Assembly (NCBI RefSeq): GCF_019967995.1
Contig: NZ_CP065377.1
Location: 1,612,001-1,676,000, forward strand
Direction: 5' to 3'
Source: Faecalibacterium prausnitzii
GTDB taxonomy: Bacteria; Bacillota; Clostridia; Oscillospirales; Ruminococcaceae
Length of the DNA stretch: 64,000 nt
This document shows positions 1 through 64,000 of the stretch, piece after piece (the first letter of the stretch is position 1; every line of letters begins with the position of its first letter). The position numbers and the translations under genes were made by a program. The notes beneath the pieces are model-generated. The model saw only the letters and a list, made by a program, of their open reading frames with translations. It made no database searches and was not told the origin of the DNA.

Positions 1-249
1 TGATTATTTCGAAGAAGCACCATATATTTTGACGATAAATCGAATCATTATGACACATTCGCTGTCGCTCATCAACTCCAATCTTGAAAAAGCTTACAGG
101 TTCGCTTCGTCAAGATTTCCGTTAACGTGTTCATGATAACTGAGCGTTTCCGCCCATCCTCATTCTTCGGACGTTCGAAAGCACTCAGCTATCATTCCAC
201 GCAGAATAGAATTTGTCAATAAAAGACGCTTCCATTCTTAATCATCCAC
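1..249. other. Gene-free stretch with an imperfect hairpin
   Basis: I see no credible coding frame. Bases 135-150 and 177-193 are nearly complementary (cores CTGAG/CTCAG flanked by GATA/TATC and TTTC/GAAA) and could form an imperfect stem with a loop of about 26 bases. Its meaning is unknown. Confidence 0.3.
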
Positions 250-285
250 AATAAAAGCCCGGCCACTCAAATCAGTAGCCGAGCT
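250..285 (-). terminator. Intrinsic terminator after the helicase-like gene
   Basis: On the minus strand a 12-base-pair stem with two G-U pairs (bases 256-267 with 274-285) is followed by four T's. It lies about 150 bases beyond the stop of the helicase-like gene. Confidence 0.7.
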
Positions 286-435
286 TCCATAATCGATATG
301 CGTACATTTTTCGCTTTATTGTATAGTGTAGTGAATTTTATGCGCATCTTACTTCTTTGTTGCTCTGTGACATTGTGCAATTTTTCGTGTAGTTTCTATA
401 GTATCGGCACGCGTTTTTGCACATTTTGTCGATCA

Positions 436-2235
436 TTATTTCAGTTCCACAAGCATCCAGACTGTCTTAAACCGCCACTTCCCTGCTGTTTCTCTTGTTG
501 TTATAATCTCTACCCCGTATTTTTGAAGCTCTCGATTTAAAAGCAATTTGCCGATCGTCTCTTGGCTAGAGCGTCCTTTAGCCGGAACAATATTCAGGAC
601 GCGAATCAGTGCTGCCTTTAGCTCATCCTTTAGCATAGGCTCATTGAGATGTTCCGCAATGTAGGCTGACACATTATCCGACTTATGCTCTGGAACAGGA
701 CCACCCAAATCGCCCCGAATCATACTAAGAATTGCGTCATGATATCCATCCTGTAACATTTTCAGTGCGACACTTTTCTGATACTGGAAGAACATCTCTT
801 TCATCTCGTTGATATGGTACTCTTTTGTTCGATGATCGTAGTACAAAGTGGACTCCTCACCGATTCGCTCGTTTACATCCGGCGCTGCCAAAAACTTCTC
901 CCAAGTCTCCCCGCCTGCACGATAACACAGCGCTGGTTCAAGATTATAGGTAGCCTCTTTAGGGCACGTCTCCAGCTCCCGTTTTCCCTTGCCGCGCAGA
1001 TAGAGTTTAAAGATATCCTGCTCACTCACTGGCCGCTTTCTGCCGATCTCCTGAATCACCTCCATGGGCAACCACTGCTCAATGAAAATATGTTTGACCG
1101 TCTCGTCTTTGATGTCAACACCGTTATAGAAGACAGTCGTAGTAAAAAGGATCCGCTTCAAAAGCTTTCCGTGCCGGACACAATCATACAGCGTATCCAT
1201 CGCGCCGGACTTGTTGTGGTCAGAGCAGTAGTAGGAAGCCGCATCACCGTATATCAGCTTCATTTTTTCAAGCGTTGCACGACTCGATACAAAAACAATC
1301 ACTTTTTCATCTGGTGGAATGGAATCCAAGAGAGCCTTACGCTCAGCATCCCGATAGTAGAATCGAATTTCTGAGACACTCGATTTTCTTCTTGGGATTC
1401 GGTAATAGTTTTCTGGGGGAAGTGTCCCCTCCTCCTTCCACTTCTGAATCAAGAAGTCCATCGTGGCGCTCATGTAGATCACTGTTTTACACGAAACCAA
1501 CTGCTCGACGCACTGGTACGCCATGTTCGTCTTATGGTTAAATTTGGCATCATTCACAAAATAATGAGCCTCATCACAGACAATATAGGTATAGCTGTTC
1601 TTGATGTGCTCCAGCGTCTTCTCTGGGTTTTCCTGATAGTCCTTCTGGAGCTTTTGATAGGTTTGCACCTCTACAAACTCAAAACTCAGGCACTCGATCA
1701 TCGCCAATCTAATCAGGTCTGTATCTCGGAAATCCCTTTCGACTCCATCCGCTAAAATGGCTTGGACGATTTGCTCCCACAGCGTTTTCCGGTTGCAAAG
1801 ATATAGAATTCGCTTTCGATCTCCCACATTGAATCTTGGGCAGCTAGTCATATTTTTCTTCAATAAGTCAATGATTGCAGTTGTTTTACCCGCGCCTGTA
1901 CCCGCATCGATCACATAGCGACCAACTCCCCAGCTTTGTATAATGTCGCCGATGGCCTGTGAGACGTAGCGTGTGTCCTCTGGCAAAGCCGGTAAAGCCC
2001 GTTCAAATAGCATTTCTTCCCGGCGGATATCATCCAGTGACCAAATCATTTCCTGTTCGGCTGCTTGCGGTTTCGTCATCGGAGCAGGTACGCGCGGCAA
2101 CTCTTCACAGGGGTCCAAGCCAATGTCGGTAAGATCCCCAAATAGCGCCAAGATAGACAATGCATCGTTGGGTTTGTTTTTGGGCAGAGATACAGGCTGC
2201 ATGGGTGTAGTGGTAACATTTGTTTCTTCAGTCAT
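436..2235 (-). CDS. SF2 helicase-like ATPase of the element
   Basis: The 599-residue protein has SF2 helicase hallmarks: a Walker A loop AGTGAGKTT near residues 111-119, a DEAH box at 221-224, an SAT motif III near 256-258, and a QEIGRKRP motif VI-like segment near 395-402. The substrate could be DNA or RNA. The start is supported by AGGAG about 12 bases upstream. It is the most distal minus-strand gene of the element visible here and has its own terminator at 250-285. Helicases of this kind in small integrative elements may help replication or transfer; that role is inferred. I cannot assign it to a named family. Confidence 0.7.
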   Translation of the reverse strand: MTEETNVTTTPMQPVSLPKNKPNDALSILALFGDLTDIGLDPCEELPRVPAPMTKPQAAEQEMIWSLDDIRREEMLFERALPALPEDTRYVSQAIGDIIQSWGVGRYVIDAGTGAGKTTAIIDLLKKNMTSCPRFNVGDRKRILYLCNRKTLWEQIVQAILADGVERDFRDTDLIRLAMIECLSFEFVEVQTYQKLQKDYQENPEKTLEHIKNSYTYIVCDEAHYFVNDAKFNHKTNMAYQCVEQLVSCKTVIYMSATMDFLIQKWKEEGTLPPENYYRIPRRKSSVSEIRFYYRDAERKALLDSIPPDEKVIVFVSSRATLEKMKLIYGDAASYYCSDHNKSGAMDTLYDCVRHGKLLKRILFTTTVFYNGVDIKDETVKHIFIEQWLPMEVIQEIGRKRPVSEQDIFKLYLRGKGKRELETCPKEATYNLEPALCYRAGGETWEKFLAAPDVNERIGEESTLYYDHRTKEYHINEMKEMFFQYQKSVALKMLQDGYHDAILSMIRGDLGGPVPEHKSDNVSAYIAEHLNEPMLKDELKAALIRVLNIVPAKGRSSQETIGKLLLNRELQKYGVEIITTRETAGKWRFKTVWMLVELK

Positions 2236-2329
2236 AAAATAATATTGCTCCTATAAAAATATAAGGCGCACAGCCCAGCTATCTTGCCAGACCATGCGCC
2301 GGTTTGTTAGCATCTACCCAAAAAAGCTC

Positions 2330-2441
2330 TGGTCAAACGCTTCGTTCTGTGCTATTATAGGGGCGAGAACATTAGCATTACATATATATTCCCGTCTCTA
2401 TCACCGCTTTACCTGTTGGCGCAGGTAAGGCGGTTTTTGTT
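2330..2441 (+). ncRNA. Candidate small RNA with promoter and terminator
   Basis: On the plus strand TGGTCA (2330-2335) and TATTAT (2353-2358) are 17 bases apart, so transcription would start near 2365. A stem (CCGC.TTACCTG pairing with CAGGTAA.GCGG, about 2404-2432) followed by TTTTTGTTTT ends the unit, giving an RNA of roughly 75 nt. It lies in the gap between two minus-strand genes and ends at the 3' end of the 2442-2714 gene. It could be a countertranscript or simply a terminator read from the other strand. No open frame is convincing. Confidence 0.35.
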
Positions 2442-2714
2442 TTACTGTTGCGCATGGGACTTTGCCTCGACTGCTGCCGCCGCTTCTGCAAACGTCTGCA
2501 TGGCGCTATTGTAGCCAATTTGGAACGAGTGCTCGGCAACGGACGCAATCAGCCCTTCCAGAATTTCAGATAGGATCTCGTTCTGCGCTTCGCTCAAATA
2601 CGGTCGAATAAGCGCCTCTACCTGACGACTGCTTACGTCTACGGCATTCTTAAACTTCTCCTGACTCTGCTTGATCTCGTCAGCGGTCTGAAATACATCT
2701 TTTAAAAAGCTCAT
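2442..2714 (-). CDS. Small element protein of unknown function
   Basis: A 90-residue, mainly helical protein rich in Ala, Glu and Gln that I do not recognise. The chosen ATG (MSFLKDV...) has a strong AAAGGAGA six bases upstream. An in-frame ATG at 2795, also with GGAGGT upstream and nearly touching the stop of the excisionase-like gene, would add 27 residues; both could be used. It is cotranscribed with the HTH gene upstream. No membrane segment or known motif is visible. Position between xis-like and helicase-like genes suggests an accessory role in excision or replication, but nothing in the protein proves it. Confidence 0.55.
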   Translation of the reverse strand: MSFLKDVFQTADEIKQSQEKFKNAVDVSSRQVEALIRPYLSEAQNEILSEILEGLIASVAEHSFQIGYNSAMQTFAEAAAAVEAKSHAQQ

Positions 2715-2796
2715 TTTGATCTCCTTTTTCATATTTATAATCGTATTTTTCAGCTCTTCCCCGGCGGGGTACGGAGCAACTTCCAGGTCCCACATA

Positions 2797-3039
2797 TTAT
2801 GCAGCACCTCCCGGTGTGTTATCGACCTTCTGCGCATCGAGCCATTCCATCAGCCCTTCGCGGAAGATCCGGTAGCTATTGCCCACCTTTACCGCCGGGA
2901 AGCCCGGTTTACTCACCAGCCGATAGACAAAATTCTGCCCGAACTCCAGCAGCTCTGCCACCTCGGCAACGGTCATCATGGGCGAGAGCTGTGTCGCAGT
3001 CGTCGGCTTTCCAGTGGTGTTCTTTTTGCTTCGTGTCAT
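2797..3039 (-). CDS. Excisionase-type helix-turn-helix protein
   Basis: Eighty residues from the ATG preceded by AGGAG. Residues from about 20 to 70 read as a MerR/excisionase-type winged helix: a TVAEVAELLEFGQNFVYRLV segment, then a wing ending in KVGNSYRIFREGLMEWL. Such proteins bind DNA, either as recombination directionality factors at attachment sites or as small regulators. The same element encodes a tyrosine recombinase, which favours the excisionase reading. The stop is next to an in-frame ATG of the downstream gene, and both follow the promoter at 3160-3188. Confidence 0.75.
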   Translation of the reverse strand: MTRSKKNTTGKPTTATQLSPMMTVAEVAELLEFGQNFVYRLVSKPGFPAVKVGNSYRIFREGLMEWLDAQKVDNTPGGAA

Positions 3040-3080
3040 AATTTGTATGCTCCTATATAATTGGATTGTATTTTTGGCAG

Positions 3081-3128
3081 TCAACTGGGCGTTGCCAAAT
3101 TACGCCTTATTGTTTTTTCGCTACGCAC
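3081..3128 (-). CDS. Possible 15-residue leader peptide ahead of xis-like gene
   Basis: A GTG codon seven bases after a perfect AAGGAGG opens a 15-codon frame (MRSEKTIRRNLATPS) that ends about 40 bases before the excisionase-like start. It lies directly downstream of the predicted promoter at 3160-3188. It may be a translated leader that tunes expression of the operon, or a chance site; the ribosome-binding sequence is its only strong support. Confidence 0.3.
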   Translation of the reverse strand: MRSEKTIRRNLATPS

Positions 3129-3152
3129 TATCAAACCTCCTTGTTTTGTTTG

Positions 3153-3188
3153 TACAAGCAGTATATCGCTACTTGTATTAAAGTTCAA
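3153..3188 (-). promoter_or_regulatory. Promoter and operator of the xis-like operon
   Basis: On the minus strand TTGAAC (3183-3188) and TATACT (3160-3165) are 17 bases apart. An inverted repeat with TACAAG/CTTGTA arms (3153-3158 and 3172-3177) brackets the -10 box. A repressor bound there would block RNA polymerase, as expected for a lysogeny-type switch. No repressor gene is visible in the window. Confidence 0.6.
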
Positions 3189-3275
3189 TAGTTATCTGTA
3201 ATTTTTTCTTCTGTTTTTTAAACAAAGCCCAATAATACCTTTTTTTGAAAGGTGCTATTGCCTTTTTGTTGATTT

Positions 3276-3443
3276 TTAACAAGCACATGCCATTTTCACA
3301 TCAGATATAAAACAATCTGTATAAAGCGTCGTATCAAGCATCGTTTCCAGCACTGAGAGGATTTGGTTTTCCACTTCTGCCGCTCTCCGACGTCCGTTCA
3401 GGCAATCATGCCATCCATAGTGCACCACCTCCTGTGCTTCCAT
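3276..3443 (-). CDS. Possible 55-residue element protein
   Basis: An open frame beginning MEAQEVVHYGWHDCLNGRRR and ending in a Cys-rich tail. No ribosome-binding site precedes the ATG, but AGGAGG occurs inside the frame a few codons later, so a shorter product is possible. Position and size fit the small DNA-binding or helper proteins of such elements. I do not recognise it. An imperfect hairpin (about 3229-3260) follows its stop. Confidence 0.3.
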   Translation of the reverse strand: MEAQEVVHYGWHDCLNGRRRAAEVENQILSVLETMLDTTLYTDCFISDVKMACAC

Positions 3444-3511
3444 TGGCGAAATTGCGCCGTTTTTCGCTTATTAGCGATACTATGTCTCTTTTAGTTTTTC
3501 CACATTCCACT

Positions 3512-3585
3512 CAACATCGCCAACATCGCCACACTGGCGAAGTTTATTTTTGTCGCTTATTCGTCATTTTTATGCAACTTCGCCA
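3512..3585. repeat. Repeats and palindrome at the 3' end of the RepA-like gene
   Basis: A 9-base tandem repeat CAACATCGC occupies 3512-3520 and 3521-3529. It runs into a palindrome TCGCCA-CAC-TGGCGA (3526-3540). A further 10-base arm, TGGCGAAGTT (3535-3544), is perfectly complementary to 3576-3585, inside the last codons of the ATPase gene. Repeats beside a replication-type ATPase could be an origin or an operator; this is inference. The rest of the 3129-3569 gap holds only the features listed separately. Confidence 0.45.
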
Positions 3586-4712
3586 CACACTCGCCTCACT
3601 GCCCGGACAGCGCACAAGGAGGTGATGAACTTGAACTTTCCGTCAGCCTGCCGCACCCGCTTGGTCTGGATCTTTTTCTCTTTTACAAGGCATGTATGTG
3701 CCCGCTCAACGGTGCGTCTGCTGCATCCTGTTTCGTCCATTACCAGCTTTTTCAGATCCATGCCAGCCATCGGTCCCTGCTCTTTCAGAAGGGCCATGAT
3801 GGACTCCTTGGCATCCCGCTGCGACGGCTCCAATGGCATCGGCTTGTCGGCCATCAACTCCTTATAATGCTTCTCCGTGGTCGCCGCCAGCACTGCCCGG
3901 ACGGTTTCCACCTCTGCGCCTGCCTTATTTTTCACACCTACCGTCTGGGTATGGAAGAGGATACTACGTGCCTTAGTGCCAATGTTCAGCTTTTCCTGCG
4001 TTACATAGGTGACGCTCTCGTCCATCGGCAGTCTCCCCAGAATGGTCACGCTGCGAGCGGCATTCCACAGCTCACCCGAACCGGCCAGCAACATCCGTGC
4101 ATCATCGCCTGCCTTCTTTACCATGTGAGATACAATGACCACGCTGAACTGGTCTGCCAAAGCTTTTTCCTGCAGCATATCAAGCGCCCCGCGCATCACA
4201 TCACCATTTGCCGCTGCATTCCACTCCAGAAAGCTCCTGAGCGGGTCGATGATAACCAGTGCCGGATGCAGCTCATCAATAAGCTCAAACAAGCTTGCCC
4301 CAATAACAAGCTTTTTCTTTTTCTGCTGCCAGTACCAGCCGGGAGTCGCGTAAAACACCCTGCGCATATCCGCCTCTGCCGCGATCATGCGCGGAGCCAG
4401 AGACATGCCGGGGTCATCCTCGCTCGTAAGTACTAAAACATTCCCCTGTGCAACTGCAGCATCAGGGAAGAGCATCGTGGGACGTCCGGTCGTTACGGCA
4501 GCCACCACACCCGCCATGAATACGCCCTTGCCCACGCCGCCGGGGCCTGCCACGACCGACACTGCTCCCATCGGGAAGTATCCTTTAACAAGCCATCGGG
4601 TATTTACCGGCTCCACATCTCCCAGACACGGAATCATGCCTCCATGGTAGACCGGCGCAGCTGAAGCAGTGGTCACAGCAGGGATTAACGGAAAGAAACT
4701 TAGAAAACTCAT
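3570..4712 (-). CDS. RepA-like RecA-fold ATPase (AAA_25 type)
   Basis: The 380-residue protein has a Walker A loop GPGGVGKG near residues 56-63, a Walker B strand ALVIIDPL near 151-158, and a C-terminal region (from about 320) that resembles a winged helix (SRRTVERAHTCLVKEKKI). This layout matches RepA-type hexameric helicases of plasmids and integrative elements (AAA_25 family), which unwind DNA for element replication. The ATG has AAGGAG seven bases upstream. Between it and the integrase gene lies a candidate structured RNA on the same strand. GC content is lower than in the chromosomal genes to the right. Confidence 0.75.
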   Translation of the reverse strand: MSFLSFFPLIPAVTTASAAPVYHGGMIPCLGDVEPVNTRWLVKGYFPMGAVSVVAGPGGVGKGVFMAGVVAAVTTGRPTMLFPDAAVAQGNVLVLTSEDDPGMSLAPRMIAAEADMRRVFYATPGWYWQQKKKKLVIGASLFELIDELHPALVIIDPLRSFLEWNAAANGDVMRGALDMLQEKALADQFSVVIVSHMVKKAGDDARMLLAGSGELWNAARSVTILGRLPMDESVTYVTQEKLNIGTKARSILFHTQTVGVKNKAGAEVETVRAVLAATTEKHYKELMADKPMPLEPSQRDAKESIMALLKEQGPMAGMDLKKLVMDETGCSRRTVERAHTCLVKEKKIQTKRVRQADGKFKFITSLCAVRAVRRVCGEVA

Positions 4713-4799
4713 ATTTTACTCCTTATATTCGTTTACGTTTTTGGCATATTTTTTACGCTACATCGTGCATCTTCTAAAAAATGGCAATAAAAAAGACGC

Positions 4800-5047
4800 A
4801 CAAAAAGATAGAACTCCCAAGCCGCACTCATACCGTATACCGGCAGAATACAGCTTCTGGGAAACTACTCTATCTAATCATGCGTCTCGCCTTAGGCTGA
4901 GACCTCCATTCGTCTAGGTGAGGCTCAGTATCCTGAACCTCGACGAACAGATAAAATATGTTACGCAGTCCATCACTGTGAGTCCGCGTAATGGCCCTCG
5001 GAGACATCATCTTCACTTCTGGGCTTCATACGAAACATTCCGGGGGT
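4800..5047 (-). ncRNA. Candidate structured non-coding RNA, about 245 nt
   Basis: No coding frame fits this region, but the minus strand carries a promoter (5054-5082) and a series of stems. These are TTACGC/GCGTAA (4961-4966 with 4986-4991); a nine-pair stem with a four-base loop (4920-4928 with 4933-4941), extended by CGTC/GACG at 4911-4914 and 4942-4945; GTCTC.GCC/GGC.GAGAC (4884-4903); and a small CCG/CGG hairpin (4833-4843). A closing stem near the 3' end (4807-4822 with 4853-4874) is followed by TTTTT, like an intrinsic terminator. I cannot match it to a known RNA family from memory. It could be a regulatory RNA of the element or a long leader of the downstream ATPase gene. Confidence 0.55.
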
Positions 5048-5053
5048 AAGGTC

Positions 5054-5082
5054 ATTATAGCACCGTCGGCAGTAATTGTCAC
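5054..5082 (-). promoter_or_regulatory. Promoter of the structured RNA
   Basis: GTGACA (5077-5082) and a consensus TATAAT (5054-5059) are separated by 17 bases on the minus strand, predicting a start near 5047. It is the best promoter in the element. Confidence 0.7.
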
Positions 5083-5144
5083 GCTCCATTTTATAAACAT
5101 TTCGTGATCTTCTCTTTCTGCACAATTGGTCCTCCTCACTTCAA

Positions 5145-5258
5145 CCTTGCAATGACCGCTCAACTTTGCATTTCCGAAATTATCAATTTATATCGCATTT
5201 TCGTTCAATTTCATCAACATTGCAAAGTCGCAAATTCATATACACGATCACTGCAAAG
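5145..5258. repeat. Repeated TTGCA/TGCAA motifs beyond the integrase stop
   Basis: Four copies of a TTGCA-type word lie here: 5146-5152, 5163-5170 (ACTTTGCA), 5221-5228 (TGCAAAGT, the exact complement of the previous one) and 5251-5258. Similar short repeats near integrase genes can be arm-type binding sites of tyrosine recombinases. The motif is short, so chance cannot be excluded. Confidence 0.25.
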
Positions 5259-5274
5259 AAGCCGCCACACTCCT

Positions 5275-6237
5275 TCACCTTTCCCGTTTCATCCCTATTT
5301 TTTCACCCCGTTGCTTTTCATGGCTCATCTGTTCCAGCGGGTTCAGGGCGTCATAGTTGGCTCTCAGGTCGTCCGCATACAGTGCCACATACCGCCGGGT
5401 CATGGTGAGGTCTGCGTGTCCCAGCAGCTTTTGCAGACGGAACGGGTCGCCACCAGCTTGGATATACAGTTTGGCGTAGGTGTGCCGGAACAGGTGCATA
5501 GAGGTCTTATCCACGCCTCTGCTATGATTATAATTCCAAATCGCATTACCGAGCGAATTCAGGGTCATCTGGTTGCCATACTCTGAGACAAACAACGGGG
5601 CCGTGAAATCGCTGGTACGATGCTCCAGATACTCCTCCATGATCTTGACCAGTGCCTTAGAGAGCGGCACGATTTGCTGGTTACGCGCCTTCATGTGGCG
5701 GAAAAACACTGTCCCGGCGGAAAGGTCCAAGTCTCCGATCTGCAGGTTGAGTAGCGTGGACGCACGGCAGCCGGTACCAAGCAGGAAGTTGACAATGACC
5801 CAATTGCGGTATTCGGCAAAGGAGCACGTCTTGCAGTCCGGTTCCTTCAGCAGCTTCTGCAGCTCATCGGTGGTGTAGGGTTCTTTGATTGGATCATCTG
5901 CACGCACTAGTCTGATCGGATACTTTTCCAGATAGCTTTTTTCCATACACCAGTACAAAAACGCACGCACCATGCGCAGATTCGTATTGATGGTCGTATC
6001 GTGAAGCTTCTGGTCCTTCATATAGAAGATATAGTCCTCCACCGTTTCCTCTGTGATGGTATGGATGGGCTGTTCTGTGTCCCCCAGAAACCGAAAGAAG
6101 CTTCTGCCCTTAGCGGCGTAGAAGTCGAGTGAGCCTTGGGAGAGGTTCTTGAGCCGGTTGTACTTTTGGAACCTTTCAAATGCCTGTTGGATGGTGGGAT
6201 TTGCCTTGGCAGCGGGTCTTAAATCACGGTTACGCAC
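5275..6237 (-). CDS. Tyrosine recombinase (phage-type integrase)
   Basis: A 320-residue site-specific recombinase with an N-terminal SAM-like core-binding domain (about residues 15-105) and a C-terminal catalytic domain. The catalytic set is complete: Arg158 (GCRAS), Lys183 (MKARN), His248 and Arg251 (HLFRH), His274 (LLGHA) and Tyr283 (RRYVA). I chose the GTG start ten bases after AAAGGAGG. The longer frame to 6336 would begin inside the tRNA terminator hairpin. The gene points away from the adjacent tRNA-Leu, as in elements that integrate at a tRNA 3' end. Confidence 0.9.
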   Translation of the reverse strand: MRNRDLRPAAKANPTIQQAFERFQKYNRLKNLSQGSLDFYAAKGRSFFRFLGDTEQPIHTITEETVEDYIFYMKDQKLHDTTINTNLRMVRAFLYWCMEKSYLEKYPIRLVRADDPIKEPYTTDELQKLLKEPDCKTCSFAEYRNWVIVNFLLGTGCRASTLLNLQIGDLDLSAGTVFFRHMKARNQQIVPLSKALVKIMEEYLEHRTSDFTAPLFVSEYGNQMTLNSLGNAIWNYNHSRGVDKTSMHLFRHTYAKLYIQAGGDPFRLQKLLGHADLTMTRRYVALYADDLRANYDALNPLEQMSHEKQRGEKIGMKRER

Positions 6238-6304
6238 GAGAGAGACTCCTCCTTTTTTCGCGAAAAATCCCTCTCGCCCGCTCAACACTTCCAGAAAATG
6301 GAAC

Positions 6305-6357
6305 AAAAAGAGAAAGCCCAGAATCATTCGATTCAACGAATAATTCTGAGCTTTCTC
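6305..6357 (-). terminator. Terminator of tRNA-Leu(UAA) at the element boundary
   Basis: A 20-base-pair stem with two G-U pairs (6311-6330 with 6337-6356) and a six-base loop is followed by TTTTT on the minus strand. It starts two bases beyond the tRNA 3' end, so the element boundary keeps the tRNA unit terminated and isolates the integrase gene from read-through. Confidence 0.8.
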
Positions 6358-6358
6358 A

Positions 6359-6442
6359 TGCCACCGGCGGGGCTTGAACCCGCACTCTGTCGCCAGAAAG
6401 GGATTTTAAGTCCCTCGTGTCTGCCAATTTCACCACAGTGGC
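6359..6442 (-). tRNA. tRNA-Leu (anticodon UAA)
   Basis: An 84-base cloverleaf with a seven-pair acceptor stem (GCCACTG with CGGTGGC, one G-U pair), a long variable arm, GCGGG TTCAAGC CCCGC as T arm, and anticodon loop CTTAAAA giving anticodon UAA. CCA is not encoded. It lies 74 bases downstream of pncB and is the probable attachment site of the element to its left. Confidence 0.93.
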
Positions 6443-6516
6443 TTCTAAATGAACTGCCGCTGCAAGAACTGCAAACGGCAATTCATATCATACAATAGAA
6501 ATCCCGATTTGTCAAG

Positions 6517-8034
6517 TTATACCTTGCCGCCATGCAGCTCGGCATACATGCGGGAGCGGCACTCGGCGACGGCGGGGGTCATGTTGACATAGTGCTTGTG
6601 GGGGCACTCCAGGCGCAGCTCGCTCTCCCAGGTCTCATCGGTCAGCTGGCGGGCGATGTAGGCCTTTTTCTCTGCGATGGAGGGCAGCTCCATGGCCAGC
6701 TCGCCGTGGAGGATGTGCGGCACCAACAGCTTTTTCACCTTGGTGGGGGTGATGGTCACGGTGCGCTCAATGGCGTCAGAATCCAGATTGACCATCGTGA
6801 CAGGCTTGCCTGCCTCGATCTCCTCGCCGTCCATGGCGATCAGGTCGCACTGTGCCTGGCCGTTTTCATCGTAGAGACGCCACGGCATCTTTTTGCCAGG
6901 GATGATGGCCTTGCTGGCAGAATCCGAACACTTCATCTTGGGCTGATAGGTTCCATCCGAGCGCTTGACGGCCACCAGTTTGTACACGCCGCCAAAGACG
7001 GGATCGGAAGCCGAGGTGATGAGGTTCTCGCCGACACCGTAGGAATCGAAATGGGCATGCTCATACAGCTCCATGTTGGCGATCTTCTTTTCGTCCAGAC
7101 CGTTGGACGCCACCAGCTTGATATAAGGCTTCCCTGCTGCGTCCAGCGCCTTGCGCAGGCGCTTGGAGCCGCGGGCCAGGTCACCGGAGTCGATGCGGGC
7201 ACTCTTGACGCGGCGGCTGGGGTCGTTGGGATACTTTTCGATGAGGTAGTCGTCCAGCTTGATGAGGTTGGGCAGACCGCTCTCCATGATATTATAGGTA
7301 TCCAGCAGGAGGCTGACAGAGTCCGGATAGGTATCGGCAAAGGCCTTGAAAGCATCGAACTCGGTCGGGAAGAACTCGATGAAACTGTGGGCCACCGTGC
7401 CGACGGCCTTGACCTCCGGGCCATACTTCATCTCGGCCAGGCAGTTGGCGGTGCCGATGCAGCCGCCCAGAACGGCTGCATACGCGCCGTCGTTGCCTGC
7501 GCTCTCGCCCTGGGCGCGGCGGGTGCCGAACTCCATGACGCTGCGGGGGGTGTGGGTGTTCAGACCGGTGACGCGGGTCGCCTTGGTGGCGATCAGGCTG
7601 TGGAAGTTCATGGTCTGCAGCAGATAGGTCTCGATGAGGATAGCGCCCACAAGGTCGCACTCGATGCGGACCATCTGCACATGGGGATAGCAGACCGTGC
7701 CTTCGGGCAGGGCGTACATGTCGCCCTGCCAGCGGTAGGTGCGCAGATACTCGCAGAACTCCTCGCTCATGCCCTTGGTGCGCAGCCAGCAGATATCCTG
7801 CTCGTTGAAGTGATAGTTCAGCAAAAAGCGGGTCAGCTTGCGCTGGCCTGCGCTGATGGAATAGCCCTGGTTGTCGGGGTTCTTGCGGAAGAACATATCG
7901 AATACCAGCGTCGTATCCTTGAAGCCGTGCAGAAACAGGCAGTTGGCCATCGTGAACTCGTAGAAATCCACGACCATGGCAGGGTTATCGTAATCTTCAT
8001 CCGGAATATACGGAACAACTTTGATCTCGTCCAT
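6517..8034 (-). CDS. pncB: Nicotinate phosphoribosyltransferase
   Basis: The 505-residue protein joins nicotinate and PRPP, with ATP hydrolysis, to make nicotinate mononucleotide in NAD salvage. Family signatures include the N-terminal YEFTMANCLFLHGF segment, an EFGTRRAQG motif near residue 170, and an ARIDSGDLARGSKRLRKALD segment near 265-285. Length fits the family. The ATG follows GAGAGGAAA. The gene stands alone between guaB and tRNA-Leu, with its own promoter and a structured leader at 8052-8193. Confidence 0.93.
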   Translation of the reverse strand: MDEIKVVPYIPDEDYDNPAMVVDFYEFTMANCLFLHGFKDTTLVFDMFFRKNPDNQGYSISAGQRKLTRFLLNYHFNEQDICWLRTKGMSEEFCEYLRTYRWQGDMYALPEGTVCYPHVQMVRIECDLVGAILIETYLLQTMNFHSLIATKATRVTGLNTHTPRSVMEFGTRRAQGESAGNDGAYAAVLGGCIGTANCLAEMKYGPEVKAVGTVAHSFIEFFPTEFDAFKAFADTYPDSVSLLLDTYNIMESGLPNLIKLDDYLIEKYPNDPSRRVKSARIDSGDLARGSKRLRKALDAAGKPYIKLVASNGLDEKKIANMELYEHAHFDSYGVGENLITSASDPVFGGVYKLVAVKRSDGTYQPKMKCSDSASKAIIPGKKMPWRLYDENGQAQCDLIAMDGEEIEAGKPVTMVNLDSDAIERTVTITPTKVKKLLVPHILHGELAMELPSIAEKKAYIARQLTDETWESELRLECPHKHYVNMTPAVAECRSRMYAELHGGKV

Positions 8035-8051
8035 GAAAGTTTCCTCTCTTC

Positions 8052-8193
8052 ATATCCATACAGCGGCCGATACCGGGCGGCTGCTGAAAAAACGCCCCGG
8101 CCCGGTCTGCATCTCAGGTGCGGCGCGGGGCTCTTCCACCCTGTCATGACAGGGTGTTTGTATCATGATAGCATCTTTCCCGGATGGGTGCAA
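8052..8193 (-). promoter_or_regulatory. pncB promoter, palindrome and attenuator-like leader
   Basis: On the minus strand TTGCAC (8188-8193) and TATCAT (8165-8170) are 17 bases apart. Just past the predicted start lies a perfect 20-base palindrome, CACCCTGTCATGACAGGGTG (8137-8156). Next comes a GCCCCG/CGGGGC stem (8126-8131 with 8094-8099) followed by six T's (8087-8092), which resembles an intrinsic terminator about 55 bases before the start codon. The palindrome could be an operator for a niacin-responsive repressor such as NiaR, or part of an RNA switch. Neither is proven. Confidence 0.55.
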
Positions 8194-8243
8194 GAGGTTT
8201 TGTAAAATTCCGGCGGATGCAGACAAAATCTTTTTTCCAAACC

Positions 8244-8282
8244 AGAAAAACGGCTGCCTCCAGAAGCCAGGAAGCAGCCGTT
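8244..8282 (-). terminator. guaB terminator
   Basis: AACGGCTGC pairs with GCAGCCGTT across about 17 bases and is followed by a T run on the minus strand. It lies 15 bases past the guaB stop. Confidence 0.85.
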
Positions 8283-8296
8283 CGATTCAATTGTGA

Positions 8297-9811
8297 TCAG
8301 CCATTCATGATGTTGGGGGTCGCGTTCTTCAGCATGACGTCATGGCTGCCGCCCTCCACGATGGAAGTGGAGGAAACGACCGTCAGCTTGGCCTTCTGCT
8401 GCAGCTCCGGGATGGAGAGCGCACCGCAGTTGCACATGGTGCTCTTGACCTTGTACAGCGTGGTCTGGACGCCATCGGACAGGGGGCCTGCATACGGGAC
8501 ATAGCTGTCCACGCCTTCCTCAAAGCTCAGCTTGGTGGAGCCGCCGAGGTCATAGCGCTGCCAGTTGCGGGCACGGTTGGAGCCTTCGCCCCAGTACTCC
8601 TTCATATACTGGCCATTGATGCGGACCTTGTTCGTGGGGCTCTCGTCAAAGCGGGCAAAGTAGCGGCCCAGCATGACGAAGTCTGCGCCCATGGCCAGCG
8701 CCAGGGTGATGTGGTAATCGTGGACGATGCCGCCATCGGAGCAGATGGGCACATAGATGCCGGTCTCTTTATAATACTCATCGCGGGCCTTGGCGACCTC
8801 GATGACAGCGGTAGCCTGGCCGCGGCCAATGCCCTTGGTCTCGCGGGTGATGCAGATGGAACCGCCGCCGATGCCGATCTTCACGAAGTCGGCGCCTGCC
8901 TCTGCCAGGAAGCGGAAGCCTTCTGCATCGACCACATTGCCTGCGCCGACCTTGACGGTGTCGCCGTAGTGCTCACGGATCCAGCCGATGGTGCGGCTCT
9001 GCCACTCGGAATAGCCCTCGGAAGAGTCGATGCAGAGGACATCCACACCGGCCTCCACCAGAGCGGGAACACGCTCGGCGTAGTCACGGGTGTTGATGCC
9101 GGCACCCACGACATAGCTCTTGTTGGCGTCCAGCAGCTCGTTGGCGTTCTTCTTGTGGGAGTCGTAGTCCTTGCGGAAGACGAAATACTTCAGGTTGCCC
9201 TCGGCGTCCACCAGAGGCAGCGTGTTGATCTTGTTGTCCCAGATGATGTTGTTGCAGTCATGCAGGGAGGTGTTTTCCGGGGCCGTGACCAGCTTTTCGA
9301 TGGGGGTCATGAAGGTGGTGACAGAGGCGTCATCGGGGGTGTGGTTGACGCGGTAATCGCGGGAGGCCACGATGCCCAGCAGCTTGCCGTTGGGGGTGCC
9401 GTCGGCGGTGACAGCAATGGTGGAGTGGCCGGTGCGGGCCTTCAGCTCCAGCACATCGTGCAGGGTGGCCGTCGGGGCCAGATTGGAGTCGGAGACGACA
9501 TAACCGGCCTTATAGCTCTTGACGCGGCGGACCATCGCTGCCTCGTTCTCAATGCTCTGAGAGCCATAGATAAAGGAAACGCCGCCCTCGCGTGCCAGCG
9601 CGATCGCCAGCTTGTCGCCGGAGACTGCCTGCATGATGGCACTGATCATGGGGATGTTCATTTCCAGCGGGCATTCTTCCTCGCCCTTGCGGTACTTGAC
9701 CAGCGGGGTCTTCAGGCTGACCGCCGTGGGGACATTCTCCGAAGAAGAATAGCCGGGGATCAGCAAGTACTCACCAAAGGTGCGGGAAGGTTCTTCATAG
9801 AAATATGCCAT
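8297..9811 (-). CDS. guaB: IMP dehydrogenase
   Basis: A 504-residue NAD-dependent enzyme converting IMP to XMP, the first step to GMP. The catalytic loop is visible as [12 protein letters not shown] (near residues 325-336), its Cys forming the thioimidate with the substrate. A tandem CBS region lies between the two halves of the barrel (about 105-225). The chosen ATG (MAYFYEEPS) has AAAGGAG upstream; the frame extends 17 codons further without a ribosome site. It is a single-gene unit with its own promoter and terminator. Confidence 0.93.
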
Positions 9812-9890
9812 ACTCAAACTCCTTTTCTCTCGTGCAGCCCGTAGAAACGGCGGCAAATTCATTTCACTTATCGTGCCTGGAAGATGCTAA

Positions 9891-9938
9891 AAATGCTTGC
9901 ACCTATTGTAACACAAACCGGCACAAACGCAAGCATTT
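9891..9938 (-). promoter_or_regulatory. guaB promoter inside a 10-base inverted repeat
   Basis: TTGCGT (9927-9932) and TACAAT (9905-9910) form a promoter with a 16-base spacer. A perfect inverted repeat, AAATGCTTGC (9891-9900) and GCAAGCATTT (9929-9938), flanks it, one arm over the -35 box and the other at the transcription start. This geometry suggests an operator or loop-forming repressor site. The rest of the 9812-10320 gap holds the terminator at 10062-10101 and a short hairpin near 10219-10237. Confidence 0.5.
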
Positions 9939-10061
9939 CGCAAAACAAACTTTCCAAAACTGTCCTTGCGAAAACCAGACACTTTGTCTAAGAAAACGGC
10001 GGAAAGTAACACTTTATTCCCGAAAATGCGGGCCGTTCTCCCCTGCTGCAAGCCTGAGGGC

Positions 10062-10101
10062 GCAAAAAAGCCCGCCCCCGAACGGGAGCGAGCTTTTTTG
10101 C
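10062..10101. terminator. Bidirectional terminator
   Basis: GCAAAAAAGC at 10062-10071 pairs with GCTTTTTTGC at 10092-10101, and the GC-rich inner part also pairs. T runs are present on both strands. It separates the thioesterase/pot transcription unit from guaB. Confidence 0.8.
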
Positions 10102-10320
10102 ACACGAAGCGACGATACCGCCTGTGCGGTGCACACCAACAGCTGCGAAGGAGAACAGCCGGAGGAGGAGCGGTGCGCACCCGATATCCACGGATAACAA
10201 GAAGAAAAAGATTTCACGCAGAAGAGCTTTCGCTCTTCTTGTAACCATATTGTAACTCTTTTGAAATCATTTTGCAAGGGGTTTTGCGAAAGTTTTTGTA
10301 ATTTTTTTGTAATTCTTTTC

Positions 10321-11064
10321 TCAGGCATTCTCAGCCGCTTCGCTGGAAAATTCCAGATAACACTCAAAGGCTATGTGCTCGTCCCGGCGGCCCACCACAT
10401 ACCAGCCACCGGCCGACGGCGCATAGGCCACCGCCACCTGCGCCCCCATCGGGATCTCGCGGTGGTACTTGATGGAGGCGAAGCGCAGCGGACCCTTCCG
10501 GAGTGCATCCAGCGGCAGGGCGTCGCAGGCGATGTCCAGATAGAACGAGTTGTTCACATGGCCGTTCAGGTCGCACAGCGAGTAGCTGGCCGTCCAGCTG
10601 CCCGCCGGGGTCAGCTCCTTGCATTTGTGCACCAGCTGGGGCAGCTCGTCTTCCACATTCTCGTTTTCGTAGTTGGGGGTGCACCAGCTGGGCTGCCGCA
10701 TGATGTGCCCCATTTCGGTGTTCACCACGATCCAGCGGCAGTCCACGAGGGCCAGCTCCTTCCCGACCTCATCGAGGATGTGAGTGATCCGCTTCATCGA
10801 GCCTTTTTTGCAAGGCTCACAGGCGGTATCCAGCGTGATCTTCTCGCCGCGGGTGGGCATCCGGTAGACCTCCACGGCCTGCTTGCCCACCAGAAACGTC
10901 GTGTGGCGGGCGGCAAAGAAATCGTCGTCCATGCCGTAGGCGCGGGCGTGATCCGCCGCAGCCTGCTCCACATAACGGAACAGGGCGCTGGGTTTGAGCT
11001 TCCGGTGAAAATCACAGTCGGCGTTCAGAACGGTCGCAGTTTCAGTAAAGTGGTTCAGTACCAT
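10321..11064 (-). CDS. Acyl-ACP thioesterase
   Basis: A 247-residue double hot-dog protein of the bacterial acyl-ACP thioesterase family (PF01643). It would hydrolyse acyl-ACP to release free fatty acid in the cytoplasm. A typical CDLNGHVNNSFYLD stretch lies near residues 160-175, where the N and H belong to the catalytic site in this family. The start at 11064 follows AGAGAGGAT; an upstream extension is possible but lacks support. It is the last gene after potABCD, 60 bases downstream of potD, and may be cotranscribed with it. Confidence 0.85.
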   Translation of the reverse strand: MVLNHFTETATVLNADCDFHRKLKPSALFRYVEQAAADHARAYGMDDDFFAARHTTFLVGKQAVEVYRMPTRGEKITLDTACEPCKKGSMKRITHILDEVGKELALVDCRWIVVNTEMGHIMRQPSWCTPNYENENVEDELPQLVHKCKELTPAGSWTASYSLCDLNGHVNNSFYLDIACDALPLDALRKGPLRFASIKYHREIPMGAQVAVAYAPSAGGWYVVGRRDEHIAFECYLEFSSEAAENA

Positions 11065-11124
11065 AGTAAAAATATCCTCTCTATCAAAAACAGGCCGCAC
11101 CGTTTGCGGCGCAGCCTGCATGGA

Positions 11125-12366
11125 TCAATACATGTTCCGCGATTTTTTGCGCAGCTTGCGCCAGATGTTGAAGCAGGCCAGCGCGACCATGGCCAGAAGC
11201 AGCATCAGGAAGACGATGCCGCTGCCGCTCTCGTCGTAGCTCTTCATCTCGCTCCACTTGACGTCCAGCTCACTGTTGACCTCATCGCTCAGGGCAGTGA
11301 AGACCTTTTCCTTCGCTTCGATCTCCTCCGAGGGGAAGGCGATCTCGCTGTACTTCAGGTCCTCGTCCAGCACCTCCCACACGGCCTGCATGGGGGTGGT
11401 GTAGCCGATGTATTCGGCGTTGGCTTTGCCGATGTCCACTTCGCACATGAAGTTGATGAACATCTCAGCGGCTTCCTGCTTCTCGCTGGTGGCGGGGATG
11501 CACATGCTGTCCACCGAAAGGACGCTGCCCTCCTCCGGGAAGACCCAGGCCAGGTCGGGGTTGTCGTCGATCATGGTGATGGCGTCGCCGGAATAATAGA
11601 CGCCGATGGCCGCCTCGCCGCCGATCATCTTATCGAAGATCTCGTCCATGACATAGGCCTGGACCAGCGGTTTCTGCGCCTTGAGGTGCTCGACCACCTC
11701 GTCCACTTCCTCGGTGGACTGGGGGTTGATGCTGTGGCCGGTGGCAAATGCCGCGATGGCGTACGCATCCCGGCTGTTGTTGAACATCAGAATGTTTCCG
11801 GCGTACTGTTCATCCCACAGGTCGGCCCAGCTGGCGGGCGCTTTGTCCACCATGGTGGTGTTGTAGATGATGCCGGTGGTGCAGAGCATATACGGCACCG
11901 TGTATTCATTGGCGGGGTCGTAGTCGGCGTTGCGGTAGACTTCGTCGATGTTCTGGAAGTTGGGGATGTTGTCAAAGTTCAGCTTTGCGAGCATCCCCTC
12001 CGAGATCATCTTGGCGACCATATAGTCCGACGGGATGATGACATCGTAATCCGCCGCGCCGGATTTCAGCTTGGCGTAGAGCGACTCATTGGAATCAAAG
12101 GTGGTGTAGTTGACGTGGATGCCGGTCAGCTTTTGGAAGGCGTCCACCACGTCCACGCTGTCGTCCGAGCCGTTGGAGATATACTCACCCCAGTTGTAGA
12201 CGTTCAGGGTGACGTTCTGGCCCTTGAAGCGGGTCCAGTCGTAATCATCCGAAACGGAAACATCTTCCGTGACCTCGATGGTCCCGGCGGCAAACGCCGA
12301 AAGCGGCAGACTGACGGCAAACACCAACGTCAGCAGTAAAAGCACCATGCGCTTCATCTGTTTCAT
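11125..12366 (-). CDS. potD: Polyamine ABC transporter substrate-binding protein
   Basis: A 413-residue periplasmic-binding-fold protein of the PotD/PotF type that captures spermidine or putrescine outside the membrane. It has an N-terminal signal peptide (about residues 1-27, ending SAFAA) without a lipobox Cys. Unusually, a hydrophobic helix near residues 380-398 followed by a basic tail (KLRKKSRN) at the C-terminus should anchor it in the membrane. The start overlaps the potC stop as ATGA, so it is translationally coupled. Confidence 0.9.
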   Translation of the reverse strand: MKQMKRMVLLLLTLVFAVSLPLSAFAAGTIEVTEDVSVSDDYDWTRFKGQNVTLNVYNWGEYISNGSDDSVDVVDAFQKLTGIHVNYTTFDSNESLYAKLKSGAADYDVIIPSDYMVAKMISEGMLAKLNFDNIPNFQNIDEVYRNADYDPANEYTVPYMLCTTGIIYNTTMVDKAPASWADLWDEQYAGNILMFNNSRDAYAIAAFATGHSINPQSTEEVDEVVEHLKAQKPLVQAYVMDEIFDKMIGGEAAIGVYYSGDAITMIDDNPDLAWVFPEEGSVLSVDSMCIPATSEKQEAAEMFINFMCEVDIGKANAEYIGYTTPMQAVWEVLDEDLKYSEIAFPSEEIEAKEKVFTALSDEVNSELDVKWSEMKSYDESGSGIVFLMLLLAMVALACFNIWRKLRKKSRNMY

Positions 12367-13211
12367 GCGGCATCCTCCCCTCTCAGTGCCTTCTGGTCCC
12401 GGCGGTAGCCGCGGCTCTCCATAGCGTTGGAGATCAGGATGATGGTCAGAATGACCACAAACATGATGGTAGACAGAGCGTAGATCTCCGGGCTGACCTT
12501 TTTGCGGGTCATGGAGTAGATGGCGATGGGCAGGGTCTCCACCGTGCCGCAGTTGAAGTAGGAGATCATGAAGTCATCAATGGAGTAGGTCAGGCAGATG
12601 AGGAAGGCCGACAGGATGGCGGGGCTGATCTCCGGCAGGATGACTTTGAAGAACGCCTGCCTGGGGTCACAGCCGAGGTCCAGAGCCGCCTCATACAGTT
12701 TGACGTCCAGCTGCTTGAGCTTGGGCGTGACGTTGAAGATGACATACGGCACGTTGAACGCGATGTGCGCGATGAGCAGCGTGGGCAGGCCCATGATGGT
12801 ATCGGGCAGGAACTCCACCCGGCCCGCAAAACGCTGGTAGGCCACGAAGAGCAGCATCAGCGAGATGCCGGTGATGATCTCCGGGTTGACGACCGGGATA
12901 TAGGTGATGTTCGTCACCACAAGGCGGCTCTTGCGGCCCATGGAGGCAATGCCCAGCGAAGCCGCCGTGCCCAGGATCGTGGCGATGACGGCCGAGATGA
13001 GGGCCACTTCCACCGAGACGGCCAGCGCCCGCAGAATGGAGGCGTTGTGGAACAGGCTGGTGTACCACTTGAGCGTAAACCCGGTGAACAGCGCATAGCC
13101 CTTGCTCTGGTTGAAGCTGAACACGATCATATACGCGATGGGCAGATACATGAAGCAGAAAAACAGGATGATATAGACCCGCTGCATCAGGCGGAGATGT
13201 TTCGTTTTCAT
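12363..13211 (-). CDS. potC: Polyamine ABC transporter permease
   Basis: A 282-residue inner-membrane permease with about six membrane helices and the EAA-type loop (YEAALDLGCDPRQAFFKVILPEI, near 170-192) that contacts the ATPase. It pairs with PotB to form the translocation path. The stop/start junctions with potB (TGATG) and potD (ATGA) overlap, showing one operon. Confidence 0.92.
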   Translation of the reverse strand: MKTKHLRLMQRVYIILFFCFMYLPIAYMIVFSFNQSKGYALFTGFTLKWYTSLFHNASILRALAVSVEVALISAVIATILGTAASLGIASMGRKSRLVVTNITYIPVVNPEIITGISLMLLFVAYQRFAGRVEFLPDTIMGLPTLLIAHIAFNVPYVIFNVTPKLKQLDVKLYEAALDLGCDPRQAFFKVILPEISPAILSAFLICLTYSIDDFMISYFNCGTVETLPIAIYSMTRKKVSPEIYALSTIMFVVILTIILISNAMESRGYRRDQKALRGEDAA

Positions 13212-14029
13212 CAGGACACCCCCTCCATTTCATCCTCGTCGAAGCTCGAAGTAAAGCTCATGCACAGCAGAACGATGATCATCAGCACCAGGCTCATGGC
13301 CGAGCCGACGTTCAGGTTGTAGCTGTTGCCGAGGAACTGCATCTCGATCAGGTCGCCGATCAGCAGGTTGGAACCGCCGCCCAGCATCCGGCTGATGACG
13401 AAGGTGGACACCGCCGGGACGAAGACCATCGTAATGCCGGTGCTGATGCCGGGTACGCTCATGGGGATGAGCACCCGCAGCAGGGTCTGGGTGGTGGAAG
13501 CGCCCAGGTCCTGCGCCGCTTCCACGATGCTCTGGTCGATCTTGGTCATGCTGGTGTAGAGCGGCAGGATCATATAGGGCACGTAGTTGTACACCATGCC
13601 CAGCACCACCGCACCGGAGGTGTTCAGCATGGTGTAGGGGCCAAGGCCGAAGGCACCCAGCACCGCGTTGACCGGGCCGTTGACACTGAGCAGGCCCATC
13701 CACGCATAGGTGCGGAGCAGAAAGTTCATCCACATGGGCAGCATGACCAGCATCAGCATGATATGCTGCTTGTTCACCCGCAGGCGGGAGAGAAAATAGC
13801 CGACGGGGAACGCGGTGATCAGGCAGATGACCGTAGCGATGAGGGCCAGCAGCAGGCTGCGCGCGAACACCGAGCCATAGCCGCTGATGGAGAGCAGGTT
13901 GTTCAGGGTGAAATTGCCGTCGCTGTCCGTCAGGGCATAATACACCACGATGATGAGGGGCACCACTGTGAAGAGCGTCATCCACACGAAGTAGGGATAC
14001 GCGAGCTTTCGATCGTAAATCTTCATCAT
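13211..14029 (-). CDS. potB: Polyamine ABC transporter permease
   Basis: A 272-residue permease with about six membrane helices and an EAA loop (VEAAQDLGASTTQTLLRVLIPM). It forms the membrane channel with PotC. Start ATG-ATG follows GAGGGG; either could be used. It lies 13 bases after potA. Confidence 0.92.
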   Translation of the reverse strand: MMKIYDRKLAYPYFVWMTLFTVVPLIIVVYYALTDSDGNFTLNNLLSISGYGSVFARSLLLALIATVICLITAFPVGYFLSRLRVNKQHIMLMLVMLPMWMNFLLRTYAWMGLLSVNGPVNAVLGAFGLGPYTMLNTSGAVVLGMVYNYVPYMILPLYTSMTKIDQSIVEAAQDLGASTTQTLLRVLIPMSVPGISTGITMVFVPAVSTFVISRMLGGGSNLLIGDLIEMQFLGNSYNLNVGSAMSLVLMIIVLLCMSFTSSFDEDEMEGVS

Positions 14030-14042
14030 TTCGGCTCACCCC

Positions 14043-15083
14043 TCACGAACGCGCCATGATGTGGATCTCGTTGGGGCCGATGCGCATCCCGATGGTCTCG
14101 CCGGGGGTGCAGGCACGGGTGGAATGGATGAGCCACTCGCGGCCCTCCACATCGACGTGCATCTCGAAGTGGACGCCCTTGAAGATGACGTCATTGACGA
14201 CGCCCACCAGCTGGCCTTCCATCGGCGAAACGACCTCGATGTCCTCCGGGCGGACGACGACCTGCACGCTCTGCTCACGGGCAAAGCCGCGGTCCACGCA
14301 CGGGAACTGGACACCGGAGAAGGAAACGAGGAAATCTTTGTGCATCACGCCATCCACGATGTTGGAGTCGCCGATGAAGTCCGCCACGAAGGCATTCTTC
14401 GGCTCGTTGTAGATATCCTCCGGGGTGCCGATCTGCTGCACCTTGCCGCCGTTCATGACAACGACGGTGTCGGACATGGTCAGGGCCTCTTCCTGGTCGT
14501 GCGTGACATAAATGAACGTGATGTTCATCTCGCGCTGCAGGCGCTTGAGTTCCAGCTGCATCTCCTTGCGCAGCTTGAGGTCCAGTGCACCCAGAGGCTC
14601 GTCCAGCAGCAGGATCTCCGGCTCGTTGACCAGGCTGCGGGCGATGGCCACGCGCTGCTGCTGACCGCCGGACATCTGGCCGATGCTGCGGCGCTCAAAG
14701 CCTTTCAGGCCCACGACCTCCAGCATATCGCGCACCTTGCGGCGGATGGTCTCTTCGTCCATCTTTTTCAGCCGCAGGCCGAAGGCCACGTTCTCGAACA
14801 CGTTCAGGTGCGGGAACAGCGCATACTTCTGGAACACCGTGTTCACCGGGCGCTTGTAGGGCGGCACACCGGTGATATCCTCGCCTTTGAGCAGAACTTT
14901 GCCGGAATTCGGCTCCAAAAAGCCTGCGATCAGCCGCAGGGTCGTGGTCTTGCCGCAGCCGGAAGAACCCAGCAGCGTAACGAACTCTTTGTCATGGATA
15001 TCGAGATTCAATCCGTCCAGAATGCGCTGGCCGTCAAACTCCACTACGATGTCCCGCAGTGAAACGATCACCGAGTTGTCCAT
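14043..15083 (-). CDS. potA: Polyamine ABC transporter ATPase
   Basis: A 346-residue ABC ATPase that drives polyamine import. Walker A GSSGCGKTT (about 38-46), signature LSGGQ-type MSGGQQQR (about 136), Walker B ILLLDEPLGALD (about 156-167) and switch His (YVTHDQEEA) are present. The C-terminal third is the regulatory TOBE-like domain. AAGGAGG precedes the ATG. It is the first gene of potABCD, behind the leader at 15084-15249. Confidence 0.94.
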   Translation of the reverse strand: MDNSVIVSLRDIVVEFDGQRILDGLNLDIHDKEFVTLLGSSGCGKTTTLRLIAGFLEPNSGKVLLKGEDITGVPPYKRPVNTVFQKYALFPHLNVFENVAFGLRLKKMDEETIRRKVRDMLEVVGLKGFERRSIGQMSGGQQQRVAIARSLVNEPEILLLDEPLGALDLKLRKEMQLELKRLQREMNITFIYVTHDQEEALTMSDTVVVMNGGKVQQIGTPEDIYNEPKNAFVADFIGDSNIVDGVMHKDFLVSFSGVQFPCVDRGFAREQSVQVVVRPEDIEVVSPMEGQLVGVVNDVIFKGVHFEMHVDVEGREWLIHSTRACTPGETIGMRIGPNEIHIMARS

Positions 15084-15249
15084 ATGATACCAAATCCTCC
15101 TTAAACTCAGATACGAAAAAAGACAGGGCTCGTGTCCCCATCCCTCGTACCAGGGCGATCGGTCCCCACGCGCCGTGCCTTAGGTGACAAATTGCGCAGT
15201 CTCTCCCCCTGTTCGTGTCTATCTTATACAATTTCCGTACAAATGTCAA
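15084..15249 (-). promoter_or_regulatory. potA promoter and riboswitch-like leader
   Basis: A near-perfect promoter, TTGACA (15244-15249) and TAAGAT (15221-15226) with a 17-base spacer, starts a leader of about 130 bases. Its first bases, ACAGGG (complement of 15207-15212), can pair with CCCTGT (complement of 15123-15128), which is followed directly by TTTTTT (15116-15121). Within the enclosed ~78 bases are possible CACG-GCG-CGTG and CCCT/AGGG hairpins. A closing stem ending at a T run is the usual plan of a riboswitch or attenuator. I do not recognise the aptamer class. Confidence 0.5.
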
Positions 15250-15308
15250 TCGCTCTGACACAGTTTGCCCAAACTTTACGTACCGGGCGAAAACCGGGCC
15301 GGAACATC

Positions 15309-15353
15309 AAAAAGCCCGGAGGCTCCCCTGCGGGAAACTTCCGGGCTCAAAAA
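15309..15353. terminator. Terminator after the DUF4340 operon
   Basis: AGCCCGGA (15313-15320) pairs with the mirror segment ending 15347, with A/T runs on both sides, so it can stop transcription in both directions. Confidence 0.8.
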
Positions 15354-15376
15354 GAACTTCCAGATGAACTTTTGTT

Positions 15377-16357
15377 TCACGAAGCCGCTTTGTAACGGTC
15401 CTTTGCGGTGCAAACTGTTTGCACGGTGGCGGCATCCACCGTGTAGAGGGAAGCGTCCCCCGACACGGTCAGATAATAGCCGTCCGTGCCCTCGTAATAG
15501 GTCAGCGTCCGTTCGCCGTCCGCTGTGCGGACCGTGGCTGCAGCCAGCTGCTTCATGCCGGACGCATCGCCGTGGGGATCCTGCGCCGTGACGTAGCTGC
15601 TGAGGGCCGAAAGCAGGCTGCTGACCTGCGTTTCGTCCAGCTCCGCATCCGGTGCATCCGCCAGCCGCCAAACGGTGGTGTACGCCTTGCTGTCGCTGTC
15701 GCTTTCGGAGTCGGCCGAACGGGCGGACTCTGCGGCTTCCGAAACCGCCGTCAGGGTGAACGGCTCATCTCCGCAGGCAAGGGTGACGGATTCGATGGCC
15801 GAACGGGTCAGCCCTGCCGGGTTGAAGGCACCGAACAGCTCAGCGCGGCTCAGAGCAAAACAGGCCGCCTTGGACGCCGCCACCATATACAGGGCATCGT
15901 CCCCGGCCTTTTTCAGGTAGATATCCCCGGTGGCGGCATTCTCTGCCCCAAAGGTGAAGGTGTTCGTCTCCCCTGCCGCTGTGACCGTGACAGTCAGGCT
16001 CTCGTCCGTGAAGCCGTAGTCCTCGCCGGGTTCTTCGGTCAGCTGGCGTTTGGCGTTCAGCGCCGACAGGGCGGTGACCATCGTGTTGCAGGCGGTGGCG
16101 TCCAGATGATAGGCCGGGTCTTCGGCCAGCGTCCAGCTGCCGTCTGCAACCGTCAGGGTGTTCGTCTCGCCGTTGTACGTGACCGCAAGTTCGGTCAGGT
16201 CGCCCGCCGCAAAGGAGGACAGCGGGATGCTGCCCTCCGCCGCAGCGCTTTCGGCCTGTACGGCCTGCGCGTTCTTCGCCGTCAGGGCTGCGAAGGCCCC
16301 GCCCGCCAGAAAGACCAGAACCAGCAGAACGATGAGGGTGCGCTGTTTCGTTTTCAT
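15377..16357 (-). CDS. DUF4340 domain protein of a Gld-type ABC system
   Basis: A 326-residue protein with an N-terminal membrane helix (about 8-28) and an extracytoplasmic DUF4340 region. The function of the domain is not established; it regularly occurs downstream of GldG/GldF-like ABC transporters, as here. It is the last gene of a four-gene operon (ATPase, permease, GldG-like, DUF4340). An acidic Ser-Asp repeat (SADSESDSDS) near residue 215 is probably a surface linker. Confidence 0.8.
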   Translation of the reverse strand: MKTKQRTLIVLLVLVFLAGGAFAALTAKNAQAVQAESAAAEGSIPLSSFAAGDLTELAVTYNGETNTLTVADGSWTLAEDPAYHLDATACNTMVTALSALNAKRQLTEEPGEDYGFTDESLTVTVTAAGETNTFTFGAENAATGDIYLKKAGDDALYMVAASKAACFALSRAELFGAFNPAGLTRSAIESVTLACGDEPFTLTAVSEAAESARSADSESDSDSKAYTTVWRLADAPDAELDETQVSSLLSALSSYVTAQDPHGDASGMKQLAAATVRTADGERTLTYYEGTDGYYLTVSGDASLYTVDAATVQTVCTAKDRYKAAS

Positions 16358-16364
16358 GCGGGCC

Positions 16365-17810
16365 TCACTTTCTGCGCCGCAGGATGACCACGACAGCGCC
16401 CGCCGCCAGCAGCGCTGCCGGAAGGATCAGGATGAACACCAGACCCAGCACAGCCGCCTGTGCACTGGAGACGCTGATGGGGGCAGCTTCCAGCGCCTTG
16501 GAGTCGATCAGCACACTGCCGACCTGCCCCGCCAGCGAGGATGCACAGCCCTGCAGGAAAGTGCAATTGCCGGGCACGACCTGATAAGCGCTCTCGTTGT
16601 CCATGTTGCCGCAGTTGATCCAGATGACCTCCGCCTCGGTGGCTGTATTGCGGGCGTAGGCTGCCAGCGTGAAGGGGCCATCCGTGTCGCCGTCCTCTTT
16701 CTCCACCGTGGTCATCTCGTACCCGGCCGCCTTGCTGTAAGCCGCATCGGAGGTGGTGAGCAGCGCTTCTGCGGTCACATTCTCCGTCTCGGTCAGGGTG
16801 ATGCCCTGCGCCATCTGGAGCAGAACATGGCGGCTGGCATCCACGCCCTCCAGCGCCGTGGTCTCGGTGGGGCTGGTGTAGTCCGGCAGCAGATAGTAGG
16901 GGTAGCCGTTCATGAAGTGGCCGGAATCGCCCTCGACCACCAGCCCCTCGGCGCGGGTCAGGCCGAATTCGGCCATCACAGCGTCCAGATTGGGCGTATT
17001 ATAATAAGTATCGGTCGTGAGCAGAACGTTGCCGCCTGCACTCAGGTAGCTGCGCAGAAGGCTCATCTCATCCACCAGAGCGCCCGCCGAGGCAAAGTCC
17101 TGTGCAGGGACATTGATGATGAGCAGGTCGCAGTCCTCCGGGACGCTGCCGCTGGAAAGCAGGTCCAGCGCCGTGAGGGAGAGGTTCTGATTTTCCAGTG
17201 CATCGGTTAGCGTGTCGGTCAGGGTCTGCTCCCCGTGGTTGGTGGTGTAGTAGGCGTGTTTCTGTTCCCCACTGGTCAGGCGGTAGATGGCCGAGGTGAT
17301 CTTACTCTCGCCGGAGAACGTCACACGATAGCTGCCGGTAGTGTAGTAGTCGGAATAGTCATAATCGTAGAGGTCGGAGGCATCCAGCACCACGCTCTGC
17401 TCCCCGGAGACCAGGATCAGACTTCCAGACGCAGCATCCTGTGCGCCGTACTGGGCTGCAAAGGTCGGGTAGATGGCCGGGTCCTTGATTTCCCAGGCAA
17501 TATGGCTGCTCTCGGATGCGTATTTGTCCAGGAGCTTGGAGATGATCTGGTCCTCATTGCCGGTCTCGCAGAGGTAGTAGATGGTCACATCCTGCGTCAG
17601 GCCCTGCGCCACCTGCGCGGAACTGTCGCTGAGGGTATACAGCCCGGCCTCCGAGAGGTCGAACGTGGTGTATTTGGTCGGGAGGGTCCGCACCAGCAGG
17701 TTCACCAGCACGGCCAGAACCAGGACGGCCGCCGTGATGGCAGCGGAATAGAGGCCGCTGCGGAACACCCGCCCATTCAGGGCCGCCTTATCTTTGGGGA
17801 AGAACTTCAT
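16365..17810 (-). CDS. GldG-like ABC transporter auxiliary protein
   Basis: A 481-residue protein with an N-terminal membrane helix (about 20-42), a large outer domain of the GldG/ABC_transp_aux type, and a C-terminal helix (about 452-475) followed by RRRK. Members of this family pair with ABC-2 permeases in gliding-motility and related exporters; their substrate is unknown. It is eight bases upstream of the DUF4340 gene and 15 bases after the permease. Confidence 0.82.
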   Translation of the reverse strand: MKFFPKDKAALNGRVFRSGLYSAAITAAVLVLAVLVNLLVRTLPTKYTTFDLSEAGLYTLSDSSAQVAQGLTQDVTIYYLCETGNEDQIISKLLDKYASESSHIAWEIKDPAIYPTFAAQYGAQDAASGSLILVSGEQSVVLDASDLYDYDYSDYYTTGSYRVTFSGESKITSAIYRLTSGEQKHAYYTTNHGEQTLTDTLTDALENQNLSLTALDLLSSGSVPEDCDLLIINVPAQDFASAGALVDEMSLLRSYLSAGGNVLLTTDTYYNTPNLDAVMAEFGLTRAEGLVVEGDSGHFMNGYPYYLLPDYTSPTETTALEGVDASRHVLLQMAQGITLTETENVTAEALLTTSDAAYSKAAGYEMTTVEKEDGDTDGPFTLAAYARNTATEAEVIWINCGNMDNESAYQVVPGNCTFLQGCASSLAGQVGSVLIDSKALEAAPISVSSAQAAVLGLVFILILPAALLAAGAVVVILRRRK

Positions 17811-17825
17811 CGCTGCGCACCTCCT

Positions 17826-18698
17826 TTAATTCCAGCGGCGCTTTTCAATGCCCTGCGCCGTGAGGAACAGGAACACCGCCGTCACGGTCAGGTAATAGAC
17901 CAGCGTCGGGATGGAAAAGCTGTTGTTGACAAAATCTTCAAAGGGCGTGAAGAGGCACAGGGCGCTCAGCACCGCACTGAACGCCTCGGTCAGCCAGGCG
18001 CTCTTCACGAGGAAAAGGCCCGTCAGCCCCAGGCAGCACACTGCAAAGGCCAGACACCCCAGAACAAAGCTCCGGGTGCGCAGCCCGGCAAGGAGCGATG
18101 CTGCGCCTGCAATGCCCACAAAGACGACCAGCGCCACCGCGCTGCCCGCATTGAACAGGCTGCGCAGGCTGGGCATCATATAGGCCAGCAGCAGCACCGA
18201 GAAGCCCGCCACCGCTGCAATGATGGGGTTTTCGGTCAGGCCGGAGAGAAACTCGCCGATGGCAATGGCCGCACAGCCCAGCAGAAAATAACACAGCAGA
18301 CCCGCGAAGTTTGCGGCCAGTGCAGTGACTGTGCCGCCCAGTGCCCAGAGGATGAGGATCATCACGGCATCCGCAAGGCACGGCAGCGCAAACACAGCGC
18401 ACATCGCGAAAAACTTGCCCAGCACCACGCCCCAGACGGAGACCGGGCTGGTCAGAAGCAGCTGGTCGGTGCGGCTGCGGCGCTCTTCGGCCAGCGACCG
18501 CATGGTCAGGACCGGAATGTAGAGCAGCAGCATGAAGATCGTGCGGTAAAGCGTATAGTAGCTGAAATCCGTCAGGCCGTAGCCGAGGTTCAGCGCCAGG
18601 AAATAGATGCCCGACGACGCCAGCAGAAAGGCGGTGAGCAGATAGCCGAGCATCCCGTGGAAATAGCTGCGGAGTTCCCGCTTGAAAATGGCGTTCAT
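17826..18698 (-). CDS. ABC-2 type permease, GldF-like
   Basis: A 290-residue integral membrane protein with about six helices, starting with a cytoplasmic FKRELRSYFHGMLGYL segment typical of ABC-2 permeases. A cytoplasmic stretch, RSLAEERRSRTDQLLLTSP, matches the conserved motif of the GldF/NosY group. It overlaps the ATPase gene by four bases (ATGA). Confidence 0.87.
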   Translation of the reverse strand: MNAIFKRELRSYFHGMLGYLLTAFLLASSGIYFLALNLGYGLTDFSYYTLYRTIFMLLLYIPVLTMRSLAEERRSRTDQLLLTSPVSVWGVVLGKFFAMCAVFALPCLADAVMILILWALGGTVTALAANFAGLLCYFLLGCAAIAIGEFLSGLTENPIIAAVAGFSVLLLAYMMPSLRSLFNAGSAVALVVFVGIAGAASLLAGLRTRSFVLGCLAFAVCCLGLTGLFLVKSAWLTEAFSAVLSALCLFTPFEDFVNNSFSIPTLVYYLTVTAVFLFLTAQGIEKRRWN

Positions 18699-19435
18699 TC
18701 GTCTTTCCTCCCTGTGTTCTCCTCGGTCTCGCCGCCGGTCAATTCCAGGAAGACTTCTTCCAGACTCCTGCCGTCCGCCGTCAGCTCCTGCAGACTGCCC
18801 GATGCCGCCAGCCTGCCTTTGGACAGGATCAGCACCTGCTGGCAGACCGCCTGCACCTCGCTTAGAATATGGCTGGATAGGATGACCGTGTGGGCCTGCC
18901 CCAGCTCCCGGATGAGTTTGCGGATCTCGATGACCTGCGCCGGGTCCAGGCCGACGGTAGGCTCATCGAGGATGATGAGCTTCGGGCTGCCCAGCAGCGC
19001 CTGCGCGATGCCCACCCGCTGCCGGTAGCCCTTGGAGAGGCTGCGGATGAGCCGGGGCAGGACCTTTTCCAGCCCGGTGCGGCGGGCTGCGCTGCGCACC
19101 TGCTCTTTTCGTTCGGCCTTCTTGACGCCCTTGAGCTCGGCCGCAAAGTCCAGATATTCCTGCACTGTCATCTCCGGGTAAAGGGGCGGCTGCTCCGGCA
19201 GATAGCCGACGCACTTCTTTGCCGCATCGGCCTCCTCCGGCAGCGGGTGCCCCGCCACCGTGACCTGCCCGCTGGTAGCGGACAGATACCCGGTCAGGAT
19301 GTTCATAATGGTGGACTTGCCCGCACCGTTCGGCCCCAGCAGGCCGCAGATGCCGCCGTCTGCCACTGCAAAGGAAACATTTTCTACCGCCAGACGTTGC
19401 CCGTATTTTTTGGTAAGATGAGAAACTTCGATCAC
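18695..19435 (-). CDS. ABC transporter ATPase, GldA-like
   Basis: From the GTG start (RBS GAGAGGAG) the protein has 246 residues. It shows Walker A GPNGAGKST (about 38-46), signature LSKGYRQR (about 135), Walker B LIILDEPTVGLDP and switch His (SSHILSE). It supplies energy to the ABC-2 permease encoded next. The frame stays open upstream to 19804, but that part overlaps rpmE and looks non-coding. Confidence 0.9.
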   Translation of the reverse strand: MIEVSHLTKKYGQRLAVENVSFAVADGGICGLLGPNGAGKSTIMNILTGYLSATSGQVTVAGHPLPEEADAAKKCVGYLPEQPPLYPEMTVQEYLDFAAELKGVKKAERKEQVRSAARRTGLEKVLPRLIRSLSKGYRQRVGIAQALLGSPKLIILDEPTVGLDPAQVIEIRKLIRELGQAHTVILSSHILSEVQAVCQQVLILSKGRLAASGSLQELTADGRSLEEVFLELTGGETEENTGRKDE

Positions 19436-19577
19436 AAATAACGCTCCTCTCAAAGGCCGCGCAGAACGCGATGGATTTCGTTGCTGGTTTATTTTAGTCT
19501 GCAAATGTGATGAAAATAAGATAAAGTCGTGTAAGTTCCGAAAGGTTCCGCCGTTCGCGCTTTTCTGCCCCAACACG

Positions 19578-19614
19578 CAAAAAAGCGCCGCCTCCGCAAG
19601 GGAGACGGCGCTTT
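19578..19614 (-). terminator. rpmE terminator
   Basis: AAAGCGCCG at 19582-19590 pairs with CGGCGCTTT at 19606-19614, and a six-T run follows on the minus strand. Confidence 0.88.
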
Positions 19615-19631
19615 GGAAAAGACCAGTAAAA

Positions 19632-19832
19632 TTACTTACGGCCGAAGCGCTTGTTGAAGCGCTCAACACGTCCGCCGGTGTCGACCAGCTTCTGCTTACC
19701 AGTGTAGAAAGGATGGCACTTGGAGCAAACTTCGACGTGGATCTCAGGCTTGGTGGAATGGGTCTTGATGACGTTGCCGCATGCGCAGGTGATGGTGCAG
19801 TCAACGTAATTCGGATGGATACCCTGCTTCAT
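19632..19832 (-). CDS. rpmE: 50S ribosomal protein L31
   Basis: The 66-residue protein is the zinc-binding form of L31, with Cys pairs C16-x-C18 and C36-x-x-C39 (CAC and CSKC). It binds the large ribosomal subunit at the central protuberance. Length and the KQGIHPNY start fit the family. It is transcribed alone from the promoter at 19951-19978. Confidence 0.96.
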
Positions 19833-19978
19833 TCTTTTTCACCTCATTTCTGGTTCTGACGTATTGGGGCCATATTATCAATGTATGTGCCCATCACAAC
19901 CTTCAATATCGGCTACCCCCACGAGCGGCCTTGGAAACGATTGCTTAAATATTATAGCACAATTTTTGAAAAATGCAA
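19833..19978 (-). promoter_or_regulatory. rpmE promoter and ~110-nt leader
   Basis: TTGCAT (19973-19978) and TATAAT (19951-19956) with a 16-base spacer form a strong promoter. About 110 untranslated bases precede rpmE. L31 genes in several phyla have autoregulatory leaders, so this one may bind L31; I did not resolve a structure. Confidence 0.55.
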
Positions 19979-20006
19979 GGGGGAATTTTTGATTTTTGGT
20001 CGTTCA

Positions 20007-20064
20007 ACAACAAAAATCTCCTGTACGCATCGGGAACTGCACCCCAAATAAATACAGGAGATTT
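20007..20064 (-). terminator. spo0A terminator
   Basis: A perfect 12-base inverted repeat (20014-20025 and 20053-20064, core ATCTCCTGTA) with a 27-base loop is followed by T's on the minus strand. It lies about 140 bases beyond the spo0A stop. Nothing else is seen between 20065 and 20202. Confidence 0.7.
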
Positions 20065-20202
20065 ATTGCCTTTTGTTCAACCCATTTATCGCCATGGAGC
20101 CATCATCCCACATTTTTTATAGCGATAAACAGAAGTCAAATTTCCAGCAATTCCAATTTGTTCCTTTCTATACTTTCATATACTTCGATACCGCGAAATA
20201 TT

Positions 20203-20961
20203 TCACCCCACCCGCTGCCGCTTATCCAGCCGCATTTTATCAGCGATCATCGCAATGAACTCGCTGTTCGTAGGTTTTCCCCGCAGGTTGTGGATGGTAT
20301 AGCCGAAGTAGCTGTTGAGGGTGTCTACGTCTCCCCTGTCCCATGCAACCTCGATGGCGTGGCGGATGGCGCGCTCCACGCGGCTGGCGGTGGTGCCGTT
20401 CTTTTTGGCAATTTCCGGGTAGAGCCGCTTGGTCACAGCGTTGATGTACTCCGGCTCGTTCATGGTGAGCAGGATGGCATCCCGCAGGAACTGGTAGCCC
20501 TTGATGTGGGCAGGGACGCCGATCTGGTGCAGGATCTCCGTCACGGTCAGCTCATCGCTGTCCACGCTGGTAGGCAGGTGATGCTTTTCCTTGCCCATTG
20601 CCACCTTCACGACCCGGCTGGCGAGGACATTTTCGTCAAACGGTTTGACGAAATAGTACGCAAATCCCTCATCCAGCAATTCCTGGACCATTTCCTCGCT
20701 CTGGAACGCACCCGTCACAAAAAACGAGGTGTGCCGCTCGCCTGCGGCGTTGTACTTTTGTTTGACGGCCAGTGCATCCAGCCCCGGCATAAAAGCGTCC
20801 AGCAGCACCACCTGCGGTCGCACCGAGAGCATTTTCTGAAGCACCTTCTGTCCGTCCTTTTCGACGACCGTAACTTCCACGCCTTTTTGTTCCAACGCTT
20901 CGCGGCAGGCTTCCGTGATCTCTGCGCTGGTATCCGACATCAAAAACCGAATTTTATCCAT
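20203..20961 (-). CDS. spo0A: Sporulation master regulator Spo0A
   Basis: A 252-residue response regulator: receiver domain (about 1-120) with the phospho-acceptor Asp in [10 protein letters not shown] (near 56), the conserved Thr/Ser switch region (FFVTGAF) and Lys in FVKPFD, then the Spo0A-specific DNA-binding domain (about 145-250). The recognition helix region [18 protein letters not shown] is well conserved. In clostridia phosphorylated Spo0A binds 0A boxes to start sporulation and solvent/stationary-phase genes. It follows spoIVB, the classic spoIVB-spo0A order. Confidence 0.95.
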
Positions 20962-21002
20962 CGTTCATTCCTCCAAAGTGTGCAGTTCCCTTAACGCTTT
21001 TG

Positions 21003-21068
21003 ATTTTACCATATTTTTCCATTAATTTCAACGGTTATTTTTGCCATATTATGGCATCCATTGTCGAA
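21003..21068 (-). promoter_or_regulatory. spo0A promoter with a 0A box
   Basis: TTGAAA (21026-21031) and TAAAAT (21003-21008), spacer 17, drive spo0A. About 30 bases upstream of the -35 box, TTGTCGAA (21061-21068, plus orientation) matches the Spo0A-binding consensus exactly, suggesting autoregulation. A TGCCATA-T-TATGGCA palindrome (21042-21056) lies between them and may terminate spoIVB transcription. Confidence 0.6.
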
Positions 21069-21078
21069 TGATGCTTAT

Positions 21079-22341
21079 TCATTTTGACGATTCTGTATCC
21101 TGCGCCCTCTGCGCCGCAATTTCGGCCTGTTCCAACATGGTCTGGGCAAAAATTCCGTAGCCGCGTGTCGGGTCGTTGACCAGAACATGGGTCACTGCTC
21201 CCACCAGCCGCCCGTTCTGCACGATGGGGCTCCCGCTCATCCCCTGCACGATGCCGCCCGTCTGCGCCAGAAGCGCCGGGTCTGTCACCCGCAGGACCAT
21301 GTTCCGTTTGGGGTCTGCATCGCTGATCCGTTCGATCCGGACCTGATAAGGGCGCGGCGTCTCACCGGACACCGTAGACCAGATCTCTGCACTGCCCGTT
21401 GTGACCTCCTGCGCAAAGGCAACCTCCATGCGCTGCCCGGCGAACTGTGTGCGGGTGGTGCCGTATACGCCGTTCTCTCCATTGATGCGGATGCTCCCGA
21501 TGGCCCGGCTGCCAAGAAAGTGTCCTTTCAGTTCGCCGGGGCTTCCTGCTGTTCCTTTGCTGCAGCCGGTGATCTCGCAGGGGACGATCTCCCCTGTGCG
21601 CAGTGCAATGCTCTCGCCGGTGTCGCTGTCGCTGATGGGGTGGCCAAGCCCCGCAAAAATGCCCCGTGCATCGTCTGCGAAGGTCAGCGTCCCGACACCG
21701 GCCGAGGAGTCGCGCACCCACATCCCGGCCCGCCACTGCCCTGCCGCCGCATCCCAGACCGGCACAAGCGTCGTGCGGAGCTGCTCTCCGTTCCGGATAT
21801 ACACGACCTCCACCGCCTGCCCCTGCGCTGCTTCCAGCGCCGCTTTGACGGCGTCGTTGTCCTCCGTCACGGTCGTGCCGATGCGGATGACCCGGTCGCC
21901 CAGGCGCAGCCCGGCTTCCTTTGCCGGATTGGCCGTGCCGCCGCTGGGGCGTTCCACGTCCGAAAAGCCGACCACCAGCGCCCCCTCCGAGAACATCTTC
22001 ACCCCGAACGGCGTTCCGCAGACCGTCACCTGCATCCGCTCGGTAACGATGGTCCGGATGGTCTTGATCGGCAGCCAGCCGCCCAGCGAGAGGGTGGTCT
22101 GGTAGCTGCCCACCGCGCGGGTGCTGGCAACATTCTGGCTTCCGTGCACCCCCAGCGGCTCCACATAGGAAAAGCGGGGCAGCGCCAGAACCTCGCCCGG
22201 CGTCAGATAGACGCGGTCCGGCAGGCGGCTGTACAGCCACCCCAGCGCAGCGACCGGCAGCAGTGCCAGCCATGCTGCCGCCTGCTTTGCCCGCTTCCAG
22301 CCCTTTCGGTGCGCTCGGTCCTGCTGTTTCACGTTCGCCAT
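21079..22341 (-). CDS. spoIVB: SpoIVB serine peptidase
   Basis: A 420-residue membrane-anchored S55-family protease. It has an N-terminal basic segment and membrane helix (about 18-40), a PDZ-like domain (about 115-200) and a C-terminal S55 peptidase domain. The catalytic His is in GLGHPISD (near 235) and the Ser in GIVQGMSGSPIV (near 370). In spore formers it is secreted between forespore and mother cell and signals SigK activation by cleaving SpoIVFA. It is adjacent to spo0A. Confidence 0.93.
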   Translation of the reverse strand: MANVKQQDRAHRKGWKRAKQAAAWLALLPVAALGWLYSRLPDRVYLTPGEVLALPRFSYVEPLGVHGSQNVASTRAVGSYQTTLSLGGWLPIKTIRTIVTERMQVTVCGTPFGVKMFSEGALVVGFSDVERPSGGTANPAKEAGLRLGDRVIRIGTTVTEDNDAVKAALEAAQGQAVEVVYIRNGEQLRTTLVPVWDAAAGQWRAGMWVRDSSAGVGTLTFADDARGIFAGLGHPISDSDTGESIALRTGEIVPCEITGCSKGTAGSPGELKGHFLGSRAIGSIRINGENGVYGTTRTQFAGQRMEVAFAQEVTTGSAEIWSTVSGETPRPYQVRIERISDADPKRNMVLRVTDPALLAQTGGIVQGMSGSPIVQNGRLVGAVTHVLVNDPTRGYGIFAQTMLEQAEIAAQRAQDTESSK

Positions 22342-22448
22342 CTCCCCGGAATCTTTTTGCTAGTATGCGCCGCGCGGGATGTGATTATAAAATTGTGCCG
22401 CAGGAATTGACTTTTGGGTGCAAACTTGATACACTTAATAAGCTCCGT

Positions 22449-22528
22449 GCGGAAGTGGCGGAACGGCAGACGCGCTGGTTTTAGGCACCAGTTCCATCGG
22501 AGTGAGGGTTCAAGTCCCTTCTTCCGCA
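22449..22528 (+). tRNA. tRNA-Leu (anticodon UAG)
   Basis: An 80-base tRNA with GCGGAAG/CTTCCGC acceptor stem, long variable arm, AGGG TTCAAGT CCCT T arm, and anticodon stem CTGGT/ACCAG around loop TTTAGGC (anticodon UAG). CCA is not encoded. Confidence 0.93.
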
Positions 22529-22533
22529 TAAGA

Positions 22534-22575
22534 AAAGGCTCCATCGAACGGTTTCCCGTTTGGTGGAGCCTTTTT
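22534..22575 (+). terminator. tRNA-Leu(UAG) terminator
   Basis: AAGGCTCCA (22535-22543) pairs with TGGAGCCTT (22564-22572), then a T run. The stem begins seven bases after the tRNA. Confidence 0.88.
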
Positions 22576-22693
22576 ACGTTTGCCTCTGTTCTTGTTTTTT
22601 ACCACTTTTCTACCACTTTTTGACGACTTTGGGAGCGTCAGAAGCCGTTAAAATCGCTGGCATTCGTTCGTATCTGCACATTCCAAAACAAGC

Positions 22694-22738
22694 AAAAACC
22701 CGCGTGAGCGCTTGATTTTCAAGCATTCATGCGGGTTT
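22694..22738 (-). terminator. tRNA-Leu(GAG) terminator
   Basis: AACCCGC/GCGGGTT stem plus TTTTT on the minus strand, about six bases beyond the tRNA 3' end. Confidence 0.85.
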
Positions 22739-22744
22739 CTCATC

Positions 22745-22828
22745 TGGTGCGAAGGAGGGGACTCGAACCCCCAAGGATAAACCACACGCACCTCAAACGT
22801 GCGCGTCTGCCAGTTCCGCCACCTTCGC
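22745..22828 (-). tRNA. tRNA-Leu (anticodon GAG), CCA encoded
   Basis: GCGAAGG/CCTTCGC acceptor stem, anticodon stem CACGT/GCGTG around loop TTGAGGT (anticodon GAG), long variable arm, GGGGG TTCGAGT CCCCT T arm. The CCA end is encoded in the DNA, unlike the other two tRNA-Leu genes here. Confidence 0.92.
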
Positions 22829-22890
22829 ATACTGTTTTAGTGCAATCTCCGATTCCTGAGGTCTGAAACCGTGGTGCGGACTGCTCAAGT

Positions 22891-22919
22891 ATAGTACCAT
22901 AATCTCCTGGGAAAGTCAA
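22891..22919 (-). promoter_or_regulatory. tRNA-Leu(GAG) promoter
   Basis: TTGACT (22914-22919) and TACTAT (22891-22896) with a 17-base spacer, about 60 bases upstream of the tRNA. Confidence 0.65.
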
Positions 22920-23002
22920 GCGTTTTTCATAGAATTTTTCGGCTCACATATCTTGTACGGAGACGCTTTTTCATAAATTCACAGCATGAGGAGGTTTTTG
23001 GT

Positions 23003-23842
23003 GTGAAGGTACAGAAAAAGTTTTTATTACAGGGCGTGATCCTTCTATTTCTGGGGCTGGGCTTAGGTTTTGGGCTTGGGAGTTTCTATGCTTCTGCGCC
23101 GGTCATCGGGTGCCGGGAAAATGACCTGACGCCCATCCCGGACGAAGGTTTCGTCTCCCCTGCCGCAAGCGAAGTGCCGGCCGGATCGGTACCGGAAACG
23201 CCGCCCACACCACCGGACAAATGGGTCTGTCTGACCTTCGACGACGGCCCCAGCAAGACGACGCCGGACGTTCTGGCCGCGCTGAACGCCGCCGGAGTCC
23301 GGGCCACCTTTTTTGTGGTGGCGACCGGGTACAACGAGAAGTATCTGCCGCTTCTCGCTGAGGCAGAAGCCGCCGGGCACCAGATCGCATTCCACTCTGC
23401 CTCGCACGAGTACAGCGACATCTACCGGAGCCCGGACGCCTACTGGCAGGACCTTGCCCTGCTGAAGGAGCGCATCGCGCCCTATGTCCATACGGAGGGC
23501 ATCCGCTATCTGCGCTTTCCGGGCGGGAGCACCAACACCGTCAGCCGACGCTATGGCGGCAAAGGCCTCATGAGCGAGTTGAAAGCGCAGGCCGCTGAAA
23601 AAGGCTTTACCTCTGTGGACTGGAACGTCTGCGCCGAGGATGCTGTGGGCGGCAAACCCAGCGCATCCACCATCTACCGCAATGTGGTGCGGGAGACCGG
23701 TGAACAGACCCAGTGCATCGTTCTGATGCACGATTCCGCCACCACCCACACCACCGCCGAAGCCCTGCCGGACATCATCCAGTGGTATCGGGATCAGGGG
23801 TTCACATTCTGCCGCGTAGAGCAAGTGCTGCCAACACCATAG
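23003..23842 (+). CDS. Secreted polysaccharide (peptidoglycan/chitin) deacetylase
   Basis: A 279-residue NodB-domain protein. An N-terminal membrane helix (about 8-30) exports or anchors it; a Pro-rich linker follows; the NodB domain spans about 72-275. Motif 1 TFDDGPS (catalytic Asp-Asp), motif 2 HSASH (metal-binding His pair) and motif 3 RFPGGS are all intact. It removes N-acetyl groups from cell-wall glycan, most likely peptidoglycan. The GTG start follows GAGGAGG. Its 3' end overlaps the convergent MerR-type gene by 41 bases. Confidence 0.88.
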   Translation: MKVQKKFLLQGVILLFLGLGLGFGLGSFYASAPVIGCRENDLTPIPDEGFVSPAASEVPAGSVPETPPTPPDKWVCLTFDDGPSKTTPDVLAALNAAGVRATFFVVATGYNEKYLPLLAEAEAAGHQIAFHSASHEYSDIYRSPDAYWQDLALLKERIAPYVHTEGIRYLRFPGGSTNTVSRRYGGKGLMSELKAQAAEKGFTSVDWNVCAEDAVGGKPSASTIYRNVVRETGEQTQCIVLMHDSATTHTTAEALPDIIQWYRDQGFTFCRVEQVLPTP

Positions 23843-24572
23843 CGGCCACCGCCGCAGGGAGCAGCCGCCAAAGCCATCGAAGCAGGCGCTCCCGTCTGGG
23901 CGGCAGCCCCGTTTGAAGCGATTCCGGGAAGACCGCTTCGCAGCAGATGGAATCGCAATAGCGGCCCTGCCCCCGCCATGCTTTGTAGCGGATGCCGTTC
24001 CACTCAAACTCCGGATACATCCCGCCTTTTGTGATGCGCAGGGGGCTTCCCTGCGCTTCGGCATAGCGCTGCAGCGCTTCTGCAAAGTCCTCTGGGGTAT
24101 TGATGGACTGTTCCGATACAATGTAAAAGCGCTTTTTCTGTTCGTTTTCTGCCACCGTGCGGTAATCCTTGAGCCAGCCGGTGAAGAATCCGCCCGGCTC
24201 CTGCGGGTCCTGCATCCGTTTCAGGCAGTCGTCCACATCCAGCTGCTCCATCCGGGGTGCCTGCCGGGTCAGCTCCGCGCAAAAGCGGATCGCACCCGCC
24301 AGCCGGAAGGCCTGTTGTTCCAGCACTGCCTGCTGTGCCTGGATTGCTTCGGCCAGCGGCTGTTCTCCACGGAGAACGCTTTGAATGGTGGGCAGCGGCA
24401 GATTCAGCATCCGAAGCATCCGGATCAGTTTCAGAGTCCGGACATCTTCGGCGGTATAATCCCGGTAGGCATTGCTCCGGTTGCGGGCAGGCGTCAGCAG
24501 CCCTTCTTTTTCGTAAAAGCGGATGTTGGGGCTGGAGACCCCGCTCTGTTCCGAAGCCTGTTTGATGTTCAT
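23802..24572 (-). CDS. MerR-family regulator with C-terminal membrane helix
   Basis: A 256-residue protein whose first ~70 residues are a MerR winged helix (NIKQASEQSGVSSPNIRFYEKEGLL), followed by a helical coiled-coil dimer region. The middle (about 115-215) is an unassigned sensor domain. The C-terminus has a hydrophobic helix (about 228-252), so the regulator is probably membrane-attached. ATG start with GGAGGTGAAG upstream; the frame is open further but unsupported. It converges on, and overlaps, the deacetylase gene. Confidence 0.8.
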   Translation of the reverse strand: MNIKQASEQSGVSSPNIRFYEKEGLLTPARNRSNAYRDYTAEDVRTLKLIRMLRMLNLPLPTIQSVLRGEQPLAEAIQAQQAVLEQQAFRLAGAIRFCAELTRQAPRMEQLDVDDCLKRMQDPQEPGGFFTGWLKDYRTVAENEQKKRFYIVSEQSINTPEDFAEALQRYAEAQGSPLRITKGGMYPEFEWNGIRYKAWRGQGRYCDSICCEAVFPESLQTGLPPRRERLLRWLWRLLPAAVAAMVLAALALRGRM

Positions 24573-24643
24573 TTGCTTCACCTCCGTCCTTACACTACAC
24601 CATAAAGTCGGTGGAAGGTCAAGTATTTTCCCAAAAATAGCGC

Positions 24644-24688
24644 AAAAATGCCCCGGCGGGCACAAAACCTGCCGGGGCACTGTTTTTT
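24644..24688. terminator. Bidirectional terminator
   Basis: TGCCCCGGC pairs with GCCGGGGCA, with T runs on both strands. It sits ten bases past the aminopeptidase stop. Confidence 0.82.
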
Positions 24689-24697
24689 TAATGGCGC

Positions 24698-26098
24698 TTA
24701 CTGTGCGTTGTTGAAGAGGCTGAAGGCGCGATATGCCATGTACAGGTCACTCTTGTGGATGACCTCGAAGGGAGAGTGCATGGACAGCACAGGCACACCG
24801 ATGTCCAGCACAGGGATGCCGCGGTTGGCCACATACTTGGCAATGGTGCCGCCGCCGCCCAGGTCCAGACGGCCCAGCTCACCGATCTGCCATGCCACGT
24901 TGCCCTTGTCGAGCATCCGGGTGATATCGCTGACCAGCTCTGCGCAGGCATCGCTTGCGGAGCCCTTGCTGCCGCCGCCGGTGTACTTGAAGATTGCCAC
25001 ACCACGGCCTGCATAGGTGCCGTTCATCGGCTCGAAGGCGCTGGCCCAGGACGGGTCGTAGGCAGCGGTGACGTCTGCGGACAGGCAGACGCTGTTGCGG
25101 AAGGCCAGGATGTCGTCCTGACCGGCAGTGCGGCACAGCTCCTGCATGAAGTGGAAGGCATACATGCTCTGCATACCGGTCACACCATCGGAACCGATCT
25201 CTTCCTTATCGGTGAGGACGCAGACAGTGGTGTAGGTCGGGGCCTTGGTCTCGATCTCAGCCATCAGTGCGGGGTAAGCGTCCACACGGTCATCGTGGCC
25301 GTAGCCGCCCACCATGGAGCGGTCAAAACCGACGTCACGGCACTTGTAAGCCGGGGTGATCTCGATCTCGGCCCGCATGAACTCCTTCTCGGTGATGCCG
25401 TACTTCTCGTGGAGGAGGATCATGGTGTTCAGCTTGACGGCTTCCTTGACCTCCTCATCCTCCACAGCATCGGAACCGATGAGGATGTTCAGCTCCTCAG
25501 CCTTGATGCCGTCCTTCAGGGTGCGGGTGTTCTGCTCGGCGCTCAGATGGGGCAGCAGGTCGGTGATGCAGAAGACGGGGTCGCCCTCGTCCTCGCCGAC
25601 GCGGACGGTGACGGTGGTGCCGTCGTCGCGGGTGAAGACGCCGTGGATAGACAGCGGCATGGTGCCCCACTGATACTTGCGGATGCCGCCGTAGTAGTGA
25701 GTCTTGAAGTAGCTCAGGTGGTCGGACTCATACAGCGGGGTCGGGCGCAGGTCCAGACGGGGGCTGTCGGTATGTGCGATGACCAGACGGAAGCCGTCCT
25801 CAAAGCTGCGGGTGCCGATGGTGGACGCCACGACGGCCTTCTTGAACTGGACGAAGTAGACCTTATCGCCGGGCTGGTAGGTCTTTTTGGGGTCGAACTC
25901 CACGTAGCCGGCATCCTTGAGCATCTGCTCGCTCTCGGCGGCGACTTCGCGCTCGGTCTTGCCGTCGTCGAGGAACTTCTTGTAGCCCTCGGCAAAAGCG
26001 TGTGCCTTCTGCTTGACGTCTGCATCCTTGTCGGCGACGTAAGCAGGCTTATAGAGCAGCTTTTCGGCCAGCTGCTGGGTCGGAGTTTTTTCTGCCAT
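24698..26098 (-). CDS. M18-family aminopeptidase
   Basis: A 466-residue zinc aminopeptidase of the M18 (aminopeptidase I) family, cytoplasmic, trimming N-terminal residues of peptides. Metal and catalytic motifs include AHTDSPRLDL near 90-100, a DEEVKEA region, TDKEEIGSDGVTG (near 300) and the C-terminal SMHSPFEVIHKSD with a metal His. The start MAEKTPTQ has AGGAGA upstream; an upstream ATG at 26143 would add 15 residues. It ends a run of genes that starts with DUF951 and prfA. Confidence 0.92.
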   Translation of the reverse strand: MAEKTPTQQLAEKLLYKPAYVADKDADVKQKAHAFAEGYKKFLDDGKTEREVAAESEQMLKDAGYVEFDPKKTYQPGDKVYFVQFKKAVVASTIGTRSFEDGFRLVIAHTDSPRLDLRPTPLYESDHLSYFKTHYYGGIRKYQWGTMPLSIHGVFTRDDGTTVTVRVGEDEGDPVFCITDLLPHLSAEQNTRTLKDGIKAEELNILIGSDAVEDEEVKEAVKLNTMILLHEKYGITEKEFMRAEIEITPAYKCRDVGFDRSMVGGYGHDDRVDAYPALMAEIETKAPTYTTVCVLTDKEEIGSDGVTGMQSMYAFHFMQELCRTAGQDDILAFRNSVCLSADVTAAYDPSWASAFEPMNGTYAGRGVAIFKYTGGGSKGSASDACAELVSDITRMLDKGNVAWQIGELGRLDLGGGGTIAKYVANRGIPVLDIGVPVLSMHSPFEVIHKSDLYMAYRAFSLFNNAQ

Positions 26099-26167
26099 AG
26101 AATTTCTCCTGCCTTTCTGTTTCCATATTCCTAAATATTTCAAACCGGGAGGCCCGGTTCAAGCGGA

Positions 26168-26737
26168 TCAAGTGCCATACAAGTTCTGATACACTGCATA
26201 GCAGGCGGTGATCTTTTCCACGTAGTGGTGCATCTGGTTGTAGGGAAACCCCTGCAGCGTGATGCCGTCGGCGGAGTGTTCTTCCTTTTGCAGCAACGCA
26301 TCCACCGTGCCCCAGCCGCTGTGGTAGGCCGCAGCCGCTGTGGCGACATCGCCGCCGTAGCGCTCCATGCAGAGATGGAGGTAGTAGCAGCCGAACCGCA
26401 GGCTGACGGCGGGGTCATACAGATCCCCGAAGGTGACGTTTTCCCCTTCCGCGATCTTGCTGCGCAGCCAGAGGAAGGTTTCCTCGGTCATCTGCATCAG
26501 GCCGCGGGCCTCGACGCTGGATGTAGCATCCGGGTCAAAGCCGCTCTCCGTCCGGACGAAGGAGTAGACCAGCAGCGGGTCGAGGTCGTACTCGGCGGCA
26601 TACTGCTCCACAAGGGCGGAATATTTGCAGGGATAGAGCGTTTTTTCCACCCGCGTCCGCACCGGCGGCAGGCAGAGGATGCCCAGCGTCACCAGAAACA
26701 CCAGAACGAAGCCGTTCAAAAATCTCTTCGCATTCAA
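26168..26737 (-). CDS. Membrane-anchored lytic transglycosylase (SLT domain)
   Basis: A lytic transglycosylase of about 189 residues that cleaves peptidoglycan. It has an N-terminal membrane helix (FVLVFLVTLGILCL) and a C-terminal SLT domain with catalytic Glu in VRTESGFDP, then GLMQMTEET and AAYHSGWG motifs. I prefer the TTG start that overlaps the coaE stop, which couples translation. Another TTG at 26791 would add 18 residues. No good ribosome-binding site is visible for either. Confidence 0.82.
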   Translation of the reverse strand: MNAKRFLNGFVLVFLVTLGILCLPPVRTRVEKTLYPCKYSALVEQYAAEYDLDPLLVYSFVRTESGFDPDATSSVEARGLMQMTEETFLWLRSKIAEGENVTFGDLYDPAVSLRFGCYYLHLCMERYGGDVATAAAAYHSGWGTVDALLQKEEHSADGITLQGFPYNQMHHYVEKITACYAVYQNLYGT

Positions 26738-27363
26738 ACCGAGGGTCGCGCACCACCTTTCGTGCCGCCTTCCGCCAGCAGCTGCTCGCAAAGCGCGTTC
26801 GCAGCTGCTTCCAGTGCGGCAAGGTCTGCGTCGTTGCGCAGAACGTAATCGGCGCGGGCCAGCAGGGCTTCTTCGGGCGTCTGGGCGTTCAGGCGGCGCG
26901 CTGCCATTTCGGGCGCGATGCCGTCCCGCTTTGCGATGCGGGCCACGCTCGTTTCAAATGGAGCCGTCACCACAGCCAGACGGTCGCACTCGGCTTCGGC
27001 CTCTGTCCCGACGATGACCGCACCATCCAGCACAAAGAGCGAAGCCCCTGCCTCCTCGGCGGCGTGTTTTGCCAGCCGGATGCGGCGGACGATCTCCGGG
27101 TGGGTGATGGCATCCAGCGCCGCTTTGCCATCCGGCGATGCAAAGGCACGGTCTGCCAGCAGGCGGCGGTCCAGCGAGCCGTCCGCCCGGAGGATGTCTG
27201 CCCCGAATCGCCGGGCCAGCACCGGCAGCAGCGGCGAAGACGGCAGCAGCATCTCCCGCGAGATCTGGTCTGCGTCGGCCAGCGGGACCCCATGGGCCGA
27301 AAACACCGCGGTCACGGTGGATTTTCCGCAGCCGCTGCGGCCCGTGATGCCAAGCGTGATCAT
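26734..27363 (-). CDS. coaE: Dephospho-CoA kinase
   Basis: A 209-residue kinase performing the last step of coenzyme A synthesis. The P-loop GRSGCGKST is at residues 8-16, and the CoA-domain segments (ADADQISREM, LDGAVIVGTEAEAECD) fit the family. Its start overlaps the stop of the upstream sua5 gene by four bases. Confidence 0.93.
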   Translation of the reverse strand: MITLGITGRSGCGKSTVTAVFSAHGVPLADADQISREMLLPSSPLLPVLARRFGADILRADGSLDRRLLADRAFASPDGKAALDAITHPEIVRRIRLAKHAAEEAGASLFVLDGAVIVGTEAEAECDRLAVVTAPFETSVARIAKRDGIAPEMAARRLNAQTPEEALLARADYVLRNDADLAALEAAANALCEQLLAEGGTKGGARPSV

Positions 27364-28394
27364 AGCGTGATCACCCGGAAAGCCGCCGCCCGGATGAGGC
27401 GGTTGTACACCGCCATGGACAGGCCGTCTTTCTGCGGGCAGCGGGCATAGACGACGCCGTCGCCCTGCTCATCCAGTGCGCGGAGGCTGCGGAAGATGTG
27501 CTTTGCCTGGTCGGCACCATCGCCCTCGCGGCCATACTCCACACAGGGCACACCGAGTTTTTCGGCCTCGCCCGTGAAGCAGAGGCAGCTGGGATTCTGG
27601 TCCATGTGGGCCTCCACGTAAGCCTTGAACTGCTCAAAGGTGCCGTCCAGCAGGGTGACATCCGCCTTGGGGGCGTAGTGCTTATACTTCATGCCGGGGC
27701 TGCGGACGACCGCGCCCTCCGGGAGCTTTTCGAGGATGGCCTTGGAGACTTCGACCTCTTCGCCGAGGGCGCGTTCCAGGTCTTCCAATGTAATGTGGCC
27801 GGGGCGGAAGAGGGTGGGCCTATCGCCCACGACCGACACGACCGTAGACTCCACGCCCCAGTCGCACTCGCCGCCGTCCAGAATCAGGGGCAAACGGCCG
27901 TTCATATCGGTGAAGACGTCCTGTGCGTTGGTGGGGCTGGGTTTGCCGGACAGGTTGGCCGAAGGGGCCGCAAAGGCGCAGCCGCTGGCCTCGATGACCG
28001 CACGGGCCACGGGGTGGCTGGGCATCCGGATGCCGACGGTGTCCAGACCGGCGCAGCACTCCGCCGCCACCTCCGGGCCGCGCGGCATGATGATGGTCAG
28101 CGGGCCGGGGCAGAACGCCGCCATGAGCAGCTGTGCCCGCTCCGGCACCTCGCTGACGAGGCCGGGCAGCATCTCCGGGCCGGTGATGTGGACGATCAGG
28201 GGGTTATCCTGCGGGCGGCCCTTGGCCACAAAGATTTTTGCCACAGCTTCCCCATTGCGGGCATCGGCTGCGATGCCGTAGACCGTCTCCGTGGGCAGGG
28301 CCACCAGCTCGCCGCGCCGCAGCAACGCAGCCGCTTTCGCGATGCCCTCGCCCTTGGCGGGTAGTATCTCAGTTTTCATTTCCATGCGAATCAT
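27360..28394 (-). CDS. Threonylcarbamoyl-AMP synthase (Sua5 type)
   Basis: A 344-residue enzyme making threonylcarbamoyl-AMP for the t6A37 modification of ANN-decoding tRNAs. The N-terminal YrdC domain (about 15-215) has KGRPQDNPL and PSANLSGKPSPT motifs, and a C-terminal Sua5 domain follows. Length matches Sua5/YwlC rather than short TsaC. It lies between prfA and coaE. The start region is weakly supported: ATG at 28394 or one of two more within six codons. Confidence 0.92.
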   Translation of the reverse strand: MIRMEMKTEILPAKGEGIAKAAALLRRGELVALPTETVYGIAADARNGEAVAKIFVAKGRPQDNPLIVHITGPEMLPGLVSEVPERAQLLMAAFCPGPLTIIMPRGPEVAAECCAGLDTVGIRMPSHPVARAVIEASGCAFAAPSANLSGKPSPTNAQDVFTDMNGRLPLILDGGECDWGVESTVVSVVGDRPTLFRPGHITLEDLERALGEEVEVSKAILEKLPEGAVVRSPGMKYKHYAPKADVTLLDGTFEQFKAYVEAHMDQNPSCLCFTGEAEKLGVPCVEYGREGDGADQAKHIFRSLRALDEQGDGVVYARCPQKDGLSMAVYNRLIRAAAFRVITL

Positions 28395-28443
28395 CGTTCT
28401 TTCTATCTGTAAAGTATATATTCTTTACACCATTTCGGGTGCA

Positions 28444-29538
<1,095 letters not shown>

Positions 29539-29583
29539 ACTTGTGCAGTTCTCCTTATCGTTCTCATGGGATGTAACGGTTCG

Positions 29584-29775
29584 TCACTCGGCGGCACCGG
29601 GCTTCTGGACCTTTTTGATGTTTTTTTCGATCCTTGCGCGGGGCAGCATGACCTCGCGGCCGCAGCCCGTGCAGCGGATCTTGAAATCCATGCCCACCCG
29701 CAGCACCTCGAAGCTGGACGCTCCGCAGGGGTGCTTTTTGCGGGTGAGGATGGTATCTCCAACTGCGATATCCAT
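29584..29775 (-). CDS. DUF951 family protein
   Basis: A 63-residue protein (MDIAVGDTILTRKKHPCG...) with Cys at HPCGAS and a CTGCGREV pair, the conserved core of DUF951. The Cys set suggests zinc binding and an OB-like fold; its function is unknown. It is the first gene of the prfA cluster and follows GGAGGGAG. The frame extends upstream but has no support there. Confidence 0.85.
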   Translation of the reverse strand: MDIAVGDTILTRKKHPCGASSFEVLRVGMDFKIRCTGCGREVMLPRARIEKNIKKVQKPGAAE

Positions 29776-29863
29776 GAACAGCTCTCCCTCCTGCCTGTGC
29801 CCTCCGGCACAGGCCCGTATCGCGGCCCGCACCGATTTTGCACCGGCCGCCGCATACAGATAT

Positions 29864-29892
29864 AGTATAATCCAAACTCGTATAAAATGCAA
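29864..29892 (-). promoter_or_regulatory. Promoter of the DUF951-prfA cluster
   Basis: TTGCAT (29887-29892) and TATACT (29864-29869) with a 17-base spacer. The start would be about 80 bases upstream of DUF951, divergent from the S1-domain gene. Confidence 0.65.
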
Positions 29893-29974
29893 TTGTCAGC
29901 GCATATGGTTTTACTGCCGCCGGGCAAAACGGCGGGTGCGCAAGGCAAAAACAGCACAGAAAGAGGAATGAAGA

Positions 29975-30910
29975 ATGATGCAGACTTATCGTACCGAAGG
30001 AAATTACCGCAGTGCAGACCAGCTTTCGGCTGCGGAGCTGCGGGCGGCCATGGCCAGCCGCGAAATTTTGCAGAGCACTGCACTGGCGTTCGACACGGCC
30101 CGCCAGCTGCGGTTCGAACTGGGCGGGGTGCGGGCCGTGATGCCCTTTGAGCAGTGTGCCGACGGAGCCGAGACGGGCAGTGTGCGGGACATTGCCGTGC
30201 TCACGCGGGTGGGGCGGCCCACCTGTTTCGTCATCGAAGAGCTGGGCACCGATGAGGCCTGCCAGCCCTGCTACCGGCTCTCCCGCGCCGAGGCGCAGCG
30301 GATGTGCAAGGCAGATTACCTCGACACCCTCCGCCCCGGCGACATCCTGCCCTGCACCGTGACCCACATCGAACCGTTCGGAGCTTTCTGCGACGTAGGA
30401 TGCGGCATCAGCGCTCTGCTCCCCATCGACTGCATGTCGGTCAGCCGCATCTCCTCCCCCGCCGACCGGGTCAGCGTGGGGCAGCAGATCCTGTGCGTCA
30501 TCAAGAGCCGGGATGTGCAGGGGCGGTTCGTCCTGACCATCCGGGAGCTGCTGGGCACCTGGGCCGAGAACGCCGCCGGTTTTACCGTGGGCGAAACGGT
30601 GGTGGGCATCGTGCGCAGCGTGGAAGAATACGGAACCTTCATCGAGATCGCGCCGAATCTGGCCGGGCTGGCCGAGAGCTGCCAGGATCTTCACCCCGGC
30701 CAGGCTGTGAGTGTTTACATCAAGAACATCCTGCCGGAGAAAATGAAGATCAAACTCGTCATCGTAAACCACAGCCTCGGCCAGAGCCACCGGTTCGAGC
30801 TGCATTATTTCATCACCGAAGGCCACCTGGACCACTGGCTCTACTCCACGCCCGACAGCCCCAAGCGGATCGAGACCGATTTTTCGGTTGCGGCTTGCAA
30901 TCCGGCGTAA
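29975..30910 (+). CDS. S1 RNA-binding domain protein
   Basis: A 311-residue protein with an N-terminal region of unclear fold (about 1-120) and two S1-type OB domains (about 122-190 and 205-275), each with the FGAFCDVG / YGTFIEIA signature. It resembles short clostridial S1-like proteins and may bind mRNA or the 30S subunit; it is not a full-length ribosomal protein S1. The start is ATG-ATG after AAGAGGAATG. The promoter of the next gene is inside its 3' end. Confidence 0.8.
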   Translation: MMQTYRTEGNYRSADQLSAAELRAAMASREILQSTALAFDTARQLRFELGGVRAVMPFEQCADGAETGSVRDIAVLTRVGRPTCFVIEELGTDEACQPCYRLSRAEAQRMCKADYLDTLRPGDILPCTVTHIEPFGAFCDVGCGISALLPIDCMSVSRISSPADRVSVGQQILCVIKSRDVQGRFVLTIRELLGTWAENAAGFTVGETVVGIVRSVEEYGTFIEIAPNLAGLAESCQDLHPGQAVSVYIKNILPEKMKIKLVIVNHSLGQSHRFELHYFITEGHLDHWLYSTPDSPKRIETDFSVAACNPA

Positions 30911-30923
30911 AACCCTTTATACT
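30895..30923 (+). promoter_or_regulatory. Promoter of the DUF4364 gene
   Basis: TTGCAA (30895-30900) and TATACT (30918-30923) with an ideal 17-base spacer. The -35 box lies within the last codons of the S1-domain gene. Confidence 0.65.
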
Positions 30924-30977
30924 ATAAAGAGAAGATGATTTTTCGCAATCTGAAACTTGAGGGGGATGTGCAGAACG

Positions 30978-31529
30978 ATGGCCGCTAACGATGCTTTTAC
31001 CGCCGGTGTCCGCCCCGGCGGGCTGACCGACAGCACCGAGATCCGGTTGCTGCTGTGTTATCTCGTGAAGAATGCCGGGCCGATCACCCGCACGGAGATT
31101 GAAAACGCCCTGATGGAGGAAGCGCTGGTCAATTATTTTGAGATCGGCTCCTGCCTGGATGACATCACCCAGCAAAAGCTGGTCACGCTGACCGATGGGC
31201 GCTACACCATCACCGAAAAAGGGCGCAAGGTCGCGCAGGAGCTGGCCTATGACCTGCCCCGCAGTGTGCGGGAGCGCGCCGTAGCCGCCGTGCTGCGCAG
31301 CCAGACCTGGGCCCGCAAGGAGGCACAGTATGCGGCCCGCATCACCGAAAAGCCGGACGGTCACTGCACCATCCGCTGCACCATCAAAGCGTTGGATCAG
31401 GAGCTGTTCTGCCTGAACATCGGCACCCCCGACCGGCTCAGCGCCGACCTCGTGAAAAAGCAGTTCATCCTCAAGGGCAACGAGATCTACCAGATGCTCA
31501 TCACCAAGCTCACCGAAGAGACGAACTGA
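30978..31529 (+). CDS. DUF4364 family protein
   Basis: A 183-residue protein with an N-terminal winged-helix-like part (LLCYLVKNAGPITRTEIENALME, then a strand wing LTDGRYTITEKGRKVA). DUF4364 proteins are common in clostridia and are suspected DNA-binding regulators; no target is known. The ATG at 30978 is 12 bases past GAGGGGG. Two upstream ATGs are too close to that site or lack one. Confidence 0.8.
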   Translation: MAANDAFTAGVRPGGLTDSTEIRLLLCYLVKNAGPITRTEIENALMEEALVNYFEIGSCLDDITQQKLVTLTDGRYTITEKGRKVAQELAYDLPRSVRERAVAAVLRSQTWARKEAQYAARITEKPDGHCTIRCTIKALDQELFCLNIGTPDRLSADLVKKQFILKGNEIYQMLITKLTEETN

Positions 31530-31540
31530 CCCCTGCAAAC

Positions 31541-31585
31541 AAAAATCGCCGCCGTTCCGGGAAGACCGGAAGGCGGCGATTTTTC
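31541..31585. terminator. Bidirectional terminator between convergent units
   Basis: AAATCGCCGCC pairs with GGCGGCGATTT, and A/T runs flank both sides. It ends both the DUF4364 gene and the ten-gene selenium/molybdenum operon. Confidence 0.9.
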
Positions 31586-31602
31586 TTTTGCTCGTTCTTT
31601 CG

Positions 31603-32418
31603 TTATTTCCAAAGCTCAGCAGCCACCAGCTCCAGCACACTGCCCGCGATGCAGCGGGCCTTGTCGGAGATGAGGAAACAGTTTTCCAGCTCCTCGCGGC
31701 GGGGATCTACATCGGCCACCTTGAAGCCCTTCGGCACCGGGTAGCCATCCCGCAGAAGACCCCGCAGGATGCCGGAGATCTGCGTCGTGACGGGGACGGT
31801 CTCCCCTTCCGGCGTTTCAAGCAGGGCGATGGTCTCGCCAGCCTCCACAAAATCTGCGATGGCGCGGCGATTCCGGAACACACCGGCGGCGGGCGAATGG
31901 ATGACCCGCTCGGCCCCATAGCCGCCGATGACGCCCGGCACACCAGAGTTCGGCGCAGCAGAGCCTGCCCGGATGATGCGGCCCAGTTTGTGGCCGCGCT
32001 TGGTCTCCACCACCACGTCCACATCCTGCCCGGCCACAAAGCCGGGGCCGAGGGCAATGGTCAGCGGAGCCATATCCCGCGTGGTTCCGAGATTTTTCTT
32101 GGCAATGATGGCATCCACCAGCACGGCAGGCTTTGCCGCAGCCAGGCAGCTGCCCTTCGGGTCCACCAAAACCGGGACGGCGTTCTGCGCCCAGACGGCG
32201 TCGACTTCGGCCAGCGAAGCCACCCGCACGGCCCGCAGGCCCTCCACCGTGGTCTCGCCCTCATAGACCGCCTCACACAGGGACACCTGACGGCGGATGG
32301 CGGCGGGGTGCTCTGCTTCCAGCACCAGCACCCGCAGCCCGGCAGACCAGAGCCGGTGGATGGTGCCGGTGGCAAGGTCTCCGCCGCCCCGCACCACGAT
32401 CCGTTTTTCCTGTTTCAT
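31603..32418 (-). CDS. yqeB: YqeB, selenium-dependent Mo hydroxylase accessory protein
   Basis: A 271-residue protein of the EF2563/YqeB family that occurs with selenium-dependent molybdenum hydroxylases. The N-terminal VVRGGGDLATGTIHRL looks like a nucleotide-binding turn. The middle has an NSGVPGVIGGYGAERVI segment typical of the family. Its biochemical role is not established; it is thought to help make or install the labile Se cofactor. It is the last gene of the operon, four bases after the XdhC-like gene. Confidence 0.88.
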   Translation of the reverse strand: MKQEKRIVVRGGGDLATGTIHRLWSAGLRVLVLEAEHPAAIRRQVSLCEAVYEGETTVEGLRAVRVASLAEVDAVWAQNAVPVLVDPKGSCLAAAKPAVLVDAIIAKKNLGTTRDMAPLTIALGPGFVAGQDVDVVVETKRGHKLGRIIRAGSAAPNSGVPGVIGGYGAERVIHSPAAGVFRNRRAIADFVEAGETIALLETPEGETVPVTTQISGILRGLLRDGYPVPKGFKVADVDPRREELENCFLISDKARCIAGSVLELVAAELWK

Positions 32419-32421
32419 CGT

Positions 32422-33453
32422 TCATTCCTCCGGTTCGATCCGCTGTAAAAAGACCTGCATGGAGCCGCCGCAGGCCGCAATGGCCGCATCATCGCCTGTG
32501 CCGTCGGTGGTGAGATCGGCCAATTGGGCGGGCACTGCCGCCCCGGCCAGCATCTTCCCGGCCAGCTGCTGGATGCGGTATTCCATGATGCCGCCGCCCA
32601 CGCTGCCCACGGCCCTGCCCTCCGGCAGGACCAGCATTTTGGAGCCGACTTCCCGCGGCGTGGAGCCGTGGCGGGACACGATGGTCGCCAGCACCGCAGG
32701 CGTTTGCAGCGCCCGGAATGCTTCCAGAATGGCGGGCGGGAAGCCCTCGGTCAGCGAGCGGGTGCTCTTGACCTGCACGATCTGTGCAAGGATGGAAAGC
32801 GCGATTTCCTCCGCCGTCTTGGCCCCGATGGCAAGGCCGATGGGCGCACGGAGCTGCTCCACCCGCGCCGGGTCCAGCCCGGCTTCGGTCAGCTGACGGC
32901 GCACCAGAGCCGCGCGGCCTCGGCTGCCCATCATACCGACATAGGCGGCGGGCTTTTGCAGAATGGCCGTCAGACACTGGACATCGCAGCTGTGGGCGCG
33001 GGTAACGACCACAAAATAGCATTCTGCCCCACCGGAAACTGCTGCAAGGCCCTCTTCAAAGGGCAGGCAGAGCACCGGGTCAGCCCCGGCCTGCCGCAGC
33101 TGCCCGGCAAATTCCGGGCGGTCCTCTAAGGCACAGACAGGCAGACCCAGCAGCTTTGCCAGCCGCACCACCGATGCCCCCACATGACCGCCGCCGCAGA
33201 CCACCAGACGCGGGGCTGCACCGAACCGCTCGGCAAAAACACGAAGCGCCCCCAATGTCTGCACTCCGCTGGCAGTCACCTGCTGCAGCGCAGGCAGCTG
33301 TGCTTCCAGACACGCCGCCGGATGTTCCGGCCAGACGGGCACACCGCCGCACAACAGCAGCTGCGCCCCTTGCGCCGCGCCCTCCAGCACCGTAGCCAAT
33401 AGGTAATCGCCCGCCTCACGGTTCAAAGCATCACAAAAAGTTCGGGGTTCCAT
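32422..33453 (-). CDS. XdhC-family Mo cofactor maturation protein
   Basis: A 343-residue protein with a Rossmann-like domain (LVVCGGGHVGASVVRLAKLLG, near 105-125) and a second XdhC/CoxI domain (RHGSTPREVGSKMLVLPEG...GSVGGGIMEY). XdhC proteins bind molybdenum cofactor, protect its sulfuration and hand it to the hydroxylase. The start at 33453 has AAAAGGAG upstream; the longer open frame upstream is antisense noise over the desulfurase gene. Confidence 0.88.
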   Translation of the reverse strand: MEPRTFCDALNREAGDYLLATVLEGAAQGAQLLLCGGVPVWPEHPAACLEAQLPALQQVTASGVQTLGALRVFAERFGAAPRLVVCGGGHVGASVVRLAKLLGLPVCALEDRPEFAGQLRQAGADPVLCLPFEEGLAAVSGGAECYFVVVTRAHSCDVQCLTAILQKPAAYVGMMGSRGRAALVRRQLTEAGLDPARVEQLRAPIGLAIGAKTAEEIALSILAQIVQVKSTRSLTEGFPPAILEAFRALQTPAVLATIVSRHGSTPREVGSKMLVLPEGRAVGSVGGGIMEYRIQQLAGKMLAGAAVPAQLADLTTDGTGDDAAIAACGGSMQVFLQRIEPEE

Positions 33454-33475
33454 GCAAGGGTCTCCTTTTTTCAAA

Positions 33476-33706
33476 TCATTGTTCCACCTGCGCAACGGCA
33501 TCGTAGGCGGCAGGGTCAAAGCGCTCCCGCCAGCACTGCCAGTCCTCCGGCAGCATCCGCCACGCCAGACCACACCCGGCGGAAAGCTCCCGCGGCAGCG
33601 GAATGAGCCGGCCGGGGATGTGCTCGGCAAGGCAGCGCTTTTCCCACGCCATGGCATCCACCGTAGCGCGGAACGAAAGCACGATATACGGTCGTTTTGC
33701 TCGCAT
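33476..33706 (-). CDS. DUF3343 putative Se/S carrier protein
   Basis: A 76-residue protein with the RELSAGCGLAWRM core, whose single Cys is the proposed carrier residue. DUF3343 proteins (PF11823) accompany selD/yedF genes. A role as chaperone for activated sulfur or selenium is inferred from that pattern. It begins one base after the desulfurase stop, so is translationally coupled. Confidence 0.8.
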   Translation of the reverse strand: MRAKRPYIVLSFRATVDAMAWEKRCLAEHIPGRLIPLPRELSAGCGLAWRMLPEDWQCWRERFDPAAYDAVAQVEQ

Positions 33707-33707
33707 T

Positions 33708-34844
33708 TTATTCCTCCAATGCCAGCGCACGGACCGCCTTTACGGCGCACTGCACCTCGGCTTCGGTGTTCTGGTGCGAAAAGCTGAACCGCACCACGCC
33801 CTGCTCCACGGTGCCCAGCGCCCGGTGCATCTGCGGGGCACAGTGAGCACCGGCCCGCACACAGATGCCGTATTCCTCCCAGAGCGCATCCGCCACACGG
33901 GCGGAGTCCTCTCCGGCAAGGTTCAGCGAGACGATCGGCGCACGGGGGGCTGCCAGCGTTCCGTACAGAACGACGCCGGGGATCTCCCGGACGCCCTCCC
34001 AGAACGACCGGGTCAGTGCCATTTCTCTGGCGTGCAGCGCCTCGACCCCCTGTTCCAGCAGCCAGCGCACCCCGGCCCCCAGCCCGGCAAGGCCGGGGAC
34101 ATTCAGCGTACCGGCTTCCAGCGCCGTGGGCATCTCCGCAGGGTGGGCTTCGGCAAAGCTGTGCACCCCGCTGCCGCCCACAACGAGCGGCGCGACCCGC
34201 AGCCCCGGCCGGACATACAGCCCGCCGGTGCCCTGCGGGCCCATCAGCCCCTTGTGCCCGGTAAAGCACAGCACATCAATGCCGAGGGCCTGCACGTCGA
34301 TGGGCAGACTTCCCGCCGTCTGGGCAGCGTCCACGAGCAGCAGAAGGCCGTGCTTTTTTGCCACCTGTGCCACAAAGGGCAGGTCGGTGGCATGGCCGGT
34401 CACATTCGACGCCCCGGTGACGACGATCGCTCTGGTGTTGGGCCGGACCAGCTGCTCGAACTGCTCGTACCGCAGAACAGCGCGGTCGTCCACGCCCACA
34501 AAGCTGAGCTGCACCCCCTGTTCCCGCAGGCGGTAGAGAGGCCGCAGCACCGAATTGTGCTCGCAGACCGTTGCAATGACATGGTCGCCGGGCGAAAGCA
34601 GCCCGCCGATGACGGTGTTGAGCGCCTGGGTGGCGTTGGCCGCAAAGGCGATGCAGGCCGGGTCCTCTGCGTGGAAGAGCTCTGCCAGCGCCGTGCGCGT
34701 GTCGTAAACGATGCGGGCCGCGTGAAGGGTCGGTTCATGCGCCCCGCGTCCGGGGTTGCCCGCCGTTTGCAAAGCCGCGAGCATCGCCTGCCCCACCACC
34801 GGCGGCTTTTGCAGTGTGGTGGCAGCATGATCGAGGTAGATCAC
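33708..34844 (-). CDS. Cysteine desulfurase-like aminotransferase V
   Basis: A 378-residue PLP enzyme of the SufS/CsdA group. PLP Lys is in TGHKGLMGPQG (near 204), and the active-site Cys in RAGAHCAP (near 341). It would take sulfur from cysteine, or selenium from selenocysteine, to feed the neighbouring carrier proteins and selD. Orthologs recur in selenium-dependent hydroxylase clusters. Its start overlaps the yedF stop by four bases. Confidence 0.9.
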   Translation of the reverse strand: MIYLDHAATTLQKPPVVGQAMLAALQTAGNPGRGAHEPTLHAARIVYDTRTALAELFHAEDPACIAFAANATQALNTVIGGLLSPGDHVIATVCEHNSVLRPLYRLREQGVQLSFVGVDDRAVLRYEQFEQLVRPNTRAIVVTGASNVTGHATDLPFVAQVAKKHGLLLLVDAAQTAGSLPIDVQALGIDVLCFTGHKGLMGPQGTGGLYVRPGLRVAPLVVGGSGVHSFAEAHPAEMPTALEAGTLNVPGLAGLGAGVRWLLEQGVEALHAREMALTRSFWEGVREIPGVVLYGTLAAPRAPIVSLNLAGEDSARVADALWEEYGICVRAGAHCAPQMHRALGTVEQGVVRFSFSHQNTEAEVQCAVKAVRALALEE

Positions 34845-35446
34845 GGCTTGACCACGTTCCCGGCATTCAGCATTTTTTCCGCAATGACGTACATATTCGT
34901 CACGGTGCCGATGCGCAGTTTCTCCGTCAGACCGTAGAAATTCAGGCAGGTGCCGCAGGTCAGGATCTCCACGCCCTCAGCTTCCAGCACCTTGAGGTCT
35001 TCCAGCATCGGGGAGCCTTCGCAGGTCAGGTGCGCGCCGCCGTTATAAAACAAAATGGTCCTTGGCAGCTTCTCCTGCTGGGTCAGCGAGAAGACGAACG
35101 CCTTGAGCAGGGTCTTGCCCAGCTCCTCGGCCCCCTCGCCCATCGTTTCCGCTGCGATGGCCACCACGGTATCGGTGCGGGCATCGGGTGTGCAGACGGC
35201 AGGCTCTTCGGCCGCAGCGGAGGCATCGCCCACCGTGAACCGGACACGGTACTCCCGCTCGGCCAGCTTCTCCGCGCTGGAGCCATAGCCCTTCTGCTGC
35301 GCCATCTTGGTCAGGTTCTGGACGGCGATCTCATTGTCCACCAAAACCTCCACCTCGCCTGCACCGTTCAGCGCAGCGATGGCCTTTTTTGCCTTGACAA
35401 CGGGAAGCGGGCAGGCATCCCCGCGTGCATCTACGTTCAACATCAT
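34841..35446 (-). CDS. yedF: Selenium metabolism protein YedF
   Basis: A 201-residue protein: an N-terminal TusA-like domain (about 1-75) with the persulfide/perselenide Cys in ARGDACPLPVVKAKKA (Cys12), and a C-terminal DsrE-like domain (about 100-200) with Cys in ILTCGTCLNFYG. It probably carries selenium between desulfurase and SelD. Two ATG codons start the frame after AAGGATAG. Confidence 0.9.
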   Translation of the reverse strand: MMLNVDARGDACPLPVVKAKKAIAALNGAGEVEVLVDNEIAVQNLTKMAQQKGYGSSAEKLAEREYRVRFTVGDASAAAEEPAVCTPDARTDTVVAIAAETMGEGAEELGKTLLKAFVFSLTQQEKLPRTILFYNGGAHLTCEGSPMLEDLKVLEAEGVEILTCGTCLNFYGLTEKLRIGTVTNMYVIAEKMLNAGNVVKP

Positions 35447-35458
35447 CGTTCTATCCTT

Positions 35459-36490
35459 TCAATACTTCACTGTGATCTCCGTGGACTGTGCATCCCGGAT
35501 CTCGCCCACGATGGCGGCAGGCAGGCCCGCCGCACACAGTTCCTGCGCCAGCGCCTCCGCCTTCTGCGGGGCCGCCGCCAGCAGCAGCCCGCCGGACGTC
35601 TGCGGGTCGAACAGGATCTCTTCCATCGGGAAAGGCACGTTCTCAAACCGAACGAACGGGCCGGTATGGTTGCGGTTGCGCTGCCCGGCAGCGGTGTACA
35701 GGCAGGCGTCCGCCGCCTCCCATGCGCCGGGCAGCACCGGCACAGCTCTGGCATCCACGACGCAGGAGAGCCGCCCGCCCATCATCTCGTGCAGGTGGCC
35801 GAGGAAGCTGAAGCCCGTCACATCCGTTGCAGCGTGGACCTCATACTTCCGCGCGATCTCTGCCGCTGTCTTGTTCAGCGTCGTCATGGAGCGGATGGCG
35901 GCTTCCATCTGCTCCGGCGCGGCTTCGCCCACACGGTTGGCCGTGCAGATGAGCCCGACGCCCAGCGCCTTGGTCAGAATGAGCTGGTCGCCGGGGCGGC
36001 CGGTGTCGTTGGCGGTCAGGCGGTGCGGGTCCACAAGGCCCGTCACCGAGAGGCCGTATTTGACGCCGGTGTCCGCGATGGAGTGCCCGCCCGCGAGGAT
36101 GCCCCCCGCTTCGGCCACCTTTTCGGCACCGCCGCGCAGGATCTCGCCCAGGACGTTCAGGTCCATGCTCTCCGGGAAGCAGACCAGATTCAGGGCCGTC
36201 TTCACCTCGCCGCCCATCGCATAGACATCGCTGAGGGCGTTGGCTGCGGCGATCTGCCCAAAGGTATAGGGATCATCGACCATGGGCGGGAAAAAATCCA
36301 CCGTCTGCACCAGCGCAAGGTCATCGGTGATGCGGTAGACCGCCGCGTCGTCCTTGCTGTCATAGCCGACCAGCAGGTTTGGGTCCTGCTCGCCGCGCGG
36401 CAGCTTTTCCAGAATGCGGCTCAGCACCCCCGCGCCGAGTTTGGCGGTGCAGCCGCCGCCTGTACAGAACACGATCTTTTCTTCGTTCAT
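35459..36490 (-). CDS. selD: Selenide, water dikinase (selenophosphate synthase)
   Basis: A 343-residue enzyme converting selenide and ATP to selenophosphate. The N-terminal active site reads GGGCTAKLG: Cys14 and Lys17 keep the catalytic Cys-x-x-Lys spacing, with no selenocysteine codon. Gly-rich ATP-binding segments and the C-terminal [10 protein letters not shown] motif are present. The start at 36490 has AAAAGGAG. No selA, selB or tRNA-Sec gene is in the window, so this SelD probably serves the Mo hydroxylase, as proposed for orphan-type selD clusters. Confidence 0.94.
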
Positions 36491-37194
36491 TCGGCTCGTT
36501 CTCCTTTTGCAAAATGCGTCAGAACGCTTTGCACATGGTATCGTTCCCACAGGATGGTCCGGGTCGTCTCGCCCAGCGCCCGCCGGGCGGGGTCGTCCGC
36601 CTGGTTGAGCACCGCATAAAACGCCCGCTCTCCCACCAGCTTCCGCCCACCGGCTTCGCTGGCCAGCAGTGCAGCCAGAAGCTCCGGCGTCAGGGGGGCG
36701 TCCGGTGCGGTATGCAGCAGTGCACAGGCTTCGTCCAGCCGGAAGCAGACCTCCCGCAAAGGGCGGCCCAGAGCTGAAAGCCCGGCCACGGCCAGCACGG
36801 TGTCGCATTCCGGCAGCAGCACCGGTTCCTGCGATGCCGGAGCCTTACAGGGCATCCGTTTCGCGCCGTCGGCTTCCAGAAAAACGGCGTCGGCCTGCGG
36901 CATCCAGCGGTGCAGCACGTCCGGCGGCGGGGCGGTCAGCTTGCCGCAGCCGTCCGGTGTGCCCAGAACGGCATACTCCCCCGCAGCCCAGAGAGCGCTG
37001 CATTCGGCTTCTGTATGGGCCATGTTGTGGTCCGGCTGCCGGATGTGGGTCGTGGTCGCGGCCAGCACCCGCCAGCCCTTGCGGGCGCAGTGGGCCGACA
37101 GCTGATAGAGCAGCGTCGTTTTTCCGCCGCCGCCCACCAGCGAGACGACATGGCCCTTTTCAGCCAGAAATGGGAACTGTGCTTCGGACAGCAT
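36487..37194 (-). CDS. yqeC: YqeC, selenium-dependent hydroxylase accessory protein
   Basis: A 235-residue P-loop protein ([16 protein letters not shown], near 17-32) of the YqeC family, with conserved ATTTHI and [15 protein letters not shown] motifs. It is found only with YqeB-type selenium-dependent molybdenum hydroxylase genes; its reaction is unknown. It sits directly after the Mo subunit gene and overlaps selD by four bases. Confidence 0.9.
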
Positions 37195-39483
37195 TCAGCG
37201 GGTTTCCTCCACGGCCATGGCAATCTGTTCCGGGGTAATGGGCAGCTCATAGAAGCGGGTGCCGATGGCGTTGTACACTGCATCTGCAATGGCGGGCAGC
37301 GGCGTGTTGATGACCACCTCACCGATGGACTTGGCACCAAACGGGCCGTTTGGCTCGTAGCTACTCTCAAACTCCACCCGGATGTGGCCAATGTCCACAC
37401 GGGCGGGGATCTTATACTGCATGAACGAGTTTTCCATCGGCCAGCCTCTGCTGTCGTAGGTGATGTTCTCGGTCAGCGCCATGCCGATGCCCTGCAACAG
37501 GCCGCCTTCGGCCTGCACACGGGTCAGATTGGGGTTGATGGGGGTGCCGCAGTCCACGCAGGCGGCATAATCCACGACCTTGACTTCGCCGGTCTCTTTG
37601 TCCAGCTCGATCTCGGCAGCACCCACCATGTACGGCGGAGGCGACAGGGGCGACGTGTGGGTCTCGGTGACCTCCAGCGGCACCATGTGGCCGAACTGAG
37701 AGGCGAATGCCACCTCGCTCAGAGAGACCTTTTTCGTCGGGTCGGCGTCCACAGAGAGGGTCTTGCCGTCAAAAATCACTTCGCTCTCCTCGCAGTGGAG
37801 CAGCTCCGCGCCCAGCTTGCAGATCTGCGCCCGCAGCTTCAGCGCACACTTTTCGACGGCCTTGCCGGTGACGTAGGTAGTGCTGGACGCATAGGAGCCG
37901 GAGTCGTAGGGCGAGACGTCGGTGTCGGCACCGAACACCATGATGTCGTCCAGCTCACAGTCCAGCACTTCGGCGGCGATCTGCGCCAGGGTGGTGTCGC
38001 AGCCGGTGCCCATATCCGCCGCACCGATGATCAGTGAATAGAAGCCGTCATCGTTGACCTTGAGGGTCGCGCTGCCGACGTCCATGCCCGAAATGCCGGA
38101 CCCCTGCATCGCCATGCCCATGCCGACGGCGCGGACCTTGCCGTTGCCGAGGTCGCGGACAGGATACTTGTTGTCCCAGTCGACCATGTCGTGGACTTTT
38201 TTCAGGCAGCGGTCCAGCGCACAGCTGGTGTTCACTGCGCCGTAGTAGGCGGGCATGACATCGCCTTCCCGGACGATGTTCATCTCGCGGATCTTGAACG
38301 GGTCCATGTGGAGTTTTGCCGCCAGCTCGTTGACAGCAGACTCCACGGCAAACAAGCCCTGCGTTGCGCCGTAGCCGCGGTAGGCACCGGCGGACATGTG
38401 GTTGGTGTACACCACATCGCTGACGAAACGGAAGGCCTCGGCCTTGCCGTACAGCGGGATAGATTTATGGCCCGACAGGCCCACCGTCGTGGGGCCGTGC
38501 TCGCCGTAAGCGCCTGTGTTCGAGAGGGTGTACAGGTCGATGCCGCGCACAAGGCCCTCTTTGGTGGCACCGAGGCGGACGTGCATCTCCATCTCGTGGC
38601 GGGGCGAGGAAGCGGTCTGGCTCTCCTCGCGGGTGAAGATGAGCTTACTGGGCTTTTTGGTCTTCCAGGTGACGAAGGCCGGGTAGATGGCTGAGACCGC
38701 CGTCTGTTTGGCACCAAAGCCGCCGCCGATGCGGGGCTTGATGACGCGGATCATGGATTTGGGGATGTGGAGCGCGTTGGCCACGTTGCGGCGGGTATGG
38801 AAGACGATCTGGGTCGAGCTGAGGATGTTCAGACGGCCGTAGAGGTCCATATAGCAGCAGGTGCGGAAGGTCTCCATCATCGCCTGCTGGCAGGCCTTGG
38901 TGTGATACACATGGTCGATGACCACGTCGCAGTCGGCCAGCACGGCGTCGATGTCGCCGCTGCCGCATTCATCGTGGGCGCAGAGATTGCGCTTGTTGTC
39001 CGCACCCACGGGGCACAGGCTTTCCCAGTTGTCCTCCGGATGGACGAGGATGGGGTTGTCCTTGGCGGTGTGGAAATCCAGCACCGGCTCCAGCACCTCA
39101 TACTCCACCTTGATGAGCTTCATCGCCTTCTCGACGCATTTGTCATCCGCACCAGCCACGATGGCCACGACATCGCCCACAAAGCGGACGTGCCGGTCGA
39201 TGACCAGACGGTCGTAGGGGCTGGCCTCCGGGTAGGTCTGGCCGGCCTGGGTATAGCGGCGGGCGTTCTGGTCCACATCCTCCCAGGTAAAGATGGCCTC
39301 GATGCCAGGCACCTTTTTGGCCACCGTGGTGTTGATGGTCTTGACGATGGCGTTGGGGTGGGGCGAGCGCAGCAGCTTGACGATGAGGCAGTCGGCAGGA
39401 GCGAGATCGTCCATGTACACCGGCTTACCGGTCACGAGCTGCATCGCGTCCTTTTTCCGGAACGGTTTGTTGACGTTTTTCAT
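37195..39483 (-). CDS. Molybdenum hydroxylase large subunit (xanthine dehydrogenase-like)
   Basis: A 762-residue molybdopterin-binding subunit of the xanthine oxidase family. The N-terminal a/b hammerhead domain (TGKPVYMDDLAPADCL, about 15-125) is followed by the Mo-binding domain. Visible cofactor loops are GGFGAKQ (near 245), AYRGYGATQ and GSGISGMDVGS. The putative catalytic base Glu is in PFGAKSIGEVV near the C-terminus. In a Se-dependent enzyme a Mo-bound selenium is added post-translationally. The start at 39483 overlaps the FeS subunit stop (ATGA). Substrate is probably a purine or similar heterocycle. Confidence 0.93.
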   Translation of the reverse strand: MKNVNKPFRKKDAMQLVTGKPVYMDDLAPADCLIVKLLRSPHPNAIVKTINTTVAKKVPGIEAIFTWEDVDQNARRYTQAGQTYPEASPYDRLVIDRHVRFVGDVVAIVAGADDKCVEKAMKLIKVEYEVLEPVLDFHTAKDNPILVHPEDNWESLCPVGADNKRNLCAHDECGSGDIDAVLADCDVVIDHVYHTKACQQAMMETFRTCCYMDLYGRLNILSSTQIVFHTRRNVANALHIPKSMIRVIKPRIGGGFGAKQTAVSAIYPAFVTWKTKKPSKLIFTREESQTASSPRHEMEMHVRLGATKEGLVRGIDLYTLSNTGAYGEHGPTTVGLSGHKSIPLYGKAEAFRFVSDVVYTNHMSAGAYRGYGATQGLFAVESAVNELAAKLHMDPFKIREMNIVREGDVMPAYYGAVNTSCALDRCLKKVHDMVDWDNKYPVRDLGNGKVRAVGMGMAMQGSGISGMDVGSATLKVNDDGFYSLIIGAADMGTGCDTTLAQIAAEVLDCELDDIMVFGADTDVSPYDSGSYASSTTYVTGKAVEKCALKLRAQICKLGAELLHCEESEVIFDGKTLSVDADPTKKVSLSEVAFASQFGHMVPLEVTETHTSPLSPPPYMVGAAEIELDKETGEVKVVDYAACVDCGTPINPNLTRVQAEGGLLQGIGMALTENITYDSRGWPMENSFMQYKIPARVDIGHIRVEFESSYEPNGPFGAKSIGEVVINTPLPAIADAVYNAIGTRFYELPITPEQIAMAVEETR

Positions 39484-39950
39484 TCGGCGGCCTCCTTCGA
39501 TCGTTTCCATGCGAGAAATGCCTGGATGCCCCGCAGCTGGCCTTCGTAGCCGGAACAGCGGCAGAGGTTGCCCGCAAGGTATTCTTTGATCTCGTCCTCG
39601 GTAGGGTACTCCTTCTCGCGGAAGAGGGCCAGAGCGTTCATGATGAAGCCGGGGTTGCAGAAGCCGCACTGCTCCGCTCCCTGATCCGCGATGAACGCGC
39701 CGAACTCTGCGGCTTCATCCTGCAGGCCCTCCAGTGTGGTGACGCGGTGGCCGTCGGCACGGGCTGCCAGCACCGAGCAGGACAGCACCGGCTTGTCGTC
39801 CAGAAAGACGGTGCACAGGCCGCAGTTGGCGGTCTCGCAGCCGCGCTTGACGCTGTAGCAGCCGTGGCTGCGGACAAAGTCGATGAGCAGAGTATCCGGG
39901 GCGGCCTCGGCGGAAACTCTGGTTCCGTTCAGAATGATGGTGATTTGCAT
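39480..39950 (-). CDS. Molybdenum hydroxylase 2Fe-2S subunit
   Basis: A 156-residue subunit with two [2Fe-2S] clusters. The plant-ferredoxin-like cluster uses Cys in GCETANCGLCTVFLDD plus a following SCSV. The C-terminal helical cluster uses CGFCNPGF and LCRCSGY. It passes electrons from the Mo centre to the FAD subunit. The ATG follows AAGGAG. Confidence 0.94.
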   Translation of the reverse strand: MQITIILNGTRVSAEAAPDTLLIDFVRSHGCYSVKRGCETANCGLCTVFLDDKPVLSCSVLAARADGHRVTTLEGLQDEAAEFGAFIADQGAEQCGFCNPGFIMNALALFREKEYPTEDEIKEYLAGNLCRCSGYEGQLRGIQAFLAWKRSKEAAE

Positions 39951-39966
39951 CGTGGTCTCCTTTCCG

Positions 39967-40746
39967 TTACCCTTCCAGCTGGCGGACCGCACGCTTGACC
40001 AGAACTCCGGCCAGATGGTTGCGGTATTCGGCGCTGCCGCGCAGATTGCTCTCGGTCTTGATCGCTGCCCGCACTTCTGCGGCAAAGCGGTCTGCCAGCA
40101 GCTCCGGCGTCTCGGCCGCGTTGGGCGTCAGGTCAAACCGCACTGCCTTGCCCGGCCGGGCACCGATGGCGAAGCGATAGCCCTCGGCCGTTTTGGCGGC
40201 GGCGCAGGTCAGCACCGGGAAATCGGTCTGGCTGTTCCGCACCGACTGGTAGCAGAACGCAGCCGGTTCTTTCGGCACGATCACCCGCACGAGGAGATCC
40301 CGGTCGTAGGGGCGGGCGGCGTACTCGGCCAGCGGCACGATGCCGCCCTTGTACAGCTCCACCGAGGCGTTCAGTGCCAGGAACAGAGTCAGCACATCCG
40401 AGAACCCGAAGCGGCTGTAAATGCTGCCGCCCACGGTGGCAAGGTTGCGCAACTGCACACCCACGATATGCCGCACGGACTCCCGCACTGCTCCGTTCGT
40501 GTATGCGGCCAGCCCGGCGTCCAGCTCCAGCTGCCGCAGGGTGACCATGGCCCCGATGGAGAACTGCTCCTCCGTCTCCTCGATGGTATCCAGCCCCAGA
40601 CCGGACAGATCAATGGCGGTGCCGACGTTGATCTTTTCCATCTTGAGCCAGATCATGCCGCCGATGACCCGATTGTTCTTTTTCTGGTTGAGCTGCCAGG
40701 CTTCTTCAAGACTTTCCGCTCGTTTGTATTCCCGGATCGTCATCAT
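39967..40746 (-). CDS. Molybdenum hydroxylase FAD subunit
   Basis: A 259-residue CO dehydrogenase/xanthine dehydrogenase-type FAD-binding protein. The FAD loops are less canonical at the N-terminus (RVIGGMIWLKM). The central VGVQLRNLATVGGSIYSRFGFSDVL motif is well conserved. It is the first gene of the ten-gene operon and is divergent from the mocA-like gene. Confidence 0.9.
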   Translation of the reverse strand: MMTIREYKRAESLEEAWQLNQKKNNRVIGGMIWLKMEKINVGTAIDLSGLGLDTIEETEEQFSIGAMVTLRQLELDAGLAAYTNGAVRESVRHIVGVQLRNLATVGGSIYSRFGFSDVLTLFLALNASVELYKGGIVPLAEYAARPYDRDLLVRVIVPKEPAAFCYQSVRNSQTDFPVLTCAAAKTAEGYRFAIGARPGKAVRFDLTPNAAETPELLADRFAAEVRAAIKTESNLRGSAEYRNHLAGVLVKRAVRQLEG

Positions 40747-40890
40747 ACGCAGTACCTCTCTTTTTTGCTGTTTACTTTTATTTTAACACATTTTTCGCTA
40801 TAATACCACTAGAATTATCGGTTCCGTCCGCCCTGCGCTGCCGCCGTGCTCCCAGGGGAGAAGCGGAACCGTCAACGCGGAGGGATCCAC
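40747..40890. promoter_or_regulatory. Divergent promoter region, Mo/Se operon and mocA-like gene
   Basis: TATAAT at 40799-40804 is a good plus-strand -10 box, about 90 bases before the mocA-like gene, but no clear -35 box precedes it. TTAAAAT (complement near 40783-40788) could serve the minus-strand operon. No operator repeat is evident. Confidence 0.4.
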
Positions 40891-41532
40891 ATGTCTGAAA
40901 CTTCTCGCCCGATCGGGTGTGTCATCATGGCGTCCGGGCTGGCCCGGCGGTTTGGCTCCAACAAGCTGCTGGCCGATTTCGGCGGGCGGCCGCTGCTCTG
41001 CCGGGCACTGGACGCCACAGATACCCCGCAGCTGGCCTGCCGCATCGTCGTGACGCGGTCGGCAGAGGTGGAAACGCTCTGCCAAACGCTGGGGGTGGCC
41101 TGCCTGCGCCACGCACTGCCGGGCCGGAACGATACCGTCCGGCTGGGGCTGGAAGCACTGCTCACTCTTCAGCCCGGCCTTGCGGGCTGCATCTTCCTGC
41201 CCGGCGACCAGCCCCTGCTGCGGCGGGAGACGGTCGAGGCTCTGGTGTGCGCCTTTGCGGCCGACACCCGGACACAAAAAGAAACAGAGCGGGCGATCTT
41301 CCGGCTGGCGTTCCAGGCCGAAAACGACCCGGAACCGCTTGTCGGAAGCCCCGTTCTGTTTGGATGCGGTTATTTTTCCGCCCTGCGCACCCTGCCCGAA
41401 GGCAAAGGCGGCAGTGTGCTGCTCCGGCGTTACCCGGAGCGGGTCTGCAATGTGTTCACCGCAGACCGTGCAGAGCTTCTGGACGCGGACACACCGGAGG
41501 CCCTGCGGGAACTAAAACAGTTTTTGATCTGA
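40891..41532 (+). CDS. MocA/MobA-like molybdopterin nucleotidyltransferase
   Basis: A 213-residue nucleotidyltransferase of the MobA/MocA group. The N-terminal signature MASGLARRFGSNKLLADFGG (near 13-32) binds the nucleotide, and LPGDQPLL is the metal-binding Asp motif. Such proteins add CMP (MocA) or GMP (MobA) to molybdopterin. The neighbouring xanthine-oxidase-type enzyme, which uses the CMP form in many bacteria, suggests MocA activity. The start at 40891 is supported by GGAGGG. Confidence 0.85.
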   Translation: MSETSRPIGCVIMASGLARRFGSNKLLADFGGRPLLCRALDATDTPQLACRIVVTRSAEVETLCQTLGVACLRHALPGRNDTVRLGLEALLTLQPGLAGCIFLPGDQPLLRRETVEALVCAFAADTRTQKETERAIFRLAFQAENDPEPLVGSPVLFGCGYFSALRTLPEGKGGSVLLRRYPERVCNVFTADRAELLDADTPEALRELKQFLI

Positions 41533-41541
41533 AGAGGAAGC

Positions 41542-42942
41542 TCAGGCGTTCTCTTCGTCCTTGGGCAGCAGAACGTTGAGCACGATGGCCACGAAGGCTG
41601 CGGGGACGATGCCGGACTCGCCGCAGATCAGCTGGAACAGCTGCGGCGTATGGGCCAGAATGCTGGCATTGGCACCCATGCCGTAGCCCACGCCCAGCGC
41701 CACCGAAACGATGGTCAGGGTGCGCGGGGTCATCTTTTCCTTCGTGATGAGCTGGATGCCCGACACCACGATGGAAGAGAACATCATGACGGCTGCACCG
41801 CCCAGAACGGCCTGGGGCATGATGGAGACCAGTGCGCCCAGCTTGGGGATGAGGCCGCAGAGGATCAGGAAGATGGCACCGGTCGCCAGTGCACCGCGGT
41901 TGACGACCTTGGTCATGGCCACCAGACCAACGTTCTGGCTGAAGGAAGTGTTGGGCAGGACGCCGAAGCAGGCGGCAAAGGAGGAACCCAGACCGTCGCA
42001 GATGACGCCGCCGGACAGCTCCTTATCGGTCGCCTCGCGGCCCATGCCGCCCTCCATCACGCCGGAGATGTCGCCGACGGTCTCAACGGCCGTGACGATG
42101 AACATGATGAGCACCGGCAGGATGGCGCGCATATCGAAGACGATTTTGACCGGGACGAGCTTGGGGATGGCGAACCAGCTGGCCTGCGCGACCTTATTCC
42201 AGTTCAGGACCCATGCCTTGGTGAACTCCACACCGTCGGCGGTGACACCGGTGGTGGGCAGGACAAAGCCCATGATGAAAGCGGCAATGTAACCGGCCAC
42301 AATGCCGATGAGGATGGAGGAAGAGCTCAAAAAGCCATTGGTCCAGTGCTTGAAGAACAGGATGACCACCAGCACGAAGACGGCCAGCAGCAGGTTCTCC
42401 ATGGAGCCGAAGTCCTTGGCTGCGTTACCGCCGCCGAAGGAGTTGACACCGACCGAGATCAGCGACAGACCGATGGACAGCACGACCGTGCCCGTGACCA
42501 CCGAGGGGAAGAACTTGCGCAGAGGCTTGAGGAAGAAGCCCAGCACCGTTTCGAACAGGCCGCCCAGGATGGACGCACCCATGATGGCACCATAGGCCAG
42601 CACACCGCCGCCCATGGAAGCCGCGACGCTGTTGAACACGCCCAGGAAGCCGGAGCTGGTGCCCATGATGATGGGGACCTGACCGCCGACCGGGCCGATG
42701 GAAAACAGCTGCACCAGCGTGACGATGCCGGCCACGAACATGGCGTTCTGCAGCAGGCTGATCTGCAGGTCGGCGAACTCGCCGCCCGCCAGACCGCAGG
42801 CGCTCGTGATGATGAGCAGCGGGGTCAGGTTGCCGACGAACATGGCGAACACATGCTGCAGGCCCAGCGGGATCGCCTGGCGAAGGGGCATCTTGGCTTT
42901 GAAGTCGTAAGCCGCCTTCTCCAACTCAATATTTTTGATCAT
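41542..42942 (-). CDS. NCS2 nucleobase permease (uracil-xanthine type)
   Basis: A 466-residue membrane protein with about 12-14 helices, the NCS2 nucleobase:cation symporter family. Conserved segments include the N-terminal GLQHVFAMFVGNLTP and the ETVGDISGVMEGG motif near 295, which carries the substrate-binding Glu. Its position next to the Mo/Se hydroxylase suggests import of xanthine or urate. It ends nine bases from the convergent mocA-like gene and is transcribed alone. Confidence 0.9.
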   Translation of the reverse strand: MIKNIELEKAAYDFKAKMPLRQAIPLGLQHVFAMFVGNLTPLLIITSACGLAGGEFADLQISLLQNAMFVAGIVTLVQLFSIGPVGGQVPIIMGTSSGFLGVFNSVAASMGGGVLAYGAIMGASILGGLFETVLGFFLKPLRKFFPSVVTGTVVLSIGLSLISVGVNSFGGGNAAKDFGSMENLLLAVFVLVVILFFKHWTNGFLSSSSILIGIVAGYIAAFIMGFVLPTTGVTADGVEFTKAWVLNWNKVAQASWFAIPKLVPVKIVFDMRAILPVLIMFIVTAVETVGDISGVMEGGMGREATDKELSGGVICDGLGSSFAACFGVLPNTSFSQNVGLVAMTKVVNRGALATGAIFLILCGLIPKLGALVSIMPQAVLGGAAVMMFSSIVVSGIQLITKEKMTPRTLTIVSVALGVGYGMGANASILAHTPQLFQLICGESGIVPAAFVAIVLNVLLPKDEENA

Positions 42943-43027
42943 AAACTTCTCCTTTGAACAAACCGGTTTTCAAACGACAGAAATCATTATAACAAAGCCT
43001 GTGTCGAATTGGGAGAGGGCTTGTTGT

Positions 43028-43049
43028 CTTTTTGTTCACTTTTTGTTCA
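43028..43049. repeat. 11-base tandem repeat upstream of the permease
   Basis: CTTTTTGTTCA occurs twice head to tail (43028-43038, 43039-43049). It lies about 85 bases upstream of the permease start, above a TATAAT-like -10 box (minus strand, near 42986-42991). It may be a regulator site. Confidence 0.35.
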
Positions 43050-43068
43050 TAAGTCATACTTTACCAGC

Positions 43069-43107
43069 AAAAATGTCCGCACATGAGATACAAGTGCGGA
43101 CATTTTT
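43069..43107 (-). terminator. Terminator of the DUF3794/LysM gene
   Basis: A perfect 14-base stem (43069-43082 with 43094-43107, core TGTCCGCAC) with flanking A/T runs, immediately past the stop. Confidence 0.88.
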
Positions 43108-43111
43108 ATGG

Positions 43112-44632
43112 TCATGCACCGGGAATCAAAAGCCGCTGTGCTTTTTCGATGGCCGTTGTGCCCTCAGCGAGGTCGTTTGCGGCAAGCATCTGCCCCGGCG
43201 AAACATGGTAGCGTTTTGCAATGGCAAACAGTGCTTCCCCGGCCTGTGCGTAATAGATGCGGAGGGAGATCTCCGGGTCGGCAGGGGCCAGCTTCTCCCC
43301 CAGCGCAATGCTGCCCACGCAGGAAGCCTGCCTGCGGCTGAGGATGGCACCCTCCACCCGCACCGTCACCGAGACATCCAGCGCACCGCCCGTGCAGCTG
43401 CATTGCAGATCCTCGACGCTGAGCCAGCATTCCGGATAGAGCGCTGCGGTCTCGGCGGCTTCGGCCGGGATGGGCAGGGCCAGCTCCAGCGGCTTTTCGT
43501 AGCTTTCCAGCTCGGCAAGGCTGTTCTCGCCAAACGCCGTCACAAGGACCCGCGCCGCCACCACCCAGCCGGTTTCCTGCCAGACCAGCTGCGCCGGGCC
43601 GATGGCCGCAAAGCAGGCCAGGATCTTTGCCCCGGCATCCGGCAGCGGGCCGGACCCGGTCAGGGTGGCCGTCTCGTTCAGGGCACAGAGCAGCGCTTCG
43701 GTGCGGAGATTCTGCATCACAGGCTCCGTCTCAAACTGCGTCGAGAAGGCATCGGCCACACATTGCAGCTGGTAGGGCCGCCACGCCCGCAGACGCAGCA
43801 CCACGGTGGCGCTGAGGGAGCCGGGGGCTTCCCCCTCCCCCTGTGTGGCCGTGAACCCGACCGGCTCGGCCACGCAGAGGCAGCGGCAGTCTTCACTGAG
43901 GCCCTCCACATCCAACACCTGATTGAAGGGAAGGTCCAGGCTCTGGCTCTGCAGGGCGCTTTCCCCTTCTGCCCGCCAGGCGCAGAGAACGTGCAGCGTC
44001 CCCTTTGCCACAGCTTTGGCATTCAAGACCTTGAGGTCGTGGAGGGAGGCTGTCCCGGCAATGTCCAGGATGGCGGCAGGCGGCGACGGAAAGGCCAGCT
44101 CACCTTCCACTGTGATGAGCTTGTCGAGCACGGCCGCGCGGCGGACGCCTTCCAGTGTGGTCAGCTGCTGCTCGATGCCGCCGTCGGCCAGCGCCGTGAG
44201 CACCTCGGTCTTCTGCTGGGTGTAGACCGACGCCACCAGACCAAAGGCTCCCCGCACCTCGATGCGGCGGGGCGTGACCGAGCGGCAGTTCAGGTATTCG
44301 GTCTGACCCTCCACCTGAGCCGTCCATGCAGTAAAGGCAAACTCCGGCAGTTCCAGCACCTTGTTGAAGGGCAGCTTCTGCTCCGTCTGGCAGAGGCCCG
44401 CGTCATCCTCGCCCTGATAATACACGATGCAGCGCAAATAGCCTTCCAGCGTCAGTTTGCCGGGCTGCAGCTGCTTTTGCAGCACCACCGGTTTCGCAAA
44501 GCATTTGACCAGCTTGAACACCGGCGGAAGATAATCGGAGATCAGGATCTCCGTTTCCAGCGGGAGCTCCGCCTTGACGGTGCAGTTCGCACCCGCAGCG
44601 GGCAGCGCATCCCGAAAGACCTTCAGTTCCAT
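43112..44632 (-). CDS. SipL-like DUF3794/LysM spore coat protein
   Basis: A 506-residue protein of repeated DUF3794 domains (three, about 1-130, 150-280, 300-430) and a C-terminal LysM domain (about 455-500, YYAQAGEALFAIAKRYHVSPGQML). This layout resembles Clostridioides difficile SipL, the SpoIVA-binding coat morphogen. In a spore former it would recruit the coat to the forespore. The ATG has AAAGGAG upstream. It follows the etfA terminator and so is a separate unit. Identification rests on domain order, not alignment. Confidence 0.75.
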   Translation of the reverse strand: MELKVFRDALPAAGANCTVKAELPLETEILISDYLPPVFKLVKCFAKPVVLQKQLQPGKLTLEGYLRCIVYYQGEDDAGLCQTEQKLPFNKVLELPEFAFTAWTAQVEGQTEYLNCRSVTPRRIEVRGAFGLVASVYTQQKTEVLTALADGGIEQQLTTLEGVRRAAVLDKLITVEGELAFPSPPAAILDIAGTASLHDLKVLNAKAVAKGTLHVLCAWRAEGESALQSQSLDLPFNQVLDVEGLSEDCRCLCVAEPVGFTATQGEGEAPGSLSATVVLRLRAWRPYQLQCVADAFSTQFETEPVMQNLRTEALLCALNETATLTGSGPLPDAGAKILACFAAIGPAQLVWQETGWVVAARVLVTAFGENSLAELESYEKPLELALPIPAEAAETAALYPECWLSVEDLQCSCTGGALDVSVTVRVEGAILSRRQASCVGSIALGEKLAPADPEISLRIYYAQAGEALFAIAKRYHVSPGQMLAANDLAEGTTAIEKAQRLLIPGA

Positions 44633-44706
44633 CCTGTGCGCTCCTTTCCTGTCCGTTTGGCATGGCACATACCAGACTGTATGCGCTGCGGCGGGCAGAT
44701 ATGCGC

Positions 44707-44748
44707 AAAAAACACCGCCGCACAGCGTTTCCACTGTGCGGCGGTGTT
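44707..44748 (-). terminator. Terminator of the butyrate operon
   Basis: A 15-pair perfect stem (44711-44725 with 44734-44748) followed by six T's on the minus strand, 29 bases after the etfA stop. It is one of the strongest terminators in the window. Confidence 0.92.
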
Positions 44749-44776
44749 CCACAAATCAGGATTTCAGAAGATCAAA

Positions 44777-45871
44777 TTATTCAGCGGCCTTGGCTGCCTC
44801 GACCTGCTTGATGAGCTCCGGCACGACCTTGAACAGATCGCCGACGATGCCGTAATCTGCCACACCGAAGATGGGTGCAGACTCGTTCTTGTTGACGGCG
44901 ATGATGCACTCAGAATCCTGCATACCAGCGGTGTGCTGGATGGCACCGGAAATACCCAGAGCAACGTAGATCTTGGGGTGGACGGTCTTGCCGGTCTGAC
45001 CGACCTGATGGTCAGCGGTCATCCAGCCTGCATCGGTGACGGCACGGGATGCGCCGACCACGCCGCCGCCCAGAGCAGCTGCCAACTGCTCAGCCAGCTC
45101 GATGCCCTTGTTGACATCCTTGCTGATGCCACGGCCGACCGAGACGATGACGTCGGCACCGATCAGGTCGACCAGCTTCTCAGCAGCCTTCTCGACGCTC
45201 AGGACCTCGGTCTTGATGTCGGAAGCAGCCAGCTCAAAGGCGGGCTTCACGATCTGGCAGGCATCGGCCTTGGCCTGATCGAAGGGAGCCTTCTTCATGA
45301 CGCCGGGACGAACGGTGGACATCTGCGGACGGAAACGGGGGCAGATGATGGTAGCCATCAGATGGCCGCCGAATGCGGGACGGGTCATCTTCAGGTTGCG
45401 GTCTTCCATATCGAACTTCTGCTTGGACAGGTCGATGGTGGAGCTCTCCTTCAGGAAATCGATGTACTTGGCAGTGTCGATGTCCAGATGGGTCGCATCA
45501 GCGGTCAGGCCGGTGTGCAGGCGGGCTGCGCAGCGGGGGCCCAGGTCGCGGCCAATGTTGGTCGCGCCGATCAGCAGGACCTCAGGCTTGTACGCATTGA
45601 CCATATCGCAGACGACCTTGGCGTATGCGTCGGTGGTGTAGTCCTTCAGCAGCGGGCTGTCGCAGACCATGACCTGATCGGCACCATAGCCGCCCAGCTC
45701 TTTGGCGATGCCTTCCACGTTGTCGCCCAGCAGCAGGCCGGTGACCTCGCAGCCCAGCTCGTCAGCCAGCTTGCGAGCCTCGCTGACCAGCTCGAAATCG
45801 GTGGACATCAGTTTGCCCTGGCGCTGCTCACAGAAGACCCAAACGCCCTTGTAATCGTTAAAATCAGCCAT
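44777..45871 (-). CDS. etfA: Electron transfer flavoprotein alpha subunit
   Basis: A 364-residue FAD-binding subunit of the Etf that works with butyryl-CoA dehydrogenase. The C-terminal FAD domain shows VSVGRGISK, GASRAVTDAGW, QVGQTGKTVHPKIYVALGISGAIQH motifs. With EtfB and Bcd it can bifurcate electrons from NADH to crotonyl-CoA and ferredoxin. It is the last gene of the operon. Confidence 0.95.
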   Translation of the reverse strand: MADFNDYKGVWVFCEQRQGKLMSTDFELVSEARKLADELGCEVTGLLLGDNVEGIAKELGGYGADQVMVCDSPLLKDYTTDAYAKVVCDMVNAYKPEVLLIGATNIGRDLGPRCAARLHTGLTADATHLDIDTAKYIDFLKESSTIDLSKQKFDMEDRNLKMTRPAFGGHLMATIICPRFRPQMSTVRPGVMKKAPFDQAKADACQIVKPAFELAASDIKTEVLSVEKAAEKLVDLIGADVIVSVGRGISKDVNKGIELAEQLAAALGGGVVGASRAVTDAGWMTADHQVGQTGKTVHPKIYVALGISGAIQHTAGMQDSECIIAVNKNESAPIFGVADYGIVGDLFKVVPELIKQVEAAKAAE

Positions 45872-45892
45872 TGTAATCCTATGCTCCTTTCA

Positions 45893-46687
45893 TCAGATCA
45901 GGTGCTTCTTGGCCAGGATACCAGCCAGCTGTGCGGCGGTGTCGTCGCCCGTCAGCATGGTGCCTGCGCCCTTCTGCGGAGGAGTGAAGGACTTAAAGAC
46001 GTTCGTCGGAGAACCCTTCAGGCCGATGGTATCGACCTCGATCAGCGGATCATCCTTCAGAGCGTTGTAATCAAACACTTCCATGGGCTTGTCGTAGCAG
46101 GTGAAGATGCCGTTGACGCTCATGTAACGGGGCTCGTTCAGCTCCTTGATGCAGGTCAGCAGGCAGGGAGTCTGGACCTTGACCATCATGTAGCCGTCTT
46201 CCAGCATACGCTTCACGGTCAGGGTGTTGCCATCCTTCTGGATGTCGGCAACGTAGGTGACCTGGGGCAGATGCAGCTTTTCAGCGATCTGGGGGCCGAC
46301 CTGTGCGGTATCGCCATCAATTGCCTGACGGCCGCAGAAGACGACATCCTCCGGGCCAACGCCGATCTTGTTGACGGCAGCGGCCAGGATCTGGCTGGTC
46401 GCGAAGGTATCGGAACCGCCGAACTCACGGCCGGAGACCAGAACGGCCTTGTCGGCACCGCGGGCCAGCAGCTCACGCAGCATCCCTTCGGCCGGCGGCG
46501 GGCCCATGGTGACGACAACGACTTCGCAGCCGGTGGCGTCCTTGAGCTTCAGAGCAGCCTCCAGAGCGTTCAGGTCATCGGGGTTGGTAATGGTTGCCAT
46601 AGAGGCACGGTCCAGGGTGCCATCCGGCTTGACGGACACCTTACCGGAGGTATCAGGAACCTGCTTTACACAAACGATTGCTTTCAT
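45893..46687 (-). CDS. etfB: Electron transfer flavoprotein beta subunit
   Basis: A 264-residue EtfB: MKAIVCVKQVPDTSGKV start, NPDDLNALEAALKLKD near 38-53, and the nucleotide-binding VVVVTMGPPPAEGMLREL region. It carries the second flavin or AMP site and the NADH site in bifurcating Etfs. Twenty-one bases separate it from etfA. Confidence 0.95.
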   Translation of the reverse strand: MKAIVCVKQVPDTSGKVSVKPDGTLDRASMATITNPDDLNALEAALKLKDATGCEVVVVTMGPPPAEGMLRELLARGADKAVLVSGREFGGSDTFATSQILAAAVNKIGVGPEDVVFCGRQAIDGDTAQVGPQIAEKLHLPQVTYVADIQKDGNTLTVKRMLEDGYMMVKVQTPCLLTCIKELNEPRYMSVNGIFTCYDKPMEVFDYNALKDDPLIEVDTIGLKGSPTNVFKSFTPPQKGAGTMLTGDDTAAQLAGILAKKHLI

Positions 46688-46704
46688 TGTAAATCTTACC
46701 TCCC

Positions 46705-47874
<1,170 letters not shown>

Positions 47875-47951
47875 CGCTATATCCTCCTAACGGGTCTAGT
47901 TTTTCATAGGCCGGGCGCTTGTCGTGGCGAACCCGGTTTGCAAACAAATTC

Positions 47952-47980
47952 CTCCCGGCCGCTTTCCCCGCAGCCGGGAG
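47952..47980 (-). other. Intercistronic hairpin, hbd-bcd
   Basis: CTCCCGGC pairs with GCCGGGAG with a 13-base loop. It lacks a T run, so it is not a normal terminator. It may stabilise or process the mRNA. Confidence 0.5.
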
Positions 47981-47995
47981 AAATGTTTTCAGAAA

Positions 47996-48868
47996 TTACA
48001 GCTGGTCGACCGGGGTCTTGGTGCGGTCTGCGTTGTAAACGTAGAAGCCCTTGCCGGTCTTGCAGCCCAGGTTGCCGCCGCGAACCATCTTACGGATCAG
48101 CGGGCAGGCACGATACTTGCTGTCGCCGGTCTCGTGGTACAGGACGTCCATGATGGCCAGGCAGATGTCCAAGCCGATGAAGTCGCCCAGCTCCAGGGGT
48201 CCCATGGGGTGGTTTGCACCCAGCTTCATAGCAGTGTCGATGCCAGCGATGTCGGAAACGCCCTCCATCTTGATGAAGGCTGCTTCGTTGATCATGGGGA
48301 TCAGGATGCGGTTGACGACGAAGCCTGCTGCCTCGTTGACCTGAACGGGGTTCTTGCCGATGGCGACCGAGATCTCCTTGATCTTCTCAACGGTCTCAGC
48401 AGGAGTGTTGCAGCCTGCGATGACCTCGATCAGCTTCATGCGGTCGGCGGGGTTGAAGAAGTGCATGCCGACCAGCGGGCGGCTCAGGCCCTTGCCGATC
48501 TCGGTGATGGACAGAGAAGAAGTGTTGGAAGCAAAGATGCACTCCGGCTTGCAGATCTTGTCCAGCTCACCAAAGGTGGTCTGCTTGACCTTCATGTCCT
48601 CGAATGCAGCCTCGACGACCAGGTCGCAGTCTGCACACAGGTCTTCCTTCAGGCCCGGCGTGATAGCGGCGACGATCGCGTCCGCCTTCTCCTGGGGGAT
48701 CTTGCCCTTTGCGACCAGCTTGTCATAGCCAGCCTTGATCTTTGCCAGGCCCTTCTCGGCCCACTCCTGCTTGATGTCGCACAGAGCAACGCTGTTGCCC
48801 TCGACCTGAGCGAATGCCTTTGCAATGCCCTGGCCCATCGTGCCAGCGCCAATAACACCGATCTTCAT
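47996..48868 (-). CDS. hbd: 3-hydroxybutyryl-CoA dehydrogenase
   Basis: A 290-residue NAD(P)-dependent enzyme reducing acetoacetyl-CoA to 3-hydroxybutyryl-CoA. The dinucleotide loop GAGTMGQGIAKAF is at 7-19. The catalytic His lies in VGMHFFNPADRMKLIEVI, and the HPMGPLELGDFIGLD segment marks the C-terminal domain. It is between crt and bcd. Confidence 0.96.
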   Translation of the reverse strand: MKIGVIGAGTMGQGIAKAFAQVEGNSVALCDIKQEWAEKGLAKIKAGYDKLVAKGKIPQEKADAIVAAITPGLKEDLCADCDLVVEAAFEDMKVKQTTFGELDKICKPECIFASNTSSLSITEIGKGLSRPLVGMHFFNPADRMKLIEVIAGCNTPAETVEKIKEISVAIGKNPVQVNEAAGFVVNRILIPMINEAAFIKMEGVSDIAGIDTAMKLGANHPMGPLELGDFIGLDICLAIMDVLYHETGDSKYRACPLIRKMVRGGNLGCKTGKGFYVYNADRTKTPVDQL

Positions 48869-48896
48869 AGGATATCTCTCCTTTATTCATATCCCC

Positions 48897-48936
48897 CTGC
48901 TCCCCGGTTCCCTCTCCGGTAGGAACCAGGATGCAG
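48897..48936 (-). other. Intercistronic hairpin, crt-hbd
   Basis: CTGC-TCC-GGTTCC and GGAACC-GGA-GCAG arms can form an imperfect stem. No T run follows. Confidence 0.4.
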
Positions 48937-48968
48937 AAGGGTTCAGATTACAAATTCAAATGTACTTC

Positions 48969-49754
48969 TCAGTTGTTAGTGAAAACAGCCTTGGGCTTCG
49001 GTTTCTCACGGGACAGGAAGCAAGCCATGCCTTCCTTCTGGTCGTGGGTCTCGAAGCAGTCGCCGAACAGCTTTTCCTCGACCTCGACCGCCTTCTCAAT
49101 GGGCAGGCTGATGCCGTCGTCGATGGCCTTCTTGCAGTTGCGCACTGCAATGGGGGCGTTCTTTGCGATCTTGTTGGCCAGCTTCAGGACGTTCTCCATC
49201 AGCTCAGCCTGGGGATACACGGCATTGACCAGACCGATGCGGTAAGCCTCATCGGCCTTGATGTTCAGGGCCGAATAGACCAGCTGCTTTGCCATGCCCA
49301 TGCCGACGAGACGTGCCAGACGCTGGGTGCCGCCGAAGCCCGGCGTGATGCCCAGACCGACTTCCGGCTGGCCGAAGACGGCGTTGTCCGAACAGATGCG
49401 GATGTCGCAGCTCATGGCCAGCTCATTGCCGCCGCCCAGTGCGAAGCCGTTGACGGCTGCAATCACAGGGATGGGGAAATGCTCGATCATCAGGAAAACA
49501 TCATTGCCCAGCTTGCCGAAGGCCTCGCCCTCTGCCTTGGTCATGGTGCTCATGGAACCGATGTCTGCACCGGCCACGAAGCTCTTGTCGCCTTCGCCGG
49601 TCAGAACGATGCAGCGGATGGCGTCCTGATCGACAGCCTCAAACGCTGCCTTCAGGTCTGCCAGAACTTCAGGGTTCAGTGCGTTCAGTGCCTTGGGGCG
49701 GTCGATGGTGATGATCTCGACAGCACCCTGCACTTCGGTTTTAACAAATGCCAT
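48969..49754 (-). CDS. crt: 3-hydroxybutyryl-CoA dehydratase (crotonase)
   Basis: A 261-residue enoyl-CoA hydratase dehydrating 3-hydroxybutyryl-CoA to crotonyl-CoA. The oxyanion-hole segments (KSFVAGADIGSM and NGFALGGGNELAMSCD) are intact. Two catalytic Glu residues are visible, at GGNELAMSCD and FGQPEVGLGI. The ATG at 49754 has GGAGGT upstream; an earlier ATG at 49769 overlaps that site. Confidence 0.95.
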   Translation of the reverse strand: MAFVKTEVQGAVEIITIDRPKALNALNPEVLADLKAAFEAVDQDAIRCIVLTGEGDKSFVAGADIGSMSTMTKAEGEAFGKLGNDVFLMIEHFPIPVIAAVNGFALGGGNELAMSCDIRICSDNAVFGQPEVGLGITPGFGGTQRLARLVGMGMAKQLVYSALNIKADEAYRIGLVNAVYPQAELMENVLKLANKIAKNAPIAVRNCKKAIDDGISLPIEKAVEVEEKLFGDCFETHDQKEGMACFLSREKPKPKAVFTNN

Positions 49755-49799
49755 TGTGAAGACCTCCATTCAAAGTCTTATTCTTCGTTTCAGAACAGC

Positions 49800-49828
49800 C
49801 CCGCGCAGGAGAAGTCCGCCTGCGCGGG
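49800..49828 (-). other. Intercistronic hairpin, thl-crt
   Basis: CCCGCGCAGG and CCTGCGCGGG (10 perfect pairs, 9-base loop) between thl and crt, without a T run. Confidence 0.5.
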
Positions 49829-49858
49829 CGATCCTGATATCTGGAGTGCCTCCAGCGT

Positions 49859-51076
49859 TTAGTCCATTTCGACGATGGTAGCGCAGCCCATGCCGCCGCC
49901 GATGCACAGGGTAGCCAGACCCTTGTGGGCACCACGGTGCTTCATTGCATACAGCAGGGTGACCAGGATACGAGCGCCGGAAGCGCCGACCGGGTGGCCC
50001 AGAGCGATTGCGCCGCCGTTGACGTTGACCTTGTTCATATCAAAGTTCAGAGCCTGGCTGACGGCCACAGACTGTGCTGCGAAGGCCTCGTTTGCCTCGA
50101 TCAGGTCCATATCGGCAACGGACAGGCCGGTCTTTGTCATGACCTTCTTGGTTGCAGCGATGGGGCCCAGACCCATGACTTCGGGCTCAACACCAGCCAG
50201 AGCACCAGCGACCCAGGTTGCCAGCGGGGTGACGCCCAGCTCCTTGGCCTTCTCCTCGCTCATCACGACCAGAGCAGCAGCGCCGTCGTTGATGGCGGAA
50301 GAGTTGCCGGCGGTCACGATGCCGTCCTTGGTGAAGGCGGGCTTCAGGGTGCCCAGCTTCTCGATCGGGGTCAGACGGGGGCCTTCATCGGTATCGAACA
50401 CGGTGTCGCCCTTCTTGCCCTTGATGACAACGGGAACGATCTCGTCCTTGAAGGCGCCGTCCTTGATGGCCTTGTCTGCCTTGACCTGGCTGTTGTAAGA
50501 GAACTCATCCAGCTGCTCGCGGGTGATGGGGTTGTAGCCGTACTTCTTCTGATAGGTCTCGTTGGTGCAGACGTTCTCAGCGGTCATGCCCATGTGCTTG
50601 TTGAAGCCGGTGGCATCCCACAGAGCATCGTTGACCATGGTATCGACCAGCTCGCTCTTGCCCATGGGAGCGCCCATGCGGTAGCCGTAGCGGCCCTTCA
50701 TCATAGCGAAGGGAGCCATGTCCATGTTCTCCATGCCGCCTGCAACGACGATGTCGGCATCGCCAGCCTCGATCATCTGCGCAGCCATGTTGACGCAGTT
50801 CAGACCGGAGCCGCAGACCACGTTGACGGTGACAGCGGGGGTCTCGATGGGCAGGCCTGCCTTCAGGGAAGCCTGACGCGCGACGTTCTGGCCCAGACCA
50901 GCCTGAATGACGCAGCCCATGTAAACATGATCGACCTGCTCCGGTGCGACGTGTGCGCGCTCCAGTGCCTCCTTGATGACGATGGAGCCCAGCTCAGCAG
51001 CGGGGACGTTGGCAAGAGTGCCGCCGAACTTACCGATGGCGGTACGGCATGCAGATGCGATAACAACTTTCTTCAT
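49859..51076 (-). CDS. thl: Acetyl-CoA acetyltransferase (thiolase)
   Basis: A 405-residue biosynthetic thiolase condensing two acetyl-CoA to acetoacetyl-CoA, the entry to butyrate formation. The acylated Cys is in [11 protein letters not shown] (near 90), the catalytic His in [10 protein letters not shown], and the second Cys in [10 protein letters not shown] near the C-terminus. It is the first gene of the butyrate operon, following AGGAGG. Confidence 0.96.
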
Positions 51077-51124
51077 GTTAATAGCCTCCTGATTTGTGTG
51101 TATATTGGTGGGTTTTAGGAACCA

Positions 51125-51167
51125 ATTTTATAGAAACGCCAGCGGCGTTTGCACATAAGAAACGGAT
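51125..51167 (-). promoter_or_regulatory. Region upstream of thl with perfect hairpin
   Basis: AAACGCC-GCT-GGCGTTT (complement of 51134-51150) can form a hairpin or be an operator. TATAAA (complement of 51126-51131) directly follows it and may be a -10 box, but the -35 candidate GTGCAA is weak. Read-through from coaD is also possible. Confidence 0.4.
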
Positions 51168-51671
51168 TCAGGGCTGCTCCCCTTTCGCCCGGAGCGCGGC
51201 CATCTTCTGTTCGACGGCGGCTTCCACATTGGGCGTGACGAACTTGGAGATATTGCTGCCGTAGCGGGCAGCCTCTTTCACGATCGTCGAGGAAAGGTAG
51301 CTCCATTTGATGCTGGTCGCCAGGAACATCGTCTCAATGCCGGGCATCAGTGCATGGTTCGTCTGCGCCAGCTGGATCTCGTTTTCGAAATCCGTGACCG
51401 CCCGCAGACCCCGCACCATGACCGAAGCGCGGCGCTTTTTGGCAAACTCCACGGTCAGGCCGTCAAAGCTCTCCACCGTGACGTTCGGGATGTCCTTGCA
51501 GCACTCCTGCAGCAGGGCCACCCGCTCTTCTACGGTGAACAGAGGGTGCTTGGCGCTGTTGATGAGCACGGCGACGATCAGGTGATCGTTGATCTTTGCG
51601 GCACGCTTGATGATGTCCAGGTGCCCTTTGGTGACCGGATCGAACGATCCGGGATAAACTGCTGTTGCCAT
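51168..51671 (-). CDS. coaD: Phosphopantetheine adenylyltransferase
   Basis: A 167-residue enzyme making dephospho-CoA from 4'-phosphopantetheine and ATP. The (T/S)xGH-type [14 protein letters not shown] motif is at 8-21, and the C-terminal [16 protein letters not shown] segment is typical. The ATG follows AAGGAGG. Its place beside CoA-dependent butyrate genes may be functional, as the pathway has a high CoA demand. Confidence 0.95.
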
Positions 51672-51720
51672 CGTGTCCTCCTTGATGCGCGCTGGTATGA
51701 AAAGCGCGCTCGGTCCTGCC

Positions 51721-51749
51721 ATGATAGCACTTTCCAGTTCGGGTTGCAA
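51721..51749 (-). promoter_or_regulatory. coaD promoter
   Basis: TTGCAA (51744-51749) and TATCAT (51721-51726) with a 17-base spacer. The spacer's last bases, GAAAGTGC, resemble the GAAAGATGC of the pncB promoter. The rest of the 51750-51975 gap is AT-rich and shows no gene. Confidence 0.65.
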
Positions 51750-51975
51750 GACGTTGTTTGCGGCGCCGCGTCTCATCGCTATTTTTTTAACGATTCATGA
51801 CGCACTGCTCCACACCGCCCTGCTACGCTATAAGTAAACCACATCGTCAAAATTTTATCAAGTCTTTTTTCAAAAAATTTTGTTTCTATCAGACCAAAGA
51901 ATCCAGTTGAATCGCTAAGAATTTTAGTCATATTGCCATCCAGCCACTTTTTTGCCCCGATTTGCTCCGAAAGTA

Positions 51976-52032
51976 TTGATTCCTTCCTTTGTTAATGTTA
52001 TAACTAAGTTATCGGGTTGTAAGAATTTACAA
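51976..52032 (+). promoter_or_regulatory. Promoter and operator-like palindromes of the CoA-transferase gene
   Basis: TTGATT (51976-51981) and TATAAC (51999-52004) have a 17-base spacer. A palindrome ATAACT-A-AGTTAT (52000-52012) covers the -10 box and start point. A second one, TTGTAA-GAAT-TTACAA (52017-52032), follows directly. Both look like repressor sites. The second recalls Rex-type redox operators but its arms are one base shorter than the usual clostridial consensus. Confidence 0.5.
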
Positions 52033-52067
52033 TTCCTTTATGTTATTATAGGAGAGGATGGTTTATA

Positions 52068-53414
52068 ATGGATTATACGGAACTGTATGCGCAGAAAAAG
52101 ATGACTGCCGATCAGGCCGCTGCTTTGGTCAAGAGCGGCGATTGGGTGGACTACGGCTGGGCTGTGAACACCCCGGTGGCAGTCGATGCTGCCATTGCAA
52201 AGCGTCTGCCGGAGCTGGAGAACGTCAATTTCCGCGGCGGCATCCTGATGTGGGTGCCGGAGATCTTCCAGATCGACGACCCGGCTGCCCACATGACCTG
52301 GAACAGCTGGCACATGGGCGGCATTGAGCGCAAGGCCATTGCGCAGGGCTTCTCCTTCTACTCCCCCATCCGTTATTCGGAGCTGCCCCGTTACTACCGC
52401 GACAGCAAGGACCCCGTGGATGTGGCAGTGTTCCAGGTCACGCCCATGGACGAGCATGGCTACTTCAATTTCGGCCCCTGTGCTTCTCATCTGGGTGCCG
52501 TCTGCGAAAAGGCCAAAAAGATCATCGTCGAGGTCAACACCAACATGCCCCGCTGCCTGGGTGGCACCGAGAACTGGGTGCACATCTCCCAGGTGGCCGG
52601 TGTCGTGGAGGGCACCAACCCGCCGATGGGTCAGATGGCTGCCCCCGGTGCGGCCACTGAGGTGGACCTCGCCGTGGCGAACCTCATCGTCCCGCAGATC
52701 CCGAACGGTGCCTGCCTGCAGCTGGGCATCGGCGGAATGCCCAACGCCATCGGCAACCTGATCGCGCAGAGCGACCTGAAGGATCTGGGCGTCCATACTG
52801 AAATGTACGTCGATGCCTTTGTGGACATCGCCAAAGCCGGCAAGATCACCGGCCGCCACAAGAATCTGGACAAGGGCCGTCAGGTCTACGCCTTCGGTGC
52901 CGGCACCCAGAAGATGTACGATTACCTCGACAACAACCCGGAGTGCATGGCAGCCCCCGTGGAGTACACCAACGACATCCGCAGCATTTCGGCCATCGAC
53001 AACTTCATCTCCATCAACAATGCTGTCGATATCGACCTGTTCGGTCAGGTCAACGCCGAGAGTGCCGGTGTCAAGCACATCTCCGGTGCAGGCGGTCAGC
53101 TGGACTTCGTTCTGGGCGCATACCTTTCCAACGGCGGCAAGAGCTTCATCTGCCTGTCCTCTACCTTTATGAATAAGAAGACCGGCAAAGTCGAGAGCCG
53201 CATCCGCCCCACGCTGGAGACCGGCAGCATCATCACCGATACCCGTGCCAATATCCACTATCTGTGCACCGAGTACGGCTGTGTGAACCTGAAGGGCCTG
53301 ACCAGCTGGGAAAAGGCCGAAGCCTTGATCAGTGTTGCACACCCCGATTTCCGGGATGAACTGATCGCCGAAGCTGAAAAACTGCACATCTGGCGCAGGA
53401 GCAACAAGCGCTAA
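52068..53414 (+). CDS. but: Butyryl-CoA:acetate CoA-transferase
   Basis: A 448-residue CoA-transferase moving CoA from butyryl-CoA to acetate, releasing butyrate. It is the final step used by major gut butyrate producers. The ELGIGGMP-type loop ([13 protein letters not shown], near 223-235) and the probable catalytic Glu in [14 protein letters not shown] (near 245) fit this family. The start MDYTELYAQ has AGGAGAGG upstream. It is divergent from coaD and the butyrate operon, with its own promoter. Confidence 0.94.
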
Positions 53415-53467
53415 ACAATGCTGCGGGCGTTCCTGCTGCCCGCGGCAGGAATGGAGTCTACGGAAAC

Positions 53468-54679
53468 ATGATGGACAAAAAGCCACACATCAAACCTTAC
53501 CTGTATGGGATGCTCGCGGGATTCGGTGCCATATCATTGAGCATCCTGTTCTTCTTCCTGATCTACCGCTTTCAGGGCTTCGGGGATGCGATCTCGAAGC
53601 TGACGGGAATCCTGATGCCGTTCATCTACGGCGCGGTCATCGCCTATCTGCTCAAGCCGGTGTGCAACTGCGTGGAGAATTTTCTCCGCCGCCTTTTGCC
53701 CGAAAAGATGGGAACTGCGGCCAACATGCTGGCGGTCACCATCTCGCTGCTGTTCGGCATCCTGGTGGTGTATGCGCTGATCATGATGATCGTGCCGCAG
53801 CTCATCACCAGCGTGACGACGCTGTACTACACGGCGCGGAACAACCTGAACGACTTCGTGGACTGGGCTTCCCATCAGGAGATCATCGCCAGCAACCAGA
53901 AGCTGCTGGATTTCATCGAGACGTCCTATGACAACCTGCAGGACACGCTGGACAACCTCGTCCGGACGAAGCTGGTCCCCTCCATGCAGAGCCTCCTGAG
54001 CGGTGCAGCGCTGGGCGTGATGAGCTTCGTGACCTTCCTGAAGAACATCGTCATCGGCCTCATCGTTTCGGTGTATCTGCTGGCCAGCCGGAAGAAATTC
54101 GGGCAGCAGGGCAAGCTCATCCTTTATAGTCTGGTCAAGCCCCGTTGGGCCAACCTCATCATGGAGGAGATCCGTTACGCTGACCGGATGTTCGGCGGCT
54201 TCATCAACGGTAAGATTTTGGATTCCGCCATCATCGGGGTGCTGTGCTACATCGCCTGCCTCATCTTCAAGTTTCCCAGTGCGCTGCTGGTCTCGGTCAT
54301 CATCGGTGTGACCAACGTCATCCCCTTCTTCGGGCCTTTCATCGGTGCCATCCCGGCCACCTTGCTCATCCTCATCCAGAACCCCATCAAGGCGCTCTGG
54401 TTCGTCCTGTTCGTTCTGGTTTTGCAGCAGGTGGACGGCAACATCATCGGGCCGAAGATCCTGGGCAACACCACCGGCCTTTCCAGCTTCTGGGTGCTGT
54501 TCGCCATCCTGCTGTTCGGCGGCCTGTGGGGTTTTGTGGGCATGATCATCGGTGTGCCGCTCTTCGCGGTCATCTACGATGTGCTCAAGAAATTCGTCTT
54601 CCACGGCCTGCGCCGCAATGAGGAGATGGAACTGGTCACGACCTACCACGACAACTTCGGCGACCCCGACGACGAATAA
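53468..54679 (+). CDS. AI-2E family transporter (YtvI/PF01594-like)
   Basis: A 403-residue membrane protein with about seven or eight helices and the family's conserved C-terminal segment (VIIGVTNVIPFFGPFIGAIPA, near 275-295). The family includes TqsA, but most members have unknown substrates; some are ion or lipid-related. A GC hairpin without a T run lies between it and the CoA-transferase gene, which may be cotranscribed. ATG-ATG start. Confidence 0.82.
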   Translation: MMDKKPHIKPYLYGMLAGFGAISLSILFFFLIYRFQGFGDAISKLTGILMPFIYGAVIAYLLKPVCNCVENFLRRLLPEKMGTAANMLAVTISLLFGILVVYALIMMIVPQLITSVTTLYYTARNNLNDFVDWASHQEIIASNQKLLDFIETSYDNLQDTLDNLVRTKLVPSMQSLLSGAALGVMSFVTFLKNIVIGLIVSVYLLASRKKFGQQGKLILYSLVKPRWANLIMEEIRYADRMFGGFINGKILDSAIIGVLCYIACLIFKFPSALLVSVIIGVTNVIPFFGPFIGAIPATLLILIQNPIKALWFVLFVLVLQQVDGNIIGPKILGNTTGLSSFWVLFAILLFGGLWGFVGMIIGVPLFAVIYDVLKKFVFHGLRRNEEMELVTTYHDNFGDPDDE

Positions 54680-54744
54680 GTTCCGTCATCTATATCGAAT
54701 GTCCCGGCCCTGTCTCCTGCGGGAGATGGGGCCATTTTATCGCG

Positions 54745-54799
54745 CAAAAAACCTCCCGCTTCCCGGCGCTGTTGCAGCGCTCCGGAAAGCGGGAGGTTT
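54745..54799. terminator. Bidirectional terminator
   Basis: CCTCCCGCTT pairs with AAGCGGGAGG, with A/T runs on both sides. It separates the transporter from the convergent radical SAM gene. Confidence 0.88.
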
Positions 54800-54846
54800 T
54801 GGTTCAGGACGGCTGCACTCGATGCAGACCCAGCGCTTCTGTGTGC

Positions 54847-56271
54847 TTACTGCTGGCCGGGCTTCCAGTCCTTATAATTCTCATAGCGGCTCTCGCGGAT
54901 CTTGGTGTGAGACCAGATCTCGTCGGCCATGGGCTGCCAGTTGTCAGCGTAGGCCTTGCACTTATCGCACAGGTGGTCCACCGTCTCCGGGCTCTGGAGG
55001 TCGGTGCTGTGGGCACCGGTCTCGTGGACCATCTTCCGCAGCAGTTCGGGGTTCTCCAGCATGGGGCAGGGACGCAGATGGTTCTTGTTGAAGGGCTGGC
55101 CGTTGTGGTATGCCATGAACAGCGGGCTCTGAAGAATCTCCAGAATGCTGCTGTCGTGGATGTTGGCATTGGAATAGTGGATGAAGACGCAGGGTTCCGC
55201 ATCACCGGCCGAGTTGATGTGGAAGTAGTTGCGGCCGCCCGCAATGCAGCCTCCGACGAACTCGCCGTCATTCTGGAAGTCCATCGGGTAGAACGGGATG
55301 TCGCAAGCCTCGCTGCGCAGATAGCGGATGCGGTCGATCATGTACTTGCGCTGCTCCGGGGTGGGCATCAGTTCGGGGGCTGCCTCGTTGCCGACGGGCA
55401 TGTAGTGGAAATAGAAGCCGAAGTGCGCACCCTTGTCGCACAGGAAGCGCATGAAGTCATCGCTGGTGACGGCCTCGATGTTGGCGCTGGTGTAGCAGAT
55501 GGAGGTACCGAACAGGATGCCGTACTGCTTGAGCAGGTTCATGGCGTGCATGACGGCAGCGTAGTGGCCGCTGCCGCGGCGGGCATCGTTGGTCTCCGGG
55601 GTGCCCTCGATGGACAGCATGAAGGCGATGTTGCCCAGGCGGACGACCTCCTTGCAGAAGGCGTCGTCGATCAGGGTGGAGTTGGTGTAGATGGCAAACT
55701 GCACATCGTTGTGCTTTTCGGCCAGCTTCAGGATGTCGGCCTTGCGGACCAGCGGCTCGCCCCCGGTGAGCATGTAGAGGTACACGCCCAGCTCCTTGCC
55801 CTGAGAGACGATCTTGTCCATATCGTCAAAGCTCAGGTTGTTCTTGTGGCCGTACTCGCCGGCCCAGCAGCCCACGCAGTGCATGTTGCAGGCGGAGGTG
55901 GGGTCGAACAGGATCAGCCAGGGGATGTTGCACTGGTACTTGACGCGGTTCTCGCGGATGGTCTTGGTGCCACGGAAGAAGGCCTCATAGCCCAGGTTCA
56001 GAGCTGTGGTGCGGGCCACATTGGGGTCCAGCTGGTCCAGCATACAGTTGATGAGCCTGGACCACTTGCTGTCCGGGTTCGAGAGAGTCTGGCGGGCATG
56101 AGCATACGTTTCCTCGCTGAAGGAATCGCCATAGAAGGTCTTGGCGACATCCACCAGCTGGGTCACGGCCTTTTCGCGGTCCTTGTTGACGTGGGACAGC
56201 ACGACATCCGCCGTCTTGCCCAGTGCGGCGCGCTGCATCTTATGAGTCAGAGAATCAAATGTGGTATTCAT
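54847..56271 (-). CDS. Radical SAM protein of unknown substrate
   Basis: A 474-residue radical SAM enzyme. The cluster motif CNMHCVGC (near 127-134) binds [4Fe-4S], with MLTGGEPL as the SAM contact. Downstream Cys (GGCIAGG, EPCVF, CPML, CDKC) suggest a SPASM-like auxiliary cluster domain. The N-terminal ~110 residues are helical. It follows oleate hydratase by 68 bases on the same strand. It is not one of the well-known maturases I can name. The start at 56271 has GGGAGG. Confidence 0.8.
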   Translation of the reverse strand: MNTTFDSLTHKMQRAALGKTADVVLSHVNKDREKAVTQLVDVAKTFYGDSFSEETYAHARQTLSNPDSKWSRLINCMLDQLDPNVARTTALNLGYEAFFRGTKTIRENRVKYQCNIPWLILFDPTSACNMHCVGCWAGEYGHKNNLSFDDMDKIVSQGKELGVYLYMLTGGEPLVRKADILKLAEKHNDVQFAIYTNSTLIDDAFCKEVVRLGNIAFMLSIEGTPETNDARRGSGHYAAVMHAMNLLKQYGILFGTSICYTSANIEAVTSDDFMRFLCDKGAHFGFYFHYMPVGNEAAPELMPTPEQRKYMIDRIRYLRSEACDIPFYPMDFQNDGEFVGGCIAGGRNYFHINSAGDAEPCVFIHYSNANIHDSSILEILQSPLFMAYHNGQPFNKNHLRPCPMLENPELLRKMVHETGAHSTDLQSPETVDHLCDKCKAYADNWQPMADEIWSHTKIRESRYENYKDWKPGQQ

Positions 56272-56339
56272 TCCAATTTCCTCCCATGCGTTGTCTGATG
56301 TGGGGAGCATCCTCCCCCGCCGGGATCAGGACCCGGCGT

Positions 56340-58115
56340 TCAGATGATCTTATATTCTTGCAGCAGGCGGCCGAGGTCGGTCTCCTGCACCCTGTCGATG
56401 ACTTTGCCGAGCGCGAACCTCTCGATCCATCGCATCTTGAGGTCGCTCAGCGGGCGTCCATCCCGCAGCTGCACGGCTGCGTTCAGCAGGTCGCGGACGT
56501 CGTAGGTGCTGCCCCAGACCTCCGGTACGCCCCGGTCGATGTCCAGCAGGGTATACACCGCCTCCATGCCGGTGCGCATGGAGTATTCGGTGGTGAAGAT
56601 GGTGTCACGCGGGGTCTCTGCGAACTGCCCCAGAAACGCGAAGTTCACCGCGCCCTCCGGCACCACAGCGGGCCGGTCGCCTGCTGCGCGGGGCATGAAG
56701 AAGGCCGTGATGTACGGCATCATGACGGGCACCGTGTTGGCGCTGTGCTCGGCCAGATCTTCGATCTCCGGTTCCGGCACACCGAGGTGATACAGCCACT
56801 CCATGCAGATCTCCTTGCCGGTGCAGTCCCGCATGGGCTTCTTCACGTAGTTGCCGGGCGTGTCGCTGAACAGGCCGTAGAGCCAGCCCACGAGCTGGCC
56901 TTTGGGCTGATTCCGGAACTGCGGCTGGCGGTTGAAGGTCCAGCTCAGCAGCCAGCTGGAGTCCCGGACGGTCACGATGCCGCCGGTGACGACCCCGCCG
57001 CTGAAGGGATCCCGCTTGCAGATGTTCTGGATGTAGGGCACGATCCGCTCGTCCAGCGTGGTCACGGTGGCGCTCATCCAGTTGGTCTGCTCCGGGTCAG
57101 AGCAGAATTTCTCCGGGTGGCCGAAGGCGGGGTCCTGCGCGGCGATCTTCTTCCACAGATCCCAGCCATTGCCGGGGTGGAGCACCGTATCCAGCGCAGC
57201 GGGCTGGTCCTGCGCACCGATGGAGCTGTTCTCGACGCAGCCGCCGTTGGTGATGAAGACCAGATCGTTTTCGGTCAGGTCCACCCTCTCCTCGTGGTCG
57301 TCCACCAGAAGGCAGATGGTGCGGGCCTGCTTTTTGCCGTCCGCACAGTCGAACTCGATATTCGTCACCTTCGTGTTGTAGTGGAACCGGACCCCGTAAC
57401 TCTCCAGATAGCGGATCATGGGCAGGATCATCGACTCATACTGGTTGTACTTCGTGAACCGGAGCGCCCGGAGATCCGGCAGTCCACCCACATGGTGGAC
57501 GTAGCGCTTGAGGTAGAGCTTCATCTCCAATGCGCTGTGCCAGTTCTCAAAGGCGAACATCGTCCGCCAATAGAGCCAGAAATTCGAACCGAGGACTTCT
57601 GCGTCGAACACGTCGGTGATCCGCTTGTCGTACAGCTGCTCGTCCGGGGTGAAGAAGAGCTTCAGGATCTCCATGCAGCCCTTGTCCGACAGGCCGAACC
57701 GGCCGTCGGTGTGGGCATCCCGGCCCTGTTGTTCGGTCGCACGGCAGAGTGAGACGTTCGGGTCTTTTTTGTTCAGCCAGTAGTACTCATCCAGCACACT
57801 GACGCCCTCGGTCTCGATCGACGGAATGGAGCGGAACAGGTCCCACATGACCTCGAAATGATCATCCATCTCGCGCCCGCCCCGCATCACGCAGCCGATG
57901 CCGGGGTATTGATAACCATCGCATGCGCCGCCGGGGATGGCCCCTTTTTCAAAGAGGTGGACATGTTCGCCCTTCATCTGGCCATCCCGCACCAGATAGC
58001 AGGCCGCTGTGAGGGCAGCCAGCCCGGTGCCGACGAGGTAGGCCGACTTGCGGTCTACGTCCTTTGGTTTCCGCGGCCGCGCAAATGCTTCATAGTTACC
58101 ACTGGAATAATACAT
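56340..58115 (-). CDS. Oleate hydratase (MCRA family)
   Basis: A 591-residue FAD enzyme that adds water to the cis-9 double bond of oleate and similar unsaturated fatty acids, giving 10-hydroxy acids; this detoxifies free fatty acids. The FAD loop GTGLAALTAACYLVRDG is near 28-44, and PGGACDG plus RGGREMDDHFEVMWD (with the catalytic Glu region) follow. The start at 58115 has GGAGGG. An operator-like palindrome lies upstream and a TetR-family gene precedes it. Confidence 0.93.
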   Translation of the reverse strand: MYYSSGNYEAFARPRKPKDVDRKSAYLVGTGLAALTAACYLVRDGQMKGEHVHLFEKGAIPGGACDGYQYPGIGCVMRGGREMDDHFEVMWDLFRSIPSIETEGVSVLDEYYWLNKKDPNVSLCRATEQQGRDAHTDGRFGLSDKGCMEILKLFFTPDEQLYDKRITDVFDAEVLGSNFWLYWRTMFAFENWHSALEMKLYLKRYVHHVGGLPDLRALRFTKYNQYESMILPMIRYLESYGVRFHYNTKVTNIEFDCADGKKQARTICLLVDDHEERVDLTENDLVFITNGGCVENSSIGAQDQPAALDTVLHPGNGWDLWKKIAAQDPAFGHPEKFCSDPEQTNWMSATVTTLDERIVPYIQNICKRDPFSGGVVTGGIVTVRDSSWLLSWTFNRQPQFRNQPKGQLVGWLYGLFSDTPGNYVKKPMRDCTGKEICMEWLYHLGVPEPEIEDLAEHSANTVPVMMPYITAFFMPRAAGDRPAVVPEGAVNFAFLGQFAETPRDTIFTTEYSMRTGMEAVYTLLDIDRGVPEVWGSTYDVRDLLNAAVQLRDGRPLSDLKMRWIERFALGKVIDRVQETDLGRLLQEYKII

Positions 58116-58162
58116 GTTATTCCCTCCGTTTGTTGTGGTTTCTTTCGTCTTATAGTTTGCGC

Positions 58163-58177
58163 TGATGGTACTGTACC
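58163..58177. promoter_or_regulatory. Palindrome upstream of oleate hydratase
   Basis: ATGGTAC-T-GTACCAT is a perfect 15-base palindrome. On the minus strand TTGACA (complement of 58180-58185) lies beside it and TATAAG (complement of 58147-58152) 10 bases beyond. This is a plausible operator for the TetR-type regulator encoded next door. Confidence 0.5.
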
Positions 58178-58205
58178 ATGTTGTCAAAAAAGGTTCCATA
58201 AACAG

Positions 58206-58239
58206 AAAAAGCACCGTGATGGAAAACCCATCACAATGC
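58206..58239 (-). terminator. Terminator of the TetR-family gene
   Basis: A 12-pair stem (58211-58222 with 58228-58239) including wobble pairs, then TTTTT on the minus strand. It separates the regulator from oleate hydratase. Confidence 0.78.
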
Positions 58240-58259
58240 TTCTTCTGTCTAAATTTTCA

Positions 58260-58841
58260 TCAGTCATCCAGTTCCGAGGGGCTGCGGTCGGTGCGGAACC
58301 GGTTCAGCGCACGCTGGAAATCGCCACGGATCAGGATATTCAGCCGTTCCGTCATCCGGACGGGGTCCTCCTTCATATCCTTGCGGATCCATTCCAGCGC
58401 CATGCCCACCAGCGCATACTTGTAGAAATCCACGATGAACTGTACATCGTCATCCTGCACGGTGATTCCCTGCATCCCGCGTTCCATGAATTCCCGCAGC
58501 ATGGGGTCCAGCAGCTTATATAAGTACTGTTCCACCTGCTCCCGGCTGATCGAGCGGTAGACGTTCATCACCAGCACCTTGTTCTCCTGCACCTGGTGCA
58601 GGAGGTCCAGAAACGCCTCCGTCCAGGTATCGAACGTGGGCTTGTTTTCCAGCGCCTTTGCGGCGTCTTCGACCATGATCCAGTCCACCAGGTCGTAGAT
58701 ATCCTTGAAGTGGTAGTAGAACGTCATGCGGTTGACCCCGCAATCCTCCGTGATATCGTTGATCGTGATCTTATGCAGGGGTTTCTGGAGCAGCAGCTTT
58801 TTCAGCGATGCTTCCAGAGCCCTCTTTGTCGTCTGTGACAC
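58260..58841 (-). CDS. TetR/AcrR-family regulator (DhaS-like)
   Basis: A 193-residue repressor-type protein: N-terminal helix-turn-helix (ITINDITEDCGVNRMTFYYHFKDIYDLVDWI) and a C-terminal helical ligand domain. The first residues SQTTKRALEASLKKLL resemble the DhaS subgroup. I prefer a GTG start eight bases after AAAGG. An ATG three codons earlier leaves almost no room for a ribosome site. Position suggests control of oleate hydratase in response to fatty acids. Confidence 0.82.
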   Translation of the reverse strand: MSQTTKRALEASLKKLLLQKPLHKITINDITEDCGVNRMTFYYHFKDIYDLVDWIMVEDAAKALENKPTFDTWTEAFLDLLHQVQENKVLVMNVYRSISREQVEQYLYKLLDPMLREFMERGMQGITVQDDDVQFIVDFYKYALVGMALEWIRKDMKEDPVRMTERLNILIRGDFQRALNRFRTDRSPSELDD

Positions 58842-58930
58842 AAGCTCCATCCTTTCCCAGCAACGCCGCGCGCACTGCTGTTTGTGGTGGCCGGCCTCCC
58901 AGCCGGAGAAGTAAGAACACTTCCTTTTAT

Positions 58931-58960
58931 AATATACCTCTTTCCGAGGACGATTTGCAA
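58931..58960 (-). promoter_or_regulatory. Promoter of the TetR-family gene
   Basis: TTGCAA (58955-58960) and TATATT (58931-58936) with an 18-base spacer, about 90 bases ahead of the start codon. Confidence 0.5.
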
Positions 58961-59087
58961 GCAAAAATTCCAAATTCAGGTTAAACTTTCTGTTGCCGCG
59001 GCTCCGTATTGCGAAATTCTGCACCGTTTGTGCGTCCCTTACGCCCCATTTTCTGAAACATTCTTTTTTCAGCAGGCCCTTCCCCTC

Positions 59088-59163
59088 TTGATTTTCAGCC
59101 CCCGTCTGCTTACAATGGAGGCGGAGATGAAACAGCATCTCCCCTGCCCCACTGCGGGGGCAG
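59088..59163 (+). promoter_or_regulatory. proCBA promoter and leader
   Basis: TTGATT (59088-59093) and TACAAT (59111-59116) with a 17-base spacer. Two small stems follow in the leader: GGAGATG/CATCTCC near 59133-59152 and CCTGCCCC/GGGGCAGG near 59151-59164. They share bases, so they could be alternatives. No known proline-control motif is recognised. Confidence 0.5.
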
Positions 59164-59196
59164 GCCGGGTGGAATTTAAGAAGGAAGGTTTTTGTT

Positions 59197-60003
59197 ATGC
59201 TCAAGACCATTGGATTTTTAGGCTGCGGCAACATGGGCGGGGCCATTGCCCGCGCGGTGTGCAAAGCAGCAGACCCACAGAACGTGTATCTGGCCAACCG
59301 CACCGCTGCCAAGGCGGAGAAGCTGGCCGCCGAACTGGGCTGCAATACCACGATCAACGACGAGGTGGCAGGCCGGTGCGACCTCATCTTCCTCGCGGTC
59401 AAGCCGCAGATGATGGAGGCTCTGCTGACCCCGCTGAAGTTCACGCTGGCCGAGCGGCCGGGCCGGTTCGTCCTGTGCAGCATGGCGGCGGGCCTGCCCA
59501 TTTCCCGCATTCAGGAACTGGCCGGTGAGGACTACCCCGTCATCCGCATCATGCCCAACACCCCGGCTTCCGTGGGCGAAGGGATGATCCAGTATTGTTC
59601 CAGCCATGTCACCGCCGAAGAAGAGGCCGAATTCTGCAAGCTGATGGCCCCCGCCGGGCGGCTCGACCCGGTGCCGGAAACCCTGATCGACGCGGCCAGC
59701 TGCATTTCCGGCTGCGGCCCGGCCTGGGTGTACCAGTTCATCGAAGCACTGGCCGACGGCGGCGTGGCCTGCGGCCTGCCCCGCGCCAAGGCGCAGGAAT
59801 ATGCCGCCCAGATGGTGCTGGGCAGTGCCAAGCTCGTTCTGGAGAGCGGCAAGCACCCCGGCGCGCTGAAGGATGCTGTGTGCAGCCCCGGCGGCAGCAC
59901 CATTCAGGGCGTCCGTGTATTGGAAGAGCAGGGGTTCCGTGGTGCCGTGATGGACGCCGTCCTCGCCGCTTACGATCGGACAAAAGAGATGGGAAAGGGT
60001 TAA
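59197..60003 (+). CDS. proC: Pyrroline-5-carboxylate reductase
   Basis: A 268-residue NAD(P)H enzyme for the last step of proline synthesis. The Rossmann loop GFLGCGNMGGAIA is at 6-18. The C-terminal signature GAVCSPGGSTIQGVRVLEE matches the family. GAAGGAAGG precedes the ATG. Gene order proC-proB-proA makes a complete glutamate-to-proline operon. Confidence 0.95.
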   Translation: MLKTIGFLGCGNMGGAIARAVCKAADPQNVYLANRTAAKAEKLAAELGCNTTINDEVAGRCDLIFLAVKPQMMEALLTPLKFTLAERPGRFVLCSMAAGLPISRIQELAGEDYPVIRIMPNTPASVGEGMIQYCSSHVTAEEEAEFCKLMAPAGRLDPVPETLIDAASCISGCGPAWVYQFIEALADGGVACGLPRAKAQEYAAQMVLGSAKLVLESGKHPGALKDAVCSPGGSTIQGVRVLEEQGFRGAVMDAVLAAYDRTKEMGKG

Positions 60004-60007
60004 GGAT

Positions 60008-60784
60008 ATGCGAATCGTCGTCAAAGTCGGCACTTCCACGCTGGCGCACTCCACCGGGCGGCTGAACATCCGCCACACCGAAGATCTGGTCAAGGTACTC
60101 AGCGACCTGAAGAACGCCGGGCACGAGGTCATCCTCGTCTCCTCCGGTGCCATCGGCATGGGCGTGGGCAAGCTCTCGCTCCCCCAGCGCCCCAAAGATA
60201 TGGCCACCAAGCAGGCCTGCGCCGCCGTGGGCCAGTGCGAGCTGATGTACACCTACGATCGGCTGTTCACAGCTTACAACCACAACGTGGCCCAGGTGCT
60301 GCTGACCGGTGTGGACGTTGAGGATACCGGTCGGCGGCAGAACGTGGAAAACACCCTGAACCGCCTGCTGGAGCTGGGTGCACTGCCCATCATCAACGAA
60401 AACGACACCGTAGCCACCGATGAGATCACCTCCATCGGCGACAACGACACTCTGGCCGCCATCGTCTGCCGCTGCATCCACGCCGACCTGCTGGTGCTGC
60501 TGAGCGACATCGACGGCCTGTACACCGCCAACCCCCACACCCACCCGGAGGCAAGGCTGCTCCCGCTGGTGGAGCGCATCACGCCGGAGATCCTGGCGCT
60601 GGCCGACGGAGTCGGTTCGTCGCTGGGGACCGGCGGCATGTCCACCAAGCTCCGCGCCGCCCAGCTGGTGACAGAACTTGGCGCAGACATGGTCATCGCC
60701 AACGGCTCCCACCCGGAGCTGCTGTACGACATTGCCGAGGGCAGACCGGTGGGCACCCGCTTTGCAGGCCGGAAGGAGGGCTGA
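60008..60784 (+). CDS. proB: Glutamate 5-kinase
   Basis: A 258-residue kinase phosphorylating glutamate. N-terminal VVKVGTSTL, the VSSGAIGMGVG nucleotide/substrate loop, and FNENDTV-like IINENDTVATDEI are present. The protein ends after the kinase domain and lacks the PUA domain of E. coli ProB. Five bases separate it from proC. Confidence 0.94.
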   Translation: MRIVVKVGTSTLAHSTGRLNIRHTEDLVKVLSDLKNAGHEVILVSSGAIGMGVGKLSLPQRPKDMATKQACAAVGQCELMYTYDRLFTAYNHNVAQVLLTGVDVEDTGRRQNVENTLNRLLELGALPIINENDTVATDEITSIGDNDTLAAIVCRCIHADLLVLLSDIDGLYTANPHTHPEARLLPLVERITPEILALADGVGSSLGTGGMSTKLRAAQLVTELGADMVIANGSHPELLYDIAEGRPVGTRFAGRKEG

Positions 60785-60787
60785 ACC

Positions 60788-62050
60788 ATGACGACACAGG
60801 AAATTCTGGAAGCTGCACGCGCCGCGAAGTCTGCACTGGCGCTGGCGGACGAACAGACCCGCAAACAGGCGCTCTGGGCCATGGCAGACTGGCTGTGCCA
60901 CCCCGACCAGATGCAGGCCATTCTGGCCGCCAACGCCGAGGACATGGCCGCCGCCAGAGGGCACATCTCCGACGTGATGCTCGACCGTCTGGCCCTGACG
61001 CCGGAGCGCATCGGTGCCATGGCGCGGGGCATTCTGGAAGTGGCCAGCCTGCCCGACCCGGTGGGCGCTGTGCTCAAGCGCATCGAGCGGCCCAACGGTC
61101 TGGTCATCGAAAAAACCGCCGTGCCCATGGGCGTCATCGCCATCATCTACGAGAGCCGCCCCAATGTGACCAGCGACGCCGCCGCCCTCGCCATCAAGAG
61201 CGGCAACGTCTGCGTCCTGCGCTGCGGCCGGGAGGCCTGGCGTTCGGCCCACGCCATCGTGGAGGCCCTGCGCCGCGGCCTGATGGAAAATGGTCTGCCG
61301 GAAGCCGCCGTCTCCCTCATCGAGGACACCACCCACGCCTCCGCCAACGCACTGATGACGGCCGTTGGTTTTGTGGACCTGCTCATTCCGCGCGGCGGGG
61401 CCGGGCTCATCCGGGCCTGTGTGGAGAATGCCAAGGTTCCCTGCATCCAGACCGGCACCGGCATCTGCCACGTCTTCGTCGATGACTCCGCCGACCAGGC
61501 TCAGGCGCTGGACATCATCGAAAACGCCAAGGCCAGCCGCCCCAGTGTCTGCAACGCCGAGGAAGTCTGCCTTGTGCATTCCGCCATTGCGGCGGAGTTT
61601 CTGCCCAAGCTGGCCCGACGTCTTGGCCCGGCCCGCGTGGCACGGGGCCTGCACCCGGTCGAACTGCGGCTGGACGAGCGGGCGGCAGCTGTCATTGACG
61701 GCACCCCCGCCGGGCCGAAGGATTTCGACACCGAATTTCTCGACTACATTCTAGCCGTCAAGGTCGTGGACAGCGTGGAAGAAGCCATCGGCCACATTGC
61801 CGAGCACTCCACCGGCCACAGCGAGGCCATCCTGACCCGGAACGAGGCCCATGCCACCCTCTTCACAGCAGCCGTGGACAGTGCAGCGGTCTATGTCAAC
61901 TGCTCCACCCGCTTCACCGACGGCGGCGAGTTCGGCCTGGGCTGTGAGATGGGCATCTCCACCCAGAAGCTCCACGCCCGCGGCCCGATGGGGCTGCAGG
62001 AGCTGTGCAGCTATAAGTACATCATCCATGGAGATGGGCAGGTGCGGTGA
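60788..62050 (+). CDS. proA: Glutamate-5-semialdehyde dehydrogenase
   Basis: A 420-residue NADPH enzyme reducing glutamyl-5-phosphate. The catalytic Cys is in [12 protein letters not shown] (near 257), and [16 protein letters not shown] and [21 protein letters not shown] are typical ProA motifs. It begins three bases after the proB stop and completes the operon. Confidence 0.95.
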
Positions 62051-62416
62051 GGGAAATAAACCTCTCAGTCATCGCTTCGCGATGCCATTTGTACATTTGT
62101 TTTCTCCCATGGACTGTTTTTTTATCAAAAACAGTTTCGTTCGATGGTTCGAATGTGTCTTTCGTCTTTGTCGATGGTTGCATCCAAGTTTTTGCCGTTC
62201 TCCACAAAACAAAAGTCGTACTTTCGGGTAGAAAATCGTAGAAAAGACGATTTTTCTCTTGACAAAGCCCATTTTGGCGCGGTACAACTAGAATGGAAAG
62301 TTTGGAACAAATGCTGTGGGTTGAATGTTTCAAATTTGAAATTGTACGCTCGGTGAATCCAATCCAAAAAAGTGTTCGTCCGCAACCAGACATTGAGACA
62401 AAGGAGAGTGTGAATT
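62051..62416 (+). promoter_or_regulatory. AT-rich gap with terminator, promoter and palindrome
   Basis: This 366-base stretch is visibly less GC-rich than the genes around it. It has an ATCGT/ACGAT stem plus TTTTT (62227-62252), a likely end for proCBA. A promoter follows: TTGACA (62259-62264) and TACAAC (62283-62288), spacer 18. Further on is a perfect 14-base palindrome TTTCAAATTTGAAA (62328-62341) in the leader of the next gene. No coding frame is convincing. Confidence 0.5.
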
Positions 62417-62857
62417 ATGACCATCGCGATCCTCGCACATGATTCCCGCAAAGAACTCGCGCTTCAGTTCTGCACCGCGTACAGCGGCATTCTTTCCCGC
62501 AACACGGTCATCGCCACCGGCACCACCGGTCGTATGCTGAACCAGGCCACCGGCCTGCCAGTCCATTGCTACCTCTCCGGGCGGCTGGGCGGCATCCAGC
62601 AGATCACGGCGCGCGTCGCCTGCGACGAAGTCGATCTGGTGCTGTTCTTCCGCGACCCGCTCAAGACGGACAGCGGTAACTTCATCGAGCAGAACCTGCT
62701 CCGCCTGTGTGACATGCACAGTGTACCCATCGCCACCAACATTGCAACCGCCGAAGTATTGCTGCGCGGTCTGGATCAGGGCGACCTGGACTACCGCGAG
62801 GGGATGCACCCCGCTCTTGTGGAGCCGGTCGTTCCGGTTTCCCGCGCCGTGTGCTGA
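62417..62857 (+). CDS. Methylglyoxal synthase-like protein lacking catalytic residues
   Basis: A 146-residue protein with the MGS-like fold. The phosphate-binding parts are kept: AHDSRK at 7-12 and the ATGTTG loop at 33-38. But the catalytic Asp of GGDQQ in true MgsA (Asp71 in E. coli) is Ile60 here (GGIQQ). The positions of E. coli His98 and Asp101 hold Gly87 and Ile90. It is therefore unlikely to make methylglyoxal from dihydroxyacetone phosphate and may be a phosphate-ligand sensor or pseudo-enzyme. AAGGAG precedes the start. Confidence 0.85.
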   Translation: MTIAILAHDSRKELALQFCTAYSGILSRNTVIATGTTGRMLNQATGLPVHCYLSGRLGGIQQITARVACDEVDLVLFFRDPLKTDSGNFIEQNLLRLCDMHSVPIATNIATAEVLLRGLDQGDLDYREGMHPALVEPVVPVSRAVC

Positions 62858-62890
62858 GGCAGACCGGCTTTTTGATTTGTGTATAGAGGG

Positions 62891-62940
62891 AAAAAACAGC
62901 GCCGCAGAGGGCTTCGAACCTTCTGCGGCGCTGCTTTTTT
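62891..62940. terminator. Bidirectional terminator
   Basis: AGCGCCGCAGA pairs with TCTGCGGCGCT, with A/T runs on both sides, between convergent genes. Confidence 0.9.
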
Positions 62941-62966
62941 GAATTTGATTTCCGGGGAAATCCGCC

Positions 62967-64000
62967 TTACTCCAGACCGGCCATCTGCTTGACGGCCTTC
63001 ATGGCGAAGGTCAGGGTGCGGCCCATGGCCACGCCTGCCATCAGGCAGGGGTAGTTGTTGGCAAAGAAGCTGCCGGACATATCGCCGGTGATGTACAGGC
63101 CGGGCATGGGCTTATTGTCGTTGTCCAGAGCCTGCCCCTTCTCGTTGATGGCAATGCCCTGCTCGGTGGTCAGCAGAGAGGCACCCAGCCAGCAGCCATA
63201 GAACGGAGCCTTGCGGATCGCGCTCAGGCGGTATGCGGGCTTGCCGAAATCGGTATCCTCCTGGGCATCGTACAGCGCATTGTAGCGCTCGACGGTAGCG
63301 AGGAAGGTCTCCTTGGCGTCGCCGGTGAAGCCCAGCTTGTCGGCCAGCTCCTCGATGGTGTCGGCCTTGAAGAAGCAGCCTTCCGTTTCTGCATTCTCCA
63401 TCTGCTTCTTGATATAGTCCTCGCCTGCGTTGCGGGTCTGTGCGGAGCAGCCGATGGTGTGGAAGCGCTTGACGTCTTCCAGAATGTTGGCGTCGCAGAT
63501 CTGGGCATACACACGGCCCGGCTGGTGGGCAGCGGCATAGACGATGTCGTTGTAGGGGCAGCTTTCGTTGGCGAAGCGCTCACCGTTGCGGTTGACCTTC
63601 AGGAACGGCTGCGTGCCGGGGTTGTACTGCTTGATCTTGCCGGGGAACGCCTTGCCGCCAAACGCATTCTCACTGTCAACGTAGCCTCCATCCACGCCGG
63701 GAGCCACGATGCCGCGGTCGAACAGCATGGGGGCAGCTTCCTTGTCCAGATTTGCACCGGCCCAGACGGCGGCACGGATGCCGTAGCCCTTATCGGACGG
63801 AGAGTAGGAGCAGGCGGTGGTGACGGAGGTGCCCAGCGGGTCGAGCTGCTCCATCATGTAGGGGTTGCCGGGGAAGCCGCCGCAGGCCAGCAGAACGCCC
63901 TGATTGGCGTTGTAGCGGATGAAATGGTCGTCCTCGGTGCTCTGGGCGATGATGCCGGTGATGCGGCCGGAGGAATCCTTTTCAATTTTGGCGAGGCTGG
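62967..64000 (-). CDS. Flavoprotein of the fumarate reductase/FAD_binding_2 family (5' truncated by window)
   Basis: The C-terminal ~344 residues of a larger flavoprotein; the frame runs to the window edge, so the N-terminal FAD loop is not visible. ANQGVLLACGGFPGNPYMMEQ and the C-terminal PMPGLYITGDMSGSFFANNYPCLMAGVAMGRTLTFAMKA stretch are typical of fumarate reductase-like and 3-ketosteroid-like FAD proteins, the latter closing the FAD site. The substrate cannot be told from this part. Related flavoproteins in gut clostridia reduce enoates, urocanate or bile-acid ketones. Confidence 0.85.
   Translation of the reverse strand, partial: SLAKIEKDSSGRITGIIAQSTEDDHFIRYNANQGVLLACGGFPGNPYMMEQLDPLGTSVTTACSYSPSDKGYGIRAAVWAGANLDKEAAPMLFDRGIVAPGVDGGYVDSENAFGGKAFPGKIKQYNPGTQPFLKVNRNGERFANESCPYNDIVYAAAHQPGRVYAQICDANILEDVKRFHTIGCSAQTRNAGEDYIKKQMENAETEGCFFKADTIEELADKLGFTGDAKETFLATVERYNALYDAQEDTDFGKPAYRLSAIRKAPFYGCWLGASLLTTEQGIAINEKGQALDNDNKPMPGLYITGDMSGSFFANNYPCLMAGVAMGRTLTFAMKAVKQMAGLE

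Follow-up and report, generated by a model that had tools for sequence, protein, structure and literature searches.

What is encoded between the integrase and the replication-type ATPase of an integrative element in Faecalibacterium prausnitzii? The 64-kb stretch of genomic DNA that we analysed (hereafter the window) contains, between these two genes, a segment without a recognised gene, which an earlier inspection of the sequence had proposed to be a conserved structured RNA of about 245 nt. We asked whether this segment is transcribed as a discrete RNA, whether it has relatives, and what it might do for the element that carries it.

Genomic context of the RNA candidate

The RNA candidate is carried by an integrative element that adjoins a tRNA-Leu(taa) gene. 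All of the genes of this island listed below, like the candidate itself, are on the minus strand.

6310..6426, strand not given: right copy of a 117-bp repeat of the tRNA-Leu 3' region
5275..6240, minus: tyrosine integrase (PF00589, E 3e-30), as the stretch used for queries; its open frame starts at 6336
5141-5152, 5160-5171 and 5214-5225: three 12-bp iteron-like repeats of the type TCAACnTTGCAa, between the integrase and the RNA candidate
3570..4712, minus: RepA-like AAA_25 ATPase of 380 aa (PF13481, E 3.4e-26)
2797-3084, minus: helix-turn-helix protein
436-2235, minus: helicase

The left copy of the 117-bp repeat lies 33 kb away (genome positions 1585387-1585503, 95.7% identity), and the whole 33 kb between the copies is putatively one element. 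Between the two repeats, 33 kb left of the integrase (loci L172 and L173), there are polysaccharide-type genes, judged by eye to be glycosyltransferase-like, LicD-like and flippase-like, and an additional integrase fragment at L172 15229-15519. The ATPase gene is flanked on both sides by iteron-like repeats whose words differ (TCAACnTTGCAa at 5141-5225 and CAACnTCGCCAnnc at 3512-3588); repeats were also seen by eye beside the end of the ATPase gene in two weaker relatives, L124 and L129.

Close relatives of the ATPase (90-99% identity) are present in metagenomes, and its cluster at 90% identity holds 433 member sequences from 81 contigs in public sequence. Among 150 related genomes 38 contained a match, the next best after the ATPase itself being longer frames with 34-37% identity. 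Searches with the ATPase against plasmids and with the integrase against phages returned 7 and 594 records, respectively, each below 60% identity, and neither protein used alone as a probe found anything in viral contigs. The nearest integrase from a named strain, that of F. prausnitzii ATCC 27768 (L005), is 96% identical in its best segment, and in both genomes an IMPDH RNA lies within a few kb of tRNA-Leu. Directly behind that integrase there is a 612-codon frame, named helicase-like by eye, and neither the frame listing nor a covariance-model search revealed such an RNA there. The same tRNA site thus appears to carry a different element in ATCC 27768.

A predicted transcript between a promoter and a terminator-like hairpin

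The features of the predicted transcript are as follows, in the order of transcription.

5054..5082, minus: near-consensus promoter GTGACA-17-TATAAT with an extended -10 element (TGC before TATAAT)
4789..5047, minus: predicted transcript of ~259 nt, its start placed 7 nt past the -10 element and its end at the U-run
4995..5046, minus: stem P1, weak, with a large loop (z -1.08)
4961..4991, minus: stem P2 of 8 pairs (z -2.57)
4951..4960, minus: unpaired linker CATATTTTAT that joins P2 to P3 and is complementary to the start region of the ATPase
4906..4950, minus: hairpin P3 of 9+9 pairs with a 5-nt bulge and a GATA loop (z -5.33)
4884..4903, minus: small alternative hairpin GUCUC-A-GCC-UAA-GGC-GAGAC (-10.6 kcal/mol), which excludes the base of P4
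4793..4888, minus: long terminator-like hairpin P4 of 96 nt and 40 pairs (-53.5 kcal/mol, z -9.83)
4789..4794, minus: U-run following P4

The minus-strand promoter named in the original prediction is present and is well above chance. Matches to at least 11 of 12 consensus positions with spacers of 16-18 occur at two sites on both strands of the window, the other being at 6515 on the minus strand, just upstream of tRNA-Leu, while the mean over 40 shuffled sequences was 0.125 (0.075 when TGn was included).

The predicted fold is considerably more stable than expected from composition. A 275-nt piece folds at -111.6 kcal/mol (z -6.49), an energy that none of 200 shuffles equalled, against z -2.20 for the other strand; the predicted transcript (260 nt, 300 shuffles) gives z -6.36, against -2.20. 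Thirteen of the 73 pairs in the model fold are G-U and would become A-C on the other strand, so the fold suits an RNA of the minus strand. The excess stability is concentrated in P3 and above all in P4. The dense structure that had been described across the whole stretch therefore holds for the fold in total (z about -6.4 against shuffles) and for these two hairpins, while P1 and P2 are near chance; a stem that uses 5053-5049 takes bases upstream of the inferred start at 5047. The 9-pair stem with a 4-base loop was reproduced exactly (4941-4933 with 4928-4920, loop GATA), and the closing stem said to run into a T run corresponds to P4, which enters the U-run at 4794-4789, just past the end of the stretch first marked out. 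A simple terminator scan called nothing at P4, presumably because its rules permit no long loops and count a stem only while it is uninterrupted.

Stretches with strong local structure are not rare in this 64 kb. Among 492 windows on a fixed grid (30 shuffles each), 13 fell below z -4 and 8 below -5; the grid window that contains part of the RNA (4681-4940) scored -5.41, and five scored lower, two of these being the two strands at the tRNA. Two other structured stretches were seen. The stretch 1-260, downstream of the helicase gene in the same island, contains a long hairpin (z -6.14 minus, -4.14 plus). The stretch 8035-8330, upstream of a gene that by eye is nicotinate phosphoribosyltransferase-like, carries on the minus strand an inverted repeat ACACCCTGTCATGACAGGGTG and, ahead of the start codon, a G+C-rich hairpin with TTTTTT at its end. 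This arrangement resembles an attenuator, or else the hairpin may terminate the gene upstream; the grid window at 8061 scored z -5.50, and there was no Rfam match.

A discrete transcript with its own promoter and a terminator-like end is well supported by what can be read from the sequence alone, and on the promoter, the fold and the terminator we consider it likely that such a transcript is made.

Searches for relatives of the RNA

The original prediction had matched the RNA to no known family, and this agrees with our search of Rfam (4227 models), in which no model reached its gathering score in the stretch. The best model below threshold was Phe_leader (E 0.24, 22.9 bits against a cut-off of 55), and no known riboswitch, T-box or attenuator leader family was identified there by Rfam. 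The raiA (ModT) and 6S models, which we take to be among those searched, matched neither at the gathering score nor at E up to 5.

We then compared the sequence of the RNA with other genomes, which were sampled one per species in partly overlapping sets. Using blastn, we obtained no match in plasmids and phages. In 297 genomes of the family there were matches of 24-36 nt in three genomes besides its own, two of them inside long open frames and the third at a hairpin that has a T-run. In 31 genomes of the genus, at E up to 1, there were 31 matches in 18 other genomes; they were 16-29 nt long, and 17 lay around the U-run. These short matches look like chance. Of two exact patterns sought in viral contigs, one matched once, in surroundings that by eye are unlike the RNA, and the other found no match. 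There are no further copies in its own genome, and the RNA is therefore not a dispersed repeat.

A covariance model, R1, was built on this single sequence and is consequently not sensitive. At E up to 1 it recovered the RNA's own copy alone among the 31 genus genomes; among 394 genomes of the order it found one other (13 bits), and among 391 of the class six others, with 15.5-19.9 bits against 352.7 for itself. The five best of these six alignments were partial or patchy, the best being in the P1 region, and five of the six loci (L193 not among them) overlap frames of at least 90 codons, L192 partly. The two larger searches used stricter filters. In the window and in 90 of 117 loci of related integrases (the best 80 of 165 genome loci plus 37 viral loci), R1 found, besides the RNA, only the strand opposite to it (13.3 bits) and a single match of 7.6 bits. 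The description of the RNA as conserved is thus unsupported, since neither blastn nor R1 gave a convincing relative, and homologs did not come to light beside similar integrases, that of ATCC 27768 included. The absence of relatives is as strong as the search itself, with an insensitive single-sequence model, one genome per species and the stricter filters.

Complementarity between the linker and the ATPase start codon

The predicted transcript has four unpaired stretches of at least 7 nt, and the linker CATATTTTAT (4960-4951) is the one stretch of at least 9 nt. Its complement lies at the start of the next gene.

4710..4719, minus: proposed target GTAAAATATG at the ATPase start (ATG at 4712-4710), mostly within a predicted 12-nt hairpin loop

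Linker and target form ten pairs, nine Watson-Crick and one G-U, which span the ATG and the greater part of the spacer that separates it from the ribosome-binding site. Both partners are predicted to be accessible: the probability of being unpaired is 0.97-0.99 at nine of ten linker positions and 0.82-0.98 at nine of ten target positions. The predicted RNA hence has what start-codon-pairing small RNAs use, namely an accessible seed complementary to a start region.

The complementarity stands out from its surroundings. Compared with the other starts among six neighbouring genes, the ATPase start has z -4.15 against -1.71 for the next (simple shuffles), and it ranks first of 99 gene starts in 124 kb (mechanically chosen frames of at least 100 aa) at -7.8 kcal/mol, the second, at -7.2, being in the same island. 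When the ATPase start region was shuffled 2000 times with its dinucleotides preserved, one shuffle reached the same energy. The pattern RTAAAATATG occurs at 11 sites in the 2.94-Mb genome, one of which is the linker's own complement, and the reversed pattern at 8. The start-like word AAAATATG was found at two other sites together with the ribosome-binding site of a long frame (L208, L212), and at two more sites it opens long frames without an obvious ribosome-binding site (L210, L217). If 3-5 of some 2,900 genes (an estimated gene number) carry the word, the linker would match by chance about 1 in 600-1000 times per gene, or 1 in 100-160 times over the six neighbours. A pattern with a fixed ribosome-binding-site spacing was also tried; it found one site, which is not the ATPase, and was set aside.

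The complementarity to the ATPase start codon, which the original prediction does not mention, makes a regulatory role of the RNA plausible. In the reading that we tentatively prefer, the strong promoter would produce a stand-alone structured small RNA that terminates at its hairpin P4; the one accessible linker of this RNA, which separates P2 from P3, would pair with the start-codon loop of the ATPase mRNA (same strand, 231 nt further downstream); and this pairing would restrain ATPase translation and so hold down replication or excision of the element. The promoter, the fold, the complementarity and the predicted accessibility are observed features of the sequence, from which we infer transcription, the ends of the RNA, binding, the sign of regulation and its purpose. 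Control of replication or excision would be the natural purpose, given the iteron-like repeats and the Rep-type ATPase. Several observations weigh against this possibility. The duplex is A/U-rich and weak (-7.8 kcal/mol), and it does not appear when the RNA is freely co-folded with the ATPase 5' region. The second-best of the 99 gene starts comes close in energy, the target contains a start-like word that recurs at other starts, and a 10-mer of P4, although buried in the stem, has a slightly better score at the ATPase start (-8.0). The RNA also lacks the usual arrangement of copy-control RNAs, which are encoded opposite their target. As no homologues were found, the conservation of neither partner supports the pairing.

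A possible leader of the ATPase gene

The same arrangement could be read as a cis-acting leader or attenuator of the ATPase. Transcripts from the promoter at 5082 or from further upstream would mostly stop at P4, and in some condition P4 would remain unformed, through the alternative hairpin at 4903-4884 or through ribosomes on a 50-codon frame (described below), so that transcription continues into the ATPase gene; in addition, the linker may cover the start codon in cis. The RNA and the ATPase are on one strand with 76 nt from the U-run to the ATG, the minus strand in between contains no promoter-like site with at least 9 of 12 matches, the alternative hairpin excludes the base of P4, and the short frame, which has a strong ribosome-binding site, enters P1 and P2. 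The pairing of the linker with the start codon in cis has P ~0.77 in one of four folded pieces, but just 0.01, 0.11 and 0.05 in the others, which are longer and reach 4640. Moreover, P4 is far more stable than the alternative hairpin (-53.5 against -10.6 kcal/mol), and Rfam gave no match at threshold.

Stretches behind related integrases bear on this alternative as well as on our preferred reading. In 84 loci (700 nt each where present; 73 loci with 800 nt or more) there were seven promoters with at least 11 of 12 matches, so that finding a good one in this position is not unusual; such a promoter may simply drive the gene that follows, which counts against a stand-alone RNA. In the 240 nt after these seven promoters the fold had z -4.70 (L028), -3.09 (L024) and, for the other five, -1.83 to -0.72; none of the 84 loci combined such a promoter with a fold as strong as that of the RNA. 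In L028, from an Oscillospiraceae MAG (6983-7183), the promoter TTGACA-18-TATTAT just behind the integrase is followed by the structured stretch, which runs directly into a 247-codon frame, with a frame that by eye is ParA-like next. L028 is a positional analogue and looks like a leader. Together with the frequency of promoters behind integrases, it gave the explanation by a leader slightly more weight relative to the small RNA; we regard a leader as possible, if doubtful.

Ordinary intergenic sequence as a possible alternative

It is also conceivable that P4 terminates the upstream integrase transcript, that P3 and the promoter happen to lie nearby, and that the RNA has no specific function. 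P4 does hold most of the excess stability, and two other terminator-like stretches in the window have z -5.60 and -5.28. Behind related integrases, structured stretches are not rare either: 21 of 307 windows of 220 nt (the 79 long enough among 84 loci, 25 shuffles each) fell below z -4 and 12 below -5. Ten such stretches behind other integrases were read by eye, none being shown to resemble the RNA, and in 12 of the integrase loci the Rfam matches were limited to tRNAs, group II intron pieces and IMPDH RNA. Against chance association, P3 alone reaches z -5.33, and the promoter exceeds the shuffled expectation by far. We consider this explanation unlikely.

Coding potential of the stretch

The statement in the original prediction that no open frame fits was too strong, because two frames overlap the RNA.

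4973..5125, minus: open frame of 50 codons with a TTG start, 5 nt behind AGGAGG; overlaps the promoter, P1 and P2; coding doubtful
5016-4870, minus: frame of 48 codons with a GTG start, inside the RNA

The stretch might accordingly be a gene for a small protein of 50 codons with a CxxC motif, followed by a structured 3' untranslated end. The good ribosome-binding site ahead of the TTG and the fact that the frame is open throughout the promoter and P1 agree with this, but database searches do not. For this frame Pfam and NCBIfam gave no match and PHROG a single weak one (phrog_4921, E 0.031), which was rejected as a lead: 20 of 31 genus genomes match this family and the window genome does not. 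Among 5.8 billion proteins, in a search restricted to shared exact five-letter words and similar length, the sole match was a protein of 42 aa that covers half of the frame (three members, one contig). Read from the protein alone, it looks like a one-base insertion that joins the end of the 50-codon frame to the start of another frame, which weakens the coding reading unless it reflects an assembly error. In 148 genomes there were 12 weak matches besides its own, six of them with stops. A small protein gene is thus quite improbable.

Least probable of all, and very unlikely, is a structure at the level of DNA that would act in single-stranded form as part of an origin of replication or transfer: iteron-like repeats and the Rep-type ATPase gene adjoin, and folding with DNA parameters still gives a structure for the minus strand (-41.6, the plus strand having -34.2), but the stability of the RNA is strand-specific, with its 13 G-U pairs, and the structure is framed by a near-consensus promoter and a U-run.

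Comparison with known systems and implications

RNAs encoded by mobile elements and acting on rep-type genes are a known kind of system. The copy-control antisense RNAs (ctRNAs) of plasmids act on rep mRNAs and are usually encoded opposite their target. Like ctRNAs, the candidate is a small structured RNA with a strong promoter in a replication region, and here it has a predicted pairing with a rep-type start. Unlike them, it is located upstream on the strand of its own target and has a match of just 10 nt; it is not a cis-encoded antisense RNA, one that lies on the opposite strand and overlaps its target. An RNA of this sort acting on a rep-type gene would belong to that known kind, and its sequence is absent from Rfam; the RNA is ordinary in kind and, as far as searched, undescribed in sequence.

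Two further RNAs invite comparison. The sgm-sRNA of Salmonella Genomic Island 1 is reported to be needed for transfer and to derive from a longer primary RNA made between mpsA and oriT, of which it is the 3' end (PMC9299015). Our candidate is similar in being a small RNA within an integrative element beside mobility genes; the described origin and the described role in transfer set sgm-sRNA apart from it. The raiA motif, or ModT RNA, is likewise a structured noncoding RNA of Bacillota; it is reported to be conserved in more than 2,500 species (PMC11706538), whereas the RNA described here has no Rfam match and no relatives found in our searches.

Among the open-licence papers listed in our literature searches, none dealt with this RNA. 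That it is an undescribed integrative-element RNA, arranged in tandem with its target behind a near-consensus promoter and masking the ATPase start codon by a contact between loop and linker, is as a whole rather unlikely. To our knowledge, the restraint of replication and excision in the integrative elements of gut bacteria has been little studied. If our preferred reading is true, a specific RNA and a specific target sequence would now be named for the control of an integrative element.
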